IMG/VR virus record: IMGVR_UViG_3300010413_000004
Span: 1-64,000 of that record
Direction: 5' to 3' (one strand)
Length of the DNA stretch: 64,000 nucleotides
Source of the DNA: a virus
The translations under genes were made by a program, and so were the position numbers. Below, piece after piece: positions 1 through 64,000 of this stretch. The notes beneath the pieces were generated by a model. That model was not told where the DNA came from, did not search any database, and saw only the letters and a program-made list of their open reading frames with translations. The first letter of the stretch is position 1. The number at the start of each line of letters is the position of its first letter.

Positions 1-228
1 CTTTTGTGCTTCACGCATTGCGTTGCATAGAAGGAAACTTTTTCCAGATCCTGATGGTCCCGAGAATGATAAAAGGCGACCTTGAGGAACTCCTTTAAGA
101 AAGCTACCAGAAATAATCTTGTTTAGAACATGATTTCCAGTAGAGAACCAGTAGCGTGGAGGCTCACTTGCCCCCACACTAAGTCCAGCTTTCTCGAGGT
201 CTTTTGTTACACCTTCAAGAAATTTCAT
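1..228 (-). CDS. uvsX: UvsX-like RecA-family recombinase (N-terminal part)
   Basis: Only the first 76 codons are in the window; the gene runs off the left edge. The visible part reads YWFSTGNHVLNKIISGSF followed by GVPQGRL and the Walker A loop GPSGSGKS (about residues 61-68), the order found at the N-terminus of T4 UvsX. UvsX forms filaments on single-stranded DNA and drives strand exchange in recombination-dependent replication. The ATG at 226-228 has a clear TAAGGAG ribosome site inside the 9-base gap after the gp32-like gene, so the two are probably co-transcribed, which fits their partnership on ssDNA. The family call is firm; the rest of the protein is not visible. Confidence 0.88.
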   Translation of the reverse strand, partial: MKFLEGVTKDLEKAGLSVGASEPPRYWFSTGNHVLNKIISGSFLKGVPQGRLLSFSGPSGSGKSFLLCNAMREAQK

Positions 229-237
229 GTAGTCTCC

Positions 238-1122
238 TTACTTGGATGTGCGACGTGCACGAATCTGTGCGAGGATTGCATCTGCTTCTTCGTCAAATTC
301 ATCTGATTCCCCAGATGTTTCACTTGCAACAGAAGTACTTGTCTCGGGCGTTTCGAGTTCAGCTGGAGCTGGTTTTGGAGAGCTTACCTTCACTTCATCT
401 CCTGAATCGTCAACGTATGCACTACCTGTTAGAGCAGCTTCAAGCATACTTTCAATTTTGTTGTAGTCAGGTTTTGGAGGAAGTAAGGTCTCCAGTGAAG
501 CAATATTATCTTCAACGTATGCGATTTCATCGTCAGTCAAATCAGATGGTCGACGAGCAAATTTGGTACCAACTGCGTAGTTGTCATACTCACCTTGCTT
601 TGTTTTCTTGATAATAAAATTGCATCCATCTTTGTATGCGAAAGGCACTTCATCCAACTCACCACTCTCGAACGCTTCTTTGATAACGTTGTAAATTTGG
701 TATCCAAGATTGAGGAAACGAACTTTACCTTCGTGCGTTTCTTTTGTCTCTGGATCAGCTGGAAGTGGATCCTCCACAATCAAAGCTTGAACGATATTTT
801 GCTTTTTGCGCCAATATTTCTTACCATTGACTTTATCATCATCTTTGTAGAAGGCAGACGAAACTTTACAAATTGGACACTCCTCATCATACATCTTGAG
901 GCATGGTACAGTTTTGTTTTCACCGTTAATGGTCAGAGTGTGCATGAGTTTCTCGACCATGAAACCAAATGGATTATCTTGATTCAGGTCAGGCAAAAAG
1001 CGCACAGTGACTTGATCACCAACTTTCATGTTCCAGAAAGGATAGTAGTTGTTTGGGCGTGATTGGGTGGTATTTTCGTCTTTCTTAAATGCAGCACGAA
1101 GCTGTTCGATGGATAATGACAT
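238..1122 (-). CDS. 32: Single-stranded DNA-binding protein, gp32 family
   Basis: 294-residue protein that coats ssDNA during replication, recombination and repair. The N-terminus (MSLSIEQLRAAFKK) resembles the basic self-association segment of gp32. The core holds a zinc site with His61, Cys74, Cys82 and Cys85 (H-x12-C-x7-C-x2-C), like the H/C/C/C site of T4 gp32. The C-terminus is acidic (DEFDEEADAIL), as in the partner-binding tail of the family. An ATG five codons upstream (1135-1137) overlaps the AAGGAG ribosome site, so I chose the ATG at 1120-1122. It lies directly before uvsX. The long A-rich leader with a possible pseudoknot (1189-1241) suggests translational autoregulation as in T4. 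Confidence 0.92.
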   Translation of the reverse strand: MSLSIEQLRAAFKKDENTTQSRPNNYYPFWNMKVGDQVTVRFLPDLNQDNPFGFMVEKLMHTLTINGENKTVPCLKMYDEECPICKVSSAFYKDDDKVNGKKYWRKKQNIVQALIVEDPLPADPETKETHEGKVRFLNLGYQIYNVIKEAFESGELDEVPFAYKDGCNFIIKKTKQGEYDNYAVGTKFARRPSDLTDDEIAYVEDNIASLETLLPPKPDYNKIESMLEAALTGSAYVDDSGDEVKVSSPKPAPAELETPETSTSVASETSGESDEFDEEADAILAQIRARRTSK

Positions 1123-1188
1123 TCTGTTCTCCTTCATTTCTTGTTATTATTTTTTCGCTTCTGTTTTCACGTTTGCGATTATCCAGTC

Positions 1189-1241
1189 AAGAGACAACAA
1201 ATTGTTGCTTTTAGTTTTAAGTCAGACGCTCTTCGCCTGAC
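1189..1241 (-). promoter_or_regulatory. Possible pseudoknot in the gp32 mRNA leader
   Basis: On the minus strand an 8-bp hairpin (one G-U pair) forms from GTCAGGCG and CGTCTGAC at 1221-1241 with loop AAGAG. That loop is complementary to CTCTT at 1189-1193. About 65 bases of A-rich, apparently unstructured RNA follow up to the ribosome site. T4 gene 32 uses a leader pseudoknot plus an unstructured A-rich operator for autogenous repression. The base pairing is seen; the function is inferred. Confidence 0.45.
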
Positions 1242-1250
1242 TGTTGGTGT

Positions 1251-1279
1251 ACCATACTTTCAGAAAGAGTGGTTGTCAA
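1251..1279 (-). promoter_or_regulatory. Sigma70-like promoter for the gp32-like gene
   Basis: On the minus strand TTGACA (1274-1279) is followed after 17 bases by TATGGT (1251-1256). The -35 is a perfect match and the -10 is four of six. It points into the gp32 leader, suiting early or middle expression. Confidence 0.5.
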
Positions 1280-1285
1280 CACTTA

Positions 1286-1293
1286 TATTTATG
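1286..1293 (-). promoter_or_regulatory. Late promoter-type box CATAAATA
   Basis: CATAAATA on the minus strand, one base from the T4 late consensus TATAAATA, upstream of the gp32-like gene. It touches the hairpin at 1293-1318. Confidence 0.45.
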
Positions 1294-1318
1294 ATGGTTA
1301 ACCTCGAGGCTAACCATC
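1293..1318 (-). terminator. Hairpin after the tail fibre gene
   Basis: GATGGTTA and TAACCATC form an 8-bp stem around a loop that contains the palindrome CCTCGAGG. It lies 10 bases past the fibre stop codon. There is no U-tract on either strand, so it may be a processing or pausing structure rather than an intrinsic terminator. Confidence 0.35.
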
Positions 1319-1328
1319 ACCCATTGTT

Positions 1329-3464
1329 TTATATTGATGCAGATAACGTTAATGTCACATCTGCAATACTGCTTGCTGTTGTACACTCAATGGTAACCAC
1401 ATCACCTATATTAAATGTAACTGGAGATGCGAATGCTACAGATGTTTGTATTTGAGAAGCTGCTGCAAATGTTATAGTACCAATTGAAGATAGTGGCCCT
1501 GCCCCCGTACTTTTGTATACAGTAAATACCGCTGCTGTTGTAACTGGAGCTGTTTGTGCTAACCCAACGTGACCAACACTATCAACCGTGAATGCTCGTG
1601 TTGCCACTAATCGCCCAATTACAGTAGTATCTGAAAGTGCTCCAACCCCCTGAGCGTTAACATCATATGGAATCGTAGCAGGTACAGCATTATCAACATA
1701 TTGCTTCGTAGCAGCTTCTAATGCAGATGTTGGATCTGCGTTGAGTGTTAGTGTACCTGTTAATACGCCACCTGATAGACTTAACTTAGTATCGGCGTAT
1801 TGTTTTGTGGCAGCTTCAAGTGCTACTGTAGGATCAGCATTAAGCGTCAACGATCCAGTCAAAGTTCCACCTGATAGACTTAACTTAGTATCGGCGTATT
1901 GTTTTGTGGCAGCTTCCAATGCAGTTGTAGGATCAGCATTAAGCGTCAACGTTCCCGTCAGTGTTCCACCTGCTAAAGCTAACTTCTTTGTATCCAATTC
2001 TGCAAAAGCAGACTGTCCATCTGCTGAGGTAATTGATCCTACAGGCGTTACTATGATCTGTGATGCTGGGTGTTGGTGAGACAATGGCGTACGGGCATCT
2101 GTTAATCGTGGATCAGTATCACTAACAACGAATGCTTTTGCTGGATCAGATGAAGCTGTTACAAGCGTGACACCACCAATATATGCTGTAGTTGCTGGTG
2201 GTAGATCAGCGATCGAACCAGTCGCTCCTCGTGGACCAACTCCACCAAGGCCTTGTTCGAAGATAATAGTATCTGAACTCAGTACACGAGCAACAGGAGT
2301 CTTTGGTGTAGGATAGCTTATAGCATCTGCAACATGAGGATCAGTTTCTGTTAGTGCTCCACTCTCAATCCAAAGTGGTGCTCCAATTGTTGACCAAGTC
2401 CAATTTGCATTGGTTATTACACCTTGAAGTATTACGGATCCCACCTCACCTGGGAGAATATCATCGACCAACATACCAACCACAGTATCTTGTGAATCGT
2501 TGTAAACTGCAGATCGTATTTTACCATCAGCCATATACGCAACTGGTGTAAATTTGGCCATGATTGTGCCGTTGCTAGATTGAGCAAATGACACATTTGA
2601 TTCCAATCGAATACCATCTACACGTGATGCGCTAGAATAAAAAGCGTCTTCTGTTGTAAAAAAGGTACCATCAGCTCGTTTGAGTGGTGCGCTTGATGAA
2701 TCAAAAAGCGCTCTACCAGCATACACAGAAGTATTGTCGCCAACTTGAGTACCGACGAATGAGGACCCACCATTAATACTAGGACTTAGGAAGTAGTTGC
2801 CGTTTGTTAACAATGCAGCAAAAACACAAAGAATTTCTTGCCACCCAAAAGCTTGTCTAATGTAATGCTTGTTGGTTTGGGTATTATACCAGATTCGACC
2901 TGTTTGTTTCAGTGGTACTCCACTAGAATCAACGTCAAGAGTTGCTGAACCATCTACAACAGCACTCGGTACTGCTTCAGCTACATTTATGGTCGTCTCG
3001 CCCGAAAACATGTTGTAAGAAGTGGATACTACTGTGTACGTTCCATCATTGCCCGTAGAACCATAGATATCAAATGTTCGGCCTGCTTGTAATGCGTAAT
3101 TGGAGTATACGACAAACGCACCGATACCAGCAGCGCCAGGTGTGACATCAACAACGGTTGCATCGCCAGATCCAGGTTCCAGAGCTTGTGCAACAGGTTC
3201 TAGTGTGGTTGTGTTAAATGTTCTAGTGAAGTCAAAAAGACTAAATTCCCAATATAGCCAATAGTTTGTGGACGATGAAAATGGTCCAACCCATGCATCA
3301 GTAACGCTACTATTTTCAACGAATATGTAATTGGTGTCACTTTGAGCGATTGTGACAGTTACAGGTCTGTTGGTTGCTAGGAGATCAACGTTTCCTGAGC
3401 CGTTGATACTAAGAAAGCCACCAGACTGATAGCTTACGATTCCTTGACGAAAATTAATCTTCAC
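1329..3464 (-). CDS. Tail fibre / adhesin-type structural protein
   Basis: 711 residues. It starts VKINFRQGIVSYQ, an opening seen in phage fibre proteins. A module with NDGTYTV follows near residues 145-185. After a short GPRGATG segment come LTDARTPLSHQHPAS (a fibre motif with metal-binding-like HxH) and three 33-residue repeats (GGTLTGTLTLNADPT...ALEAATKQYADTKLSLS). The C-terminus is a small beta-rich domain. I chose the GTG at 3462-3464 because a CATAAATA box lies inside the longer reading frame, followed by an AAGGGG ribosome site 7 bases before the GTG. The role is probably receptor binding or fibre attachment. The exact T4 counterpart is not evident, and no chaperone gene follows. Confidence 0.75.
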   Translation of the reverse strand: MKINFRQGIVSYQSGGFLSINGSGNVDLLATNRPVTVTIAQSDTNYIFVENSSVTDAWVGPFSSSTNYWLYWEFSLFDFTRTFNTTTLEPVAQALEPGSGDATVVDVTPGAAGIGAFVVYSNYALQAGRTFDIYGSTGNDGTYTVVSTSYNMFSGETTINVAEAVPSAVVDGSATLDVDSSGVPLKQTGRIWYNTQTNKHYIRQAFGWQEILCVFAALLTNGNYFLSPSINGGSSFVGTQVGDNTSVYAGRALFDSSSAPLKRADGTFFTTEDAFYSSASRVDGIRLESNVSFAQSSNGTIMAKFTPVAYMADGKIRSAVYNDSQDTVVGMLVDDILPGEVGSVILQGVITNANWTWSTIGAPLWIESGALTETDPHVADAISYPTPKTPVARVLSSDTIIFEQGLGGVGPRGATGSIADLPPATTAYIGGVTLVTASSDPAKAFVVSDTDPRLTDARTPLSHQHPASQIIVTPVGSITSADGQSAFAELDTKKLALAGGTLTGTLTLNADPTTALEAATKQYADTKLSLSGGTLTGSLTLNADPTVALEAATKQYADTKLSLSGGVLTGTLTLNADPTSALEAATKQYVDNAVPATIPYDVNAQGVGALSDTTVIGRLVATRAFTVDSVGHVGLAQTAPVTTAAVFTVYKSTGAGPLSSIGTITFAAASQIQTSVAFASPVTFNIGDVVTIECTTASSIADVTLTLSASI
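1673..1970 (-). repeat. Three tandem 99-bp repeats in the fibre gene
   Basis: The unit is 99 bp (33 residues) and starts at about 1970, 1871 and 1772 on the minus strand. Two copies share long identical DNA stretches (for example around 1771-1800 and 1870-1899), so the array could expand, contract or exchange by recombination. The third copy diverges at its end (YVDNAV). Confidence 0.8.
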
Positions 3465-3493
3465 ACATATACCCCTTAAATGTTCTCTTGTGG

Positions 3494-3501
3494 TATTTAT
3501 G
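3494..3501 (-). promoter_or_regulatory. Late promoter-type box for the fibre gene
   Basis: CATAAATA on the minus strand, about 30 bases before the GTG start at 3464 and ahead of its AAGGGG ribosome site. Confidence 0.65.
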
Positions 3502-3530
3502 TGTACCTCCACCTAAATGGTGTGAAGCTG

Positions 3531-4100
3531 TTATCTAACTACACCAGCATCTCTGAGAGATATAAAAGTTTTCATCAAATGCTTGCACACTCCAGGAACA
3601 CGACGAGGATTTACAGGAGGTTTATTAGTCTTTCGTTGATATGGAGGAGGTGGGTGGCCATTAAGGCTATCTCGTTGGTGATTCCATGTAGCGAATCGCC
3701 AATAAAAGTCCAAACATGTGCAACTTACCTTGACATTATTGATAGATAAATCTATTGGAGTAAGGTGATATTCATTGCCGTCGGAACCTGTAAACGACAC
3801 ATTATCGGGCTGATCGGTATCTTCAAACACCACATTATCAAATAATGCTGTGGTATGATACTCAGACCCGCTACTAGAGATTTTGGCTTTTGCTGTTAGA
3901 TTTCCACTCTCTCGTGCCGGCACGAGCTCTAAGTTTGTTACCTGCACGGGATCCACAACGTGCTGACGCTTTGTTGTAGGTGGGTCAAAATGAATTGTGT
4001 TCCTTTCGAGGTTGGCGTAAGTATCTTCGTTTAACTGAAGATATTCATCCAACTGATCTAGTATTCTTTTGCCGCGAATTATGTGTGGTTTATTTCTCAT
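3531..4100 (-). CDS. SWIM-type zinc finger protein of unknown function
   Basis: About 189 residues from the ATG at 4098-4100. The C-terminal part carries CTCLDFYWRFATWN followed some 40 residues later by GVCKHLMKTF. This C-x-C...C-x-H pattern is typical of SWIM zinc fingers, which bind DNA or proteins. The region between is rich in Pro, Arg and Lys (PPPPYQRKTNKPP). The N-terminal half has no motif I recognise. Initiation is odd: a CATAAATA box ends five bases before the ATG and no Shine-Dalgarno is visible. An in-frame GTG at 4122-4124 also lacks one. It lies between the fibre and the HD-kinase; its role in the phage is unknown. Confidence 0.6.
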   Translation of the reverse strand: MRNKPHIIRGKRILDQLDEYLQLNEDTYANLERNTIHFDPPTTKRQHVVDPVQVTNLELVPARESGNLTAKAKISSSGSEYHTTALFDNVVFEDTDQPDNVSFTGSDGNEYHLTPIDLSINNVKVSCTCLDFYWRFATWNHQRDSLNGHPPPPYQRKTNKPPVNPRRVPGVCKHLMKTFISLRDAGVVR

Positions 4101-4105
4101 AAGTG

Positions 4106-4113
4106 TATTTATG
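4106..4113 (-). promoter_or_regulatory. Late promoter-type box directly before the SWIM gene
   Basis: CATAAATA on the minus strand with only five bases to the ATG at 4100. If used as in T4, transcription would start at or near the start codon, giving a leaderless message. Confidence 0.45.
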
Positions 4114-4142
4114 AGAACCCCCACTCAAGGTGGAGGCAGTTG

Positions 4143-5240
4143 TTATAGATTATCTCCTGAAACTACAATGTCGTCAAAATCTCCAACATTTGGGTAGCTT
4201 AGATTCATGTATTGACGACGAACAGCTTCTGCTGGAACTTCTTTATCATGTCTCGTTTGTTGACGAGAAATGATAGTTTGAAGATCAACAGGCAACAATA
4301 CTGCAACAACTCGATAGCCACGACGTCGAGCTTCATTAATGTAAAATTTGCGTCGCTTTGCCGAAGTATTCGTGTTGTCAACAAATATATTTTTACCATC
4401 TTTCAGCAAATTAATGAATTCGCGCTGTGCATTGCTAATAAACTTCTTATCTTCACAAGAACGCTTGAATGCGACGTTGTAATCATCGCCATACCATTTT
4501 GTACGCAATAGATCCAACGAATAATGCTCCATATCGAAAGGGAATGCATTCGTCTGTTGTAATGTTGATTTTCCTGAACCTGATGCAGCTATTGGCATTA
4601 TCATCACTGGAAGTTCGTTTGGCACGTCTGCTGGAGAGAGATCTTCGCATCGCCGTAGGAATGAAGTGATCCATTCTGCTGACTTTGCTTGATTTTCTTC
4701 ATGGTTGTCACCAATACGACCCCAGTTATCAGCATACAGAACTGCAGCGAATGTATCGGGAGTCGCTATCGACTTGACCGTTCTCGCCAACATATCTAAT
4801 TTCTGGAGTTTGGTGATTCCCCATGGACGGTGATTCTCAACCAACCACCCAACGTAGTAGATGTCAGGTGGAATGAGTCCGAATACTTCAACCATATGAG
4901 ACCAGTTTCTTACAACATAATCTTCCCACAAACGAGCAGACGCTAACTCATGGCCACTGTAGCCATAATAAGTGCCACGCTCCGGTTTGTATTTCTCTTG
5001 ACGAGATACAGGCTTTCCAACGTCATGGAAAACGCAAGTTAGCGCGCCAAATAGGTCAGGCTTCGTCCAAGTTGGAGGCGTTGAGCTCAAGTATTGAGCT
5101 ACGACCATATCGGTGTGTATAGCTACGTTGCGTTCACGGTGCCAAGGAGAGTCCTCAGACACTGCAGCCATATCTGTGTATAATTTGTCTTCGTGGAATT
5201 CGTTGAAGTACCACTGAATGAATGCGGATCGCATGTCCAT
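4143..5240 (-). CDS. HD-Pnk: HD phosphoesterase fused to 5'-OH polynucleotide kinase
   Basis: 365 residues. The N-terminal half is an HD-domain phosphohydrolase with His34, His42, the HD pair at 72-73 (FHDVGKP), GHELASARLWEDY near 97 and Asp171 (LYADNWGR). The C-terminal half is a T4 Pnk-type P-loop kinase with Walker A AASGSGKST (218-226), FVDNTNTSAKRRKF and a later RQQTRHDKEVP with the Arg residues of the lid. This order matches bacterial HD-Pnk enzymes, which heal broken RNA or DNA ends by removing 2',3'-cyclic or 3' phosphates and phosphorylating 5'-OH. T4 Pnk itself uses a HAD phosphatase on the other side. The ribosome site AAGGAAG precedes the ATG. No ligase is seen in the window. Repair of RNA cut by host defence nucleases is a plausible but unproven role. 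Confidence 0.82.
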   Translation of the reverse strand: MDMRSAFIQWYFNEFHEDKLYTDMAAVSEDSPWHRERNVAIHTDMVVAQYLSSTPPTWTKPDLFGALTCVFHDVGKPVSRQEKYKPERGTYYGYSGHELASARLWEDYVVRNWSHMVEVFGLIPPDIYYVGWLVENHRPWGITKLQKLDMLARTVKSIATPDTFAAVLYADNWGRIGDNHEENQAKSAEWITSFLRRCEDLSPADVPNELPVMIMPIAASGSGKSTLQQTNAFPFDMEHYSLDLLRTKWYGDDYNVAFKRSCEDKKFISNAQREFINLLKDGKNIFVDNTNTSAKRRKFYINEARRRGYRVVAVLLPVDLQTIISRQQTRHDKEVPAEAVRRQYMNLSYPNVGDFDDIVVSGDNL

Positions 5241-5299
5241 ACTAACTTCCTTTCTTATTAAGAATTAAACTATCCCATATGAAGGTAGTAATGTCAACA

Positions 5300-6427
5300 T
5301 TAGATGATGACGGGAAGCCCTTCATCATCGTCATCATAATCCCCATATCCATCATAATCTTTTGTATCCCACTGCTCATAGTCAGTGGAGTATAGTTTGT
5401 CGAATGCGCTTTGATCATATGATGCGATTTCTTCGATCAAGCGGACAACGATCAACAATGCGGAGACTGCGTCATCAGTAGATCCCAGCTGTGCTGCATA
5501 TGATCCTTTCTTTCTTGCAAACGACTTTAATTCTGTCAGCAAGATTCGTGACTTGATGTGCAGGTTGCCCTTTTCTAGCATCTCCTTAAGATTGATACAA
5601 GCTCTCATTTTGGTACGAGATGTGGTGGTCATTCCTCTGCGTTTACTACCTTCTTCTGAAACGAACTCCACATTCATGGGTGGATCCTCATCGGCTTCAA
5701 ACAATGCGATTATCCCTTCACCAACACCATTATTCTCGACTGAGAAGTATACGGTAGTTTCTTTCTGTTCGAGGTATATGAGAATGTTTTTCAGTACACC
5801 GTACAGCAGGTTTGTTGACATTGAGTTTGATCGGTATTCGGCTACTTGTGTCAATGATGGAAAATCATATATCGTTATTACACTAAAGTCTTCACCGTTA
5901 CCTGTAGCGGGGTCGACCCCAATTAAATATGTCTTTCCTGGTAGTACTTCCTCCCAGAAAACAACATCTTTGATGATATTGACGGGCTGTACTTTGTCGA
6001 TAATTGGAGTTTGATTGGCTAACCACAATGAGTCTATCAGCAATGCATCAGACGATAGGAATTGGCAATTGTGACATAACAGTCCGTTAGCGAAATATGT
6101 GTGAGTTTCACTTTCAATTATATCGAAAGTTTGTTCTTTTGACGTTTTCTCAATGTTGGTTACCTTTTTATTAGTTATTCCCAATAACTCTGTTCCGATT
6201 TCAACATCTGCTGTTTGAATCTCTTGTCCATCTAACGTAAAAAATATATGTTTTTCAGTAACTTCAATTGACGTTTCATTATCAAATGTCAATCGATACA
6301 GTTGCTTAACCCCCATATCAGCTACGCCATAAAATGGGACAAAACCAGTCGCTGTCCTTATTTTCAGGCCTCTATTATTGATACTTAGTCTACTATTTTT
6401 ACGTATCTCTTTTTCCCGCAATCCCAT
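5300..6427 (-). CDS. 17: Large terminase C-terminal half preceded by C-part of split intein
   Basis: About 375 residues from the ATG at 6425-6427. The first ~120 are the C-terminal intein piece: a block B-like stretch (SIEVTEKHIFF), a block F-like stretch (TFDIIESETHTYFANG) and the terminal LLCHN. The extein begins at Cys (codon 6065-6067), CQFLSSDALL. About 255 terminase residues follow, with RNase H-type nuclease motifs GVDPATGNGEDFS, VENNGVGEG and STDDAVSALL. Together with the product of 7868-8758 this would splice to a protein of about 517 residues that packages and cuts phage DNA. The start is uncertain: the upstream TTG at 6452-6454 is possible, both overlap the endonuclease gene, and neither has a strong ribosome site, so translation may be coupled. 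The Asp-rich C-terminus (YDGYGDYDDDDE) is unusual. Confidence 0.85.
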   Translation of the reverse strand: MGLREKEIRKNSRLSINNRGLKIRTATGFVPFYGVADMGVKQLYRLTFDNETSIEVTEKHIFFTLDGQEIQTADVEIGTELLGITNKKVTNIEKTSKEQTFDIIESETHTYFANGLLCHNCQFLSSDALLIDSLWLANQTPIIDKVQPVNIIKDVVFWEEVLPGKTYLIGVDPATGNGEDFSVITIYDFPSLTQVAEYRSNSMSTNLLYGVLKNILIYLEQKETTVYFSVENNGVGEGIIALFEADEDPPMNVEFVSEEGSKRRGMTTTSRTKMRACINLKEMLEKGNLHIKSRILLTELKSFARKKGSYAAQLGSTDDAVSALLIVVRLIEEIASYDQSAFDKLYSTDYEQWDTKDYDGYGDYDDDDEGLPVII

Positions 6428-7896
6428 ACTCGATATATTCCATGGTTTATACAATTGTCACGTTCTGATAATTGTTCATTATAATTTTGTAACCTTTTGG
6501 CAAGTTGCTTGTGTCTAAAGTTGAATTTGTGGACTCGTTTCCCCTTATACACGTAAGCATAATCTTCAACTAACTCTTTATCTAAAATAAACCCTGTTAG
6601 CTCGTATAATTTACCATTACTCCAACGATTATCTGCAAATGTTGTTATTTTTCGGCAATTTGTTTTTTGTTCGAAATGATGCAGCAATTTACTAAAACCA
6701 CCAACAACTTGATACTTTGTTGAAAACCGTTCAAGAATGTAGCTATCATTTTTTTTAGGTTCCTTTGAAAAAAGAGCTAACGCTACCAATTCTGTTGTTT
6801 GTTTATTCCTTAGCCCAACCCATATACTCCCTCTACCATCCCCTTGGATATGCGTGGCGTCAAAAAACTCTTGTCTTTCTTTAAAAGGGACCAACCAATC
6901 AATGATTGTATTTCGAGCATAAACTTTATGTGCTTTTAACTTATGAGTCATGCTTTTTAATTTAGCGAAAATAATATCTTTTTTGTCCCACTCATCCTCG
7001 AAAATGGTTAGTAGTTGTATACCCTTTTCTGAGCACAATTGGTGTTTGTTTTTATGATATTTTCTTGTTATCCGTTCTTGTGATTCACTGTGCCAGTACA
7101 ATCCACATAACTCTATAGCAATGGAAAAATCACTCAAGTAAAAATCAAGTTCATAAGGCGGAATGATTGTTTTAATATTCGTTTCAAAATCAATTTCCAA
7201 TTCATTTAAAAATTCTTCTAGCGTTCGTTCCCACTGAGATCGTTGGAAGTTGTGAGTTGAGATACCGTGCATGTGGAGATAATTTCCTACTGTTCTATCT
7301 CCAACTAACAACTCTTCGCCTATAACATATAAAGGTTTCTGTTTAATAACATGCTGTTCATACAACCAATCTTTATCTTCCAACAACACTTTACTATCAT
7401 TTGGTATTAATGTTGAACTATAATTTGGTTGGCCATACTTTTCTGTTAGCGTTGTCTGTATTTTTTCACGAACGCTAGAGGACTTCCATGGATGATCGTG
7501 GCCATATTTTCTTAACCAAGTTTGTTTACGATTCTCTTTAATATCTTGTAGTTCTGTGGAACTTTTTTGTTTCATTGTTTGCTGATATTTTTGTTTTCGC
7601 TTCTCGTGTTGTTCTTCTGTGAAGTTTTGTTTCACTTTTGATGATATTTCACTTGCACAAGTTTTTGTTCCGCATGTTTGAGCATACCCCATTTTATTGG
7701 GTCTAAATGATGATTTGTTGCCACATATGGGGCAATATTGTATAGCATCAGGATAAAATGTTTCAAAGAAATGTTGGTAATCGACGTATCCATTTTTCCT
7801 TAAATGGCGTAAAAATTGTCCGTTTTTTCTACAATATGTTTGGTTGTCGATTGGGGAAACCACAAATTTACCCGTCAGATTGTTGGAGTAGTTCAT
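6385..7896 (-). CDS. Homing endonuclease of the Vsr-like EDxHD family, inside the terminase
   Basis: 503 residues from the ATG at 7894-7896, which has AGGTGA five bases upstream. N-terminal CPIC and later Cys pairs (about residues 55-80) suggest a zinc finger. Then come KYGHDHPW/EKYGQPNY repeats typical of this family's DNA-binding part and a helix-turn-helix-like stretch near 185-210. The nuclease core has YELDFYL (ELD at 249-251), IAIELCGLYWHSE (Glu262, His269) and LTIFEDEW. A C-terminal domain contains TTFADNRWSNG and ends GIYRVWDCGKKRYV. The gene overlaps the N-half terminase gene by 29 bases and the C-half by 43. This matches published fractured genes in which split inteins flank this endonuclease family. 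It probably spreads the insertion by cutting intein-free terminase genes. Confidence 0.85.
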   Translation of the reverse strand: MNYSNNLTGKFVVSPIDNQTYCRKNGQFLRHLRKNGYVDYQHFFETFYPDAIQYCPICGNKSSFRPNKMGYAQTCGTKTCASEISSKVKQNFTEEQHEKRKQKYQQTMKQKSSTELQDIKENRKQTWLRKYGHDHPWKSSSVREKIQTTLTEKYGQPNYSSTLIPNDSKVLLEDKDWLYEQHVIKQKPLYVIGEELLVGDRTVGNYLHMHGISTHNFQRSQWERTLEEFLNELEIDFETNIKTIIPPYELDFYLSDFSIAIELCGLYWHSESQERITRKYHKNKHQLCSEKGIQLLTIFEDEWDKKDIIFAKLKSMTHKLKAHKVYARNTIIDWLVPFKERQEFFDATHIQGDGRGSIWVGLRNKQTTELVALALFSKEPKKNDSYILERFSTKYQVVGGFSKLLHHFEQKTNCRKITTFADNRWSNGKLYELTGFILDKELVEDYAYVYKGKRVHKFNFRHKQLAKRLQNYNEQLSERDNCINHGIYRVWDCGKKRYVKIVD

Positions 7897-8758
7897 ATAA
7901 ATCACCTATTGTAATCTCGAATGTGTTGCCACATTCATCTTGTATTTCAACTATAGTATTTATACTACAACATTCGTATTCTTGATTCCACCGTTGTTCT
8001 CCAATATCACCAATTTCATTTTTCTTGAATTCTTCATCGCGGCCAGGTGGCTCGTCCCAGAATACTTGGAGTGGAAAGAAGCTGTTTGATTTAACTTGTG
8101 CGCCTCTCCAAATTTGAGCAAAGATATTCATGTCGCCGTTTGGTGTAGATGTCATGATGCATGAACCACCAGTTGATAGTGTTGGTTTGATTGAAGTCCA
8201 GAATTCATCTTGAACAGCTGGAGCAACGAACGCGAATTCGTCCAAGAACAAAAGAGAGATTGACATACCACGACCAGAATCTTCAGATGTTGCCGTTGAT
8301 ATTATTCGGGAATCATTATCGAATCCGATGCTGTGTTTGTTCCATCCATCATCTTGGATGCCAGGTTTGATCCAATGTGGCAAGTTTTCATATGCATACC
8401 GAATACGAGCAATCATCTCCATGGCGTTGCTATTTTTATTTGAAGCAATAAGAATGGTCTTGTCAAAATTGAAAGTAGCATACCACAACAGGTATGCGGC
8501 TGACGTTGTGCTTTTGCCAGTTTGGCGAGCACTCAGTACGACAACGTTCCTGTTCTCTTGATATGCCTGTATCATTTTTCGTTGATACGGATACAATTTG
8601 AATGGTACAGCACCTTTCTTTGGGTGTTGTATCATTATGTAGTTTTCGATAAAGTACACTGGATCAGAAGCACATCGTCTGAGTTCTTGAAGCTGCTCAA
8701 GAGTGTATTCCGTTTCAGCGTTCGCCTTTTTTAACTTGGGGTTTTTTGCACGAGCCAT
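7868..8758 (-). CDS. 17: Large terminase ATPase half with very short N-part of split intein
   Basis: 296 residues. Residues 1-262 are the packaging ATPase: adenine-motif region YPYQRKM, Walker A SARQTGKST (about 76-84), Walker B LLFLDEF (DE at 173-174) and coupling motif IMTSTPNG. At WNQEYE the extein ends and a 34-residue intein piece begins: Cys263 (codon 7970-7972), CCSINTIVEI, matching block A of inteins with T at position 6, then DLYELLQQSDG and stop. The N-piece ends before block B, unlike canonical split inteins but like the AceL-TerL class. No Shine-Dalgarno is seen; CATATATAC ends four bases before the ATG. Downstream are the endonuclease gene and then the C-half. Confidence 0.9.
   Translation of the reverse strand: MARAKNPKLKKANAETEYTLEQLQELRRCASDPVYFIENYIMIQHPKKGAVPFKLYPYQRKMIQAYQENRNVVVLSARQTGKSTTSAAYLLWYATFNFDKTILIASNKNSNAMEMIARIRYAYENLPHWIKPGIQDDGWNKHSIGFDNDSRIISTATSEDSGRGMSISLLFLDEFAFVAPAVQDEFWTSIKPTLSTGGSCIMTSTPNGDMNIFAQIWRGAQVKSNSFFPLQVFWDEPPGRDEEFKKNEIGDIGEQRWNQEYECCSINTIVEIQDECGNTFEITIGDLYELLQQSDG
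7957..7964 (-). promoter_or_regulatory. Perfect late promoter box TATAAATA inside the N-intein codons
   Basis: TATAAATA on the minus strand is formed by the codons for Ser-Ile-Asn-Thr at intein positions 3-6. It lies 61 bases before the endonuclease ATG at 7896 and is the obvious candidate promoter for that gene. Confidence 0.6.
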
Positions 8759-8763
8759 ATTCG

Positions 8764-8771
8764 TATATATG
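8764..8771 (-). promoter_or_regulatory. CATATATA box before the large terminase gene
   Basis: CATATATA on the minus strand, five bases before the ATG at 8758. The same box recurs before the small terminase; see also 26888 and 29314. It may be a late promoter variant or an AU-rich initiation signal. Confidence 0.35.
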
Positions 8772-8788
8772 GCGAATAAATGAGGGGG

Positions 8789-9235
8789 TTACGTATCGTT
8801 TGTATCTTTTGACTGAGCTAATCGTTTAAGAATTTCGTTTCTATCTGCAATTACAACTTGACTATCTCTGATTGTAGTACCACCTGAAATCTTATTTTCT
8901 GAAACTTTAATCTTGTCTTTGTGGGTTTTTAGATTCGCTTTTTCGCGTGCTGCTGAAAGTGCAGCGTTGAGAAATTGGACAGCAACTTCACCATTTCGTG
9001 CCTTGTATTTTCCTTCCACCAACTCTGCTTCTTCCATTTGAGCTTCAAATGCACTCATTGCTGCATCATATATCTCTTGTATTTGACCATCTATTTCTGT
9101 ATCTTTTTCATCATAGAGTTCGACTTCTACCGTTTCAGTAGGAAGTGATTCTGTATACGGAATAAGTGTAGAGCCTGAATCGATGTCCAGTACTTCTTCA
9201 AGTGGATGTTCGATGGTGTTGTTTTTTTCGTCCAT
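8789..9235 (-). CDS. 16: Small terminase subunit, gp16-like
   Basis: 148 residues, acidic N-terminus followed by a helical centre (QIQEIYDAAMSAFEAQMEEAELVEGKY, NAALSAAREKANLKTHKDKI) and a short C-terminal tail. The size and helical AREK..K.HKDK segment fit the T4 gp16 family, which forms rings that regulate the large terminase on concatemer DNA. The position immediately upstream of the large terminase, as in T4, is the strongest support. The start has CATATATAC just upstream and no Shine-Dalgarno. DNA-binding residues cannot be pointed out. Confidence 0.75.
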   Translation of the reverse strand: MDEKNNTIEHPLEEVLDIDSGSTLIPYTESLPTETVEVELYDEKDTEIDGQIQEIYDAAMSAFEAQMEEAELVEGKYKARNGEVAVQFLNAALSAAREKANLKTHKDKIKVSENKISGGTTIRDSQVVIADRNEILKRLAQSKDTNDT

Positions 9236-9239
9236 GTTG

Positions 9240-9247
9240 TATATATG
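9240..9247 (-). promoter_or_regulatory. CATATATA box before the small terminase gene
   Basis: CATATATA on the minus strand, four bases before the ATG at 9235. The arrangement is nearly identical to that before the large terminase gene, with no visible ribosome site. Confidence 0.35.
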
Positions 9248-9263
9248 GACGTTGGGAAATGAG

Positions 9264-9980
9264 TTACTTAAAGATGTGTTTTTCTGTTAGGACTCTGAAA
9301 ACCATCCCATGTTGCTTTGCAAACAAAGTGGCACTTTTCCATTTTGCCTGGTTTACTGCGTATGTAATCTGTTCATATAATATGGTTTTTTGACTTTTCT
9401 TTCCTTTCTTTGTAGGTGGTTTAGTTTCGCGTTCTGGTTTAACCTCCCACAATTCTTCGATGATCTTGCCTTCACGGTTTCTCATTTTGACGTAGTAATC
9501 AATGTAATATTTGTGCGGCCTATTATCGGTTGGTTTAATGTACGTCACGACGACTTCTTCGGATGCCCATTCAATTACATTTGGATTATTGTCCAAAAAC
9601 TTGTGCACATTCAACTCCCATGATGACATAAAACGAACGTTGTTTACATCTCCTCTGTATTTGTCAGGATTGCGTAACGTATAATATCCCTGATTGTGAG
9701 TGGAGCGGCTACCTGTACGTTTCCGCTTTGGCTGCTTTTGATTTACTCTGATTACATTCTCAGTGATGCTACCATCATCTTCTTGATACTTAACCAGAAA
9801 ACGTGAGTTTTCATCCGTGTCTGAACTCACTTTTTTCCATGTTATTACCTTTTCGGACGTTTCGAGAAACTTGATAAATTTGTGTTCTTCTAATGAGAAA
9901 AACCGGATAGTTGGTGATTCGCCAACGTATCTCTGTTTATTACGAACTGTATATCGTCTTCCAGTTTTCTGTCTGATCAT
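9264..9980 (-). CDS. 4: Head completion nuclease-like protein, gp4 family, with N-terminal duplication
   Basis: 238 residues. The C-terminal ~140 match T4 gp4: GYYTLRNPDKYRGD, WASEEVVVTYIKP, HKYYIDYYVKM, EELWEVKPERETKPP, YAVNQAKWKSATLFAKQHG and RVLTEKHIF. The pattern with D in IDYY and E-x-K in WEVKP is that of TnsA/VRR-like nucleases. Family members protect or trim packaged DNA ends and complete filled heads. The N-terminal 60 residues (RRYTVRNKQRYVGESPTIRFF...FIKFLETSEKVITW) look like a second copy of the first part of the domain without the catalytic part. The ATG overlaps the stop of the upstream tail gene (ATGA), so translation is coupled. Confidence 0.85.
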   Translation of the reverse strand: MIRQKTGRRYTVRNKQRYVGESPTIRFFSLEEHKFIKFLETSEKVITWKKVSSDTDENSRFLVKYQEDDGSITENVIRVNQKQPKRKRTGSRSTHNQGYYTLRNPDKYRGDVNNVRFMSSWELNVHKFLDNNPNVIEWASEEVVVTYIKPTDNRPHKYYIDYYVKMRNREGKIIEELWEVKPERETKPPTKKGKKSQKTILYEQITYAVNQAKWKSATLFAKQHGMVFRVLTEKHIFK

Positions 9981-11359
9981 AGAAATTGTGAGCCAATATA
10001 ATCACTTGCAGAGTTGAAAGCATCACTGATTGTTGATCGTGCTGAATCCAACGTTTCGGTAATTGCAGCAGAAATTGAATTCTGCTGTTGACCAGGTGGT
10101 TGATTTGGATCAGTAACAGCTGCATCAAATTCACCATTGTATCTTAACGGGTACGATGCACCAACGGATGCTCCCGACAGTGCAGTAATATCATAATCAG
10201 TTGTGTCACTCACTTGATATCCTGTTATTACATTGAGACCATCATAAGCAAATTGGAACGATATTTCGTTTCCTCCACCATTATCAGCCATGTCAAGATC
10301 GTCTAATTCCATCGTAAGAATCTTTGGGTTGTAGAACTTGTACACGTTCATCAATTGCCCTTCTCTATACACGTGGAATAGGGTGATTCGTTTGAAAATA
10401 TTTTTTGTGTCAGGACCTGCAGTAGGTCCATAAGAAGCCGAATATTTGTGCGTTGGAACAGCACCAGGAAATGCGACCCCTTGATTGAGACCACTGAAGT
10501 CCATGCTCGTTGATTCAAGAATTCCAGACACGTCTTCCATTTTTTGATCAAACGGTAAATTAGATATAGGGCTCATTGCACGAAGATACGCATTATACAA
10601 AGCCATCGCTTGGTTTTTATTGTCGTCGTAGAACCGCATTGTCATTGGTTCATAAATGGTTCTTTTTGGCACTCTGGTCCAGAAGTTATACATATTGACT
10701 TCTTCATAGTCAAAGTTGACGTTTGGTCGTGTACTATTTTTGACAACGAATGCAGCCTGGATATCTTTGAATTGCTGACTATATGGTTCAGTAAATTCGA
10801 GCTGAACGACGAATAGAAATTTATACTTAGGTGCCCACGATATTAAATCTACTGCGTAAGGAGATGCACCACACGCTTGGAAATCTCGCTGTTCGGGTGG
10901 TTTAGGATCAACGAATGTATTATCTAGCAACGTAGATAAGTTTTGTAAATCTGAAAATGATCCAGGAATATCTGTTAACTGATAGTTACCTTGTTTGACT
11001 TTACTGTATATGCTCTTTGCTTGACCATATGCGCGGTTGGCAACATTGGAATTTAATGACGCTGCCTGTTGCACTGAATTTGGTGGAATACCAACAGTAC
11101 TGAGGACGTAATCGGCACCATTTGCATCGCTCCCTAGAGTAGAAGCTAGAAGACTTCCCGTTCGAATAGAATCAGAAGTTTTTACTAGGACACGGAGACC
11201 TTCAGCCACTTTTCCGTACCCTACATCATTCAAAACTTCAAGGTTGCCAATATTCTCGATAGAGCTAAGAAAATCACTCTTTTGAGATGTGGTCTGTTTT
11301 TGTGTTTGTTGACTTTTTTCGCAATTTGTAACGAGGAAAGTTCGTGGATCAATCGCCAT
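9977..11359 (-). CDS. Tail tube-like protein, probable baseplate tube initiator (gp54-like)
   Basis: 460 residues. The N-terminal third is low in motifs and partly helical. The central part (about 160-390) has a tail tube-type fold signature: YKFLFVVQLEF, RPNVNFDYEEVNMYNFWTRV, TIYEPMTMRFYDDNKNQ, HKYSASYG and FKRITLFHVYREGQLMNVYKFYNPKI, comparable with the gp19 tube protein next to it. The C-terminus is Ala/Ser-rich helix. In T4, gp54 and gp48 cap the baseplate and start tube assembly; length and position next to gp19 suggest that role. It has an AAGGAG ribosome site and a TATAAATA box. The choice between gp54 and gp48 is uncertain. Confidence 0.6.
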   Translation of the reverse strand: MAIDPRTFLVTNCEKSQQTQKQTTSQKSDFLSSIENIGNLEVLNDVGYGKVAEGLRVLVKTSDSIRTGSLLASTLGSDANGADYVLSTVGIPPNSVQQAASLNSNVANRAYGQAKSIYSKVKQGNYQLTDIPGSFSDLQNLSTLLDNTFVDPKPPEQRDFQACGASPYAVDLISWAPKYKFLFVVQLEFTEPYSQQFKDIQAAFVVKNSTRPNVNFDYEEVNMYNFWTRVPKRTIYEPMTMRFYDDNKNQAMALYNAYLRAMSPISNLPFDQKMEDVSGILESTSMDFSGLNQGVAFPGAVPTHKYSASYGPTAGPDTKNIFKRITLFHVYREGQLMNVYKFYNPKILTMELDDLDMADNGGGNEISFQFAYDGLNVITGYQVSDTTDYDITALSGASVGASYPLRYNGEFDAAVTDPNQPPGQQQNSISAAITETLDSARSTISDAFNSASDYIGSQFL

Positions 11360-11379
11360 AATTACTCCTTTTCTTCAGG

Positions 11380-11387
11380 TATTTATA
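11380..11387 (-). promoter_or_regulatory. Late promoter TATAAATA for the tube initiator-like gene
   Basis: A perfect TATAAATA on the minus strand, 20 bases before the ATG at 11359, followed by the AAGGAG ribosome site. Confidence 0.7.
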
Positions 11388-11402
11388 ATCATGTACCCAT
11401 AC

Positions 11403-11429
11403 AAAAAGAGGAAGGCAAAAGCCTTCCTC
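11403..11429 (-). terminator. Rho-independent terminator after the tail tube gene
   Basis: On the minus strand GAGGAAGGC, loop TTTT and GCCTTCCTC form a perfect 9-bp stem followed by TTTTT. It ends the gp19 transcript ahead of the next late promoter at 11380. Confidence 0.85.
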
Positions 11430-11497
11430 AATTCACTTCCATGTGAGAATGTCAATCCTTGACTGCATTCCCTCGCTTAACACGATTGTATCAACTA

Positions 11498-12085
11498 TTA
11501 AGCAGCGCCAGCACCACCAGTTGCTACACCCTGACCTTGATTGTAACCACCAATGTCCTGTCTTGCATGGTCATATCTAAGAGTCGTTGTAATTTGAACT
11601 GCATCAGAAGAAGCATAATCAAGATCTGTATAGTCAATATTCTGAATCCAGCATCCTTCAATTGTCCACTTCTCAATTACAACATCGTTACCATCTAACA
11701 TTTCAAGATATGTTACGAATTTGTAGAGAGAACCTTCACCAGCAGCGGCCAGCCATTGACCTTCAGCACCAATCAGCCACTGTTGTTTTTGTTGTTGTTC
11801 TTGCAGAACTTGTGAAGCAGAACCAGTGACATCATCTTCAAAAGTAACAGTCATAGGTTCAAATGTATGTTTTCCACCAATCCATGCACGTGAGTTGTAG
11901 CGATCGAGCTGCACTTCATCAAATGACCACGTTGGGCGTGTAGCTGTAACAGCCTGCATGCTTAGTGGTTGAGAATTGGTGCCGCCTCCAAGATTCGCAA
12001 ACGTAACACGCCATCTGTTTTTAAGTTTTGGTTGAAGGATACCTGACCCTACACCTGGAATCCCGAAATCGTTAATTGTACTCAT
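11498..12085 (-). CDS. 19: Tail tube protein, gp19
   Basis: 195 residues. The sequence follows the T4-type tube subunit: LKNRWRVTFANLGG at the N-terminus, RPTWSFDEVQLDRYNSRAWI, HTFEPMTVTFEDDVTG, then VVIEKWTIEGCWIQNIDYTDLDY and TTTLRYDHARQ at the C-terminus. Rings of this protein form the inner tube through which DNA passes, assembled on the baseplate around the tape measure and inside the gp18 sheath (gene at 42438). A GGAG ribosome site lies 13 bases before the ATG, and the CATAAATA box at 12136 is the likely promoter. A strong terminator follows. Confidence 0.9.
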   Translation of the reverse strand: MSTINDFGIPGVGSGILQPKLKNRWRVTFANLGGGTNSQPLSMQAVTATRPTWSFDEVQLDRYNSRAWIGGKHTFEPMTVTFEDDVTGSASQVLQEQQQKQQWLIGAEGQWLAAAGEGSLYKFVTYLEMLDGNDVVIEKWTIEGCWIQNIDYTDLDYASSDAVQITTTLRYDHARQDIGGYNQGQGVATGGAGAA

Positions 12086-12087
12086 TG

Positions 12088-12095
12088 TATAAATA
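12088..12095 (+). promoter_or_regulatory. Late promoter TATAAATA for the plus-strand homing endonuclease
   Basis: A perfect TATAAATA on the plus strand, 62 bases before the ATG at 12158. It is three bases from the start codon of the divergent gp19 gene. Confidence 0.6.
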
Positions 12096-12135
12096 CTCCT
12101 GTATACTAGGACTTTAAATTGATTTTATCTGTGTG

Positions 12136-12143
12136 TATTTATG
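12136..12143 (-). promoter_or_regulatory. Late promoter-type box for gp19
   Basis: CATAAATA on the minus strand, about 50 bases before the gp19 ATG. It lies inside the leader of the endonuclease gene, so the two late transcripts overlap head to head. Confidence 0.6.
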
Positions 12144-12157
12144 TGGGGTTTCGAAAA

Positions 12158-13609
12158 ATGTCTGAAAAATTGCGCGATTTGTTAAAATATAGTGAAACAC
12201 TCAAACGAAAGGGGGCGATTAAGCACCACCCATCATATCCGTTATTGGTTGAGGAGACTAACTTTCTCCCACCCACGTGCACTGTATCAAGAAGACTGTG
12301 GCACATCCGCAACGAAAAACCTATTCCCAAGTGTAAGGTTTGTGATAATGATGCGGCATGGGATAATAAGGAAGGTGGATATTATCGACAGTACTGTTCA
12401 AATAAATGTGCTGTGTCAGATCCTGATAGAATGAAGAAAATCCAAAAAACAAATAAACAACGATATGGATCTTCTTCTCCTTTTGGTGCTAGTGAAGTAA
12501 GAAAGAAATCTGCAGAAACTGTTCGCAGAAGATATGGAGTTGATAACGTGTCTCAATATAATGAGATCAACGTTCGTCGAAAACGGAGCATTGTTAATAG
12601 TAAAAATAAAAATATTGACCAACTCGATAAAATAGTTTCCTTGATCAGTGATAATTGCACACAAACTGAAATTGGTAATGAATTGGGAATTTCGCAACCA
12701 AGAGTTAGTGCATTACTTCAACGGCTGGATCTCAAAACACAAAAGAGAACTTGGTCCACTGGTCATCAAGAAATCATTGAATTTCTTAAAGACCAATCTG
12801 TATCTTTTATCGTGAATGATCGAACATGCATATCGCCACACGAACTCGATATCTTTTTACCAGAATATAATTTAGCCATCGAATTTAATGGAATATATTG
12901 GCACAGTGAACTTGCAGGCAAAACTAAGCGATATCATGTTAATAAAACTAACAGTTGTAGAAACAAGGGCATAGATTTAATTCACATATTCAGTAATGAA
13001 TGGGAGCGTAAACGCGATATAGTAAAGTCAAGATTATTGTACAAATTGAAAAAAATCGATAACACAATATATGCTAGAAAGTGCGTCATTCAAGAGATTC
13101 CAGTTAGTATTGCTGATAAGTTTGTTGCCTTGAATCACATCCAAGGCTCTCGTTCAGCTAGCATCAATATTGGTGCATTTTTTGAAAATAAGTTAGTGGC
13201 TGTTATGACATTTTCTAAGCACCCTGGTCAATTTCAGTATGAAATAGTGCGTTCTTGTTCGCTTACAAATGTTAATGTAGTTGGTGTTATCAGCAGAATG
13301 TTCGCGTTCTTCAAACGAAAACATGCACCGATCAGCGTATTAACGTACGCCGACAGTCGATGGGGTAATGGGGCAGGGTACAGTACGATTGGGTTCAATT
13401 TTGATGGATATACACCACCTAATTATTGGTATTTTAAACGCAATGGAGATACTAATAGGTTACATTCGCGGATTATGTTTCAAAAACATAAATTAAGTCG
13501 TGTACTACCTACATTTTCAGTAAATAAAACAGAATGGGAAAATATGGTAGATAATGGATATGATCGAATTTGGGATTGTGGGAGTTCTAGGTGGATATGG
13601 TATCCATAA
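12158..13609 (+). CDS. Free-standing homing endonuclease of the Vsr-like EDxHD family
   Basis: 483 residues from the ATG at 12158. Zinc finger Cys59/62/80/84 (CKVC...CSNKC) is followed by QRYGSSSPFG/RRYGVDNVSQ repeats and a helix-turn-helix (QTEIGNELGISQPRVSALL, about 169-187). The nuclease core is HELDIFLPEYNLAIEFNGIY with ELD 229-231, Glu242 and His249, then LIHIFSNEW. The C-terminal domain has LTYADSRWGNG and ends YDRIWDCGSSRWIW. The architecture is the same as the endonuclease inside the terminase, but this copy is not within a split gene. It lies alone on the plus strand between gp19 and gp25, ending four bases before the convergent gp25 stop. Its target is unknown; neighbouring tail genes are likely candidates. 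Confidence 0.85.
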   Translation: MSEKLRDLLKYSETLKRKGAIKHHPSYPLLVEETNFLPPTCTVSRRLWHIRNEKPIPKCKVCDNDAAWDNKEGGYYRQYCSNKCAVSDPDRMKKIQKTNKQRYGSSSPFGASEVRKKSAETVRRRYGVDNVSQYNEINVRRKRSIVNSKNKNIDQLDKIVSLISDNCTQTEIGNELGISQPRVSALLQRLDLKTQKRTWSTGHQEIIEFLKDQSVSFIVNDRTCISPHELDIFLPEYNLAIEFNGIYWHSELAGKTKRYHVNKTNSCRNKGIDLIHIFSNEWERKRDIVKSRLLYKLKKIDNTIYARKCVIQEIPVSIADKFVALNHIQGSRSASINIGAFFENKLVAVMTFSKHPGQFQYEIVRSCSLTNVNVVGVISRMFAFFKRKHAPISVLTYADSRWGNGAGYSTIGFNFDGYTPPNYWYFKRNGDTNRLHSRIMFQKHKLSRVLPTFSVNKTEWENMVDNGYDRIWDCGSSRWIWYP

Positions 13610-13613
13610 ACTA

Positions 13614-13988
13614 TTATTGTTCAAACTTTATATTCAGATCAAAATTATCAACCACGTCCAATTCAACGTAAAATAATCGTGCACTTGCATAGATGCTATT
13701 TTCATCATATTTTGGTACCACAACCATATCTACAACCTCAACACGAGGATCGAAATCAAATACTGCTCGCAATTCCTCTTCGATAGTGCTGAGTGTATCA
13801 TCATCTAGTGGTTCAAACACCATTTCTGGAATCATTGTTCCAAATGTTGGCATTCGCACACGGCTTCCGCGTTGTGTAAATATGTGATTTAGCAGATCAA
13901 GTTTGACGATTTCGACGTTCGACAGGCTAAATGTCTTTGATTTTTGAAACTCGAACGATGAGAATCCTTTGTATAGTCTTAGGGTCAC
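13614..13988 (-). CDS. 25: Baseplate wedge protein gp25 (lysozyme-like fold)
   Basis: 124 residues. It has the compact GPW/gp25 pattern: KTFSLSNVEIVKLDLLNHIFTQRGSRVRMPTFG with the RGxRxxxPxFG motif, then LDDDTLSTIEEELRAVFDFDPRVEVVDM. gp25 joins baseplate wedges to the hub and primes sheath assembly. The start is a GTG (13986-13988) with GGAG eight bases upstream. A GATAAATA box lies within the end of the upstream gp5 gene. Confidence 0.9.
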   Translation of the reverse strand: MTLRLYKGFSSFEFQKSKTFSLSNVEIVKLDLLNHIFTQRGSRVRMPTFGTMIPEMVFEPLDDDTLSTIEEELRAVFDFDPRVEVVDMVVVPKYDENSIYASARLFYVELDVVDNFDLNIKFEQ

Positions 13989-14008
13989 AATATTACTCCA
14001 TTATTGTT

Positions 14009-14016
14009 TATTTATC
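14009..14016 (-). promoter_or_regulatory. Late promoter-type box for gp25
   Basis: GATAAATA on the minus strand, overlapping the gp5 stop codon and 20 bases before the gp25 GTG. Confidence 0.55.
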
Positions 14017-15598
14017 ATCGGTGCCACTTAGGATTTCGTTCCAAATCTTCGCCACGTTCAACTCTGCCAACGTTTATATCATTGTATGAGTATTCAGCAG
14101 CATCTGTGTGAGTGTTGTTCGAATCTTGATCTGTTTTGAGAGGATCTGTCATTGTTCTTGCCCACGGTTCGTGTTCAGGAACACGTGATGTCCAAAATGA
14201 TTCCTTTGAAGTGCCAGCATTACCAGCTGAACCAGCTGAAGATGCTGGTGGACCATTCATGTGGATATTTGGTCCACCAACCATAACAATATCACCACCT
14301 GTTGCCAATACGTCAACAGCACTTGCTGTTAAGTAACCCTTGCCACTAGCCTTGATGTGTGTTTCATTTTGTGCAGTTAGATATAGAATGCTACCTGATT
14401 TGACGTTAAAATCACCTGTTGTTTGAATTGATGCAGTATCTGTTTTAACGTTGAGAGAAGCAGAACTTTCAATGTTAGCATCAACATCACTTTTAATATT
14501 GATACCATCACCACCCTTCGCATGAATTCGCACATCTCCTTCTGATACCATGTGTATTCCATTTGCTGCTGTAACACGGAACGTATCATCAGCTGTAAAG
14601 TTGATATCCTTTTTGGCATGTACAGAAACGTTGCGGTCGCTGTAGATATCAATATTGCCTTTTTCGTCAAGTTCTACCCATGAGCTGCCTTGAGGCGTGC
14701 TGATATACATGCGTTCATTTGTATCATCCATTAGTATCTGGTGTCCATGCGTTGTACGTAATCGTATGCGACAGTTTTCTGGTCTATCGTCCATAGATAT
14801 CGAATGGAAGCCAGGAGAAGTCCAAGCATAATAAGATGAATCGTAGTTTTTGTTATTTGTTGCTGCAAATACTAATGTTGGATCGATTCTACTTTCAGCA
14901 TATCCTTGTGTTATGGGTCGACTTGTTCCATCTGCATCTGTTACTTCAACATCCCTGTCATCAGATAGTTGTGAAATTTCTGAGTCGATAGAGTTGACAA
15001 TTTCGTCTGTTATGCCAGCAATTGAGTAGTCTGCGCCTCTAGTTTGAAATTCAAAACTTCGGCGGGCCTCTCCTACAGAGCCAGGGACAAGACTAGCATC
15101 ACTCGAGGAAAAGGCTATTGTAAGTTGATCATGCAATGGATAAATTGGATCTTCTGTAGACGATATTGGTCCAGATGGTAGTTGGCCATTTTTATATGTG
15201 TAGCGACCGTGTGGCATGGTATGATTCATAAACTGTCCATGTAAGCATCCCATCCATATTCTAAATCTGGTATCACCATCAATACATGCAATTAGCACCG
15301 TAGAACCTACTTTTGGAATATTCCACATACCGTAAGCAACTGGTCCTACTGTCTCATATTCACCACGTCCTCGTGTTCCCGAATCCACAATTCCACCAAA
15401 GGGAGAAACATAAGTTGCCCACGGCAGATCCTTGATTGGCGTAAAATCCGTATCGCCCAATGCTGGACATACCACTCGTAGACGGCCCATTTGTTGAGGA
15501 TCGTTTGTGTCTATTACTTCTCCAACGGTGAGTTTTGTAAATTGTGTAGTTGCATTACCAACCCGCATTGCCTCTTCTAAGTATCCATATCTACTCAT
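14015..15598 (-). CDS. 5: Baseplate hub spike protein, gp5-like, without lysozyme domain
   Basis: 527 residues. The N-terminal OB-fold type region reads VGEVIDTNDPQQMGRLRVVCPALGD, with GSTVLIACIDGDTRFRIWMGCLHGQFMNHTMPHG further on. The second half is a repeating beta-strand pattern (GNIDIYSDRNVSVHAKKDINFTADD, HMVSEGDVRIHAKGGDGINIKSD) as in the triple beta-helix of T4 gp5 and VgrG spikes. The T4 lysozyme domain that sits between these parts is absent; a linker rich in Ser and Asp is there instead. The start overlaps the stop of the hub gene upstream (ATGA). It would form the membrane-piercing needle. Confidence 0.85.
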   Translation of the reverse strand: MSRYGYLEEAMRVGNATTQFTKLTVGEVIDTNDPQQMGRLRVVCPALGDTDFTPIKDLPWATYVSPFGGIVDSGTRGRGEYETVGPVAYGMWNIPKVGSTVLIACIDGDTRFRIWMGCLHGQFMNHTMPHGRYTYKNGQLPSGPISSTEDPIYPLHDQLTIAFSSSDASLVPGSVGEARRSFEFQTRGADYSIAGITDEIVNSIDSEISQLSDDRDVEVTDADGTSRPITQGYAESRIDPTLVFAATNNKNYDSSYYAWTSPGFHSISMDDRPENCRIRLRTTHGHQILMDDTNERMYISTPQGSSWVELDEKGNIDIYSDRNVSVHAKKDINFTADDTFRVTAANGIHMVSEGDVRIHAKGGDGINIKSDVDANIESSASLNVKTDTASIQTTGDFNVKSGSILYLTAQNETHIKASGKGYLTASAVDVLATGGDIVMVGGPNIHMNGPPASSAGSAGNAGTSKESFWTSRVPEHEPWARTMTDPLKTDQDSNNTHTDAAEYSYNDINVGRVERGEDLERNPKWHR

Positions 15599-17547
15599 GA
15601 TGTCTTATTTCTGCCTGTTCTGTTTGACTGCTTCTTTTCTTTCATTTGAGCAGCCGTAAGGTCTGCAGCATCTTCACCACCCAATGCGGCAGCTTTTGCC
15701 TCTTGTACTTTTTGTTGTCCTACTTTTAAATATTGAACTGCTTCTTCTTTGGTGTTTGTCGTTTTATCGGTGATTTTGACAGAGGTTGGTACATTCTTTT
15801 CATCCTCTGATTGTGTTAAGTTTAATGAATCGTCTGCTACAGGCAAACTGAACATTTGCAATTCTTGCGTGAATATGCCATCACTAAAATTGTGGTTTAC
15901 AGCATATAAAGAGTAATATCCCTCGTACCAGAAGGGCGTATATCCAGCAGACGGGTCGTTAGGATCTGCTGGCATTTTGATGTTAATCTTTGCAAGAGTT
16001 GGTGTCTTGGTCCATGTTGGATTAGTGGTAACTCCAGCTTTTGGTTTTTCTGTTTTTCCTTTTGCTACTTCTGGAGGAAGAATCTGCATTTCATCGAGAA
16101 GTTGAGGGTTGCCGTGTATCGTTACTTTATTCTCAATATTTTCGATTGCCGCTTGTCTGTTTAACATGGCTTGGAATCCGAGTGTGTCAACTGGATTCCG
16201 TGTGTTTCGTTTCAAGTTATCAGCTACAGCTGATCCTAAAAATAAAGGAGTTCGACCTCGAGGTTTGTTGGTGGGGGATAGTTTAGATGCTCCTCCTCCA
16301 GAACCTCGAGCTACATCTTGAGTCATTCCATTAACACTGTCCCGTTGCGATGGTATATTCTGGGCCGTCAGTAGCGTTTGGAAGAATGACATTCCCATCT
16401 CCATGCGAATATCTAAGTCGATAATATCAATATTCTTACCAGTGAAGATGTAATCAAATTCAATCAACTCCCCCGATTTTGGTATGACAGATGACGCATC
16501 TTCATTAACTGACATCGTCACAAGTTCATATCTCTGAATTTGATATTCGACAGTATACGTGTCAGCTGTAGAGTTTATGGTAGATACTATTTTGTATGTT
16601 ATATTTGGTTTACCAGCTACAACCTCTGCACTAGATTCCATGATTTGTGCAATAACATCATCTATGCTTAGGTTATCATTAAAGTGCAGTATTGGATCTC
16701 CACTTACATTAGCTATTCGAATATTTTCGTTCGTTCCAGCTTTAAAATTCTTAAATCCATCATCCAATGAAATCTTGTACTCGACTAACCGAAAATCTTT
16801 TTCGAGATCAATTGATATTCCCGCATCTTTGAATTTTTTCTTTGTTGCTTCTTTGAATGAATTGTATGTATCACTAATCGTTGTTGCAAGTTTTTCGAAA
16901 GCTTGAGCTAATGTTGATCCTTGTTCTATTTTAATTGAACGCCCACCAGCTATTCTAGATACAGGAGCAATTTTAGCTGCACCATTTGTGATTCCTACCA
17001 ATGATAATAAGTATTTTGCACCCGTTTCATTGAATACAGCAGAAATATCAATGGGAGTGAATAATAGTGGTCTAATACCTGTTATCATTTCTTGTTCACC
17101 CGATGCTGTATAACCAACGAATATGGTTTTGAGCATAAACACCAGTCCCATAGGATCAGAGCCAAGTGAATCGCACACGTGGGACAGTACATTTAGAAAA
17201 CGTACCCCCTTAGGCTCAAATACCTCAATTTCCCCATCCAATTGCATTGCTGCTGCTTGTGACTGACCGTCATTAGTTTGAGAATCAGGAGCAATAATAG
17301 TTTCCCACTTTGCCGATTGTATCACAAAATTAGCATCTGTCATGCCATTTATTAAAACGACGTAATATCCACTTCCACGATTGACTGGTCGTGGATTGTA
17401 TTTTGATGCAGCGCGTGGATGTTCAAATTGAACAATCTCGGTGCTATTAGAAAGTTCATTTGCAGTTTCAGTACTATCGCACGCAATTAAAACGTGGTGA
17501 TAGGAGTATGATCTGTATTTCGATAAGATATTCTGTGGAAAGGACAT
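15595..17547 (-). CDS. Probable baseplate hub protein (gp27-like position)
   Basis: 650 residues. I recognise no diagnostic motif. The centre holds a helical stretch (STLAQAFEKLATTISDTYNSFKEATKKKFKDAG) followed by beta-rich sequence, and a domain near the end reads WYEGYYSLYAVNHNFSDGIFTQELQMFSLP, typical of proteins that describe a hub or spike-adaptor strand. The C-terminus is charged and low in complexity. It lies immediately upstream of gp5 with ATGA overlap and between gp5 and gp53, where the hub gene is expected, so a role as trimeric gp27-like adaptor is inferred. No strong ribosome site is visible. Confidence 0.5.
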   Translation of the reverse strand: MSFPQNILSKYRSYSYHHVLIACDSTETANELSNSTEIVQFEHPRAASKYNPRPVNRGSGYYVVLINGMTDANFVIQSAKWETIIAPDSQTNDGQSQAAAMQLDGEIEVFEPKGVRFLNVLSHVCDSLGSDPMGLVFMLKTIFVGYTASGEQEMITGIRPLLFTPIDISAVFNETGAKYLLSLVGITNGAAKIAPVSRIAGGRSIKIEQGSTLAQAFEKLATTISDTYNSFKEATKKKFKDAGISIDLEKDFRLVEYKISLDDGFKNFKAGTNENIRIANVSGDPILHFNDNLSIDDVIAQIMESSAEVVAGKPNITYKIVSTINSTADTYTVEYQIQRYELVTMSVNEDASSVIPKSGELIEFDYIFTGKNIDIIDLDIRMEMGMSFFQTLLTAQNIPSQRDSVNGMTQDVARGSGGGASKLSPTNKPRGRTPLFLGSAVADNLKRNTRNPVDTLGFQAMLNRQAAIENIENKVTIHGNPQLLDEMQILPPEVAKGKTEKPKAGVTTNPTWTKTPTLAKINIKMPADPNDPSAGYTPFWYEGYYSLYAVNHNFSDGIFTQELQMFSLPVADDSLNLTQSEDEKNVPTSVKITDKTTNTKEEAVQYLKVGQQKVQEAKAAALGGEDAADLTAAQMKEKKQSNRTGRNKTS

Positions 17548-17558
17548 AGAAGTATGTA

Positions 17559-17909
17559 TTATGATGTAATTTCATTGCCACCAATAGGTTTGGTTAAAAC
17601 ATCGAGTAATAGACGGCGTTGTGATGGCATGATTATTTTCGTTCCAGTAGTCAGTTCAATAACTGGATCAACAATGTTATTAAACTCTAAAACCAACCAT
17701 CCAAGATTGGCTTTTTGATAGAGTCTATAAGCAATTAGATCTGGACGACCAGCTTCATTGGATAGTACAGTCACCGTAACATCATCATTCGCTTTTGGAA
17801 TGACTCGTCGTTCCCACCACCCAAGACGAGTTGAGTATATATCAGTAGTACCACCTTGAACGTAACGAGAGTTGCGGAGTTCTGTTGAGTTTGTATAATT
17901 CTCTGCCAT
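17559..17909 (-). CDS. 53: Baseplate wedge protein gp53
   Basis: 116 residues. The C-terminal half (AYRLYQKANLGWLVLEFNNIVDPVIELTTGTKIIMPS) has the LysM-like pattern that defines gp53-type baseplate proteins. The N-terminus contains YSTRLGWWERRVIPKANDDVTVTVL. gp53 fastens wedges around the hub in T4. The ATG overlaps the stop codon of the gene upstream (TAATG) and is preceded by AGGA. Confidence 0.85.
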   Translation of the reverse strand: MAENYTNSTELRNSRYVQGGTTDIYSTRLGWWERRVIPKANDDVTVTVLSNEAGRPDLIAYRLYQKANLGWLVLEFNNIVDPVIELTTGTKIIMPSQRRLLLDVLTKPIGGNEITS

Positions 17910-18577
17910 TAGAAGTGTCCTAAGTTACCACGCTTGAATGAATCAAGTGAGAAGTTTTCATACTCAAGAGGAGAGTGTGTTTCCATTAGAGTGATATCTA
18001 TTATCATAACAGTAGGCATTGGTGTGCCTGATGTTGTTGGGATATAATCAACATCGCTCGGATATGGAATACTTAGTTGTTGGATTACAGTTGGGACTTT
18101 ATTAATATGTTGCATTTGTCCTAATCCTGAGTTTCTCGAATATGCACTTAAGTACAAAATGGTAGGTGGTGCACCTACCAATTCAATTCCATACTCACTC
18201 TGATTATATACGTTTGGATCGAATCCTGGATTTTGAGCTCGGACTGAGCGAAGAGCATGATTTTTATCACTTAGCGTTGAACGACCAAATCTTGGTGTGC
18301 ACCAGCTACGGAGGAGCCACAAACGACGCAAGTTTTTGTCAGCCTCTACTTGTGTCCGCGATACCAGTCTGATATTTGAGATGTTAAAAGATCGAGATGA
18401 AGTGTTTTTGAAAGCGGTGATTTGGCCTGGCATATGAATAGGTTCTAGATTAGAATAATTCACATTTCGTGTTTCGATGAGGTCCGGCGTAACATCGAAT
18501 GTGACCATATCACGTGCATAACTTTGTAGCTTTATCTTGTATTGGTTTTCGTTTGTTTTTGTATCTTGTGTTGCCAT
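17909..18577 (-). CDS. Tail/baseplate protein of uncertain type (gp48-like candidate)
   Basis: 222 residues. It contains SNLEPIHMPGQITAFKNTSSRSFNISNIRLVSRTQVEADKNL and ends VMIIDITLMETHSPLEYENFSLDSFKRGNLGHF. The pattern of an imported-ligand-free beta sandwich with a central RLWLLRSW stretch recalls tube-cap or baseplate proteins, but I cannot assign a family with certainty. It has a GGGAG ribosome site, overlaps the nucleotidyltransferase gene by 68 bases and the gp53 start by one base. The operon position (hub, gp53, this gene) supports a baseplate role. Confidence 0.5.
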   Translation of the reverse strand: MATQDTKTNENQYKIKLQSYARDMVTFDVTPDLIETRNVNYSNLEPIHMPGQITAFKNTSSRSFNISNIRLVSRTQVEADKNLRRLWLLRSWCTPRFGRSTLSDKNHALRSVRAQNPGFDPNVYNQSEYGIELVGAPPTILYLSAYSRNSGLGQMQHINKVPTVIQQLSIPYPSDVDYIPTTSGTPMPTVMIIDITLMETHSPLEYENFSLDSFKRGNLGHF

Positions 18578-19178
18578 CCTGTGTTACTCCCGGTTGCAGA
18601 CCTTGATATACAGCTTCCATTAGGCGTTGAGATGCTTCTACTGGCCATCCCGTTGCTGTAGCAAATGCAAAAAGATCTAGGCGTTTTGCAGCTTCTTGGG
18701 CCTTTGTCCCACTCATGGCTGATATGCCTTGACCATCCGGATCTCGTAATCCAGCACTAATTACACCTGCTGTTTGTACACTCTTTTGTGCATGTGGTAG
18801 CCACCTATTTTCATATTCTTTGGTGCGATCAGATCCTGCGACCAAATATATAGTTGTATAGCCACATTCCACTAAATAGCTCAATGCGTCCCATGCATTG
18901 TTAACGGCGCTTACGTTTACAATATTAGCCCAACTCATCAACTCTTTGATGAACGATACCTTGATATCAATAGGTAACGGATTGGATTTATTTTTCCTAG
19001 TTCCTTGAGTTGATGATGGAAATATGTATGCATCACCCCCATATTCCGCCGCCAAATCATGCGTTTTACGGAATAGTTTTTCATGCCCTTTTGTTGGTGG
19101 ATTGAATCTACCAACGGTGAAAACAGCGATTTTGCTGTGAGAGACCACACCATCTATATGAGAATAAGAGGATTTCAT
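18510..19178 (-). CDS. Nucleotidyltransferase, NMN adenylyltransferase/cytidylyltransferase-like
   Basis: 222 residues from the ATG at 19176-19178, which has TAGGAGT upstream; an in-frame GTG at 19226 lies before that site. The N-terminus has the nucleotidyltransferase signature VGRFNPPTKGH (about 22-32) with the T-x-G-H motif, an Arg/Lys-rich loop (QGTRKNKSN), VAGSDRTKEY and, near the end, GISAMSGTKAQEAAKR equivalent to the ISxTxxR motif. Such enzymes join a nucleotide to NMN, pantetheine phosphate or similar. NAD synthesis or restoration is a possible role. The substrate cannot be read from the sequence. It is the first gene of the minus-strand tail block. Confidence 0.75.
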   Translation of the reverse strand: MKSSYSHIDGVVSHSKIAVFTVGRFNPPTKGHEKLFRKTHDLAAEYGGDAYIFPSSTQGTRKNKSNPLPIDIKVSFIKELMSWANIVNVSAVNNAWDALSYLVECGYTTIYLVAGSDRTKEYENRWLPHAQKSVQTAGVISAGLRDPDGQGISAMSGTKAQEAAKRLDLFAFATATGWPVEASQRLMEAVYQGLQPGVTQDGNTRYKNKRKPIQDKATKLCT

Positions 19179-19236
19179 TGCATTGTAACTCCTAAGTTGT
19201 TTACGCAAGTATCCAACAAATCTCACTATTTTTCAA

Positions 19237-19244
19237 TATTTATG
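19237..19244 (-). promoter_or_regulatory. Late promoter-type box for the nucleotidyltransferase and tail block
   Basis: CATAAATA on the minus strand, 58 bases before the ATG at 19178. It lies just beside the divergent sigma70-like promoter of gp55. Confidence 0.6.
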
Positions 19245-19248
19245 GTGG

Positions 19249-19277
19249 TTGACCTTGTAGCCAAATCGTGGTATAGT
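19249..19277 (+). promoter_or_regulatory. Sigma70-like promoter for gp55
   Basis: TTGACC (19249-19254), 17 bases, then TATAGT (19272-19277) with an extended -10 TG (GTGGTATAG). The helicase promoter at 24165 shares the core TGGTATA-N-TGTTAC. Confidence 0.7.
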
Positions 19278-19297
19278 GTTACCATAAGGAGAATTTA

Positions 19298-19831
19298 ATG
19301 TCAACAACCGAGAAGAAAACCAGAAAAACCAAAGCTAAAGGAAAGTATTACATTGATAAAAAGGAATTACTTGCTGAAGTAGTCGCAAGTAAAGAACAGG
19401 GAGCAATGTCAGATCGTCTGGCAGCCATGCTGCAGCTTCTTACGGAGAAGTATTCCATGTCGCCACAGTACATTAGATACTCATTCAAGGAAGACATGAA
19501 GAGTTTTGCTATGATGTCATTGGTGCATACTTGGAAAAGTTTTAAACCTGAGAAAAGTGATAACCCTTTTGCATTCTATACGCAATGTATCAAACATTCC
19601 TTCATCCAATATCTCAATAAAGAGAAGAAGCACCGAATTGTTCGTGATACGTTGTTGGTGTATCATGGAATGAATCCATCATACACATATCAGAATGAAT
19701 ACCAAGATAAGTTCCATGAGCAACACTATGGCGATGGTTCATCCAATGATACCGAAAACGAAGATACAACAAGTTCAATAGATTTAAACGAAGATAGTTC
19801 ATCTACATTTGATAGCACATACTTGTCATAA
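19298..19831 (+). CDS. 55: Late transcription sigma factor gp55
   Basis: 177 residues. The core matches T4 gp55, a minimal sigma that directs host RNA polymerase to TATAAATA promoters: FKEDMKSFAMMSLVHTWKSFKPEKSDNPFAFYTQCIKHSFIQYLNKEKKHR corresponds to sigma region 2. The N-terminus is basic. The C-terminal 45 residues are rich in Ser, Thr, Asp and Glu and end in STFDSTYLS; in T4 the C-terminus of gp55 carries the sliding-clamp contact, so this end may do so. AAGGAG lies seven bases before the ATG. The many NATAAATA boxes in the window are the expected targets. Confidence 0.9.
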   Translation: MSTTEKKTRKTKAKGKYYIDKKELLAEVVASKEQGAMSDRLAAMLQLLTEKYSMSPQYIRYSFKEDMKSFAMMSLVHTWKSFKPEKSDNPFAFYTQCIKHSFIQYLNKEKKHRIVRDTLLVYHGMNPSYTYQNEYQDKFHEQHYGDGSSNDTENEDTTSSIDLNEDSSSTFDSTYLS

Positions 19832-19859
19832 GTATTGCCTACTACAATGAGAATAATAA

Positions 19860-20942
19860 ATGGTAGCAGAAACGTTAAATTTTGATATCAGAAAAATAGC
19901 ACTGTTTTCTGATATCCATTTTGGCCGCAAGGCTAATTCAGTGCAGCACAATCAGGATTGTTTAAATTTTATTGTGTGGTTTTGTGAGCAGGTCCGAGCA
20001 GCAGGTGATATTGATGCTATTGGTTTTTTGGGTGATTGGAACGAGAACAGAAGTGCTCTCAATATCCAAACACTAAACTTCTCTTATGAAGGTGCAAAAC
20101 TGCTTAATAGTCTAGGAATTCCCGTGTTCTTTATTGTTGGTAATCATGATTTGTATCACCGACACACTCGAGACGTTCATTCGATTGTGCCATTCAATGA
20201 GTTTTCGAATTTTGTGGTAATCGATGAGCCCATTGTTGTTACCAATCCCAATGGCAATGCTCTATTTTGCCCATATCTATTTCACGAAGAGTATACTGAA
20301 CTAGCAAAGTATATGGATCTTCCTGTGTGGATGGGACACTTTGAATTTAAAGGATTCGAAGTTACTGGCTATGGAATGAAGATGCCTACTGGTCCAGATC
20401 CAGAAGATTTCAAGGGACCTGAATTCATTTTATCAGGCCATTTCCACAAGCGCCAAGCTAGACCAAATAGTAATGTTGTGTACATCGGTAACGCATTTCC
20501 TGCTGATTTTGGAGATGCTGGTGATAATGATAGAGGTATGGCGATATACGATTTCGTCAATAAAGACCTCAATTTTATTGATTGGGAAGATTGCCCCAAG
20601 TACACAAAAACAAAACTATCAGTATTATTAGATGGGTCTATCAAACTTGAACCAAATTCTAGAGTTAAATGTATTGTAGACATTCCGGTAACTTTTGAGG
20701 AGAGTACATTCCTGCGCCAAAAGTTTACTGAAGATTTCAACTTAAGAGAGTTCTCATTGGAAGAGTCTTTGGATATTAAAGAAGCGTTAAGCGATACTGA
20801 AGTTGATGTAGATTGGGATGACACCAAATTAGCGAGTGTAGATGAGCTAGTTCAAGAAATGTTAAAGGGAATTGAGAGTGACCACATCTCCAACCAAACT
20901 CTAATAACAATATATTCGGCACTCAAGACAAAAACACAATAA
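19860..20942 (+). CDS. 47: Recombination nuclease subunit gp47 (Mre11/SbcD-like)
   Basis: 360 residues. Metallophosphoesterase motifs appear in order: FSDIHFGR (about 17-24), FLGDWNENR, VGNHDLYHRH, MGHFEF and SGHFHKRQ. With gp46 it forms the Mre11-Rad50-type complex that processes DNA ends for recombination-dependent replication. The stop codon TAA at 20940-20942 is one base before the gp46 ATG, so the two are translationally linked. The start ATG at 19860 has only a weak ribosome site (GAGAATAATAA). Confidence 0.92.
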   Translation: MVAETLNFDIRKIALFSDIHFGRKANSVQHNQDCLNFIVWFCEQVRAAGDIDAIGFLGDWNENRSALNIQTLNFSYEGAKLLNSLGIPVFFIVGNHDLYHRHTRDVHSIVPFNEFSNFVVIDEPIVVTNPNGNALFCPYLFHEEYTELAKYMDLPVWMGHFEFKGFEVTGYGMKMPTGPDPEDFKGPEFILSGHFHKRQARPNSNVVYIGNAFPADFGDAGDNDRGMAIYDFVNKDLNFIDWEDCPKYTKTKLSVLLDGSIKLEPNSRVKCIVDIPVTFEESTFLRQKFTEDFNLREFSLEESLDIKEALSDTEVDVDWDDTKLASVDELVQEMLKGIESDHISNQTLITIYSALKTKTQ

Positions 20943-20943
20943 A

Positions 20944-22710
20944 ATGATAAAATTCAAAACGTTAACAATTAAAAACTTCCTCTCTTATGGTGCAGTTCCT
21001 ACTGTAATCGATTTAGATCAAGCTGGTACCACATTGATACTTGGGGAAGATTTGGATAATACTGCAAGTGGTGCTGGCGCGAATGGTTGCGGAAAGACAG
21101 TTATCATCAATGCGCTAACGTATGGGATATATGATAAGCCAATATCAGATATATCAAAAGACAACCTCGTAAACAATATTAACAAGAAGAATATGGAAGT
21201 TACCATTGAATTTGAAGTTAATGGTACGGAGTATTTGGTTAAACGAGTACGAAAAGCAAAAGCTGGTGCTGCTGGAAACTACGTTCAATTTTTCGCTGAC
21301 GGAAAAGATATAACACCTGATAGTGTTGGAAATACCAATGCACTCATTGAGTCTATTATAGGTATTCCATATGAGATCTTTGTGCGCGTAGCAGCCTTCT
21401 CTGCTAATCACATTCCTTTCCTAGACCTTCCTGTGCGTTCACCCCATGCTGCTAATCAAACTGATATCATCGAAGAGTTATTTGATCTTAAAACTCTTTC
21501 TGAGAAGGCAGTATCTCTGAAGGATGCAATTAAGGATGCTGAGCAATCTCTCGAAATTCAACGTGCTCGTGTTGATCAATTAGAGAAAGAGAAAGCAAGA
21601 CACTTAATACAATTGGAAACCGCTGAGAAACGAGTTGTAAATTGGGACACACAAAATCGTGCTGAAATTGAGACCATTCTTCAGAAATTGAAAAAGTTAG
21701 AAGACGTTGATGTTGATAGTCAACGTAATTTGCACGATGAGTTGACATCCATAAATAACGATCTAACTGCAGCATTGGCTACGCAACGTTCAATCGAACG
21801 TAGTATTTCATTAAAAGCTAAAATTATTGGTAATAAGACCAAAGAATTGTCTCATTTGAAAGATGATAAGTGTCCATACTGCCTCCAACAATACGCTGAT
21901 GCTAATTTAAAAATCGATGAATGTGATGCTGAACTTGCAACAGTAAAAGCAGAACTGGAAAAGTTGGAACAAGAATTGACTGCAATTGATGATTTTGTAG
22001 AAAACTTAGAGTTAGATCGTGATATGATATCTGCTCGCATTACTGTGGCTGATATGGATGAATTACTAGAAATCAAAAGTAAAGCCTCCCATTATAACAA
22101 GCGAGTGAAGGAATTACGTCAAACTGAAAATCCGTTTGTAGAACCTCTTCGTGAGCTACAGGATATTGTTTTTGAAAGTGCAAGCATGGACAAGATTAAT
22201 GAGTTGACATCATTGATCGAGCACCAGAAATTTTTGCACAAACTACTCACAAAGAAAGACAGTTTTGTTCGAAAAGCGTTGCTGAATAAAAATATTCCCT
22301 TCTTGAATTCACGACTAGCGAACTATCTCAATGAACTAGGTTTACCTCATACAGTGGAATTTACTCACGAAATGACTGCAAGTATATCTCAGTTTGGTCG
22401 TCCTTTGGATTTTGGTAACCTATCCAATGGTCAGCGTGCTCGCGTTAATTTGGCATTATCGTTTGCTTTTAGAGATGTATTACAGAGTGTTCATGGACAC
22501 ATTAATGTGTGCATGTTGGATGAAGCGCTTGATGTTGGTCTTGATACTGTTGGTGTCCAAAATGCTGCCAGAATGTTGAAGAGGAAAGCACGCGATGAAG
22601 GTCTATCTATGTTCATCATATCACACAGAGACGAAATTGACAATGCATTCGACAGAAAGATTGTTGTTCAAATGTCAAAGGGGTTCTCCAGCATAACGGA
22701 AATGGAGTAA
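20944..22710 (+). CDS. 46: Recombination ATPase gp46 (Rad50/SbcC-like)
   Basis: 588 residues. Walker A GANGCGKT lies near residues 45-52, coiled coils flank a zinc hook CPYCLQQY (about 312-319), and the C-terminal ATPase half has signature NLSNGQRARVNLAL and Walker B VCMLDEALD. Partner of gp47 in end resection. Typical length for phage gp46. Transcribed with gp55 and gp47, which fits expression before late genes. Confidence 0.93.
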   Translation: MIKFKTLTIKNFLSYGAVPTVIDLDQAGTTLILGEDLDNTASGAGANGCGKTVIINALTYGIYDKPISDISKDNLVNNINKKNMEVTIEFEVNGTEYLVKRVRKAKAGAAGNYVQFFADGKDITPDSVGNTNALIESIIGIPYEIFVRVAAFSANHIPFLDLPVRSPHAANQTDIIEELFDLKTLSEKAVSLKDAIKDAEQSLEIQRARVDQLEKEKARHLIQLETAEKRVVNWDTQNRAEIETILQKLKKLEDVDVDSQRNLHDELTSINNDLTAALATQRSIERSISLKAKIIGNKTKELSHLKDDKCPYCLQQYADANLKIDECDAELATVKAELEKLEQELTAIDDFVENLELDRDMISARITVADMDELLEIKSKASHYNKRVKELRQTENPFVEPLRELQDIVFESASMDKINELTSLIEHQKFLHKLLTKKDSFVRKALLNKNIPFLNSRLANYLNELGLPHTVEFTHEMTASISQFGRPLDFGNLSNGQRARVNLALSFAFRDVLQSVHGHINVCMLDEALDVGLDTVGVQNAARMLKRKARDEGLSMFIISHRDEIDNAFDRKIVVQMSKGFSSITEME

Positions 22711-22713
22711 TTA

Positions 22714-23040
22714 ATGAAGAAACACATTCACGTCGAAGAAGGTCAAACTTTTACTGATGATCTCAATGAAATGAATTTTGGTGATATCTTAGTAATATCA
22801 CGTAAGTTACCAAATGGTAACATCCAACCACTTATGCGTGTTAAGCGTATTAGCAGACAGCCTAAATGGCGAGATGTAATAAGCGCGTACACATTTGAAA
22901 ATGAGTACAGGTTGTGTCACGCATATGTGTATACACTTTATAGAGGAACAGAAATGGTTATGTATGTTCCCTGTGAAGAATGTGAGAAGAAATACCAAGC
23001 ATACCACAATGCATTCAGTGGAGTAGGTAGATTTATGTAA
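22714..23040 (+). CDS. Hypothetical protein with CxxC pair
   Basis: 108 residues, not recognised. It starts MKKHIHVEEGQTFTDDLNEM, has a beta-rich centre (GDILVISRKLPNGNIQPLMRVKRI) and near the end VPCEECEKKYQAYH, a single CxxC that could bind metal as a dimer or form a disulphide. GGAG lies six bases before the ATG in the gp46 stop region. It sits in the gp55-47-46-RuvC operon, suggesting a role linked to DNA metabolism or regulation. Confidence 0.65.
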   Translation: MKKHIHVEEGQTFTDDLNEMNFGDILVISRKLPNGNIQPLMRVKRISRQPKWRDVISAYTFENEYRLCHAYVYTLYRGTEMVMYVPCEECEKKYQAYHNAFSGVGRFM

Positions 23041-23070
23041 AGAGTGTACTTTGATGGATATATATTCATC

Positions 23071-23568
23071 ATGAGAATATTATCCATAGACCAAAGTTAC
23101 ACTTCATGTGGTATTGTTGTTTTTGATGATACTGAAATTATCCATGTCGACCGTTTTGTTACGAAGGGCAAAGATAAAGATATGTTCCAACGCGCTGTTA
23201 TAATCGCAGAGGAAATCGTAAAAGTTGCAAAAGAATTCTCGCCGGATCTTGTGGCACTCGAAGGTTTAGCTTTTGGGATGAGAGGAAGTGCTACGAGAGA
23301 TTTGGCAGGATTGCAATTTATCATTGTTGCGTGGTTGCGTGAAATTAACAACTTTGACGTTGATATAATCGCTCCATTAACAGTTAAGAAGTTTGCGACT
23401 GGCAACGGCAGATCAAAAAAAGAAGAACTATATGAGTGCTTACCCCAAAAAACAAAAGATTTTTTGGTTGAAGAAAAGGGTTACAAAAAATCAAAAGGTC
23501 TTTTCGATTTAGTAGATGCATACTGGATTGGTAGGACTGCACATGACAAAAAAGTAGAAGGAAAGTAA
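23071..23568 (+). CDS. RuvC-like Holliday junction resolvase
   Basis: 165 residues from the ATG at 23071. The RNase H-type RuvC fold is shown by MRILSIDQSYTSCGIVVFDD with the first catalytic Asp at position 7, LVALEGLAFGMRGSATRDLAGL with the catalytic Glu, IAPLTVKKFATGNGRSKKEEL and the final FDLVDAYWIGR with the last acidic residues. It probably cuts branched DNA before packaging or during recombination; T4 uses the unrelated gp49 for this. The start lacks a ribosome site and is preceded by GATATATATTC. Confidence 0.88.
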   Translation: MRILSIDQSYTSCGIVVFDDTEIIHVDRFVTKGKDKDMFQRAVIIAEEIVKVAKEFSPDLVALEGLAFGMRGSATRDLAGLQFIIVAWLREINNFDVDIIAPLTVKKFATGNGRSKKEELYECLPQKTKDFLVEEKGYKKSKGLFDLVDAYWIGRTAHDKKVEGK

Positions 23569-23570
23569 AC

Positions 23571-23747
23571 GTGGCAACATATACGTACAAATGCGAACAC
23601 TGTGAAGTAGTATTTGAAGCAACACAGAGCATGAAAGATGAACCACTGAAAGATTGTCCAGAATGTCAGAAGAAAGATGTACTCAAACGTATAATTACGG
23701 GTGGACTAGGCTTTAAACACTACGGTTATCCAACGAGATATCGTTAA
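23571..23747 (+). CDS. FmdB-type zinc ribbon mini-protein
   Basis: 58 residues starting at a GTG two bases after the RuvC stop, with AAGGAAAG upstream. The sequence TYTYKCEHCEVVFEATQSM, then DCPECQKKDVLKRIITGGLGF, is a complete CxxC...CxxC zinc ribbon of the FmdB/CxxC family (Cys8, Cys11, Cys29, Cys32). Function of the family is poorly known; small zinc ribbons are often transcription or nucleic acid accessory factors. Last gene of the gp55 operon before the non-coding region. Confidence 0.8.
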   Translation: MATYTYKCEHCEVVFEATQSMKDEPLKDCPECQKKDVLKRIITGGLGFKHYGYPTRYR

Positions 23748-23789
23748 TCTTTTAATATAAAGCTATACTATAACAAATACCTATCACAC

Positions 23790-24145
23790 AAGATAGAAGA
23801 GACACCGGCTTTCCGGGAGGGCGTCCAGTTCTGGCTATTAAATTAGCAGAATTTACACAGGTCCTTGCGTTCATTCGCAAAAATTGCGCGTACCATTTGA
23901 GGCGAGAAATAAGATTCCGTATTAGAATGCCAAAGCAATCCAAAAGATCCGTTATCTCCTACGCACAAGGAGTCGTTATGACAGTAGACTGTTAGGGCGC
24001 GTTACCGTTTCGTACCCTTGGAGGACCTAGTGTCCTCCTAAACGGGGAATTAAGAATTATCAATTATTATCAATACTTCTCTTTGTTAGTTTTACAAATT
24101 GATGGCTCCAAAACGAACGCAGTGAGTGTGGACCATCAATTACGA
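23790..24145 (+). ncRNA. Highly structured non-coding region, candidate RNA
   Basis: The ~480 bases between the zinc ribbon and the helicase hold no convincing gene but many hairpins: CCGG-CTTT-CCGG (23805-23816); an 8-bp stem with one bulge (23829-23851); TTGCG/CGCAA (23865-23880); CTCCT/AGGAG (23956-23972); CCGTTT/AAACGG enclosing the perfect GGAGGAC-CTAGT-GTCCTCC (24005-24045); and AATTGATGG-c-TCCA paired with TGGA-CCATCAATT (24097-24141). The pairing is seen directly; strand, ends and function are unknown. I see no tRNA, tmRNA or group I intron signature. It could be a small RNA, a long leader for the helicase or a packaging or replication element. Confidence 0.5.
23978..23995 (+). CDS. 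Possible five-codon leader peptide
   Basis: ATG ACA GTA GAC TGT TAG (MTVDC) has an AGGAG ribosome site five bases upstream, and that site is sequestered in the hairpin CTCCT/AGGAG (23956-23972). A larger hairpin follows at once. This resembles an attenuation leader, but it may be chance. Confidence 0.2.
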   Translation: MTVDC

Positions 24146-24164
24146 AGTTAGTGACTTAATCTGG

Positions 24165-24193
24165 TTGATTTTGTGTTCATTTTGTGGTATATT
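24165..24193 (+). promoter_or_regulatory. Sigma70-like promoter for the helicase
   Basis: TTGATT (24165-24170), 17 bases, then TATATT (24188-24193) with extended -10 TG. The surroundings TGGTATA-T-TGTTAC match the gp55 promoter. Confidence 0.65.
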
Positions 24194-24225
24194 GTTACTA
24201 TTAAAATAAAAATGGTGATGGTTAC

Positions 24226-25833
24226 ATGTCAAAGAATATAATGGATTACTGGGCGTTTGGCGATAAAATGCCACCAAGAAAGAGTCAACAAATAGCACTA
24301 GAGTGGCTAGAAAAACAGACTGCAAAATACCTGATAATCGAAGCTCCAGTTGGAGTTGGTAAGAGTGCTATTGGTATAACGTATTCTCAATTTGTTGGTA
24401 AACGAACGCAGAAATATAGAGGCGATGCATTCATATTAACTCCACAACGTATTTTACAAGAGCAATATGAACAATCTTTTCGTAATAATGAGAAGATAAG
24501 TTTAGCTTCATTATATGGCAAAACTAATTATCCATGTGCTTCTAAAAACACAACTTGTGAAGTAGGTAGCGTAGTTAAACCTAAGTGCACAAGTTGTCCT
24601 CATGCATTAGCTAAGACAGCAGCTAAAAACTCAGCTAACACCATTTTGAATTACAAATTAGCTCTAACATCCTTTGCATATACTGAAGTATTTGATCCAC
24701 GTGAAGTGATGATTTTAGATGAATGTCACACATTAGAAGACCACTTAGTTTCCTTTGATGCACTACAAATTTCTGAATGGAAGTGTCAGAAATATAATGT
24801 CCCATATAAGAAGCAAACAGACATCAATGAAGCATTGCAGTGGTTAAAAGACGAATATTTGCCTAAAATTAAAGATGTCTTGGAAGACATGCAAGAAGAG
24901 TGTGACCACCTCTATGAAAAAGCTGGTAGTGAATTATCTCGCAAGGAAATTAAGAAACTTAAAGACTTTGATACTTTAGCTGACCATGTTGATGAAGCAA
25001 CTATGATGTCAGCACGTACCAGTGATTATGTGAATGCTAATTTCGTTTTGGTATGGGATTCAACACAATTTCATTTTAAGAGATTAACTGGTGAATATTC
25101 CTTCCATAGAATTCTTAAGCCCAAAGCCAAACGTTTCCTCTTCATGTCCTCTACCATCTTGGATAAGAATGGTTTCTGTCAGGATCTAGGAATCCCACCA
25201 GAAGACACTGCGTTTCTGACGTTGGATTCTGAATTTCCTGAAGAGAATCGACCGGTATATTACATGCCACAAATGAAGATGAATTACTCATGGAATGACC
25301 AGTCCAATAAGCGCAATAGGGATGAGATGATCAATACCATCAAATCTCTATGCGATATCCATAAAGGCGAATCAGGCATAATTCATGCGGCTAACTTTTC
25401 AGTAGCTAAGTGGTTGGTTGAAGAATTGGAAGGTGATGTACCACAACGTGTCTTCCATCACAATCCTGATAGTGGAGATGATCGAAATTCGATCATCTAT
25501 GCATTCACTTCTTCTCCTAAACCTGGAATCTTAATCTCTCCATCCTCAACTGAGGGATTGGATCTTCAAGGAGATCTTGGTCGGTTTGCCATCTTTGCAA
25601 AAGTACCCTTTGGATTCTTGGGAGATCAGTGGATTAAACGTAGGATGGAAATGTCTGGAGAGTGGTACGCAAGAAGAGCTCTAATCGATATTATCCAAGG
25701 TGGAGGACGTGTAGTTCGTAGTGAAACCGACCATGGAGCTGTATATATTTTAGATCAGAGCTTTTCTGTGCTATACAAAAGATCGTATGGTATGATACCC
25801 GATTGGTGGAAGCGAGCATACCACATCATTTAA
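24226..25833 (+). CDS. DinG/XPD-type Fe-S helicase
   Basis: 535 residues. Superfamily 2 motifs: Walker A APVGVGKSA (about 40-48), DECH box (165-168), LFMSSTIL and the final GGGRVVRSETDHGA. Between motifs I and II are four cysteines (104, 111, 121, 124; CASKNTTC...CTSC) that match the iron-sulphur cluster of XPD/DinG helicases. These unwind DNA 5' to 3' and remove R-loops or other structures. Its own sigma70-like promoter suggests early expression; it is not the T4 Dda or UvsW type. The stop codon overlaps the stop of the convergent frame at 25830. Confidence 0.85.
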   Translation: MSKNIMDYWAFGDKMPPRKSQQIALEWLEKQTAKYLIIEAPVGVGKSAIGITYSQFVGKRTQKYRGDAFILTPQRILQEQYEQSFRNNEKISLASLYGKTNYPCASKNTTCEVGSVVKPKCTSCPHALAKTAAKNSANTILNYKLALTSFAYTEVFDPREVMILDECHTLEDHLVSFDALQISEWKCQKYNVPYKKQTDINEALQWLKDEYLPKIKDVLEDMQEECDHLYEKAGSELSRKEIKKLKDFDTLADHVDEATMMSARTSDYVNANFVLVWDSTQFHFKRLTGEYSFHRILKPKAKRFLFMSSTILDKNGFCQDLGIPPEDTAFLTLDSEFPEENRPVYYMPQMKMNYSWNDQSNKRNRDEMINTIKSLCDIHKGESGIIHAANFSVAKWLVEELEGDVPQRVFHHNPDSGDDRNSIIYAFTSSPKPGILISPSSTEGLDLQGDLGRFAIFAKVPFGFLGDQWIKRRMEMSGEWYARRALIDIIQGGGRVVRSETDHGAVYILDQSFSVLYKRSYGMIPDWWKRAYHII

Positions 25834-26018
25834 TATTGAGGATGAGGTCGATTTGCTTCTGTTTTCAATCGTTTTTCGATAAAAATAGCAATTCTGTCAC
25901 GTTCACCATATGTGCGCCGGAGCATATCATCATATGATATTGCTCCTCGCATAAAGTATGTCAATTCTATAGTGCTATCTAAGATGATTTGAGCTTCTCG
26001 CTGAAGACGACCAAACAT
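25830..26018 (-). CDS. Second-frame part of a tail assembly chaperone (probably reached by -1 frameshift)
   Basis: 62 codons (MFGRLQREAQIILDSTIELTYFMRGAISYDDMLRR...) in the -1 frame relative to the gp26-like gene that ends at 26054. The frame is open back to the slippery site at 26060-26066, so a fusion of about 345 residues (269 from the first frame, 14 junction residues, then these 62) would form. The ATG at 26016-26018 has no ribosome site and lies inside the predicted stimulatory stem-loop, which argues against independent translation. The arrangement parallels gpG/gpGT of lambda. Small, conserved-looking, charged and helical. Confidence 0.75.
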   Translation of the reverse strand: MFGRLQREAQIILDSTIELTYFMRGAISYDDMLRRTYGERDRIAIFIEKRLKTEANRPHPQY

Positions 26019-26066
26019 GTCAACAATTTCTTGTTGTGTACCATTCTTCAGCGTTATGTAAAAAAA
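25999..26066 (-). promoter_or_regulatory. Programmed -1 ribosomal frameshift signal
   Basis: On the minus strand seven T (26066-26060) read T-TTT-TTT in the correct phase for tandem -1 slippage, one codon before the gp26-like stop. After a six-base spacer (ACATAA) follows a perfect 8-bp stem CGCTGAAG/CTTCAGCG (26053-26046 with 26006-25999). Its loop holds an inner 6-bp hairpin CAACAA-GAAA-TTGTTG (26036-26021). Slippery heptamer, spacing and stem are as in known bacterial and phage frameshift sites. Confidence 0.82.
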
Positions 26067-26866
26067 GCTATAGGGTTGAGGGGTGCAGCAAGCTGCACTT
26101 CCTCACCACAATCACGACAAGTAACTGTCGTTTCAAATGATGGACCCCAATCAGTAGATTCCTCAATCTTCTTATTAATCGTACGTAACCACCCTGCTGG
26201 TAGCACATTCAACCACTCACGAATTAGCTCTCTATCTTCAATTTCATCAACAGAAACAATAATGTGTAGTAGGGTATCGAACATCACTTGACGAATCCGA
26301 TCTGGCGTAGCTTCTTCACTTTCATTCAATTGCATTAGCTCAATGAAGTGTTTATATCGAATAGGTTCCAACCGTACTCTTTGACCATTTACTAGAGTCA
26401 CAGTGTATGTTGCAGCAACTTTAGTTGGGTCAATTCTCTTCGATTCTTTAATGAAAGTATCCATTGAAATGATGTACGAGTGTTCTTTTGCACCATCGCA
26501 AGTGTGAGTATGCATTATTTGCATTTCTGCACCAAACGTTACTTTTCGAAGACATATCATCAAGAAGTCTACGTCTCTTGCTAACATGTCCATTGGTTTT
26601 TTGATTTGAGGAATACATCTAGCAAACACCTCTTCGATAGCCTTACCACTGTACAGCATATCAGGAGATTTCATGACAATTTCATCAATTGTGGTCATAG
26701 GATATATGTGGACCTCACCATCTTTTACATCTGAGTTCAATTCACCATTTTCATAAAAAATTCCGCCAGATGGCAGTCTAAACGTTTCTCCTGGAATCCT
26801 TGCTCGCTCGAGTAGTGGATTGACAATTTGTGGTGGTTGAGGTGTAGTTTCGGTGTTATCTGTCAT
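26054..26866 (-). CDS. 26: gp26-type baseplate protein / tail assembly chaperone (short form)
   Basis: 270 residues. The C-terminal region WGPSFETTVTCRDCGEEVQLAAPLNPIAFF, with one CxxC, is the hallmark of the T4 gp26-type family (T4 baseplate hub/chaperone-like). The N-terminal half has RIPGETFRLPSGGIFYENGEL and TTIDEIVMKSPDMLYSGKAIEEVF, as in phage tail chaperones that recognise the tape measure protein. It sits divergently next to the tape measure gene, where such chaperones are usually found. The ATG has AGGAG eight bases upstream. The final codons run over a T7 slippery site, so a longer -1 product is expected at some frequency. Confidence 0.82.
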   Translation of the reverse strand: MTDNTETTPQPPQIVNPLLERARIPGETFRLPSGGIFYENGELNSDVKDGEVHIYPMTTIDEIVMKSPDMLYSGKAIEEVFARCIPQIKKPMDMLARDVDFLMICLRKVTFGAEMQIMHTHTCDGAKEHSYIISMDTFIKESKRIDPTKVAATYTVTLVNGQRVRLEPIRYKHFIELMQLNESEEATPDRIRQVMFDTLLHIIVSVDEIEDRELIREWLNVLPAGWLRTINKKIEESTDWGPSFETTVTCRDCGEEVQLAAPLNPIAFFT

Positions 26867-26887
26867 ATGTTTCTCCTATTGATATAG

Positions 26888-26895
26888 TATATATC
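26888..26895 (-). promoter_or_regulatory. GATATATA box before the gp26-like gene
   Basis: GATATATA on the minus strand, about 20 bases before the ATG and ahead of the ribosome site; the following ATACTATAT is AT-rich. A close match stands before the portal gene at 29314. Confidence 0.4.
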
Positions 26896-26936
26896 ATGGT
26901 TAACCTACTGCAAAAACGGCATAATGAGGTCGCCTG

Positions 26937-26944
26937 TATAAATA
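26937..26944 (+). promoter_or_regulatory. Late promoter TATAAATA for the tape measure gene
   Basis: A perfect TATAAATA on the plus strand, 27 bases before the ATG at 26972; the ribosome site AGGA follows. Confidence 0.7.
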
Positions 26945-26971
26945 CACAACAAACCAACGTAGGACCACATA

Positions 26972-29293
26972 ATGGCAATAACACCCGCTGATCTTGAAGA
27001 TTTTGCACGAGTACTCAAAGGTGCAATGAAAACATCGAATTTGGGAGACACCATCCAAACTCCATCTCAACGTGCCGAAAAATCTAAAGAACAAAAGATT
27101 CTGAAAGATAATTCATCAGCTCTGAATTTCCTCAAAGAGGCTCTGAAGAAGAATAGCGATATCCTATCCAATATGTCCAACATCACGAAGGCTAGCAACA
27201 AAGTCTTCCAAGATGCTGTTGACTCTGCGTCATCACTCAAAGAACTCAACAAGCTACCAGAACACTTCAAGCGCGCTATGGATCGCTCTAGTTCAACGCT
27301 ACTAAAGGGAATGACTGGTAGCGTTGAGACTCTAGAAGATATGTTTACAGGCCAAGCAAAAATAGAAAAGCTGCCAGAAGTTAAAGCACTGATGCAATCG
27401 TTTGTCGATGGTGAAATGTCGATGATGAAACTCGAAGCACATATAGAAACACTGGGGTATTCTGCTGAAGATGCTGCAAAGATCGTTGGTAAATTTGGTC
27501 CAACTGTCGCTGGTGCAGATGGATATATATCGAAATATAGCAAAGCCACAAATATTGCCCAAAAAACAGTTGATAACTTCGATAATGAAATAAGAGAAGC
27601 GAATGATAGCGTTCGTAAATTTGGTGACAGTGTTTCTGCTAGCGATAGTAGGTTAAAAAGTCTTGGTAAATCAGCTGCTTCTTTAGCAGTATTGCTCGGT
27701 AAGGAACTATTCAGCGCAGCTGAAGCATCTATGAAGTTTGGTGCAGAACTTAGCCTAGTTCAATCTCGTTTGGCTGGTATGGCACCAGAAGAATTTGCGC
27801 AAATGCAAGCTGAAAACCGTCAGGCGATCAATGCATTGACAGGTGGGTTTAACGAATTCGATACAATTCTATCGAGCTCAAATAAGCAACTACTCTTGTA
27901 TACAGGATCTTTAAAAGATAGCTCAAAGTTGGTTGCAAACATGATAACCACGAGTAGAATGCTAGGCGATTCTACAGTCGATACGAACAAATTTGTACAG
28001 AGTCAGAGCGCAGCATTTAAGTCTTTCAATCGACAGTTGAGCATGACTGCTGATGAATTTGCATCGATGAATGACCGTTTAATTCAAGATTCGGACGTCA
28101 GAGCCACATTGTATAAGATGGGCGAAAAGGAACGTGTGCAGCACTTCCAGGGTTTGCAGATGCAAGTCAAGACGTACAGATCGTGGGGGTTACTGCAAGG
28201 CCAAGCTGAAGAATTAGCAAAATCAATGGAACGTGCAGCTGGCATGGGCGCCAAAGAACGTCTTAAGATGGCAGCTCGTCAGCGCGCTGTTATGGGCGCG
28301 TTTGGTATGGGAGGCGTGGGTGCTGAAGCACAAAAAATTCGTATAAAAGGTGCTCGAGCAACTCCCGAAGAACAAGCTCGTTTAGCTGAAATTAATAAAC
28401 AGTTTGCTGATGTTGTATCTAAAAAAATGGGGGATTCATTCCAAAGTGAGTTGTTAACTCAAACGATGTTACAGAAGGCTCAATTAGATGACACATTTGG
28501 TCCAAAAGGTACAATGGCAAACACTGTACTTGCTGCCGGTGCACAACAAACAGGTAAGATGGAAGATGCTGTTGGCAAATGGACCAGTAAAGTTGGTGGT
28601 GACAAGATAGTACAAGCTATCACTGATTTAAAACAAACATTAGTTTCCTTCTTAGGTAGCAGTTTCATTGCAGCTTTGGTGGGCGCCCTTGCTATTAGCA
28701 ATTTTGGCAAAGGTCTGATGAACTTAGTTGGTAAAGGTGGAGGTAGCTTATTATCAGGTCTTAAAGGATTAGTGTCTGGAGAAGGAGCTTCAATGTTAGG
28801 CACTGCCGCCAGAGGAGCAGCTCGGTTTGCGGGACCAGCTGCCGCTGTTGGGGTGGTCGGAAAGGATGTATACGATCTAGCAACAGGAGACACATCAAAC
28901 GAGAACAAATATGGTGTTGGTTTTGGTGTAGCAGGTGGCATTATAGGTGCTTTTGGTGGTCCAGTTGGTATTGCAATTGGGGCAAGTCTTGGCAACGTTG
29001 TTGGTAATGAAATCGGAAAATATCTTGATTCATTAGACAAACCAACGAACGATGTTGCAGCGAAACAAATGGCTCAAGCAGAGCAACTTGAGGCCACGAT
29101 GGCAGATCTAAAAGATGCTATTGAACACAATAACAAGGCTGCAATGGAAACTGCAATCAACACAGCTAAGACTCAAATGGCTATTCTCGACCAAACAGCA
29201 TCGCAGAAAGATGAAGCTCAAAAAACAAGAGACGAAACTAAGACTAATCAGCGTCAAGTATTAATCCGAAGACGTGGAACAGGAATGCGGTAA
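26972..29293 (+). CDS. Tape measure protein (gp29 role)
   Basis: 773 residues, largely helical, rich in Ala, Lys and Ser. Long amphipathic stretches fill the first two thirds. A hydrophobic Gly/Ala-rich section near 555-700 (SSFIAALVGALAISNFG, GVAGGIIGAFGGPVGIAIGAS) is typical of tape measure proteins, which fix tail length and leave the tail first on infection. The basic C-terminus (VLIRRRGTGMR) is also common. Neighbours agree: chaperone on one side, portal on the other. It shows little similarity to T4 gp29 by eye, so the call rests on composition, size and context. Confidence 0.75.
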   Translation: MAITPADLEDFARVLKGAMKTSNLGDTIQTPSQRAEKSKEQKILKDNSSALNFLKEALKKNSDILSNMSNITKASNKVFQDAVDSASSLKELNKLPEHFKRAMDRSSSTLLKGMTGSVETLEDMFTGQAKIEKLPEVKALMQSFVDGEMSMMKLEAHIETLGYSAEDAAKIVGKFGPTVAGADGYISKYSKATNIAQKTVDNFDNEIREANDSVRKFGDSVSASDSRLKSLGKSAASLAVLLGKELFSAAEASMKFGAELSLVQSRLAGMAPEEFAQMQAENRQAINALTGGFNEFDTILSSSNKQLLLYTGSLKDSSKLVANMITTSRMLGDSTVDTNKFVQSQSAAFKSFNRQLSMTADEFASMNDRLIQDSDVRATLYKMGEKERVQHFQGLQMQVKTYRSWGLLQGQAEELAKSMERAAGMGAKERLKMAARQRAVMGAFGMGGVGAEAQKIRIKGARATPEEQARLAEINKQFADVVSKKMGDSFQSELLTQTMLQKAQLDDTFGPKGTMANTVLAAGAQQTGKMEDAVGKWTSKVGGDKIVQAITDLKQTLVSFLGSSFIAALVGALAISNFGKGLMNLVGKGGGSLLSGLKGLVSGEGASMLGTAARGAARFAGPAAAVGVVGKDVYDLATGDTSNENKYGVGFGVAGGIIGAFGGPVGIAIGASLGNVVGNEIGKYLDSLDKPTNDVAAKQMAQAEQLEATMADLKDAIEHNNKAAMETAINTAKTQMAILDQTASQKDEAQKTRDETKTNQRQVLIRRRGTGMR

Positions 29294-29313
29294 TAACCCC
29301 CAGTAAAATAACC

Positions 29314-29321
29314 GATATATA
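29314..29321 (+). promoter_or_regulatory. GATATATA box before the portal gene
   Basis: GATATATA on the plus strand, 28 bases before the portal ATG; the same sequence precedes the gp26-like gene on the other strand. Confidence 0.4.
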
Positions 29322-29348
29322 CTAAAAACGTTACTAAAGAGACAAAAA

Positions 29349-31013
29349 ATGGCAAAATGGACAAGTTACTTTAAGGTTATCCAACCTGCTCAACATGGCA
29401 CAAAGATGGTCGACAATCAGGAGATGGCCGACCAAGGTGCGTACAATAACTTCACATGGTATCAACGCTTAGTTCAGGGATCCGCATCTCGAATGACGAG
29501 ATATCGTGAATATGACTTGATGGATAATGACATCGAAGTGTCCCGTGCATTAGACACCATCGCAGAAGAGATGACAGGAAACAATCCTAAGACAAAAGAG
29601 CCTCTGATAGTCGATATTCTTAATGAAGAAGAAAATAATGTTGAGAGTGCAGCTGTATTAACACTGAAGGCTGCTCTCCGCCGTTGGTGTCATATTAATG
29701 ATTTTCAAAATAGATTATTCAGCATTGCTAGAATGACTGCCAAGTATGGTGACGTCTTTTTCCGTAAACAAAAAACATCGTATGAAAAATGGATGTTTGT
29801 ACATCCAAAGAATGTTATTGCAGCTATTGTAGATGCTGAAGATGCTACTAAGGTAATTGCATGGCAAATTAAAAGAGATATGCGTCGCCCAAGAACGGGT
29901 GGCTATGGTCTACCTATGGGGGCAAAGCAAGAAACGGAATTTGAAACTGAAATCGTTCAAGCCCGTGATATTGTGCGTTTCTCGCTTAATGATGACATGA
30001 GCGATACTCAGCCTTTTGGAGAGTCCGTATTACGTCCTGTATATCGTGCCCACAAGCAAAAAGAACTACTAGAAGATGCCATTATCATCTATCGCGTACA
30101 ACGTGCACCAGAACGACGTGTATTCTATATTGATGTTGGTAAGATGCCACCGCAGCGCGTAAAGCAGTACCTCGAAACTATCAAAAACGAAATTAAACAG
30201 AAGAAAGTTCCAACGAACAGTGGTGGCCAATCTGAAATTGATTCCGTTTATAATCCACAATCAATGTCAGAAGACTTCTTCTTTGCTTCTCGACCTGAAG
30301 GCCGAGGTTCGCGTGTTGAAACTCTCCCAGGTGGTCAAGGTCTGGGTGAATTGAGCGATCTTGAATACTTCCAACGTAAAGTGTGGAGAGGTTTAAAAGT
30401 ACCTTCATCGTACATGATTGAACAACAGGAAGGTGGTCAAATTTGGAATGACGGCAAGGTTGGCATTGCTTATATTCAAGAATTACGATTCTCGCAATAT
30501 ATTGAGCGTCTGCAGGGTCATATAGAAAAGACAATTGATGCAGAATTTAAAATGTTTTTGCGTCAAAATAACATCCGAATAGATGAGTCGAGTTACCGTA
30601 TTTGCATGCCAGAACCTTCTAACTTTGGTAAGTGGCGTCAACTAGAACTTGATAGTCAACTACTAAGCTCATTCTCTTCTGCAGAGAATGTTTCCTATCT
30701 ATCTGACAGATTCAAGATGAAGCGTTATCTGCAACTAACTGATGAAGAAATCCTAACAAATGAAAGAATGAAGTTAGAAGAGATGGGCCTCGATCCGGAT
30801 GAAGATGCTCGAGACCTGACTCTCATCTATGGTCCAGGCGCAGAAGGTGAGGCTGGTGCCATGGGTGGATTAGGTGGCGCTATGGGTGGAGGATTCACAG
30901 CAGGAATGGGCGAGCCTCTTCCTGGTGGTGAAGAAGTAGGTAGCGAAACTGCCGCCGGAGGACCCGCAGAAACTGGTGGGGAACAGACACCTTCGCCAGC
31001 TAAACCCGCATAA
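29349..31013 (+). CDS. 20: Portal protein gp20
   Basis: 554 residues. Matches the T4 portal family: NFTWYQRLVQGSASRMTRYREYDLMDNDIEVSRALDTIAEEMTG near the start, AKYGDVFFRK, YRVQRAPERRVFYIDVGKMPPQRVKQYLE, and GLKVPSSYMIEQQEGG further on. Twelve copies form the head vertex through which DNA enters and leaves and where the terminase docks. The C-terminal ~50 residues are Gly-, Ala- and Glu-rich low complexity (AMGGLGGAMGGGFTAG). First of the head block 20-67/68-21-22-23 in the T4 order. Confidence 0.93.
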   Translation: MAKWTSYFKVIQPAQHGTKMVDNQEMADQGAYNNFTWYQRLVQGSASRMTRYREYDLMDNDIEVSRALDTIAEEMTGNNPKTKEPLIVDILNEEENNVESAAVLTLKAALRRWCHINDFQNRLFSIARMTAKYGDVFFRKQKTSYEKWMFVHPKNVIAAIVDAEDATKVIAWQIKRDMRRPRTGGYGLPMGAKQETEFETEIVQARDIVRFSLNDDMSDTQPFGESVLRPVYRAHKQKELLEDAIIIYRVQRAPERRVFYIDVGKMPPQRVKQYLETIKNEIKQKKVPTNSGGQSEIDSVYNPQSMSEDFFFASRPEGRGSRVETLPGGQGLGELSDLEYFQRKVWRGLKVPSSYMIEQQEGGQIWNDGKVGIAYIQELRFSQYIERLQGHIEKTIDAEFKMFLRQNNIRIDESSYRICMPEPSNFGKWRQLELDSQLLSSFSSAENVSYLSDRFKMKRYLQLTDEEILTNERMKLEEMGLDPDEDARDLTLIYGPGAEGEAGAMGGLGGAMGGGFTAGMGEPLPGGEEVGSETAAGGPAETGGEQTPSPAKPA

Positions 31014-31015
31014 CC

Positions 31016-31023
31016 AATAAATA
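31016..31023 (+). promoter_or_regulatory. Late promoter-like box AATAAATA after the portal gene
   Basis: AATAAATA on the plus strand, 34 bases before the ATG at 31058. The first base differs from the T4 consensus. Confidence 0.35.
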
Positions 31024-31057
31024 ACAGCAACAAAGTTTAAGTATAAGGAGCACCACC

Positions 31058-31204
31058 ATGGGTGATACAGAAAAATTGGGCAATATGCTCGATAACTTAA
31101 TTGATGATAATTCGGAACAGGCGCAAGTTGATTTCCATGACTACCTACGTAGTAAAATGCAAGCTCTACTTGCCAAATCTGAACAAGACACTGACGAGGA
31201 GTAA
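31058..31204 (+). CDS. Small prohead core protein (gp67 position)
   Basis: 48 residues: MGDTEKLGNMLDNLIDDNSE then AQVDFHDYLRSKMQALLAKSE and an acidic end. It has AAGGAG seven bases upstream. In T4 the small core protein gp67 lies between portal and protease. The segment FHDYLRSKMQALL recurs in the next gene as LHVYLQEKMRSIVL, suggesting a shared core-protein motif. Too short to prove homology to gp67. Confidence 0.65.
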   Translation: MGDTEKLGNMLDNLIDDNSEQAQVDFHDYLRSKMQALLAKSEQDTDEE

Positions 31205-31207
31205 CTA

Positions 31208-31960
31208 ATGGCACGTAGCAAAAAAAATTACGGTAAAGACGTTCGTAAGGTCGGCAAGTCAGCTGACGCTAAGAAGAAATTGATCCACAAGATGGTAGAA
31301 GCTCTAATTAAAGAGGATTCTGCTTCAGCGACCGAACATCTCCACGTGTATCTTCAAGAAAAAATGCGCAGCATCGTCCTTAGCGAAAAAGAAGACGAGA
31401 AGGATGAAAAAGATGAAAAAGATGAAAAAGATGAAGACGAAGATGATGAAGACGATGAAGACGATGAAGACGATGAAGACGAAGATGATGAAGTAAAAGA
31501 ATCGTACCTTGGCGAGAAGTGGAAAAAGTCCGTCAAAGTTTCTCCTTCAGAAAAAGGTGAGCACTCCAAAAAGTCTCTCGAACAGCTTAGAAAAGAACTA
31601 AAATCAGCTAGAAAAGCTGGCAATACAGGTCTTGAGCGTGAATTGAATTTTGCAATTCGAGCAAAGCAAAAAGGTGCTGGTAAATGGGGCGAAGTTAAGG
31701 AAAGTGAGATTCTTGAACTAATCGATGAATCACTTTTAGACGAGATTTACACCATCGTTTTAGAGAAGAAGCCTTCCGCTGGTATGTCCAAAGAAGAAAA
31801 GTCTAAATTAGTCAAAAAGGCTAAAAAAGGCGAAGACGTTGGAAAACCAGGTAAGAAATTCCAAGAAATCAAACAAAAAGCTGCAAACCGATATCACTCC
31901 GAAGAAATCGGAAAGAAAGTTGCTGGAGCAGCAATGTGGCACGGTGTCGCTAAGAAGTAA
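31208..31960 (+). CDS. Prohead core-type protein with Asp/Glu tract (gp68 position)
   Basis: 250 residues, very highly charged. N-terminal basic segment, then LHVYLQEKMRSIVL, then an acidic run of DEKDEKDE/DEDDEDD repeats (about residues 60-96), a middle with KKSLEQLRKELKSARKAGNTGLERELNFAIRAKQ, and a C-terminal FQEIKQKAANRYHSEEIGKK...MWHGVAKK. Charged, repetitive core proteins between portal and protease are usual in T4-type phages and are digested by gp21. AGGAG precedes the ATG. A strong terminator follows. Confidence 0.6.
   Translation: MARSKKNYGKDVRKVGKSADAKKKLIHKMVEALIKEDSASATEHLHVYLQEKMRSIVLSEKEDEKDEKDEKDEKDEDEDDEDDEDDEDDEDEDDEVKESYLGEKWKKSVKVSPSEKGEHSKKSLEQLRKELKSARKAGNTGLERELNFAIRAKQKGAGKWGEVKESEILELIDESLLDEIYTIVLEKKPSAGMSKEEKSKLVKKAKKGEDVGKPGKKFQEIKQKAANRYHSEEIGKKVAGAAMWHGVAKK
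31386..31493 (+). repeat. Acidic-codon microsatellite in the core protein gene
   Basis: Runs of GATGAAAAA (9 bp) followed by GATGAAGAC (9 bp) units encode the acidic tract. Slippage could change its length. Confidence 0.75.
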
Positions 31961-31971
31961 TTCGTAACCTC

Positions 31972-32006
31972 AAAAAATTCTCCCTACTTAGTAGGGAGAA
32001 TTTTTT
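31972..32006 (+). terminator. Rho-independent terminator after the core protein gene
   Basis: A6 then TTCTCCCTAC, loop TTA, GTAGGGAGAA and T6. The perfect stem flanked by A and T runs could stop transcription from either side. Confidence 0.9.
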
Positions 32007-32045
32007 GTATCTGATGTTTATTTTTGGTAATTTACAAGTACCACA

Positions 32046-32053
32046 AATAAATA
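32046..32053 (+). promoter_or_regulatory. Late promoter-like box for gp21
   Basis: AATAAATA on the plus strand, 29 bases before the chosen gp21 start and just after the terminator. Confidence 0.5.
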
Positions 32054-32082
32054 GAAGTAAAGGTATGAATTTGGAGAATAAA

Positions 32083-32718
32083 ATGTCCCAACAGTTATTG
32101 GTTGAAGAATTAAATCCAGTAGAAAGTAACATTATCACTGAATCAAGTGGTGATGGAAAAAGCATGTGGATGAATGGCGTCTGCATGCAGAGTTCCATGA
32201 AGAACCGTAACGGCCGTAACTATCCCCTTCACGAGATTACTGCAGCTGTTAACTATGCTAACAAGATAATCAAAGAAAATAATGGTATCTTTGGTGAATT
32301 GGATCATCCTCAAACTTTGACTATCAACAGTGATCGTATTTCTCATGTCATTACAGAAATGTGGATGGATGGAAATAACGCGTATGGTAAAGCAAAGTTG
32401 CTGAATACACCAAACGGTCTTATCGCCCAGGAATTGCTTAAGAGTGGCGTAAAGATTGGTGTTTCAAGTCGTGGTTCTGGTCAGGTCAATGAGAGTGGCG
32501 AGGTTAGTGGTTTTAACTTTATTACTTACGACATCGTTATTACACCAAGTGCACCATCAGCATATCCTAACGTTATGTACGAGTCGCTTGAAGCTGCAAA
32601 GAATGGCCAGAAGATTTTGACTTTAGCAGAAGCTGTTAGAGAAGACGTGGATGCTCAAAAGTATTTCAAAAAAGAAATAATGAAGTGGTTAGAAACGGGC
32701 ATTTTTGCGAAACGTTAA
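32083..32718 (+). CDS. 21: Prohead core protease gp21
   Basis: 211 residues from the ATG at 32083, which has TTGGAG six bases upstream; the longer frame to 32005 includes the late promoter box. The N-terminal half has NGRNYPLHEI and the catalytic-type histidine in GELDHP (His75); the serine lies in GVSSRGSG (about 128-129). This is the His/Ser arrangement of T4 gp21-type proteases. It cleaves capsid and core proteins after (L/I)xE during head maturation; likely substrates gp22, gp23 and the two core proteins are its neighbours. Confidence 0.9.
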   Translation: MSQQLLVEELNPVESNIITESSGDGKSMWMNGVCMQSSMKNRNGRNYPLHEITAAVNYANKIIKENNGIFGELDHPQTLTINSDRISHVITEMWMDGNNAYGKAKLLNTPNGLIAQELLKSGVKIGVSSRGSGQVNESGEVSGFNFITYDIVITPSAPSAYPNVMYESLEAAKNGQKILTLAEAVREDVDAQKYFKKEIMKWLETGIFAKR

Positions 32719-32737
32719 ACTAAACTTCTAAAAACTT

Positions 32738-32770
32738 AAAAAACAACTGATACATAACCAGTTGTTTTTT
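32738..32770 (+). terminator. Rho-independent terminator after gp21
   Basis: AAAAAACAACTG and CAGTTGTTTTTT form a 12-bp stem with a 9-base loop ending in T6. Confidence 0.85.
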
Positions 32771-32821
32771 AACGAATTTTTTTCCACTCGTGGGAAAATC
32801 GTACACAAAAACTACACTAAT

Positions 32822-32829
32822 TATAAATA
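32822..32829 (+). promoter_or_regulatory. Late promoter TATAAATA for gp22-gp23
   Basis: A perfect TATAAATA, 40 bases before the gp22 ATG. No separate box is seen before gp23, so both are probably made from this strong promoter. Confidence 0.75.
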
Positions 32830-32869
32830 GTTACAACAAAAATTCTAAACATTTTTTTAGGAGAAACTG

Positions 32870-33847
32870 ATGAATGAATTGCTGCAGAAGCTTCTAGAAG
32901 CAGAATTGCTTTCTGAAGACACCAAGACTGAGCTTGAAACTGCTGCCCAAACAATGTTAGACGAAGCAATCGAGGCTGCTAGAACGGAAGAATCTGCAGC
33001 GGTTCGTGCTGAACTAACTGAACAGTGGGTAACTGAGCGTGACGCACTTATTGAAGCTATCGACGCTCAAGTAACAGAGTTTCTTGAAGGTGAACTTAAT
33101 GAGCTTAAAGAAGACATCGAGAGTTTTCGCGACATTGAAGCAGAATATGCTGAGCGTTTGGTCGAAGAAAAATCCAACATGTCTGCTGAGCTTCGTACTA
33201 ATCTTACCGATCTCGTCGAAAAGATTGATGCGTTCCTTGAAATTCGCTTAACCAACGAACTTGATGAGCTTCGCGAAGACATCGAAGAAACACGTAAGAA
33301 TGAATTTGGTCGTAAGATCTACGAAGCATTCGAAAAAGAATTTGCATCAGCTTACGCTGATGAAGAAAGCGCAGAAGTTTCCCTTCGTGAAACCGAACAG
33401 CGGCTTTCAGATGTTGCTGCTGCTCTTGAAGAATCCGAGCGTAAGCGTGCTGATCTTGAGCGCAGCATCAAAATGGAAAAAGTTCTATCTCCTCTTTCTG
33501 GTCGCCAGAAAGAAGTTATGGAAGCAATTCTTCGCAATGTTGATACAGATGCGTTGGAAGAAGGATACAAGACCTTCATTGGTCGCGTAATACGTGAAAC
33601 TGACAAAGACTCAGAGAAGGAAAGTGGAGTACTTGCTGAGGGTGCAGAAGACGAAGACGAAGATGACGATGAAGACGAAGATGAGAAAGAGTCTAAGAAG
33701 TCTAAGAAGAACAAAGACGACAAAGATTCTGACAAAATCAAAGAAGGCGCAATCGTCACCGGTGATACGGAACAAGTTATCGTAGAGGACGCAGATGAGG
33801 CTGAATTGCAGCGTCGTGCATACCTCAAGAAGCTTGCAGGTATCTAA
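32870..33847 (+). CDS. 22: Prohead scaffold protein gp22
   Basis: 325 residues, almost wholly helical and acidic, with coiled-coil pattern (for example LREDIEETRKNEFGRKIYEAF and LSDVAAALEESERKRADLERS). PLSGRQKEVMEAIL near 225 is a conserved point of this family. An acidic tract (about 258-275) and Lys-rich run follow. It forms the inner core on which the capsid assembles and is then degraded by gp21. AGGAG precedes the ATG. Position directly before gp23 is as in T4. Confidence 0.88.
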   Translation: MNELLQKLLEAELLSEDTKTELETAAQTMLDEAIEAARTEESAAVRAELTEQWVTERDALIEAIDAQVTEFLEGELNELKEDIESFRDIEAEYAERLVEEKSNMSAELRTNLTDLVEKIDAFLEIRLTNELDELREDIEETRKNEFGRKIYEAFEKEFASAYADEESAEVSLRETEQRLSDVAAALEESERKRADLERSIKMEKVLSPLSGRQKEVMEAILRNVDTDALEEGYKTFIGRVIRETDKDSEKESGVLAEGAEDEDEDDDEDEDEKESKKSKKNKDDKDSDKIKEGAIVTGDTEQVIVEDADEAELQRRAYLKKLAGI

Positions 33848-33880
33848 AAACCACTTTAACACTTTTTTGGAGAAATCAAA

Positions 33881-35350
33881 ATGAACGAGATTTTTGAGAA
33901 TTGGTCGGAAACTAAAACGACTTTACTTGAGGGTCTTTCTGCAGACAAACAAGCGATCATCGATCCGCTTCTTGAAAACCAGAAGTCCCACATGCTGCAT
34001 GAGACAGCTGCTGCTGGCTCTACTTCAGCACACGATATTGCGGGCTTCCGTAAAATCATGATTCCAATGATTCGTCGTATTATTCCTGGTACGATTGCAA
34101 CTGAGCTTGTTGGTGTTCAACCAATGTCCGGACCTGTTGGTCTAGCTTACACGCTACGTTACCGTTACGCCGAATCTGTAGCTGGTACATCTGCTGCTAA
34201 CCCACTTGGTCTTCCAGGTGCAATTACAGCTGGTGACGAGGTATTTGGTAACGGTGCTGGTTCTTCCGGTACTCCTATCCGTCAGTGGTACTCTTCTGCT
34301 GCAGGTAACGGTACAGGTTCTCCTGCTATCGATTCAGCTGCACAGGTAGCTGGTGCTTCTGGTCTTGCTGATGCTGCTTCTGGCGTTGCTGGTATCGACG
34401 GTACTCTAGCAAGCGGTTCTGCTTGGCCTTCAAGCCTCAATGCTGCTAACACCTCTGCATTTGGTCCTTACACCGACGCTCTTGGTCAACAAGTTGCTGG
34501 TTCACTTTACGGTGGTTCTGGTTCATACATCGAAGGTTCTGGTGGTCGTAAATTGACGCTTGACGTCGTAAGCCAGTCCGTCGAAGCTGGTAGCCGTAAG
34601 CTACAAGCTGGTTGGACCATCGAAGCTATGCAGGATCTAAACTCCCAGCATGGTCTAGACCTTGAGTCCGAAATGACTCGTGCACTTTCTGCTGAGATTG
34701 TTCAGGAAATCGACCAAGAGATCATCACCGATCTTATGGCTCTTGCTGGTACAGTTGATGCATTTGATGGTGCTGGTGCTGGTACATATGGCTTCAGCGG
34801 CAACTATGCTCCTGCATACGTTGGTGACCGTCTAGCTAACTTGGGTGTTGTTATCAACCGTGTTGCTAACGAAATCGCTCGCAAGACCCGTCGTGGTGCT
34901 GGTAACTACATTGTTGTTTCACCAATGGTTGTTTCTGTTCTTCAGTCTGCTGCTAAGTCTGTCTTTGCACCAGCTGTTGAAGGTTCCTTCAAAGGTCCTA
35001 ACAACACAATGTTGGTTGGTACTCTAAATGGTACAATCAAAGTCTACAGCTACCTATGGAACCAGGCTGGTTCTGGTATTAGCCTTGGCGCAACTCCAGC
35101 AGCTGCTGTTGACGACACAATCCTAGTTGGATACAAGGGTGGAAACGGTGAAACTGACTCCGGCTACTTCTACTGCCCATACATCCCACTAATGTCTTCT
35201 GGCGTTGTTGTTAATCCAGTTACCTTCCAGCCTGTCACTTCACTGATGACTCGTTACGGTAAGGCTGTGTTCACCAACACCGAAACATCTCTTGGTAACT
35301 CCGCTGACTACTACGGTAAGATCAACGTTGTTAACCTTGACCTTCTGTAA
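33881..35350 (+). CDS. 23: Major capsid protein gp23
   Basis: 489 residues. GFRKIMIPMIRRIIPGTIATELVGVQPMSGPVGLAYTLRYRY matches the N-terminal arm and core start of gp23; LTLDVVSQSVEAGSRKLQAGWTIEAMQDL, RGAGNYIVVSP and the C-terminal MTRYGKAVFTN also fit. Candidate protease sites of (L/I)xE type lie at LLE 30-32 and LHE 39-41. A Gly/Ser/Ala-rich stretch (about 110-215) forms a longer inserted region than I expect from T4. The ribosome site TTGGAG is clear, and codon use is richer in GC-ending codons than its neighbours, in line with very high expression. Confidence 0.95.
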   Translation: MNEIFENWSETKTTLLEGLSADKQAIIDPLLENQKSHMLHETAAAGSTSAHDIAGFRKIMIPMIRRIIPGTIATELVGVQPMSGPVGLAYTLRYRYAESVAGTSAANPLGLPGAITAGDEVFGNGAGSSGTPIRQWYSSAAGNGTGSPAIDSAAQVAGASGLADAASGVAGIDGTLASGSAWPSSLNAANTSAFGPYTDALGQQVAGSLYGGSGSYIEGSGGRKLTLDVVSQSVEAGSRKLQAGWTIEAMQDLNSQHGLDLESEMTRALSAEIVQEIDQEIITDLMALAGTVDAFDGAGAGTYGFSGNYAPAYVGDRLANLGVVINRVANEIARKTRRGAGNYIVVSPMVVSVLQSAAKSVFAPAVEGSFKGPNNTMLVGTLNGTIKVYSYLWNQAGSGISLGATPAAAVDDTILVGYKGGNGETDSGYFYCPYIPLMSSGVVVNPVTFQPVTSLMTRYGKAVFTNTETSLGNSADYYGKINVVNLDLL

Positions 35351-35368
35351 TAGGAAGGAAAGCAACAC

Positions 35369-35396
35369 AAAAAACCCCGCTTCGGCGGGGTTTTTT
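35369..35396 (+). terminator. Rho-independent terminator after the capsid gene
   Basis: A6, CCCCGC, loop TTCG, GCGGGG, T6. The UUCG tetraloop and GC stem make this the strongest terminator of the window. Confidence 0.95.
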
Positions 35397-35470
35397 ATTA
35401 TCATTAAAAAGTTTTCCTGTGTACGAATTTGTAGTAAAATGTGAGTTTGGATTGCATTTGGAATTACAAA

Positions 35471-35788
35471 ATGAATATTGACAACATTATCGTTGCAGGC
35501 CTAGTTGAAGGTTTAACAGAAAATGCGTTAGGAATTGATCCAACTGAAAATACGATCAACGTAAGTAAATATCGTGCCGAAGAATTGGAATGGTTCTTAC
35601 CACGAATTCTCGTTGAAGTTGGAATGTTTAAAACAACTAGCGAAATTCGTCGTATTCATGATCAACGTAAGAAAAGCTCAAAGATAATCGATCCTCTTTC
35701 TAAGAGTATTTGGAGAACGATCGATTCTTGTGAAGCTACATCTTTTAAAATTGGCAAAAAAGTATTCTGGTTATTTGTAACCAAATAA
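35471..35788 (+). CDS. Hypothetical protein after the capsid gene
   Basis: 105 residues from the ATG at 35471, not recognised. Helical, with VSKYRAEELEWFLPRILVEVGMFKTTSEIRR and KIGKKVFWLFV at the end. GGA lies 8 bases before the ATG. No late box precedes it; a weak TAAAAT -10-like element at 35434 is the only candidate promoter. Size and charge would suit a small regulator or nucleic acid-binding protein, but nothing proves this. Confidence 0.6.
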   Translation: MNIDNIIVAGLVEGLTENALGIDPTENTINVSKYRAEELEWFLPRILVEVGMFKTTSEIRRIHDQRKKSSKIIDPLSKSIWRTIDSCEATSFKIGKKVFWLFVTK

Positions 35789-35794
35789 TAAATA
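35787..35794 (+). promoter_or_regulatory. Late promoter-like box AATAAATA
   Basis: AATAAATA at the stop codon of the preceding gene, 22 bases before the GTG at 35817. Confidence 0.4.
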
Positions 35795-35816
35795 AAAAGG
35801 GTTACAAGGAAAAATA

Positions 35817-36152
35817 GTGGACGCGTTAACTTTTAAACAATATCTTAATTTATCAAAAGAACAGTTGCATCTTGCTGCTAAGCAAGTCCCAAAGCAAGTG
35901 GTTGAGTATTCTGTACGTAAGTATTGCAAGATCCCTTTAGGTGAGAGCAAAGAAACGAAAGAATACGTCAATCTTAAACCATCTAATATCATTCGTGTTG
36001 AATGGTTGTATGAAGATCTGGATAATCCAACACCGGTCCGCATTATACTTGCAGGTACAGATGATCCTACTCAATATTCTACCTTCTGGCAAGGGTCAAA
36101 GTTATTACAATGGCTTAACAGGAATACCCGCACTCTAAAAGCAAAACACTAG
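35817..36152 (+). CDS. Hypothetical protein
   Basis: 111 residues, GTG start with AAGGA seven bases upstream. Features: LTFKQYLNLSKEQLHLAAKQVPKQVVEYSVRKYCKIPLGES and IIRVEWLYEDLDNPTPVRIILAG. The first part resembles short segments seen near the N-terminus of phage structural accessory proteins, but I cannot name a family. It has its own terminator immediately after the stop and probably its own late promoter, so it is expressed as a single-gene unit. Confidence 0.6.
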   Translation: MDALTFKQYLNLSKEQLHLAAKQVPKQVVEYSVRKYCKIPLGESKETKEYVNLKPSNIIRVEWLYEDLDNPTPVRIILAGTDDPTQYSTFWQGSKLLQWLNRNTRTLKAKH

Positions 36153-36176
36153 AAAAGGCCGCAAAAGCGGCCTTTT
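36153..36176 (+). terminator. Rho-independent terminator
   Basis: AAAAGGCCGC, loop AAAA, GCGGCCTTTT, directly after the stop codon at 36152. Confidence 0.9.
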
Positions 36177-36188
36177 CTTCGTGCCTCA

Positions 36189-36196
36189 CATAAATA
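36189..36196 (+). promoter_or_regulatory. Late promoter-type box for the neck gene
   Basis: CATAAATA on the plus strand, 29 bases before the ATG at 36226, with AGGAG between. Confidence 0.65.
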
Positions 36197-36225
36197 CCCC
36201 CATACGTGAATAGGAGTATGTACGC

Positions 36226-39200
36226 ATGGGTGATTTTGATACCTTTTCTGACACCGCTTACCAATTAAAGGCCGAAGGCGAAAAGATAACGCTAACTTTC
36301 AAAAAAGGCGTTCCGACATCTAATCAAGGTACCATAGAATGGAATATTCCAACACCAGTTGAAGGGTGTTCGGATGCTAATGGCGTGTACAGTGGAATGG
36401 TAATACTGTTAAGTACCACTCCTCTTGATGCTCCAAATATTCCAATTGACGGTGTAGTGTATCAAGCCGACCCTACTGCCAATACCGACCTCCACACAGG
36501 AGATAAAATTGGTGGGAACGCATTGGTTGTTGGTGCAATTTATGAATGTGACAAGAAAGGTAGAGGAGAAACACTGACTACAACCTTAGTGATTTCTGAT
36601 CTACAAAGCGACACTCCTTATTACATCGGTGGCTACGCAACTGATTGTCAATTCAGATACCACTCTGATGGTATTCGAGCATATTCAGATGAATATGGGA
36701 AAGCTGATACGCCCGACCACCCATCTACGCAGAACATTTCAATAGGTGCGAATAATACTAATTGCATAACTCCGACAGATGGTACAGGTCTCGTTGCTGG
36801 CAATCAGTATTCTTTTGATGTTATTGTTGACCTAACATATCCTAATAAGACAAATGTTAAGACGTCTCAGATCAATATCAATGGTATTGATGCTGGAACA
36901 TATCAGCAACTTGTTGATCAAATAAACAAACAACTGAAGTTGGTTGACAATCCACCTCAGTCTCCAATTGCGCCAAATACTGGCGCACTATATTGGAACG
37001 CAACAACTAACAAATTATATGAGTATGATGGAACAACTCATAACGAATTATCAGTAATTGTTGAAGCAACTGATCCATCGATCATCACTGCTGGGGAATA
37101 CTGGTACAATCCTTTAACAGCAATTTTAAAAATACGAGGATCTTCTCCACTAACGTGGTTAGATGTTGAGTACTCAAACGTATCGTATGACCCAATAGCT
37201 CCCGTAGATAATGCGTATTGGTTCGATGGAACGACCGCTAGAATGTGGAATGGTGTTTCTTGGTGTGATCAGACTACATTAACAACTACAACAGATCCAG
37301 ACACATCCTGTCCAACACCATCAGCTGGAATGTTTTGGTATGATGAAACGTTAAGTATTCTCAAACGTTGGAGCGTATATGACCAACAGTGGGTATCATC
37401 TGCAGCTGTATCGTGGCCTGAAGCACCAAATCAACTTTCGCTTGGAACATATTGGTTTGATCTGAATACGAACAAACTATTTGTATTGGATATTGGTTCT
37501 GTTTGGTCTGATTTGTCTAGCTCAACATTTGTTCAAACAGTAGAGCCAATAACTCCAGCAGATCAAGATTTGTGGTTCAATCCAACAACAGAAGACCTAC
37601 ACCAATATAATAGTGCAACGCAGCTGTGGACACTATTGAATGTTTTGGTTTGGCCTGGTGATCCATCAGACGTTTCTTCGTGTGAAGTGTGGTGGAAAAC
37701 TACTGACAATACTCTATATTTGTGGGACAAAGTTAACTCTGAGTGGGATTTGGTAACGAATTTTACCATCTCACTTGCTGATCCATTATTACCTCAGCCC
37801 CTTGCAATAAACACAATTTGGTATAATCCAACTACCAAAGTCATGAACAGATATGATGGTAGTAGTTGGGTAGTTATCGAAGAGTATATTGCAAAATCAT
37901 CAGATCCAACTCTTGTTGTTACAGGAGATGTTTGGCACGATCTTACTACATCTACGTGGAAGCAATGGGGTATTCCAACTGCTAGTCAGTGGAATACATT
38001 TGATCCTGTTGATGCAAACATAGATCCAACAACTCTTCCATCTGGTACATATTGGTACAATACAACTGCCAATGTATTGAACGTAAGAAATGGCATTTCG
38101 TGGATTGTCGCCTACTATTCGGTTGCTCCGTATACTCCAAGCAGAGGTACGCTGTGGTTTGATACCTCAAACGATGAACTATATGAATGGTCAGGGACAA
38201 CTTGGGAAGTTTCACAACCATTTGCACGCGCTTATTTCTATAACTGTGGAATAACATTTGAATCTGCGCAACGTGGAAGTAGTACATTGTTGATCATTCC
38301 ATCGACTACAGTAACATCAGACTATCCAACAAGAACAATACCGTACGCACAATACTTGTGGGATCAAGTGTCACCAACCTCAGAAGTATTGTGGCCAAAA
38401 GAAGGATACGATGGTCAGTCGGGTGTTCCTTCGTATATGGAACTGGGAGTTGGTGATGATGGTACGCCTGATGAACGGCGTAAAATCATGGATGATATTC
38501 GTTATCAGCTTGGTTATCCAACCGTCGACGTTGAACTGACGCCTGTACAATTGGAAATCGCAGTACAGAAGGCCTTAGAAGCTTTCCGTAAGAGAAGTTC
38601 GTCTGCTTATAAACGAGGATTTTTCTTCCTAGACGTCAAACCATATGAACAGTCATATAAATTAACAAACAGACGAATTGGATATCACAAGATTGTTGAT
38701 ATCTCGGGTGCATTTAGATTCACTGCTGCTTTCTTGTCAACTGTTCATGGTAGTGGCGTATATGGTCAAGTTGTTCTTCAACATTTGTATAATATGGGCA
38801 CATACGACTTAACTAGCTTCCATCTCGTTTCACAATATGTTGAACAACTAGAGCATTTGTTTGCTACCAGATTGGTGTACAACTGGGACGAAACTGATCG
38901 AACGTTGAGTTTCTATCAATCGTTTGGCGTTGAAGAACGAGTATTGCTTGATTGTTCTGTGGAAAGAACAGAACAAGATCTAATGTCGGACAGATTTGCT
39001 AAGACGTGGATCAAAAGATATGCACTAGCCGAAGCTATGGTAATCTTAGCACAGGTACGTGGTAAGTATGGTTCGTTGCCTGGAGCTGGAGGAGGAATAT
39101 CATTGAACTCTTCAGACCTATTGGCCACTGCAGATGCTTATAAGGCAGAGTTGTTCGAACAACTCGAAGATTATGTTACCCAAAATCCTGAAGACTATGG

Positions 39201-39228
39201 CATGGGTAGTACATTCATAATTGGTTAA
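36226..39228 (+). CDS. 13: Neck protein gp13 fused to a long repeat-containing N-terminal region
   Basis: 1000 residues; T4 gp13 has about 309. The last ~250 residues match gp13: MDDIRYQLGYPTVDVELTPVQLEIAVQKALE near 755 and RFAKTWIKRYALAEAMVILAQVRGKYG. The N-terminal region starts with beta-rich sequence (1-250), then about nine copies of a ~45-60-residue unit with the pattern P-x-x-G-x-x-W(Y/F)-D/N...L-x-x-W/Y...W (for example SAGMFWYDETLSILKRW, LSLGTYWFDLNTNKLFV, DLWFNPTTEDLHQY). gp13 joins the portal to the tail; the extra part may be a collar fibre or decoration. AGGAG precedes the ATG. Confidence 0.82.
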   Translation: MGDFDTFSDTAYQLKAEGEKITLTFKKGVPTSNQGTIEWNIPTPVEGCSDANGVYSGMVILLSTTPLDAPNIPIDGVVYQADPTANTDLHTGDKIGGNALVVGAIYECDKKGRGETLTTTLVISDLQSDTPYYIGGYATDCQFRYHSDGIRAYSDEYGKADTPDHPSTQNISIGANNTNCITPTDGTGLVAGNQYSFDVIVDLTYPNKTNVKTSQININGIDAGTYQQLVDQINKQLKLVDNPPQSPIAPNTGALYWNATTNKLYEYDGTTHNELSVIVEATDPSIITAGEYWYNPLTAILKIRGSSPLTWLDVEYSNVSYDPIAPVDNAYWFDGTTARMWNGVSWCDQTTLTTTTDPDTSCPTPSAGMFWYDETLSILKRWSVYDQQWVSSAAVSWPEAPNQLSLGTYWFDLNTNKLFVLDIGSVWSDLSSSTFVQTVEPITPADQDLWFNPTTEDLHQYNSATQLWTLLNVLVWPGDPSDVSSCEVWWKTTDNTLYLWDKVNSEWDLVTNFTISLADPLLPQPLAINTIWYNPTTKVMNRYDGSSWVVIEEYIAKSSDPTLVVTGDVWHDLTTSTWKQWGIPTASQWNTFDPVDANIDPTTLPSGTYWYNTTANVLNVRNGISWIVAYYSVAPYTPSRGTLWFDTSNDELYEWSGTTWEVSQPFARAYFYNCGITFESAQRGSSTLLIIPSTTVTSDYPTRTIPYAQYLWDQVSPTSEVLWPKEGYDGQSGVPSYMELGVGDDGTPDERRKIMDDIRYQLGYPTVDVELTPVQLEIAVQKALEAFRKRSSSAYKRGFFFLDVKPYEQSYKLTNRRIGYHKIVDISGAFRFTAAFLSTVHGSGVYGQVVLQHLYNMGTYDLTSFHLVSQYVEQLEHLFATRLVYNWDETDRTLSFYQSFGVEERVLLDCSVERTEQDLMSDRFAKTWIKRYALAEAMVILAQVRGKYGSLPGAGGGISLNSSDLLATADAYKAELFEQLEDYVTQNPEDYGMGSTFIIG
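36950..38225 (+). repeat. Tandem W/Y-rich repeats in the neck protein
   Basis: About nine diverged units, best seen as (T/L)-(F/Y/L)-W-(Y/F)-(D/N) followed about 25-30 residues later by W-x(3-6). The DNA is not conserved between units, so the repeats are old. Similar single units occur in the two giant proteins at 47659 and 59033. Confidence 0.7.
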
Positions 39229-39241
39229 TCGATTGCGATTA

Positions 39242-39249
39242 GATAAATA
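39242..39249 (+). promoter_or_regulatory. Late promoter-type box
   Basis: GATAAATA on the plus strand, 32 bases before the ATG at 39282. Confidence 0.6.
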
Positions 39250-39281
39250 CGTTAACAGTAAACAAATATAAGGAAAACAAA

Positions 39282-39827
39282 ATGTCGCTACTTAAACAAC
39301 TACTCGAAGACATGAACATCCGAGACATGATGAGCATGGATAGTGGTGAAACACCTGACGATTCTATGGAACCTGATCGGGGGACAGAACCTCAAGAGGG
39401 AGAGAATGAATACGATGAATCGACACATGATGGTCTCGTTAAATTCTTTACTGACCATGAATATCCTAGTGACGAAGAAGTTCACCAACTAGCATCTGAT
39501 ATGGGTCTTGAGCCAGATGAGCTCGAAGAGCAAATTTATGCATTGTTGCATGCAGTACTCAAGGGGGTAGGAAAGCACAATGGTGTTCCTGATGAGGATT
39601 TTGACCCTGAGCAGCTTGCACGTGGCATTCAGGTTGAGCGTGAACATACAAATAATGATTGGGTCGCAAAGATGATTGCTAAAGATCACCTATCAGAGAT
39701 TCCTAACTATTACACATTATTGGATCAAATGGAGCAAGGTGCTGGTGTGGGGGATTCAGACGAAGGGTCTGACGATACCGATTCAGATGAAAGAGAATTT
39801 ACATTCACATCCCAGGGAATTGAATAA
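39282..39827 (+). CDS. DUF5661-type acidic protein
   Basis: 181 residues, strongly acidic. The centre EDFDPEQLARGIQVEREHTNNDWVAKMIAKDHLSEIPNYYTLLDQME matches a short domain found in many phage and mobile-element proteins (DUF5661 pattern: DPEQL..G...E.EHT......IA.DHL.E.P.YY). Function unknown. The N-terminal third is low complexity with many Asp/Glu/Met. Its stop overlaps the next ATG (TAATG), so it is coupled to the neck/tail genes. Confidence 0.7.
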   Translation: MSLLKQLLEDMNIRDMMSMDSGETPDDSMEPDRGTEPQEGENEYDESTHDGLVKFFTDHEYPSDEEVHQLASDMGLEPDELEEQIYALLHAVLKGVGKHNGVPDEDFDPEQLARGIQVEREHTNNDWVAKMIAKDHLSEIPNYYTLLDQMEQGAGVGDSDEGSDDTDSDEREFTFTSQGIE

Positions 39828-41509
39828 TGTCAAGAGACTGCAATAGCGTAACATCAGGATGTACTGGCACAGTTGGACCCGACTATTCTTCTGGACAGTC
39901 GGACTCGCAGTGTCAACAGCAGCCTAATGGAAACTATTGTCCGTCCCCAGGAACTCAAAAACGCTGCAGCTCATTCGATTTAAGCAAAAGTAGAGACTCG
40001 TGTTATATTGATTCTCTTTCAAATGAAATTGTCGAAATCGCTGGAGCAGAGTTCAATGTTTATAAATTGCTTGGTGTTCATGAGCAAGGGCAATTAGTTG
40101 ATGTTACGGGCCACGGATTACCGATATCAAATGGTGATTGGCCAAACTTCCCTGCATCCAATGCATATGACATTTACATTTCTGAGTGGCGATCAATTCA
40201 GTGTGGTTCTGCTGTGCTGGCATCTGCTTATCTTGGATATGATTTTGGTGAAATTAAGACAAATGATGGGAGTCGTAGAGCATATGGGGTAGATACGAGT
40301 ATCTACAAACACATCACGTCAATTGCAATCAAGCAATCATCTAACCCACTCCGTCGAGCAACAAAGATTCGTATTGAACGATCCGAAGATGGGAGTCGTT
40401 GGTTGGGTGTAGCAGTTATAGACTTGCCAGACGATGATTGTTTGACGACTGCATTCTTTAAATCTTCAGTTCCCTCGAGATACTGGAGACTTCGTCCATT
40501 GGAATTTAATGGAACAACGGCAGATGAAAATTGGGGAGTTCAAGCACTTCAATTGTTTCATGATTATCAAGCAACTGATATACATAATATTCAAGATAAG
40601 GTCCTATTAGAAAATAAGGATCGTGATTATAACACTGATCCAATCATGATCAAAGGGTCGTATGATCTTGTTGATGTTCCTATGGAACTAACACAATTTG
40701 GCGGCGAATTTCCAGCTCAAACAATATATGCACAGATAGGGTTTTCTTCGTGTGTTGCAGCACTTGGTCGTCCAGTTATTATTGGTGATATTGTTGAACT
40801 TCCTAGCGAGACTCAATATACGCCAAATATGGTTCCCGTCAAGAAATGGATGGAGGTTACTGATGTTGCTTGGAGTACAGAAGGATATACACCAGGATGG
40901 CAACCAACGCTAATGCGTGTAATACTACAGCCTGCTTACTTTACACAAGAAACACAGGATGTGTTTGGTGATCTTGCTTCAACAGAAGTTGAAGGTGGAA
41001 TTGGTCTAGTTGACGGAGAAGATGGAAACAGTTCAATCTTCCAAGATTACTTTGATTCATCACAGACAGTTAAGGCTGAAGCGAAAGATGCTGTTCCTGA
41101 GCGGGGCGCTGCTGGGTCAAACACCATTCGAGAATTCGAAGAAACAGAAATTCAACAAGCAGCAGCTGCAGGCGTTCCCAATATTGATAAGCTTGGCCTC
41201 AACCCAACAGGTTTATATGTGGAAGATGCAATGCCACCCAATAATGCTCCATATACGGAAGGCAGTGAATTTCCACCATCTCCATCACATGGAGATTACC
41301 ACAGAATGACGTACGAGGGGTTGTCTGAAGACGTTCCTGCTCGATTATATCGATATTCATCTTCGAAAGGCCGTTGGATCTTCTTAGAGAAGGATAAGCG
41401 AGCTGAAATGAACCATAACAAGCCAGTACTTCAAGAATTTACAACATCTGCATATGCTGTAGATGAAAATCAAATAACTTCAGCCTATCGCGATAGACTT
41501 GATGATTAA
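39827..41509 (+). CDS. Neck-type structural protein (gp14 position) with discoidin-like region
   Basis: 560 residues. The first 60 are Cys-rich (eight Cys) and Gln/Ser-rich. About 100-250 has a jelly-roll, F5/8-type pattern: SAVLASAYLGYDFGEI, ITSIAIKQSSNPLRRATKIRIERSEDGSRW, SRYWRLRPLEFNG...WGVQALQLF. The rest includes PVIIGDIVELPSETQYTPNMVPVKKWMEVTDVAW, which may correspond to the core of T4 gp14, and an Ala/Glu-rich linker. It lies between gp13 and gp15 as gene 14 does in T4. The carbohydrate-binding-like domain could add a host-surface contact at the neck. Confidence 0.55.
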   Translation: MSRDCNSVTSGCTGTVGPDYSSGQSDSQCQQQPNGNYCPSPGTQKRCSSFDLSKSRDSCYIDSLSNEIVEIAGAEFNVYKLLGVHEQGQLVDVTGHGLPISNGDWPNFPASNAYDIYISEWRSIQCGSAVLASAYLGYDFGEIKTNDGSRRAYGVDTSIYKHITSIAIKQSSNPLRRATKIRIERSEDGSRWLGVAVIDLPDDDCLTTAFFKSSVPSRYWRLRPLEFNGTTADENWGVQALQLFHDYQATDIHNIQDKVLLENKDRDYNTDPIMIKGSYDLVDVPMELTQFGGEFPAQTIYAQIGFSSCVAALGRPVIIGDIVELPSETQYTPNMVPVKKWMEVTDVAWSTEGYTPGWQPTLMRVILQPAYFTQETQDVFGDLASTEVEGGIGLVDGEDGNSSIFQDYFDSSQTVKAEAKDAVPERGAAGSNTIREFEETEIQQAAAAGVPNIDKLGLNPTGLYVEDAMPPNNAPYTEGSEFPPSPSHGDYHRMTYEGLSEDVPARLYRYSSSKGRWIFLEKDKRAEMNHNKPVLQEFTTSAYAVDENQITSAYRDRLDD

Positions 41510-41520
41510 GAGAGGATTTA

Positions 41521-42291
41521 ATGACTGTTTCTGAATCTTACTATTACAATAACCAATTACGAAAGTATATGGTTCAGTTTGCTGCTGTGTTTCAAGGTAT
41601 GCAAGTTAAAGTAGGAAAACGCGACACAACTGAACCTCAGTTAATTAATGTTCCTGTTAAGAATGCAAGTTCGGACCGCGTGGTAGCGGCAATCAAAGGT
41701 GACAATACACAAAATAAACCGATTAGATTGCCTCTAATGACATTCCAATTGGCTGGTATTGATCTTGCCCCCGAGATACGAAAAGGTGTCGGTAACACTC
41801 GTCGTAACTCGTACGTCCCTATAGGTGGACTTATTCCAGATGATATCACTGTTGTAGAACAATATATGCCAATTCCATATAGAGCAACTTTTGAATTGGA
41901 AATATGGGCAAGTAACCAAGATCAACATTATCAAATAATGGAACAAATACTCACATTGTTCGATCCTATGTTACAGATACAAACTAGTGATGATGTACTA
42001 GATTGGACCAAACTAACTACAATAGAACTGATAGGCATCGCGTTTAATGAAAATACGCCAGCTGGTACAGATCGCCGCAATATAAGAACAACTTTAACAT
42101 TTTCGGTTCCAATTTATATGTCGACCACAGCTAAGCGCCACACGCAGTTTGTACGAGATATATTTTTACGTATTGGAGCAGTTTCTGCGGATGTTACGAC
42201 GACATATGATGCGATTTCTGACCTTGATACCCAGGGTATTAGCTACGACCACGTATTCGATTTGTCTACATCCCTACCAGATGGCGTATAG
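41521..42291 (+). CDS. 15: Tail completion / sheath terminator protein gp15
   Basis: 256 residues. The opening SYYYNNQLRKYMVQFAAVFQGMQV and the middle LPLMTFQLAGIDLAPEIRKG...YMPIPYRATFELEIWASNQDQHYQIMEQILTLFDP follow T4 gp15, which closes the tail end and binds the sheath and neck. AGAGGA lies just upstream of the ATG. The following sheath gene is separated by a late promoter. Confidence 0.85.
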   Translation: MTVSESYYYNNQLRKYMVQFAAVFQGMQVKVGKRDTTEPQLINVPVKNASSDRVVAAIKGDNTQNKPIRLPLMTFQLAGIDLAPEIRKGVGNTRRNSYVPIGGLIPDDITVVEQYMPIPYRATFELEIWASNQDQHYQIMEQILTLFDPMLQIQTSDDVLDWTKLTTIELIGIAFNENTPAGTDRRNIRTTLTFSVPIYMSTTAKRHTQFVRDIFLRIGAVSADVTTTYDAISDLDTQGISYDHVFDLSTSLPDGV

Positions 42292-42341
42292 CAATATTTT
42301 GCTTGATGCGTGAGTAAATGCGGTGTTTTTACACATTTTTA

Positions 42342-42383
42342 AGGCATTCGCTATAAATAATTGCAGAAGAAAAAAGAATGCCT
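42342..42383 (+). promoter_or_regulatory. Late promoter TATAAATA for the sheath gene, within an inverted repeat
   Basis: TATAAATA at 42352-42359, about 79 bases before the sheath ATG. It lies between perfect 8-base inverted repeats AGGCATTC (42342-42349) and GAATGCCT (42376-42383). Confidence 0.65.
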
Positions 42384-42437
42384 AATACGCCATGTTCGTG
42401 TGAATTGGCAAGTAACTATTTTTAGTAAGGAGATAAA

Positions 42438-44198
42438 ATGGCAACCTTAGTTTCACCAGGAGTGAGCGTAACAATTACGGACGAGTCGTTTTTTGTTCCA
42501 GCATCAGCTCCTACGGTTCCTTTGATTTTTATCGCAACCGCTGATGAGAAACTTCAGTCAGATGGTATAACGCCAGCTCAAGGTACATACGAATATGATG
42601 TTGTTCGCACTGTAACCTCTCTAAGCCAGAGCACTCAGTTATATGGTGTTCCACGCTTCTTAGAGGACGTAAATGGTCAACAATTCCACGGCGATGCACG
42701 AAACGAGTATGGTCTGTTTGCGTTGAATCAATTCTTGGGAGTTAGTAATCGTGCATATGTTGTGCGCGCTAATGTCAACTTGGACGACGATCTCACAAAC
42801 GTACTATCGTTGTGGGACACCAAAATGCTCCAAGCTCAGACAGTTCTCGAAAATCTAATCAACGATTACATTACTAGCTATAACGCTACACATGGGTTGG
42901 TTGCTGGTGGTTCACCTGCTGCAATCACTACTGTTGATGCGGCAACATATTTGGGCTTAGTAACACAAGCAACACAAGATCTGTTCAATTCGTACTCTTT
43001 CACTTCAATTGAAACGTACTTCTATGATGATCAGAGTCTTGCACCGCTTCCAATATATGCTAGTGGTTATAATTTACCATCCACTGGTTTGTATAATGGT
43101 CTAACATACATTGCCAACAACATCGGCGGCTCTCCATCATATCCAGGTGGCGGTACTGTAGCAGGGGAGTTTACGCCTACTGAAGGTGGCAACTTGTTAG
43201 TAGCCGCAGCTGATGATTTCAAGTACACTGTTGAATTTATGACAGGAACTAGCCTTGGTGCAAGTGATTCTGTTCGTAGAGCTGCAATTGTGACAGCTTT
43301 GAAAGCAGCAATTACAAGCAACACAGAAGTGCGTTCTGACAACTTTGATTATAACTTAGTACTATGTCCAGGTTATCCAGAAGTTGTTAGTGAATTGGCA
43401 GCTTTGGTAACAGACATTAATGAAGAAGCATTGATCGTTGCTGATACACCAATGAATCTGAATCCAGATGGTATCACAAATCCAACAACGGGTTGGGCTG
43501 TTTCTGCAGAGCGTGTGATCTCTTCAAACGTCGCATATTACTACCCATCTGCACTAGCTACCAACTTAGATGGTAAGGATGTTACAGTTGCTGCAAGTGG
43601 TGTTGCATTGCGCACGTATGCTTACAACGATAATGTTGCATTCTTGTGGACTCCACCAGCAGGTACACGTCGTGGACGAATCACTGGAATTTCAAATCTT
43701 GGTTATGTTAGTGGAACGTTGGGTACTGCAACAACATTTGTTGAGTTGAACATCAACCAAGGTCAGAAAGATGCATTGTATACTTACTCTGCATCTGGTG
43801 GTATTAACCCTCTGATGAATATTCAAGGGTATGGTTTTGTTGTAATGGGCCAAAAAACGTCCACAGGCCTAACTGCAAGTGCTGTTGATCGTGTTAACGT
43901 GTCACGTTTAACCAAATATGTTAAACGTCAGCTTCGTAGATACACACTACCATTCGTGTTCGAACCAAACGATTCACTCACTCGTGCAAATCTGAAGGCT
44001 GTCGTAGACAACTTCTTGGGCGACTTAATCGTTAAGCGTGGTTTGTACGACTTCGCCACAATATGTGATGATTCAAACAACGATCCAGCTAGAATCGATC
44101 GAAATGAGTTGTATATTGATGTAATCATTAAGCCTGTCAAGGCCGCTGAATTCATCTACATTCCAATTCGAATAGTTTCGACTGGAGCATCAATCTAA
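42438..44198 (+). CDS. 18: Tail sheath protein gp18
   Basis: 586 residues. N-terminus MATLVSPGVSVTITDESFF is typical of contractile sheaths; the C-terminal third VSRLTKYVKRQLRRYTLPFVFEPNDSLTRANLKAVVDNFLGDL, then FATICDDSNNDPARIDRNELYIDVIIKPVKAAEFIYIPI is the conserved core domain that mediates contraction. AGGAG precedes the ATG. Single-gene transcription unit with its own promoter and terminator. Confidence 0.95.
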   Translation: MATLVSPGVSVTITDESFFVPASAPTVPLIFIATADEKLQSDGITPAQGTYEYDVVRTVTSLSQSTQLYGVPRFLEDVNGQQFHGDARNEYGLFALNQFLGVSNRAYVVRANVNLDDDLTNVLSLWDTKMLQAQTVLENLINDYITSYNATHGLVAGGSPAAITTVDAATYLGLVTQATQDLFNSYSFTSIETYFYDDQSLAPLPIYASGYNLPSTGLYNGLTYIANNIGGSPSYPGGGTVAGEFTPTEGGNLLVAAADDFKYTVEFMTGTSLGASDSVRRAAIVTALKAAITSNTEVRSDNFDYNLVLCPGYPEVVSELAALVTDINEEALIVADTPMNLNPDGITNPTTGWAVSAERVISSNVAYYYPSALATNLDGKDVTVAASGVALRTYAYNDNVAFLWTPPAGTRRGRITGISNLGYVSGTLGTATTFVELNINQGQKDALYTYSASGGINPLMNIQGYGFVVMGQKTSTGLTASAVDRVNVSRLTKYVKRQLRRYTLPFVFEPNDSLTRANLKAVVDNFLGDLIVKRGLYDFATICDDSNNDPARIDRNELYIDVIIKPVKAAEFIYIPIRIVSTGASI

Positions 44199-44223
44199 AA
44201 AAGGGGCCTTGAGCCCCTTTTTT
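44197..44223 (+). terminator. Rho-independent terminator after the sheath gene
   Basis: A6, GGGGC, loop CTTGA, GCCCC, T6, overlapping the stop codon. Confidence 0.92.
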
Positions 44224-44265
44224 ATTATCTGTCCTTCTCTCCCTTCTTTTGTAGCGTGTCCCGAC

Positions 44266-44273
44266 CATAAATA
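44266..44273 (+). promoter_or_regulatory. Late promoter-type box for gp6
   Basis: CATAAATA on the plus strand, 31 bases before the ATG at 44305. Confidence 0.65.
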
Positions 44274-44304
44274 GTACAAAACAGCAATGAGGTAATGATA
44301 ATAT

Positions 44305-47300
44305 ATGGCACGCCAAATATCAAGAGCAGAAGCGTGGGAACGTGCCCACGAAGTGTTCACCCGAATAAACTTCAACTCATTTGATTATGATACAATCAAA
44401 GAGAGTTTGATTGATTACACCAAACTATACTTCGCAGAAGATTTCAACGACTACATTGAAAGTTCGGAATTTATCGCAATTCTAGAACTGTTTGCATATG
44501 TTGGTGAACTTTTAGCTTATCGGTTAGACCTCAACGCTCACGAAAACCTCATTACTGCTGCTCAACGTAAAGAGTCCATTTTACGTCTGGTTACGTTTAT
44601 TTCCTACAAAGCGACTAGAAACATTCCTGCAAGGGGGCTAGTAAAGATAACATCGATTCATACTTCTGAAAGTATTACCGATTCGCAAGGAAAGATATTA
44701 ACAAACAAGCAGATACTGTGGAACGATAGCAATAATCCTAACTGGAAAGAGCAATTTCTATTAGTGATGAATCGTGTTCTAGAACAAGATTTTGGTACTG
44801 TTACACCAAATGAACGCGTTCAGGTTGACGATGTATTATTCGAGTTATATAGCTTAAACAACTCTCCTCTCACAACTGGTGGTCCATCCGTTGTTAAATA
44901 TAACGCGACTGTAAATGGAACATCATATCCAATGGAGTTGACACCTGTTAGCTTAACTAGTGATGGACCAGAAGAGAAACGGCCAGAGCGTAATGCAAAA
45001 CTATCTTTATTGTATGGTTCGGATGGACTCGGCGATGGCTCCGATACCACTGGATTCTTTCTTTTTACAAAACAAGGAACGCTTCGGGTACAAGAAGCTG
45101 CGTTTGATGGAATTACACCAAACCAGACATACAACATTGCAATTGACAACATCAACGAAACAGATGTGTGGCTCAACAATGTCGATCCTGATACAAGAGC
45201 TATAATTGAACAAGATATTCGTCAACAGTTGTTACCTCACCTTTCATATGGTGAAACTCGTTTTGGCGAGTGGGTAGAGGTTGATGTTGCAAATGCTCAA
45301 AATATTATCTTCAACACAAACAAAAACCGTCACAAGTATGAAGTAGAAACTCTTGATAATGACAACATCAACTTAATATTTGGTGATGGGGAGTTTTCGG
45401 ATATTCCTGCAGGCTCTTTCGATGTATGGTATCGTACTTCAGCAAATGAAGAATTAGTAATTCCAAAAGTGTCTGTGGCAGATCAATCTGCCTCCTTCTC
45501 ATATATTGATGCTACGGGGTCAACACAAACACTTACATTTACTTTCTCACTAATCAATTCTCTTCAAAACGCCTCACCATCAGAAGACATTGAACACATC
45601 AGACGTGTTGCTCCATCCGTTTACTATACGCAAGATCGAATGGTTAATGGACGTGATTATAACACGTTTATGTTACAAGATCCTTCGATCTTGAAAATGA
45701 GAACAATTAACCGAACGTTTGCGGGTGACTCTAAGTATATTGCTTGGCACGATCCGAAAGAGTACTATGAAGATGTGAAAATCTTTGGAGATGATTTAGC
45801 ATTGTATTGGGCAGAAAACGATCCAACGAGTGGCAATACGGTAACTATCAGTACTGCAGCCACAGCTGAAGAAGTACTCAACAATTATATTGAACCTTTG
45901 TTGTGTAGCACAGATTTCTTCGCTGTAATTGGTCCTAAATTGGAACAGTTGCAAATCAATCCGTCGGACATGAGATGTACATTCAATACTGAAAATGTGC
46001 CTTATTCGTTTGATCCGACTTCAAACGAAACAAGTGCAATCACAGCTGCTTTAAACACTGCGATGGTGGCAACACCGTCATTCGACCTTTATTATTCTGC
46101 AATTTATGATGAATGGACTGTATCGTGGTCATCATCGGGACACCCTTGTGACAATGAGTCTTCCCTTCCACCATATGGATCGCCAGTCATTTCTGGATGT
46201 ACGAAAGGACCAGCTGAGTCGACATGGATGGCACGTATAACAGCACAATTCTCTGGTGGAAGTAGCACGATATCGGGTTGGTTGGTTCAGTGGAGAACTA
46301 GACGCTTAATTGTTCATAGTGAGACCACAAATTTCTGGAATACAAATGACACTAGCCGTGTTATCAATTACGATACATTAGATTCAATTGCTGATACAGT
46401 TGTTGTATTGAAAGCAAACACAACTGCTGCTGGAACTGGAATCTTGGCTGCTAATCACAACTTTAGTGTTTTGGGTCAAGAATTGATTGAGCAAAATTTA
46501 GCTAGTGCTGGCCTTCCTGACACTCACAAACTATCAGTATTGCCCGAAGATGTGAATCAGGATGGAATAGCTGATAATTTAAGTCAGCCATCTTTGATGC
46601 AAACGACATATGATAATTCTCCAGGTTCATTCACTATTGATGGAACTGGATATATCTTGACATTACCAGATAGTCGTACTATCGTTCAAGCATTAGATAG
46701 TGATATGAACAAAGAGCTTGAAGTGTATATTGATGGTGTTCGATACAAGTTTGGTGATGGGTTGAGTGTTCCAACGACTGATATAATTGCTACTCAGGTT
46801 CAATGTACCACAAGCTTTTCAACAGCGACGAATATTGTGTTGATTTTCAACGAGCAAACATATCAAATGTTTGACACTGATCATTGGATTCCAATCGATC
46901 CAACTGATGGTAACAGAACACTATGGGCCGTAGATGCCGCTGATGGCATACAGGGAACATATCGTCGTTTTGCGGGACGATATCCATTGAACTTTGCATG
47001 GATGCACACCACACCAAATCTTCATCTTGTGGATCCAGCAGCTTCAAACATTCATGATATGTTTATCATTACTCGTGGATATTATACGTCTCTTCGTCGA
47101 TACCTTGAAAACAAGTCAGATATTGAACCAACACCTCCAACACCACGCGAATTGCGTTCTTCATACTCCACATTGTTGGAAAATAAGATGTTCTCAGATA
47201 CTGTGGTCCTCCATCCAGGCAAATTTAAAACGATCTTTGGTCCACGTTCTGTTCCTGAACTAAGAGCAACATTCAAGGTGATTCGACCACAGACGTCAAA

Positions 47301-47595
47301 TTTGACGGATAATGAGGTCAAAGTTCGAATAGTTTCTGTTATTCGTTCATTCTTTGATATTGATTCTTGGGAATTTGGCGAGACGTTCTATTTTACAGAG
47401 ATGGCAGCTTCAATCCACGCAAATCTTGGTCCAGAAATTGATTCAATAGTTATTGTACCTACCAACTCACAGAATCATTTTGGAGCTCTGTTTGAAGTTG
47501 AGGCCCGCGAAGATGAAGTCTTTATGCCTGACATCAATACATCTGATATTCAAATAGTACAATCGTATACATCTGAAGGAATTCGCCAAACCTAA
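44305..47595 (+). CDS. 6: Baseplate wedge protein gp6 (long form)
   Basis: 1096 residues; T4 gp6 is about 660. The N-terminus has DYTKLYFAEDFNDYIESSEFIAILELFAYVGELLAYRLDLNAHENLI and KESILRLVTFISYKATRNIPARG, the helical gp6 signature, followed by NINLIFGDGEFSDIPAGSFDVWYRTS and RVAPSVYYTQDRMVNGRDYNTF, the baseplate J-like domain. The C-terminal LRATFKVIRPQTSNLTDNEVKVRIVSVIRSFFDIDSWEFGETFYFTEM is also gp6-type. The centre (about 500-900) has extra beta-rich sequence. Dimers of gp6 form the inner baseplate ring. AGG precedes the ATG. Confidence 0.9.
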   Translation: MARQISRAEAWERAHEVFTRINFNSFDYDTIKESLIDYTKLYFAEDFNDYIESSEFIAILELFAYVGELLAYRLDLNAHENLITAAQRKESILRLVTFISYKATRNIPARGLVKITSIHTSESITDSQGKILTNKQILWNDSNNPNWKEQFLLVMNRVLEQDFGTVTPNERVQVDDVLFELYSLNNSPLTTGGPSVVKYNATVNGTSYPMELTPVSLTSDGPEEKRPERNAKLSLLYGSDGLGDGSDTTGFFLFTKQGTLRVQEAAFDGITPNQTYNIAIDNINETDVWLNNVDPDTRAIIEQDIRQQLLPHLSYGETRFGEWVEVDVANAQNIIFNTNKNRHKYEVETLDNDNINLIFGDGEFSDIPAGSFDVWYRTSANEELVIPKVSVADQSASFSYIDATGSTQTLTFTFSLINSLQNASPSEDIEHIRRVAPSVYYTQDRMVNGRDYNTFMLQDPSILKMRTINRTFAGDSKYIAWHDPKEYYEDVKIFGDDLALYWAENDPTSGNTVTISTAATAEEVLNNYIEPLLCSTDFFAVIGPKLEQLQINPSDMRCTFNTENVPYSFDPTSNETSAITAALNTAMVATPSFDLYYSAIYDEWTVSWSSSGHPCDNESSLPPYGSPVISGCTKGPAESTWMARITAQFSGGSSTISGWLVQWRTRRLIVHSETTNFWNTNDTSRVINYDTLDSIADTVVVLKANTTAAGTGILAANHNFSVLGQELIEQNLASAGLPDTHKLSVLPEDVNQDGIADNLSQPSLMQTTYDNSPGSFTIDGTGYILTLPDSRTIVQALDSDMNKELEVYIDGVRYKFGDGLSVPTTDIIATQVQCTTSFSTATNIVLIFNEQTYQMFDTDHWIPIDPTDGNRTLWAVDAADGIQGTYRRFAGRYPLNFAWMHTTPNLHLVDPAASNIHDMFIITRGYYTSLRRYLENKSDIEPTPPTPRELRSSYSTLLENKMFSDTVVLHPGKFKTIFGPRSVPELRATFKVIRPQTSNLTDNEVKVRIVSVIRSFFDIDSWEFGETFYFTEMAASIHANLGPEIDSIVIVPTNSQNHFGALFEVEAREDEVFMPDINTSDIQIVQSYTSEGIRQT

Positions 47596-47624
47596 AGCCT
47601 GTGTTTTTCCGCATGGTACCCTTT

Positions 47625-47632
47625 AATAAATA
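47625..47632 (+). promoter_or_regulatory. Late promoter-like box for the giant baseplate gene
   Basis: AATAAATA on the plus strand, 26 bases before the GTG at 47659, with GGAGA between. Confidence 0.5.
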
Positions 47633-47658
47633 AAGTGGTAACGTCGGAGAAATAAACA

Positions 47659-50600
47659 GTGTCAAGTAGAAACGATAATTCAGATTACACCAAAAAAAGT
47701 ACGAACTTATTTGATCTTTTGCCGGAAGTGTACCATTCGGACACTTCTAAGGCTATCTTTTCGAATTTATTCAACAGATTCTTAACAAAACAAGAAGTTC
47801 AAAAAGTCGCTGGTTATATTGGTGAAGGAAATCCAAATGCCTTGATCAAGCGTCAGATCGTTGAACCGACGTTACAACGTCAGACAAATCAACTTCAGCC
47901 AATCATGCACACGAAGATTGGTTCTATCGACCACATGGCATCATGGGAAGATATTCAACGTGAATTGTCAAGATTGGGTGTCAATATTGATGATATTGAT
48001 AAGTGGGGAGAGCTACTTCAGTTTAACTGGGTACCACCCATCGACATTGACAAATTAATTCATTTTGAAGATTACTATTGGTACGATGAAGCAACACCAA
48101 ATTCCAGACCTCAATATATCACTATTCGTAGTCGTTGTACTGTAGCGAAAGCAAATGTCAACTTCTGGCAGAAGTTGGTTGACCAATACGGTAGCACATT
48201 CCCAATTATTGATGTACAACGTACTGATGTTTTGCCATCTACCTCTTACCCAATCGTAGATATTGTGGCTGTTACAGATACTATTACGGTTCAAGGAGAT
48301 GTTACTGGATCGTTTGCATACGGTACGTTTTTCAAAGTATCTGGTACTGTAAGCAATAATACTACATTCCAAGTGTCAGGATCGCCAACGTACGATAGTG
48401 TAAATGATAGCACTCAAATTCCTGTCGCTACAGGGTCCATTGTGGCTGATGAAACGTTGGTTGGAACTGCAACAATAACACTTTATGACAAGATAGTAGT
48501 TGAAGGTAATTATGTATCACTCTTCAGTGAAGGATTTGTTTTCTTCGTAGCTGATTCTGATAACCAAGACTTAGGCGGATCGTTCGTTGAAGTTTCTTCC
48601 TCCTCTTATAGTAGCAGCGCAGATTCAACTACAATTGTAATTACACAAACGTTTACGGACACTACGATCAGTGGGAATGCTTCTCTTGATGAACAGCTGA
48701 GCTTATATTTAGCTGATCGAGATTGTCGTTGCTTAGGATCTGTTGGATGGGACTTGCTTCCATGGGACGACAATCCTTCTTCCCCACTGTGGGGTGGAGA
48801 TGCTCCAGGTGAGCATTATACTTTCCTACAAGCAATATCTCAAGCATCTGCGCCCTCGGGTGCACCAACAAATCAATGGGATTTGTGGTACGATACGACG
48901 ACTGATATACTTTATCAATACAATGATTCATCTGTGTGGGAACAGATATGGAATCGATTCTCACTTATTCTAGAGAAGACAGAAGGTCTAGCACTCTGGG
49001 ATCTTACGACAGGGTGTGGTACTGGAACAAAAATTCCAGCAGCTGAACAATGGACAACTCAAAATCATTGGATACACAAGTCTGATGTTACAAACTTCGC
49101 TGTTGCTAAACAAGCACAATTTCCAATCATTGAATATGATTGGGATTTGGAATTGAATGAGTGGACTTACACCGATTATAGATGGAAATATCGTGCTACA
49201 ACTTTCACTCAATGGAGTGAAGTCGATAATCAACCAAGTATCATGGAACTCACCCCTCTTGACCATTGGGAACTCGATTCTGGTACTGACGAAATTGTTT
49301 TGGATGAACGGTATGGTGATTTAACAGGATTGTTCGTTCCTGGCTTTGTTTTCCAAGCAGGTACAAATGAAGCATTTACAGTTGACCATTCTACTTTTGT
49401 CGCTCCAACAACAGGATTAGCTTATCAAACTCGGATAACGATCACAGTACCAACAAGCACAACAGCGTTATCTAGTGGTAACATTTTGCAAGAGGTAGTA
49501 AGTTCTACGCCACTGCAACCTATAACTACAGCACAAGGTGATGCTTGGTTGGGATATGGACAACACTGGGTGTTCACTGGAGCATTAAATACGCTTCCAA
49601 TAACACACCAACCAATTAATCCTTTTGTTGAGCTTCCTGTTGATGCCCAAATGACATTACCAGTTGCTTCTGTAAATCTAACTGGTGGAGCAGGAGTTAA
49701 CTACTTTGAAGTTGAAGGTAAGGTTGATAAATTGTTTACTAGTGGTACGACCTTCACCATTGAGAATTCTGCAGCAAATAATGCCACTTATACCGTAGTT
49801 GGTACTGGATCTACATATAGTGATCCTTTAGGATCACCAGCAGGTACAGGATACACTACAATTCCTGTTGCCGAAGTTATTCCTTCAAATACAGCTCCTT
49901 TAGGTGATATTCTAGCTTCAGCTGTGTTTGTTGACGTATCAGGCGATTTTGATTATAGTGTTGGATATTATGCACAAACATATACTATCCAATCAACCTC
50001 ACCCGTATACACCCTGAACCTTTCAGATGTTATATTACCGGGTTCTCGTCGCTCTCTTCGCAACCGTGCTCTTATTGGGTATGACGATGTTCGTGTATAC
50101 ATTAACAACATTCGCCAATATGGTTCTTATGATGAACTAACAATCGACGGAACGTACGTATCAGGAATTCAATTCTTGAGTGGATACGAGCCAAACAGAT
50201 TTGATGTAGTTCGTATTGAAGTTGGTGAAGCGTCGATTGATGAATTAGGTTTATACAGCATTCCTGTACGAATGGTTGAGGATGATGCTCAGTATTTGAT
50301 CGATGGTAACGTAACAGTAAGTTTGATCCGCTACAAGAAAGCAGAGCAAGTTAAAACCAGCGTAAATCAATATCCACAATTCGACATTTATCACGTCACG
50401 GGGTTGCCAAAATATGATGCTAATCCAATTTTTGGATATAGAACTAGTCCAGATGCTGCTGTTAACGTAGCTATCGGTCAGCGCACTGTATATGATAGCA
50501 CCACTCGTAATTACGAGTTTGATCAGTTCTTGCTGGAGGAAGATGATGGTACATTATATGCGTACCGTGACTACTCCAACATAATACCAACATATTGGTT

Positions 50601-53600
50601 TAACACGCTAACACAACAACTATTATTCTGGACTGGAACGACATGGTCTTCCAAAAAAGAGATTTCAGGTTACTACCTCCCAGCATATGTGAGTGATATT
50701 GAGCCAAGTAACTTTTACTTGAACGTAGATGGTGCTTATTGGTTCGATACGCTAAATCAAATTCTATGGAAGCGTAATGTAGCTTTGGGCGAATGGGATG
50801 TAATAACGAGTGTCGTGATTGCAGCATCTGACACATCTCTGCAAACAATATGGAAAAAAGGTCTTAATGATGAGACGTATGTTCCAGCAAAGGTTGACTG
50901 GGAAGGACGAACAGAAATTGAATATGATGCAGCTCAAACTGCATATGTCACCACACGTGCTGCCGAAATTGTAACTCAAAGTAATGCTACTACTGCTGAA
51001 GCTAATGCACAAGCATTAGATGAGTGGTATCAGAAACAATCAAATGTTCACTCTCCAACAGGAGTGTGGGTTGGTGATTGGGAACTACCAGACCCAATGT
51101 ATTATAATGTGCTTAATGAAAACAGAAAGTACTTAGATACTAGACAATTGATAACTCACTTCAGCAGCATCATACAAGAACAGCCTACCATACCAGGATA
51201 CGTTGGAACTAAAGAAAGCATGTTCCATTTGATCTCAAACCAAAATATTAACTATGGATTGGGCGGAAAAATCAAACAATACAATAAGAGTTTTGACACT
51301 TTATTGTCTGCTATCTTTGTCGACACTGTTACACCACTGTCTGTTATTGATTTTGCTCACGACTTGTATGATTCTTCGTTGACGCAACTCAAAGAGATTT
51401 ATCGTAAGCATGCTATCAGTCTTCTAACTTCATACGATCAGCAGGCATTGAGTGACTTGTCTCTGTATATTGCAAATGAAGTTATAACACAATATGAGCA
51501 AGATGATAACAACGCATTCGTATTTGGTGATTCTACAACCTTCACAGAAGTAATTGGTGGTACTGATTTAGGAATTCGCAACTGGATTGCAACTTTGCCT
51601 TATCTCAGACTCACTGATGTGCACATGCCTGAATTCTTAGTTGATGAACTGATCGACTTGATTGAAATTGTTCACCATGATGGCCATCGTGCACAATACA
51701 AATTGACAGATGCAACCCTCGAAGGTATTATCCATGAGCTTGTTGGTACAGGCGATCCAAGAACGTCGTTCCCAACTCCATCCGATGCACCATTGGATAC
51801 GTTTGGTCGTACACAAAACTATCTTCCGCCAAACACGATTGATGAATTTGAAACTGAATTCAGCACAGTAATATCTAACCGTGAAGGTGTGTTCTGGTAC
51901 TTCGTTAACCAAACTACTCGAACCCTATATCGCCTGAACTTGGTAAGCATTGGTACTACTGCACCGCTGCTTAGTGATTATGCTGATGGTGCACTGTGGT
52001 TGGATATGACAGCTGGCGCCGAAGTATTACGCATTAAAGTAACGAGTGCTACAACTGGAGTATCCATATGGGAAGTTGTCGATGGTCTAACACCTGGAGA
52101 TAAGAGACTTCACAATGGTACAGATTCAAATGATGTTACCACATCAACCATTTCCGCATGGCAGCCACTTAGTTTAAATGTTATTCTTGGCAAAATTATC
52201 TATGAAGCTGAGCATCGCTTGTATGAAAATGCACCTGATGTTACACCTCTACGTTATGATGTAAGCAACACAGAAACGAAGTATCCTACAACGTACGACC
52301 AGTACATGTACGAAGCATTTTTGGATTATGCTACTCAGCATAGTATTGAGTTCCCATTTGCGAACACATCATACTCTTCGTCTGATCCATTCACGTGGAA
52401 CTACAAATTCTCCACAATTGGACATGGATTCCAGATTGTTGAAGCTGATAGTGCAACAAATTCATTTATCGTAACTGGCGATGCTACATCGTTGTTAGAT
52501 CCTTGTACGTCTGACTCTAGCTGTCCATCTGTAGTAGCGTTTTATATTAAGAACTCTTCTGTCAATAGCGGAACTTGGACCACAATATCATCTACGGCAC
52601 TAGTTCCAGCTACAGTGTATGATGCTGTTAATAACACAACAACTGTCTACGTACAAGAAACAGTGACAAATGATAATGAAGGAATTGTTTACGTTGGTAC
52701 CCTTCCAAGTTCAATAAACGATGGCTCTGAATCTGGTGGCGATTGGAGAGATCTATACGCTAAGTTATATGGTACTCCGTATCCACATCTTGAACCATGG
52801 GCTTTGCAAGGATATATAACGAAGCCTAGTTGGTGGGATGCTCAATACTTGAATGATGATTCTAATAAGTGGGGCGATCGTACGTGGAAATACAAACATG
52901 GATTTGAATTGGTATCGACAAATGCCACAGAAGACTATATTGAGATTTTGGGAGACTTCAGAGAAGTATTCGCACCAACTCTAACAGTCCCTGCAGAGAT
53001 GACAGGAAGTCCAAGTTCCTTCACTTTTACAGCAACGACTACAGATACCATCACTGGTGTTACGATCGGTGGTGTTGGAACGGCTGTATTGAATGTAAGT
53101 GGAAACGTTACTAACAAATATGCAGTGGGCCGTAAACTGTCTGTGGTATCTTCATCGAATACAGTAACGAAGTTGGTAACCGTTAAGAGTAGAAGTTTCT
53201 CGTCCACTCTAAACACAACTTACATTGTTGTTGAAGAAGCAATCGATTCTTCAACTGGAATTGATTTCGTTGGTACAATTTACGATCCTACAACAAATCG
53301 CCTACGTGTAGATGTTACACAAAACCTAACAACGTCAGGTTGGACAGGTCGAGTATTAATCGCATATGGTATGTGGGAAAATATTCGTGTCGGTATTATC
53401 CCAGCAGGAGAAACTTATTCCAATGGTATAACGAGCATCACTGGTAATCCTGCAACCGATAGTGCAACGTATAATCTACCAGTACCAATAATTCCAACTT
53501 ATAATTACTTCAGTGTTAATGTGAGTAATGGCTCAGTGAGTTCTGATGGTGGTACAACAATATATTATTCAGATGATGTTCTTCCTCCTTACTGGGACTA

Positions 53601-56600
53601 TACTGTGCAGTATGGTATTACTCCTCTGGCTATCGATTTAGTTGTTCGTTCTGTATTCCTTGCTTATGCTACCGAAATCGTTTCACCTGGTGCTGCATTT
53701 GTATTCGGTGATGCGGGCACAGTCGAATGGGAATGGAGAAATTCATCTCAGTACCTATACGATTTGCTGACTGTGTCATTCAGACTGGATCCTATTGCCT
53801 TCATGTCTGATACGTTTGGTGCTGAAATAATTACTGTCAATGGACTGGAAGTTGACTTGGATAAAGAAAACGTTCCAAGTCACACAAGAACAACCTTCCA
53901 TGGTGAAATTATTAATGATGCGCCTTATTTGACAGATAGTATTAATCAGTGGTATGTTGATTACAACAGATTCTCTGGATTGGACGTAAGCTCCTCAGAT
54001 TTCCGTAACATGTGGACGCAGTGGACTGCTCCACTAACATATCAGTTTTCTTCTTTCATTGACACACCTTCATTGAGTGTCGGTCATCGTTACATTGATA
54101 TAACCAGTAATGATTACTCGCTAATAGCTAAAAAGTCTCCTGGTACAGAAGATTATTGGTTGGATGCATTCAATATATCATTTGCGAACGTTCCTCCAAA
54201 AGTGGTTCGTTACAATAATCAGTTGGATTGGAGAGTATCCATCAACACGAACTTGGATATTAGTAGAACAATAGAGTATTACGATGTTCGTAATTATCAA
54301 TTCTACGCCGATCCTACCACTGACATATGTACGTTATACACATGGGAAATTGTAGACGCCTCTCTAATTAACAAGACATTTTCCGTCTCAGGTGACCAAA
54401 CACTTGTGTTTGCTGCGGGTCGCACATTTGCAGTAACAAATTCAACAGACAACGATGGTACATATACTGTAAAATCATCATCATATGATGTAGTATCTGA
54501 TGCTACGATCATCGAGGTAGATGAGTCTTTGACGAGTTCATTCGTAACAGGATTTATTACTGCAAACTATAGAACTATTCCATGGTCAACAGGTGACGGA
54601 ATTTATCTATCGTCAACAGAAACTCTACCGATCCCTTTACTTGGTGACACTGTTAACGGTTTGACAAAATACTTCATCATTGTTGAGAGTGATACAACAT
54701 TTAAGTTAGCTAGAACTTACCAAGACGCAATTGACGGTACAGCTATCGATCTTCTAACACCTGGTAAACGAGATCACTATATTGGGCAGGTTATCAATAC
54801 ATTTAATGTAATAGATGGTCAGCAAAATATATTGTGGCGCCACTACGAGCTTGATACACAAAACGTACTTTCGTTTAATACACCCCATGATGTTCAAGGA
54901 TTGCAAACAGTAATCAACATCATTGATGGTTACAGCAAGAAGAGATATGAAGAGGGTTGGAGAATCAACGATGAAAATAGCCAACTCGATCCTGTGTCTG
55001 GCCAAATCGTAACATGGCAGAGTGAAATAGAGCGATTTCTAACGAATGCGTTTAATCAGCGTGATCGTCGGTATGTTGTCACTAATCGTCACGAAGCAAC
55101 AGTTGACGTTTTAACAAACGAGTGGACATTCGTTGATACGTCGGCTCAATATGTAACAGGCGATCGTGTGACAGTATTCTCCTCGAATGGTGCATACCCA
55201 ACCCCTATCGTTCGAGGCGTGTGGTATTACATTATTCGTGATACAGCCGATACGTTTAGATTAGCAGCATCATTGAGCGATGCTAACTCAGGAATTGAAA
55301 TTAACGTTACAGATGCAACAAGTGTTGATAAGTTGTACATTACTTCGGCTTCTGAGAGTACTCCAATTTCATCACATGAGATTAATCCAATCAGACATGC
55401 TATCTGGTTTAAACCTGCTCGTGGCATTGTGTCAAATGTCGTTGAGGGTCCAACCGAAGATGTAAGAGCGACTCAATTAATTTTCGATCAGTATGGTCGT
55501 CGTCTAGGTTCTGATACTTTACGAATCTTCCGTGAAGACACAAGAACTGCAATTAAGATGTTAGACAATATCGCAAATGATGTAAAACCATATAGCACCG
55601 ACCCACGTGATAATATTCATATGGGAGGGGCACATTTGTTTGTTGATTCATACGAGCAAGTGTTGAAGTTCGAAGATTACACAAGCGATGGTACTCTCAT
55701 TTACGATCCATTTATTGGTTTGAATCTAACCAAGTTTGAAATGTTGTTCAACCGCGATCTCAACTTTACGGGACGACCAAATGTTGGTGGTTACTACTTG
55801 GAAACGTTCCACAACCAAGAGCTAGAACTCAAGCGTAACATCGAGGCGGGGGTTGAAGACTTGCGTACAATGTACGATACGTATAGCGTACTAGAATCTT
55901 CTGACTTAGTATCACAAGCTCGAAAAGTATTGGGGTATGAAGGGCCAGCGGATTACCTACGAGACATTAACGTTAATGATAAATCGCAGTTCCTATTCTG
56001 GAAGGGAATGATACAACACAAAGGTTCCATAAATGCTGTTAACGCATTTATAAATTCTCATCGTTTTATTGAAGCTAACGTTGACGAATATTGGGCGTAT
56101 AAAGTTGCATCATTTGGTTCGGCCAAGGAGAAAGAATATCCTGAACTGTATGTCACAGCTAACGATACGTTGGCGAATGACATTCGTCTTCAATTTACTA
56201 GTGATTTGGAGTCTCCTGATAGCACATTTATTGCTATCAGTGCATATGACGATCAACGTTGGTTCAACCAACCAGATCAGCTCCAGACACTATCTGACAA
56301 TAACAACACGCTATACTTTGATATTGTAGCGGACAACATGATTCCCGTCACAGTATCTTCGATTACGGGCTCTCCTGTTACACCAACTTCACCAGTAGAC
56401 AATCAGGGATTGGTGCTGGATGGCAACTTGTATGGAAGTCCACAAGCTGATGGAAACCATTATTTCTATCGTTGGAATAGTGTGTCGTCTGTGTGGGATC
56501 AGCACGGTTCGTGGGTAGCAGGTAACAATCCAGTTATCCGACATGACTTTGATGCAGATACTGTTTCATTGACGGTTCGTCGTTATGCAGAAGGTACGAA

Positions 56601-59040
56601 AAAATCGTATGCTGCTGCAGCTATAATAACATTAGCAGAAGAGTACATTCCGTTTACAAATAGTATTGAAGTGTTTAGACAGGGTCAGAAGTTGATCGCT
56701 GGAGTAGATTATAACGAAGTCCCTCCAGTAAGTGGATCGTTAACGTCTAGTAGCATTACATTAACTAACCCAACATCTTTGGGATCTCCTGATAATGTTG
56801 AAATTGTATACACTACAGCAACGCTGATCAGAGGTATACACTTTGAGATGATTAACTCAAACATAATTCGTATTCTATTCCCAGCTCTTGTGAGTAGTAC
56901 TTACATCGACTTGAAAGTGTGGGGCTTGGATATTGATAAGGGAGCATTAGCTCCAGCTAAACTTATCGATAAGAAAGCTGAAGTAGTATTAACGACCATC
57001 CCAATGTGGGATCCAGCGCGAGGTTATCACTATCCTACAGCGTTCCAAAACGTTGATTTGGCGAATGACGTCGATCCAGCGAGGTATTCAGTTACGCCTC
57101 AGCAGAAGCAATCTGCGACGTTAGGTCATCCAGTGTTTGATCCATGGGGCAGCAAACAAGTCGGCAATACATGGTTGAATACATTTGATTTGAGTTACGT
57201 ACCTTATTATGATGAGCACATTATAACCAGTGTCGAAGATAGATTGCGCCAGTGGGGCCGACTATCAGATTGGTCCGACGTTGAGTTGTATGAGTGGATT
57301 AAATCAGACGTACCCCCTGATCAATACGATACGATTGCTGCAATAGAAGAAGGTGATGCAACTATTGCTGAAAGTAAGCGTAAGTCAGGTAGAGCAAAGC
57401 AGACACTATTTAAGAATGGTGGTGCATCTACTGAGGTACGAGCATTGACTAATACTGCGACTACTGGTCAAACAATAACTGGAAGTACGTCATTCAAAGA
57501 TACGAATGCTACGTTTATCAGTGATGAAGTTACTGTTGGTGACATTATTCGATTAACTGGTAGCAATACTGGCGATTGGAGAATAACAAGTGTGAGCGAC
57601 ACAGAAGTAGTGTTGGATGCTACCGTACCGTTAGTTGGTGATACAAACATTTCTTACACAATATACAAGCCTATATGGACAATGATGCAAAATGTGTATG
57701 ATAAGCATGATGTTGTCATTTCGGGAACATTTGTCAGCAACGGGGTATATTCTTTTGTTACGAATATACCTGTTGGTGAGACGGTGAATGTATACGTGAA
57801 CGGAATATTGTCACAAGAGAATGTTGTGGTGACTTCATCTCCTATTTCAGTAACATGCACAGAGAATGATATAGTGATATTTGCCAATCTACTACCAACC
57901 GAAGCTGAAATTACAGCTGGAGAGGCTGATGGTACTTTACTATATGACTACGAGTACACGACAGATATTGAAATTGACAAATTTGGAACATCACAAACAG
58001 TATACTACTTCTGGGTTCGTCAAAAGAGCACTAAGGTTCAAGGCAAAAATCGAACGATGTCAAGCAAAGATACTGAAGCTGCTCTCAAGATAATTCCTTC
58101 GCCTTATATGTTCTTCCAGAAGACTATGGACAGCAACTGGCATCAGTATACGCAATCGTTTACATATGCTCCATCAGTATCGCCTTTGCCTGCATCAACT
58201 ACGTTTACAGTTGACCACATCATCCTATCGAATGTTGTTACAGTAACTATTGATGGGGTGGCTGTACCTGCTAATATCATCACAGTAGATGTTGACAACT
58301 ACACGTTTAGTCTACCAACATCTCAACTATCTGTTGGTCAAATAGTTAAAATCGAGTATACTGGTTTGAATTATACTGAAAATAAAGATTTGCCAAGCAG
58401 ATTTGTACAGTCCGTCGTTCGAGGATTGCGTGGTTGGATAGATGATGACCGCCGATACACTGTACGGTTTACACGCGATTTTACTCTTCGTGATGATCTG
58501 AATAAAGGAACATCATCTCTTGATCTCAAGAATAAACACGAAGAGTGGATAATGTTCCGGGAGCGTCAGCCATATCACATCGATCGTGTGCTTTGGGATA
58601 AAGTCACTGAAGCTATGGTTGGTTACAAAACATTGATAGATGGAACTATAGAACGAGTGCCATCATATGAAAGAGAACTGTATGATAGCAAATATGGTAC
58701 TGATACGCGTTATGGCTTAGGTGACAACCAAGCGATTGTTGATGGAAGTATGGCTCTAGACACTATTATTGCTGATTTGGAAAATCCAGATAATGTGTTC
58801 CACCCAGTTGATATCAACACGTTCTTTGAGCAGCACAATTTTGATACAGATGCAGCAATAATTGAATCAATGGATGTGATTTACAACACGTTTGCGTACA
58901 CTCATGTTAATAGAATGATGTTTTCTGTGCTACACGATGCTTTGTCACTCAAAACTAAATACCCCGACATACTGAAAACGTCGATGGTTTCGTTAAACGG
59001 CATTAAGCCACTCCAAATATCAGGTATTTTTGATGACTAG
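47659..59040 (+). CDS. Giant baseplate/tail structural protein (gp7 position)
   Basis: 3793 residues, GTG start with GGAGA upstream. The helical N-terminus (NLFDLLPEVYHSDTSKAIFSNLFNRFL...VAGYIGEGN) is followed by at least five NDGTY-type beta modules (about 210-270, 280-345, 685-760, 1595-1680 and 2230-2290), W/Y-rich units (NQWDLWYDTTTDILYQY, TYWFNTLTQQLLFWTGTTW, GAYWFDTLNQILWKR), helical stretches near 1120-1400 and a helical section near 2680-2800 with FLFWKGMIQHKGSINAVNAF, which faintly recalls the C-terminal part of T4 gp7. The gene follows gp6, where gene 7 lies in T4. No catalytic motif is seen. gp7 of T4 has about 1030 residues, so this is several times longer. Confidence 0.65.
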   Translation: MSSRNDNSDYTKKSTNLFDLLPEVYHSDTSKAIFSNLFNRFLTKQEVQKVAGYIGEGNPNALIKRQIVEPTLQRQTNQLQPIMHTKIGSIDHMASWEDIQRELSRLGVNIDDIDKWGELLQFNWVPPIDIDKLIHFEDYYWYDEATPNSRPQYITIRSRCTVAKANVNFWQKLVDQYGSTFPIIDVQRTDVLPSTSYPIVDIVAVTDTITVQGDVTGSFAYGTFFKVSGTVSNNTTFQVSGSPTYDSVNDSTQIPVATGSIVADETLVGTATITLYDKIVVEGNYVSLFSEGFVFFVADSDNQDLGGSFVEVSSSSYSSSADSTTIVITQTFTDTTISGNASLDEQLSLYLADRDCRCLGSVGWDLLPWDDNPSSPLWGGDAPGEHYTFLQAISQASAPSGAPTNQWDLWYDTTTDILYQYNDSSVWEQIWNRFSLILEKTEGLALWDLTTGCGTGTKIPAAEQWTTQNHWIHKSDVTNFAVAKQAQFPIIEYDWDLELNEWTYTDYRWKYRATTFTQWSEVDNQPSIMELTPLDHWELDSGTDEIVLDERYGDLTGLFVPGFVFQAGTNEAFTVDHSTFVAPTTGLAYQTRITITVPTSTTALSSGNILQEVVSSTPLQPITTAQGDAWLGYGQHWVFTGALNTLPITHQPINPFVELPVDAQMTLPVASVNLTGGAGVNYFEVEGKVDKLFTSGTTFTIENSAANNATYTVVGTGSTYSDPLGSPAGTGYTTIPVAEVIPSNTAPLGDILASAVFVDVSGDFDYSVGYYAQTYTIQSTSPVYTLNLSDVILPGSRRSLRNRALIGYDDVRVYINNIRQYGSYDELTIDGTYVSGIQFLSGYEPNRFDVVRIEVGEASIDELGLYSIPVRMVEDDAQYLIDGNVTVSLIRYKKAEQVKTSVNQYPQFDIYHVTGLPKYDANPIFGYRTSPDAAVNVAIGQRTVYDSTTRNYEFDQFLLEEDDGTLYAYRDYSNIIPTYWFNTLTQQLLFWTGTTWSSKKEISGYYLPAYVSDIEPSNFYLNVDGAYWFDTLNQILWKRNVALGEWDVITSVVIAASDTSLQTIWKKGLNDETYVPAKVDWEGRTEIEYDAAQTAYVTTRAAEIVTQSNATTAEANAQALDEWYQKQSNVHSPTGVWVGDWELPDPMYYNVLNENRKYLDTRQLITHFSSIIQEQPTIPGYVGTKESMFHLISNQNINYGLGGKIKQYNKSFDTLLSAIFVDTVTPLSVIDFAHDLYDSSLTQLKEIYRKHAISLLTSYDQQALSDLSLYIANEVITQYEQDDNNAFVFGDSTTFTEVIGGTDLGIRNWIATLPYLRLTDVHMPEFLVDELIDLIEIVHHDGHRAQYKLTDATLEGIIHELVGTGDPRTSFPTPSDAPLDTFGRTQNYLPPNTIDEFETEFSTVISNREGVFWYFVNQTTRTLYRLNLVSIGTTAPLLSDYADGALWLDMTAGAEVLRIKVTSATTGVSIWEVVDGLTPGDKRLHNGTDSNDVTTSTISAWQPLSLNVILGKIIYEAEHRLYENAPDVTPLRYDVSNTETKYPTTYDQYMYEAFLDYATQHSIEFPFANTSYSSSDPFTWNYKFSTIGHGFQIVEADSATNSFIVTGDATSLLDPCTSDSSCPSVVAFYIKNSSVNSGTWTTISSTALVPATVYDAVNNTTTVYVQETVTNDNEGIVYVGTLPSSINDGSESGGDWRDLYAKLYGTPYPHLEPWALQGYITKPSWWDAQYLNDDSNKWGDRTWKYKHGFELVSTNATEDYIEILGDFREVFAPTLTVPAEMTGSPSSFTFTATTTDTITGVTIGGVGTAVLNVSGNVTNKYAVGRKLSVVSSSNTVTKLVTVKSRSFSSTLNTTYIVVEEAIDSSTGIDFVGTIYDPTTNRLRVDVTQNLTTSGWTGRVLIAYGMWENIRVGIIPAGETYSNGITSITGNPATDSATYNLPVPIIPTYNYFSVNVSNGSVSSDGGTTIYYSDDVLPPYWDYTVQYGITPLAIDLVVRSVFLAYATEIVSPGAAFVFGDAGTVEWEWRNSSQYLYDLLTVSFRLDPIAFMSDTFGAEIITVNGLEVDLDKENVPSHTRTTFHGEIINDAPYLTDSINQWYVDYNRFSGLDVSSSDFRNMWTQWTAPLTYQFSSFIDTPSLSVGHRYIDITSNDYSLIAKKSPGTEDYWLDAFNISFANVPPKVVRYNNQLDWRVSINTNLDISRTIEYYDVRNYQFYADPTTDICTLYTWEIVDASLINKTFSVSGDQTLVFAAGRTFAVTNSTDNDGTYTVKSSSYDVVSDATIIEVDESLTSSFVTGFITANYRTIPWSTGDGIYLSSTETLPIPLLGDTVNGLTKYFIIVESDTTFKLARTYQDAIDGTAIDLLTPGKRDHYIGQVINTFNVIDGQQNILWRHYELDTQNVLSFNTPHDVQGLQTVINIIDGYSKKRYEEGWRINDENSQLDPVSGQIVTWQSEIERFLTNAFNQRDRRYVVTNRHEATVDVLTNEWTFVDTSAQYVTGDRVTVFSSNGAYPTPIVRGVWYYIIRDTADTFRLAASLSDANSGIEINVTDATSVDKLYITSASESTPISSHEINPIRHAIWFKPARGIVSNVVEGPTEDVRATQLIFDQYGRRLGSDTLRIFREDTRTAIKMLDNIANDVKPYSTDPRDNIHMGGAHLFVDSYEQVLKFEDYTSDGTLIYDPFIGLNLTKFEMLFNRDLNFTGRPNVGGYYLETFHNQELELKRNIEAGVEDLRTMYDTYSVLESSDLVSQARKVLGYEGPADYLRDINVNDKSQFLFWKGMIQHKGSINAVNAFINSHRFIEANVDEYWAYKVASFGSAKEKEYPELYVTANDTLANDIRLQFTSDLESPDSTFIAISAYDDQRWFNQPDQLQTLSDNNNTLYFDIVADNMIPVTVSSITGSPVTPTSPVDNQGLVLDGNLYGSPQADGNHYFYRWNSVSSVWDQHGSWVAGNNPVIRHDFDADTVSLTVRRYAEGTKKSYAAAAIITLAEEYIPFTNSIEVFRQGQKLIAGVDYNEVPPVSGSLTSSSITLTNPTSLGSPDNVEIVYTTATLIRGIHFEMINSNIIRILFPALVSSTYIDLKVWGLDIDKGALAPAKLIDKKAEVVLTTIPMWDPARGYHYPTAFQNVDLANDVDPARYSVTPQQKQSATLGHPVFDPWGSKQVGNTWLNTFDLSYVPYYDEHIITSVEDRLRQWGRLSDWSDVELYEWIKSDVPPDQYDTIAAIEEGDATIAESKRKSGRAKQTLFKNGGASTEVRALTNTATTGQTITGSTSFKDTNATFISDEVTVGDIIRLTGSNTGDWRITSVSDTEVVLDATVPLVGDTNISYTIYKPIWTMMQNVYDKHDVVISGTFVSNGVYSFVTNIPVGETVNVYVNGILSQENVVVTSSPISVTCTENDIVIFANLLPTEAEITAGEADGTLLYDYEYTTDIEIDKFGTSQTVYYFWVRQKSTKVQGKNRTMSSKDTEAALKIIPSPYMFFQKTMDSNWHQYTQSFTYAPSVSPLPASTTFTVDHIILSNVVTVTIDGVAVPANIITVDVDNYTFSLPTSQLSVGQIVKIEYTGLNYTENKDLPSRFVQSVVRGLRGWIDDDRRYTVRFTRDFTLRDDLNKGTSSLDLKNKHEEWIMFRERQPYHIDRVLWDKVTEAMVGYKTLIDGTIERVPSYERELYDSKYGTDTRYGLGDNQAIVDGSMALDTIIADLENPDNVFHPVDINTFFEQHNFDTDAAIIESMDVIYNTFAYTHVNRMMFSVLHDALSLKTKYPDILKTSMVSLNGIKPLQISGIFDD

Positions 59041-62000
59041 TAACATAAAGACGATCGATCCCGTACAGGGATTGATCGACTATGTCTTAGATATAAAACC
59101 ATATCATACCAAAATCGTTGAGGTGTTGATAGATCACGTCGGTAGTGATACTGTAAATGTTATCATAGAAGATAGGCAGCAGTTAGATGTTGATATTTTA
59201 TTCTTAGACGATTTTTATGAAGTACCACTGTGTGATGATGGTTACGGTACGCGATCGTTTGGAAGCTCGCGTAATTTTCCTATAACGTCTCCAAATCCAG
59301 GCATATCCATCGAAAACTACCCAGCAATCAATACGACTACAAATGCTGTTATTATTCCTGGAGATGCTTCAGACGATCTTCTAATTGGAGCGTCGATGTA
59401 TATCGTGACGCAATTTGAGGACGCGATTCAAGGTGTTATCATTGGATCTTCAGGAAGTGGTGCTTTCATCTTATCTGGTGATAGAACTGTTGAGTTTAGC
59501 GGTGGATCTCCAACCAAGACGTTTACAGTAACTGACTCCTCGTCAAATGATGGTAGCTATGTAATATCTCACTCTGTTTACAGCCCAGGAACAGATACAA
59601 CAGCAATATATGTAACTCAAACTGTATCAGCTTCTTATGATAGTGGGTTCATCATAACAAACGGTAACAATACAGGAACGTTTACAATATCGGCCGTGGA
59701 GTATTCAGGTGGATCAATCGATTCGTGGTCTGATGTTACTGATCCGACAACTTTTTTGTTAGGAGATAACCCTTACACCACCGTTACCGTAAATGAAACA
59801 CTAAATGCTATTCCTACACTATTTGCAAACCAATCTTATGTTGCATTTGCTTCTGTTGATGCCATCGAAATTATTGGTTCGTTATCCTATAGTAACTTTT
59901 TAGCGCGTTACACTTCAAGCCCTGTGGCTTACGAGCAGACGCCTGATGAAGGATATCTAACCAAAACTGTTGTTGGTATTACCCAATCTCAACTAGACGG
60001 AGCGAACGAGCCAATTCCAGGAACAGGAGCCTTTGTTGTACCTGGAAGTGTAAACGACAGTAACGTTTTTGTCGGTCAGACTTTTGAAGTAGTTAATTCA
60101 CTCGAAAACAACGGTACATATACGATTGTTGATATAACATATGATTCAGTATTGGACACAACTGAATTTGTTGTAAATGAACCAGTTGGTAACTTAGTTG
60201 ATGGAGAAATCCGACTAAACATACCCGCAAACGTTTTAATAGTTAATGGTGACCACTCTTCCCAGTTTGTACAGGGAACGATTTTTGATATTGTTAGTGG
60301 TTCAATGATTGGAACTTATACTACCATAAAGTCGGAGTACATTCCTCTTGAAGATGTTACGTGGATACGTACACTAGAAGATGTGTTTGGTGGAGATTTT
60401 GGAGATAGTATTCTTGGTGTTACAAGTGGAGGTTCACCATTATTAAGCACGTTTACGGTTGGTGGGGACAAGACGTCCAAATATTATGCAGGCAGCAAAT
60501 TTAACATTATTGGATCATCATTCAATGATGGAAAATATACTGTCGCAGCTGCAGGACCAACGTACGATATAATTACAAATACCACCGCCGTTCCTGTTAC
60601 TGATCTAATTAGCTTAACTGCTGATGGTTTCATTTATCCGTTTACATCTGGTTTCATCAAGTATCACGTAATGGGGTATGGTGATACTAGAGGAGTATGT
60701 CAATATGTCCCAGGTACCACTGTCGCCGTTCAATTTAATGAGAAATTGACGTTCTCTGGTCTGGGATTGGATCTATCTGATGACATTATCGCATACAATT
60801 TAGAAAATTCAGATACATGGGGATTTGATTTACCTGCAAATACGATCTTTGGTTCAACATACCCACTGATTCCTGAGCAGACAACTGCTCCTTCGGCACC
60901 AGAGATAACAGATCTGTGGTTTGATACAACTACTAATACGTTTAGACAATGGAATGGTCGATCCTGGGACCGTGTAGTTCGAGTTTATTGGCACGATACA
61001 GTAAATTCATTATTATACTATCGAACAAAAAATGCTTACGTGGATACTGGGTGGGTACTAGATTTCCCTTCAGTGCCAGGTTATTCGGATGTTATTCCTG
61101 CGTCTAGTTCTATCGGTATTCTTGATTCAAAAGTATATTCAGCCACAGGTGATCCAAATGAAGTGTTCACACTTCCCACGCCAATTCCTTCAGTTGGTTC
61201 TCCTGCAGTATTTGATGCAGGCAATTTGGTAGTTAGAGTCAATGGTTTATCTGCAGCTGCTAACGCGTTAAATTCATCGGAGTTTACTGTAACCAGCCCC
61301 ATACTTCAAAATGGTGATCTAGTATCAGCATATGTGTATGGTGATGTTGGACCTCGGACGAATGCATTTGTTGGAGTATATAATGCCGTTCCTCATGTAG
61401 TGTATCATCAAAACGTTACAATCGATACAGTTAATAACGCTTTTGTTGTCAATGGTGGTAACTTCATTGATAGATTTGTTCCAGCAAATACATTTACTGG
61501 AATGGACGCCGACTATGGTCAAATTAAAGGTGAGTGGTTTGCCGATCGTATCGAAATCATCGATGTTAATGGTACGACTGGCGAAATAACTATTCCTGGT
61601 GATTATGCGTGGCTGTTTACAAATGGGCGCGTATTTAGAGTTCAAAATACCACAACAAACAATAATGATTTTATTGTACAGTCTTCTGTTGCTGGTGGAT
61701 CTCCAGTTACGACAACAATCACTGTAAGCAATCCTACTGTGACGGAATCGATTTTTTATAACAGAGGATTGCCTGTTATATCAATTGATAGTGCTACCGA
61801 TTCGTTCGTTGTTAATGGTAATGTCGCTCAAGAATTCACATTAGGTCTTATAGTTGCAATATCAAATTCGGCAGTTGGCAACAATGGAAGTTGGGAAGTT
61901 GTGTCAGCGACGTATTCGGATATAAGTGGTCACACAACTGTAACAGTTGCTGGAGACATTCCTGCTGATGATGTTACAGGAAATGCGTTAGTCCAAACAC

Positions 62001-63922
62001 CTATTCCACAAATAATGTCTAGAGATTTGGGATCAATCATAGCAGCAGTATATGATCCAAGTGCAACATCTGGAACCTCAGCATATAATACAGGACAGCC
62101 AAAGACTGTTGTAGTTCCTGATCCAAGTACGTTACCTATCGATCCTACTGTGAACGGAATAACATACGACTGGCTCGGACCGCTCCGTATTGATACAAAT
62201 ATGTTGCCTGTTGAAATAACAGACATGACTGTGTTGGATAGATTCGGAGCGTCAAATGAGTTGTTATCTGTTCCGAATAGAATTGCAATCTTGGATACGG
62301 ATGCTACAGCCAATACTTTTACTGTTAATTATACCGATCCAGTAACGGGTGTTCCCATTGATCTTGGTGATACGTTTGGACCAGGATATGTCTTTACTGT
62401 GGTGGACTCATACGCTGATAACAATGCTGACTCTTTCGAATCAAATGATGCGAAGTATGTTGTAACATCAACATATTTTGATTGGTCAGGCTCTCCTGTA
62501 ACAGGGACTGGTAACACAATAATTACTGTTAGCTCAGCCTTTACTGATATTCCACCATTCAGTAGTTTTGATATTGTCGGTATGACAATAGGAGCTGGTA
62601 GTCCGTTTAATGGTAATACAATAACGCTCTTAGGTGATCAGGTAGCGACAATATCCGCATTTCCAAATGGTTTGTTTAAACTAGATCAGCCAATAATTTC
62701 AACAGATCCACGGTACAACATAATAACAGTAACGAACGTTTCGTTGGTAGGAGGGAACACTGTTCTCACCATTGATGAAAATATTATTGCACCATTGTAC
62801 ACGGGAACAATTAATTTTGCTGACGCATCTTATAATGTGGGAATCCCATACGATGAAACCAACATTGGTGGATCGCCTCTGCGCGCGTGGTCTCATGGTG
62901 ATATTCTTAGAGAAGTATTTGTCATTAACCAATCTTCTGCTGAGAATACAACATCTGCAGCAATAACAGACACCATTGATTTTGGTTGGGGGTCATATTA
63001 TGACATGGTTATTATTGGTACAAATTCTTTAGCTAGTACTGTGTATGTTGCAGGAGATACAACAGCAGTTGTCAACGTGAATGATGTTAGTAGCATAATT
63101 GGCTCTGCTGGCAACGATGGAACTTACGGTATCGTATCCGCGACATACGAAATCGCTTACAACCGAACTGCAATCGTATTGACGCCCACGTTACCTACTG
63201 ACCCAATTGGTTCGCCTGGACTGTATGGCATATTACGAATAGATAATATTGACGTAACAAGTTGGTTCCAGTATCTAATCAAAGAAATGAATGCATCTTC
63301 CAACACAATTTTGGTTCTTGGTGATGCTACAACGGATATACAGGTGGGCCAGCAAGTTCGAGTTTTGGGAACTAAAGTGAACGATGGTATGTTTACAGTT
63401 TCCGGTGCTCCTGTTTTCGATAACGTTAATGAACAAACAACATTGCCAGTCACAGAATTGGTTAAATATAACGAGAGCACAATTACTGCAATTATAGGAA
63501 CGGATACAATTCGAGTACAAGGCAATGCAGCACAGTCACTCGAAGGATCTGATGTCGTGTTCATTTCTTCATCTTTATTTAATGATGGTGTGTATATTGT
63601 AGTTGGTGTATCTTATGATAGCTATTACGATACCAGTGACATTACTGTTAGTGGAGGATCACCACTGTTGAATCCAACAGCCGATGGAACACTGATGTAT
63701 TATCAGCGTGGTGGTTGGACAGAAGCTTGGAGATATCAAGGAATTCATTTGGTATTTGAAGACGCACTTGGTCTTGAGGCAATCGAGAATGTGAGTGCAA
63801 CCATCGTGGCGGACGGTGGGGTGCTATCTAGCTCTTACGACTACCAATTCTGGGACGTTGGTTCATTTGACGAATCATTAGCTACGGTCATTCGACTATA
63901 CAGTGGTACATTTTCAGCATAA
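59033..63922 (+). CDS. Large repeat-built tail/baseplate protein
   Basis: 1629 residues. The ATG at 59033 overlaps the end of the giant gene by 8 bases, so translation is coupled; the longer frame starts at a TTG. The N-terminus KTIDPVQGLIDYVLDIKPYHTKIVEVLI is a short conserved-looking anchor. It is followed by about thirteen diverged 60-80-residue modules of the form (f/i)xVxGD...F..G..f.v..s..NDGtYtV.s..Y....dtT.i.V, for example SSNDGSYVISHSVY, SFNDGKYTVAAAG and SLFNDGVYIVVGVSY. One W/Y unit (DLWFDTTTNTFRQWNGRSW) lies near 625. T4 gp8 or gp10 could be the positional equivalent, but no sequence likeness is visible. Confidence 0.65.
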   Translation: MTSNIKTIDPVQGLIDYVLDIKPYHTKIVEVLIDHVGSDTVNVIIEDRQQLDVDILFLDDFYEVPLCDDGYGTRSFGSSRNFPITSPNPGISIENYPAINTTTNAVIIPGDASDDLLIGASMYIVTQFEDAIQGVIIGSSGSGAFILSGDRTVEFSGGSPTKTFTVTDSSSNDGSYVISHSVYSPGTDTTAIYVTQTVSASYDSGFIITNGNNTGTFTISAVEYSGGSIDSWSDVTDPTTFLLGDNPYTTVTVNETLNAIPTLFANQSYVAFASVDAIEIIGSLSYSNFLARYTSSPVAYEQTPDEGYLTKTVVGITQSQLDGANEPIPGTGAFVVPGSVNDSNVFVGQTFEVVNSLENNGTYTIVDITYDSVLDTTEFVVNEPVGNLVDGEIRLNIPANVLIVNGDHSSQFVQGTIFDIVSGSMIGTYTTIKSEYIPLEDVTWIRTLEDVFGGDFGDSILGVTSGGSPLLSTFTVGGDKTSKYYAGSKFNIIGSSFNDGKYTVAAAGPTYDIITNTTAVPVTDLISLTADGFIYPFTSGFIKYHVMGYGDTRGVCQYVPGTTVAVQFNEKLTFSGLGLDLSDDIIAYNLENSDTWGFDLPANTIFGSTYPLIPEQTTAPSAPEITDLWFDTTTNTFRQWNGRSWDRVVRVYWHDTVNSLLYYRTKNAYVDTGWVLDFPSVPGYSDVIPASSSIGILDSKVYSATGDPNEVFTLPTPIPSVGSPAVFDAGNLVVRVNGLSAAANALNSSEFTVTSPILQNGDLVSAYVYGDVGPRTNAFVGVYNAVPHVVYHQNVTIDTVNNAFVVNGGNFIDRFVPANTFTGMDADYGQIKGEWFADRIEIIDVNGTTGEITIPGDYAWLFTNGRVFRVQNTTTNNNDFIVQSSVAGGSPVTTTITVSNPTVTESIFYNRGLPVISIDSATDSFVVNGNVAQEFTLGLIVAISNSAVGNNGSWEVVSATYSDISGHTTVTVAGDIPADDVTGNALVQTPIPQIMSRDLGSIIAAVYDPSATSGTSAYNTGQPKTVVVPDPSTLPIDPTVNGITYDWLGPLRIDTNMLPVEITDMTVLDRFGASNELLSVPNRIAILDTDATANTFTVNYTDPVTGVPIDLGDTFGPGYVFTVVDSYADNNADSFESNDAKYVVTSTYFDWSGSPVTGTGNTIITVSSAFTDIPPFSSFDIVGMTIGAGSPFNGNTITLLGDQVATISAFPNGLFKLDQPIISTDPRYNIITVTNVSLVGGNTVLTIDENIIAPLYTGTINFADASYNVGIPYDETNIGGSPLRAWSHGDILREVFVINQSSAENTTSAAITDTIDFGWGSYYDMVIIGTNSLASTVYVAGDTTAVVNVNDVSSIIGSAGNDGTYGIVSATYEIAYNRTAIVLTPTLPTDPIGSPGLYGILRIDNIDVTSWFQYLIKEMNASSNTILVLGDATTDIQVGQQVRVLGTKVNDGMFTVSGAPVFDNVNEQTTLPVTELVKYNESTITAIIGTDTIRVQGNAAQSLEGSDVVFISSSLFNDGVYIVVGVSYDSYYDTSDITVSGGSPLLNPTADGTLMYYQRGGWTEAWRYQGIHLVFEDALGLEAIENVSATIVADGGVLSSSYDYQFWDVGSFDESLATVIRLYSGTFSA

Positions 63923-63936
63923 TTAACAGCTTAAAA

Positions 63937-63944
63937 TATAAATA
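63937..63944 (+). promoter_or_regulatory. Late promoter TATAAATA at the right edge
   Basis: A perfect TATAAATA, 36 bases before a GTG start at 63980. Confidence 0.65.
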
Positions 63945-63979
63945 CAGCCAACAATTTAGTTTTCGAGGTAGAAGTAACA

Positions 63980-64000
63980 GTGGAAAAGTTTAGGACATCT
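63980..64000 (+). CDS. Start of a further gene (first 7 codons)
   Basis: GTG GAA AAG TTT AGG ACA TCT (MEKFRTS) with GAGGT ten bases upstream and a perfect late promoter before it. The frame is open to the window end. Nothing more can be said of the product; by position it is another tail gene. Confidence 0.45.

Follow-up and report, generated by a model that had tools for sequence, protein, structure and literature searches.

A probable programmed −1 frameshift cassette in the T4 gp26-type tail assembly chaperone gene of an uncultivated phage and its relatives

Results

The genome of a large T4-like phage very probably contains a genuine programmed −1 ribosomal frameshift cassette, judging by its sequence and comparison with relatives. 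The cassette is located at the 3' end of a probable tail assembly chaperone (TAC) gene and would join a T4 gp26-type protein, TAC-N, to a short C-terminal domain, TAC-C, with the formation of a longer product, TAC-NC.

Gene and slip site

The analyzed sequence (64,000 nt, hereafter the window) is a part of a 116.8-kb contig of an uncultivated virus that contains T4-type portal, major head, and SbcCD-like genes. The TAC-N gene in frame 0 occupies positions 26054–26866 (minus strand) and encodes a protein of 270 aa, the product of normal translation, which belongs to the T4 gp26/gp51 family. According to the profile searches, this protein matches the Pfam family PF12322 (T4_baseplate) with E = 1.9e-9, over the curated gathering cut-off, and phrog_150 (baseplate hub) with E = 6.9e-13. 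Its AlphaFold2 model has a pLDDT of 92, and the short form contains conserved, zinc-ribbon-like Cys pairs.

In frame 0, the gene ends with GCT TTT TTT ACA TAA. The slippery heptamer T_TTT_TTT (26060–26066, minus strand) lies in the phase of the TAC-N gene at Phe268-Phe269, and a single codon (ACA) separates the T7 run from the frame-0 stop codon TAA (26056–26054), which is included in the 6-nt spacer ACATAA (26054–26059, minus strand). A heptamer of the X_XXY_YYZ type in the phase of the upstream frame, by which a −1 frameshift cassette is recognized, is present in the window. The −1 frame continues as the TAC-C extension of 76 codons (YITLKNG...HPQY; 25833–26060, minus strand; stop codon at 25832–25830), identified from its open frame, codon bias, and homology; after a −1 shift, the TAC-NC fusion would contain 269 + 76 = 345 aa. 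The initial annotation, made from the DNA sequence, had described an in-phase T-TTT-TTT one codon ahead of the stop, a six-base spacer, and a pair of products of about 270 and 345 residues. The coordinates and the computed lengths agree with this description, and the observation of a −1 frameshift cassette was confirmed as accurate in every detail.

Conservation of the slip site outside the family of T4

The nearest named relatives of the window protein are XacN1 (42% identity) and RAS14, followed by many jumbo phages. A DNA-level search of phage records using positions 25500–27000 found no relatives, and the window protein, used as the sole query against viral contigs, retrieved none either; the viral-contig relatives were obtained with subgroup alignments, a 10-sequence alignment being too divergent as a query. 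In total, 192 loci were compared, namely, the window, ten named phages, cyanophage S-PM2, and 180 viral-contig loci, near-duplicate contigs included. The non-redundant sets contained 56 representatives (70% identity) and 31 representatives (50%).

An in-phase T_TTT_TTT or T_TTT_TTC was found at the C-terminal Phe-Phe in 188 of the 192 loci, most relatives having six T followed by C and not seven T. Three more loci contain T_TTT_TTA at the same Phe-Phe, and the heptamer is absent in one. Among 174 other long ORFs of the representative loci, none has an in-phase T_TTT_TTY within the last 30 codons. The cassette is not a product of chance, because 191 of the 192 loci keep T_TTT_TTN at the same Phe-Phe.

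The synonymous positions of the heptamer are constrained as well. The codon preceding Phe-Phe ends with T in all 56 representatives, although codon usage predicts 32 (log10 P about −15), and TTT is the first Phe codon in 56 of 56 (log10 P about −11), where the P values assume independent representatives and the representatives were chosen among site-carrying loci, by which 1 of the 192 loci was excluded. The amino acid preceding Phe-Phe itself varies (A, S, T, N, H, R, G, D, or Y). Alignment of the T7 run, spacer, and stem in relatives and a search for synonymous disruption of the T7 run had been proposed as checks in the initial annotation; T7 or T6C proved to be conserved at the same Phe-Phe despite extreme divergence, and the heptamer, instead of being disrupted, is under constraint at synonymous positions in the 56 representatives.

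Several individual loci can be described separately. The Vibrio phage Bakedbeans contains the heptamer and a −1 frame of 52 codons. The only one of the 192 loci without T_TTT_TTN (L025, 3001–3820, from IMGVR_UViG_3300002055_000003) reads GCA CTC TTT TCC TAA and has an intact −1-frame domain; this is either another recoding site or a sequencing error. In the Pseudomonas phage Cygsa01 (locus L213, 1072–1982), which was added to the 192 loci, the gp26-type gene ends with AGC ATT TTC ACC TAATG without the heptamer, and the ATG that overlaps this stop serves as the start of a small downstream ORF. In the Cygsa01 lineage, frameshifting may be replaced by translational coupling.

RNA structure downstream of the heptamer

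A putative stimulatory stem of 8 bp with perfect pairing begins 6 nt past the heptamer, the expected distance being about 5–9 nt. Its 5' arm (CGCTGAAG / CGCUGAAG; 26046–26053, minus strand) was assigned from the minimum free energy (MFE) and the family-wide excess of structure, and its 3' arm (CTTCAGCG / CUUCAGCG; 25999–26006, minus strand) from folding. Folding also placed a hairpin, CAACAA-GAAA-UUGUUG (26021–26036, minus strand), in the loop of the stem. The perfect 8-bp stem and the GAAA-capped hairpin in its loop, both described in the initial annotation, are located at these positions.

The window structure has an MFE of −20 kcal/mol, with a z of about −2.5; of 200 shuffled sequences, 4 were equally stable, and a comparable 8-bp stem was present in 5.7% of the shuffles. 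By itself, the RNA structure of the window is only moderately unusual and is suggestive. Across the family, the region just past the slip site has a mean z of −1.33 vs. −0.34 and −0.13 in the flanking controls (P = 0.001 and 7e-5, respectively). Stems of 8 bp occur in 19 of the 56 representatives vs. about 5% expected, about two thirds of the representatives being without such a stem. The stem sequences are unrelated between relatives, and the stem of XacN1 has 11 bp.

Relation to gp26 and gp51 of T4

In T4, gp26 (208 aa) and gp51 (249 aa) both belong to PF12322 and are encoded by adjacent, divergent genes. The profile of the cyanophage −1-frame sequences matches residues 209–244 of gp51 with E = 1.3e-6 (among 705 ORFs). 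The jumbo-phage −1-frame profile aligns to the cyanophage profile (hhalign probability 64, E = 6.5e-5) and has no direct match with gp51. Since the C-terminus of gp51 and the cyanophage domain are homologous, gp26 is the counterpart of the short form, and gp51 that of the frameshift fusion, encoded in T4 as a gene in its own right. In this respect, gp26 is similar to TAC-N of the window, and gp51, with its homologous C-terminal domain, to TAC-NC. A fusion of a gp26-type protein with the extension, which the initial annotation had suggested seeking in relatives, was thus found in T4 itself. In five members of the Straboviridae family (T4, AM101, phiAS4, CC31, and the RB49-like 011D4), the heptamer is absent and a gp51-type gene adjoins in the divergent orientation, whereas the window contains one frameshift gene.

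Probable chaperone function and the neighboring gene

From homology and the literature, the function of a tail assembly chaperone is very probable for the window gene. The view of gp26-type proteins as the tail chaperones of the T4 superfamily, put forward in the initial annotation, gained support from the PF12322 homology, from the gp51 fusion, and, marginally, from the top fold match. For the predicted fold of TAC-N, the best match of 350,542 PDB chains was 2ob9, the HK97 tail assembly chaperone (E = 0.45, probability 0.69, below usual significance). As for the predicted fold of TAC-C, the viral-library matches include the tape measure chaperone of phage Moogle (TM 0.69 over 56 columns, E = 2.8, probability 0.82, likewise below usual significance). 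Neither match is significant alone, and their agreement in direction is marginal evidence from predicted models. The lambda gpG protein is absent among the family matches of the window protein.

According to the existing annotation, the protein would be a structural subunit of the baseplate hub, and its frameshifted form would not be a tail chaperone. The PHROG and GenBank labels read baseplate hub, and T4 gp26 was historically considered a hub component or a hub assembly chaperone (PMC3004832). However, assembly of T4 requires gp51, which is missing from the finished particle, and both gp26 and gp51 are described as chaperones of hub assembly (PMC3004832). In addition, the two proteins of AM101 are annotated as assembly chaperones of the tape measure protein. 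A TAC would also agree with the existence of two forms, with a slippery site near the 3' end of the gene, and with the HK97 chaperone as the best PDB match, so that a structural hub subunit is an improbable identity for the protein and a tail assembly chaperone is the preferred one.

The gene adjacent to the chaperone gene in the head-to-head orientation (26972–29293, plus strand) encodes a protein of 773 aa and adjoins the portal gene. This protein has no match in Pfam and PHROG; the gene at the equivalent position in RaK2 and fEgEco12 is annotated as tape-measure-like. By position only, the neighbor is probably the tape measure protein. The initial annotation had placed the chaperone gene beside the tape measure gene: the identity of the adjoining gene is positional, without a family match, and its location on the opposite strand is unlike that in lambda, where the chaperone gene is upstream of the tape measure gene.

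About 105 bases (26867–26971) lie between the two head-to-head genes on opposite strands. The same head-to-head order of the chaperone gene and the probable tape measure gene is also observed in many jumbo relatives, whereas the lambda order is co-directional. Elsewhere in the window, a 177-aa ORF (19298–19831, plus strand) resembles, by eye, a sigma factor for late transcription similar to gp55 of T4. A 250-aa ORF (31208–31960, plus strand), situated between the portal and major head genes, contains a long Asp/Glu-rich repeat flanked by two lysine-rich parts.

The −1-frame extension

TAC-C of the window is homologous to the ORF downstream of the XacN1 gene (E = 3e-11), and its AlphaFold2 model is helical and confident (pLDDT 91.7). 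The −1-frame domain is present in all 192 loci, where the frame is open for 59–101 codons, and many members share the core YMRG-x-S-x-x-EAW-x-LS-x-x-ER. Outside its overlap with frame 0, the −1 frame had 335/210/1031 substitutions at codon positions 1/2/3, as counted over 53 non-overlapping close pairs; among the codons with a single change, 805 were synonymous and 236 non-synonymous. By these counts, the −1 frame evolves as a protein, under protein-level selection. A Pfam search with the TAC-C domain found no family, and five TAC-C members have the PHROGs label “baseplate hub assembly catalyst”.

The extension has been recorded as separate proteins in several loci (L001, 4846–5028; L005, 4867–5046; L007, 4831–5040; L003, 4837–5067). 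In phrog_634, phrog_18291, and public records, it is labelled as “hypothetical”, “unknown function”, or “baseplate hub assembly catalyst”. What these entries list as separate small proteins is the C-terminal portion of the chaperone made by frameshifting.

Such listing of the downstream frame as its own ORF would agree with a separate small gene that has its own start or is translated by termination-reinitiation at the TAC-N stop codon, and in some relatives an ATG does overlap or abut this stop (ATGA in L003 and L004; TAATG in L005 and Cygsa01). In the window, however, the first ATG of the −1 frame (26018–26016) is located 14 codons past the slip site, in the loop of the stem, and has no ribosome site: the Shine-Dalgarno pairing is −0.7 kcal/mol at this ATG vs. 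−7.3 kcal/mol at the start of the TAC-N gene. The initial annotation had also noted a downstream frame open through 62 further codons, with an ATG inside the structure and without a ribosome site, which these values bear out. Among the 56 representatives, the distance between the slip site and the first ATG ranges from 1 to 56 codons; seven extensions have no ATG, two of which lack any ATG, GTG, or TTG. Strong Shine-Dalgarno pairing was detected at the first ATG of the extension in 2 of 56 representatives vs. 28 of 56 at the gp26 start. A ribosome site with a separate conserved start for the small frame, named in the initial annotation as evidence against the cassette, was not conserved among the 56 representatives. 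The constraint on the heptamer at synonymous positions and the fusion encoded outright by T4 also speak against a separate gene, which is highly improbable for the window; as a general mechanism, a separate gene or reinitiation was rejected on the basis of the start-codon and Shine-Dalgarno scans.

Just as improbable is a change of frame by RNA polymerase slippage: homopolymer transcriptional slippage is a known alternative to ribosomal frameshifting (PMC5009743) and the window has a run of seven T, but most relatives have six T and then C, a short run for the polymerase, and the codon phase is always X_XXX_XXY of ribosomal tandem slippage, with a structure downstream.

Discussion

The preferred reading is programmed −1 ribosomal frameshifting, and we infer that shifting occurs, as well as its rate and the binding partners of the products. 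The majority of ribosomes would terminate at the TAA codon with the production of TAC-N of 270 aa. Some ribosomes, held up by the nested stem-loop that follows the 6-nt spacer, would move back by one base on U_UUU_UUU and synthesize TAC-NC of 345 aa, in which the extra 76 residues would form a small helical domain. In lambda, the tape measure protein is coated by many copies of the short gpG and few of the long gpGT, whose extension brings in subunits of the tail tube (PMC5009743). By analogy, many copies of TAC-N and a few copies of TAC-NC may coat the tape measure protein of the window phage. The TAC-C domain may then recruit the tail tube protein, after which TAC-N and TAC-NC would leave.

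The slippery heptamer of lambda gpG/gpGT is G_GGA_AAG, from which the U_UUU_UUU of the window differs. In the T4-like phages, Vladimirov and colleagues reportedly found frameshifting conserved in several groups and separate genes in the T4 group.

The T4-like tail chaperones TAC-N and TAC-NC were identified by Vladimirov, Gautam, and Davidson (2022; Virology 566:9-15, doi 10.1016/j.virol.2021.11.003), and they share the protein family of the window gene. Poly-T −1 slippery sites in the TAC-N genes of T4-like phages are credited to the same authors in a later paper (PMC12846349). In some T4-like phages, a short gene and a fused long gene replace frameshifting, which is likewise credited to Vladimirov et al. 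in another paper (PMC10885494). The statement “widely conserved ... except T4” (PMC5009743) predates the 2022 publication. The initial annotation was not aware of frameshifting being established for the T4 gp26-type family; in this it was out of date, since T4-like tail chaperones with poly-T frameshift sites had already been published in 2022. As T4-like frameshifted chaperones were identified in 2022, specialists would see a solid extension in the window gene, and no surprise. The gene joins the T4-like frameshifted tail chaperones as a new and well-supported member; it comes from an uncultivated phage, and the nearest named relative, XacN1, has 42% identity at the protein level.

A similar arrangement is known in the tail chaperone locus of Vandenendeviridae/Andersonviridae (phage Adele), where a −1 frameshift with a poly-T motif, GTTTTT, is conserved and the downstream ORF is routinely misannotated as a separate hypothetical gene, as here (PMC12846349). 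The Adele-type locus differs from the window in the phage lineage and in the slippery motif, and the two were compared through the fold match to phage Moogle, which is weak.

Two outcomes may be useful, namely, the wide range of phages compared (jumbo phages, cyanophages, and a vibriophage) and the correction of annotation. The results indicate that, in jumbo phages and cyanophages alike, the gene routinely labelled “baseplate hub subunit” and the following “hypothetical protein” ORF are one frameshifted chaperone gene. About 190 loci can be re-annotated by the rule of T_TTT_TTN at the C-terminal Phe-Phe followed by 52–101 codons of the −1 frame.

It is quite possible, if still tentative, that the PF12322 lineage as a whole, taken here as jumbo phages and cyanophages together with a vibriophage and metagenomic phages, started from the frameshifted gene with T_TTT_TTY, and that Straboviridae exchanged recoding for duplication and a fixed fusion (gp26 and gp51). 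The loci provide a comparative set for testing how two genes in T4 replaced the stoichiometry made by the frameshift. If the ancestral reading is true, this would be a clean case of recoding “hard-wired” into two genes, the breadth of which for jumbo phages is perhaps undocumented.
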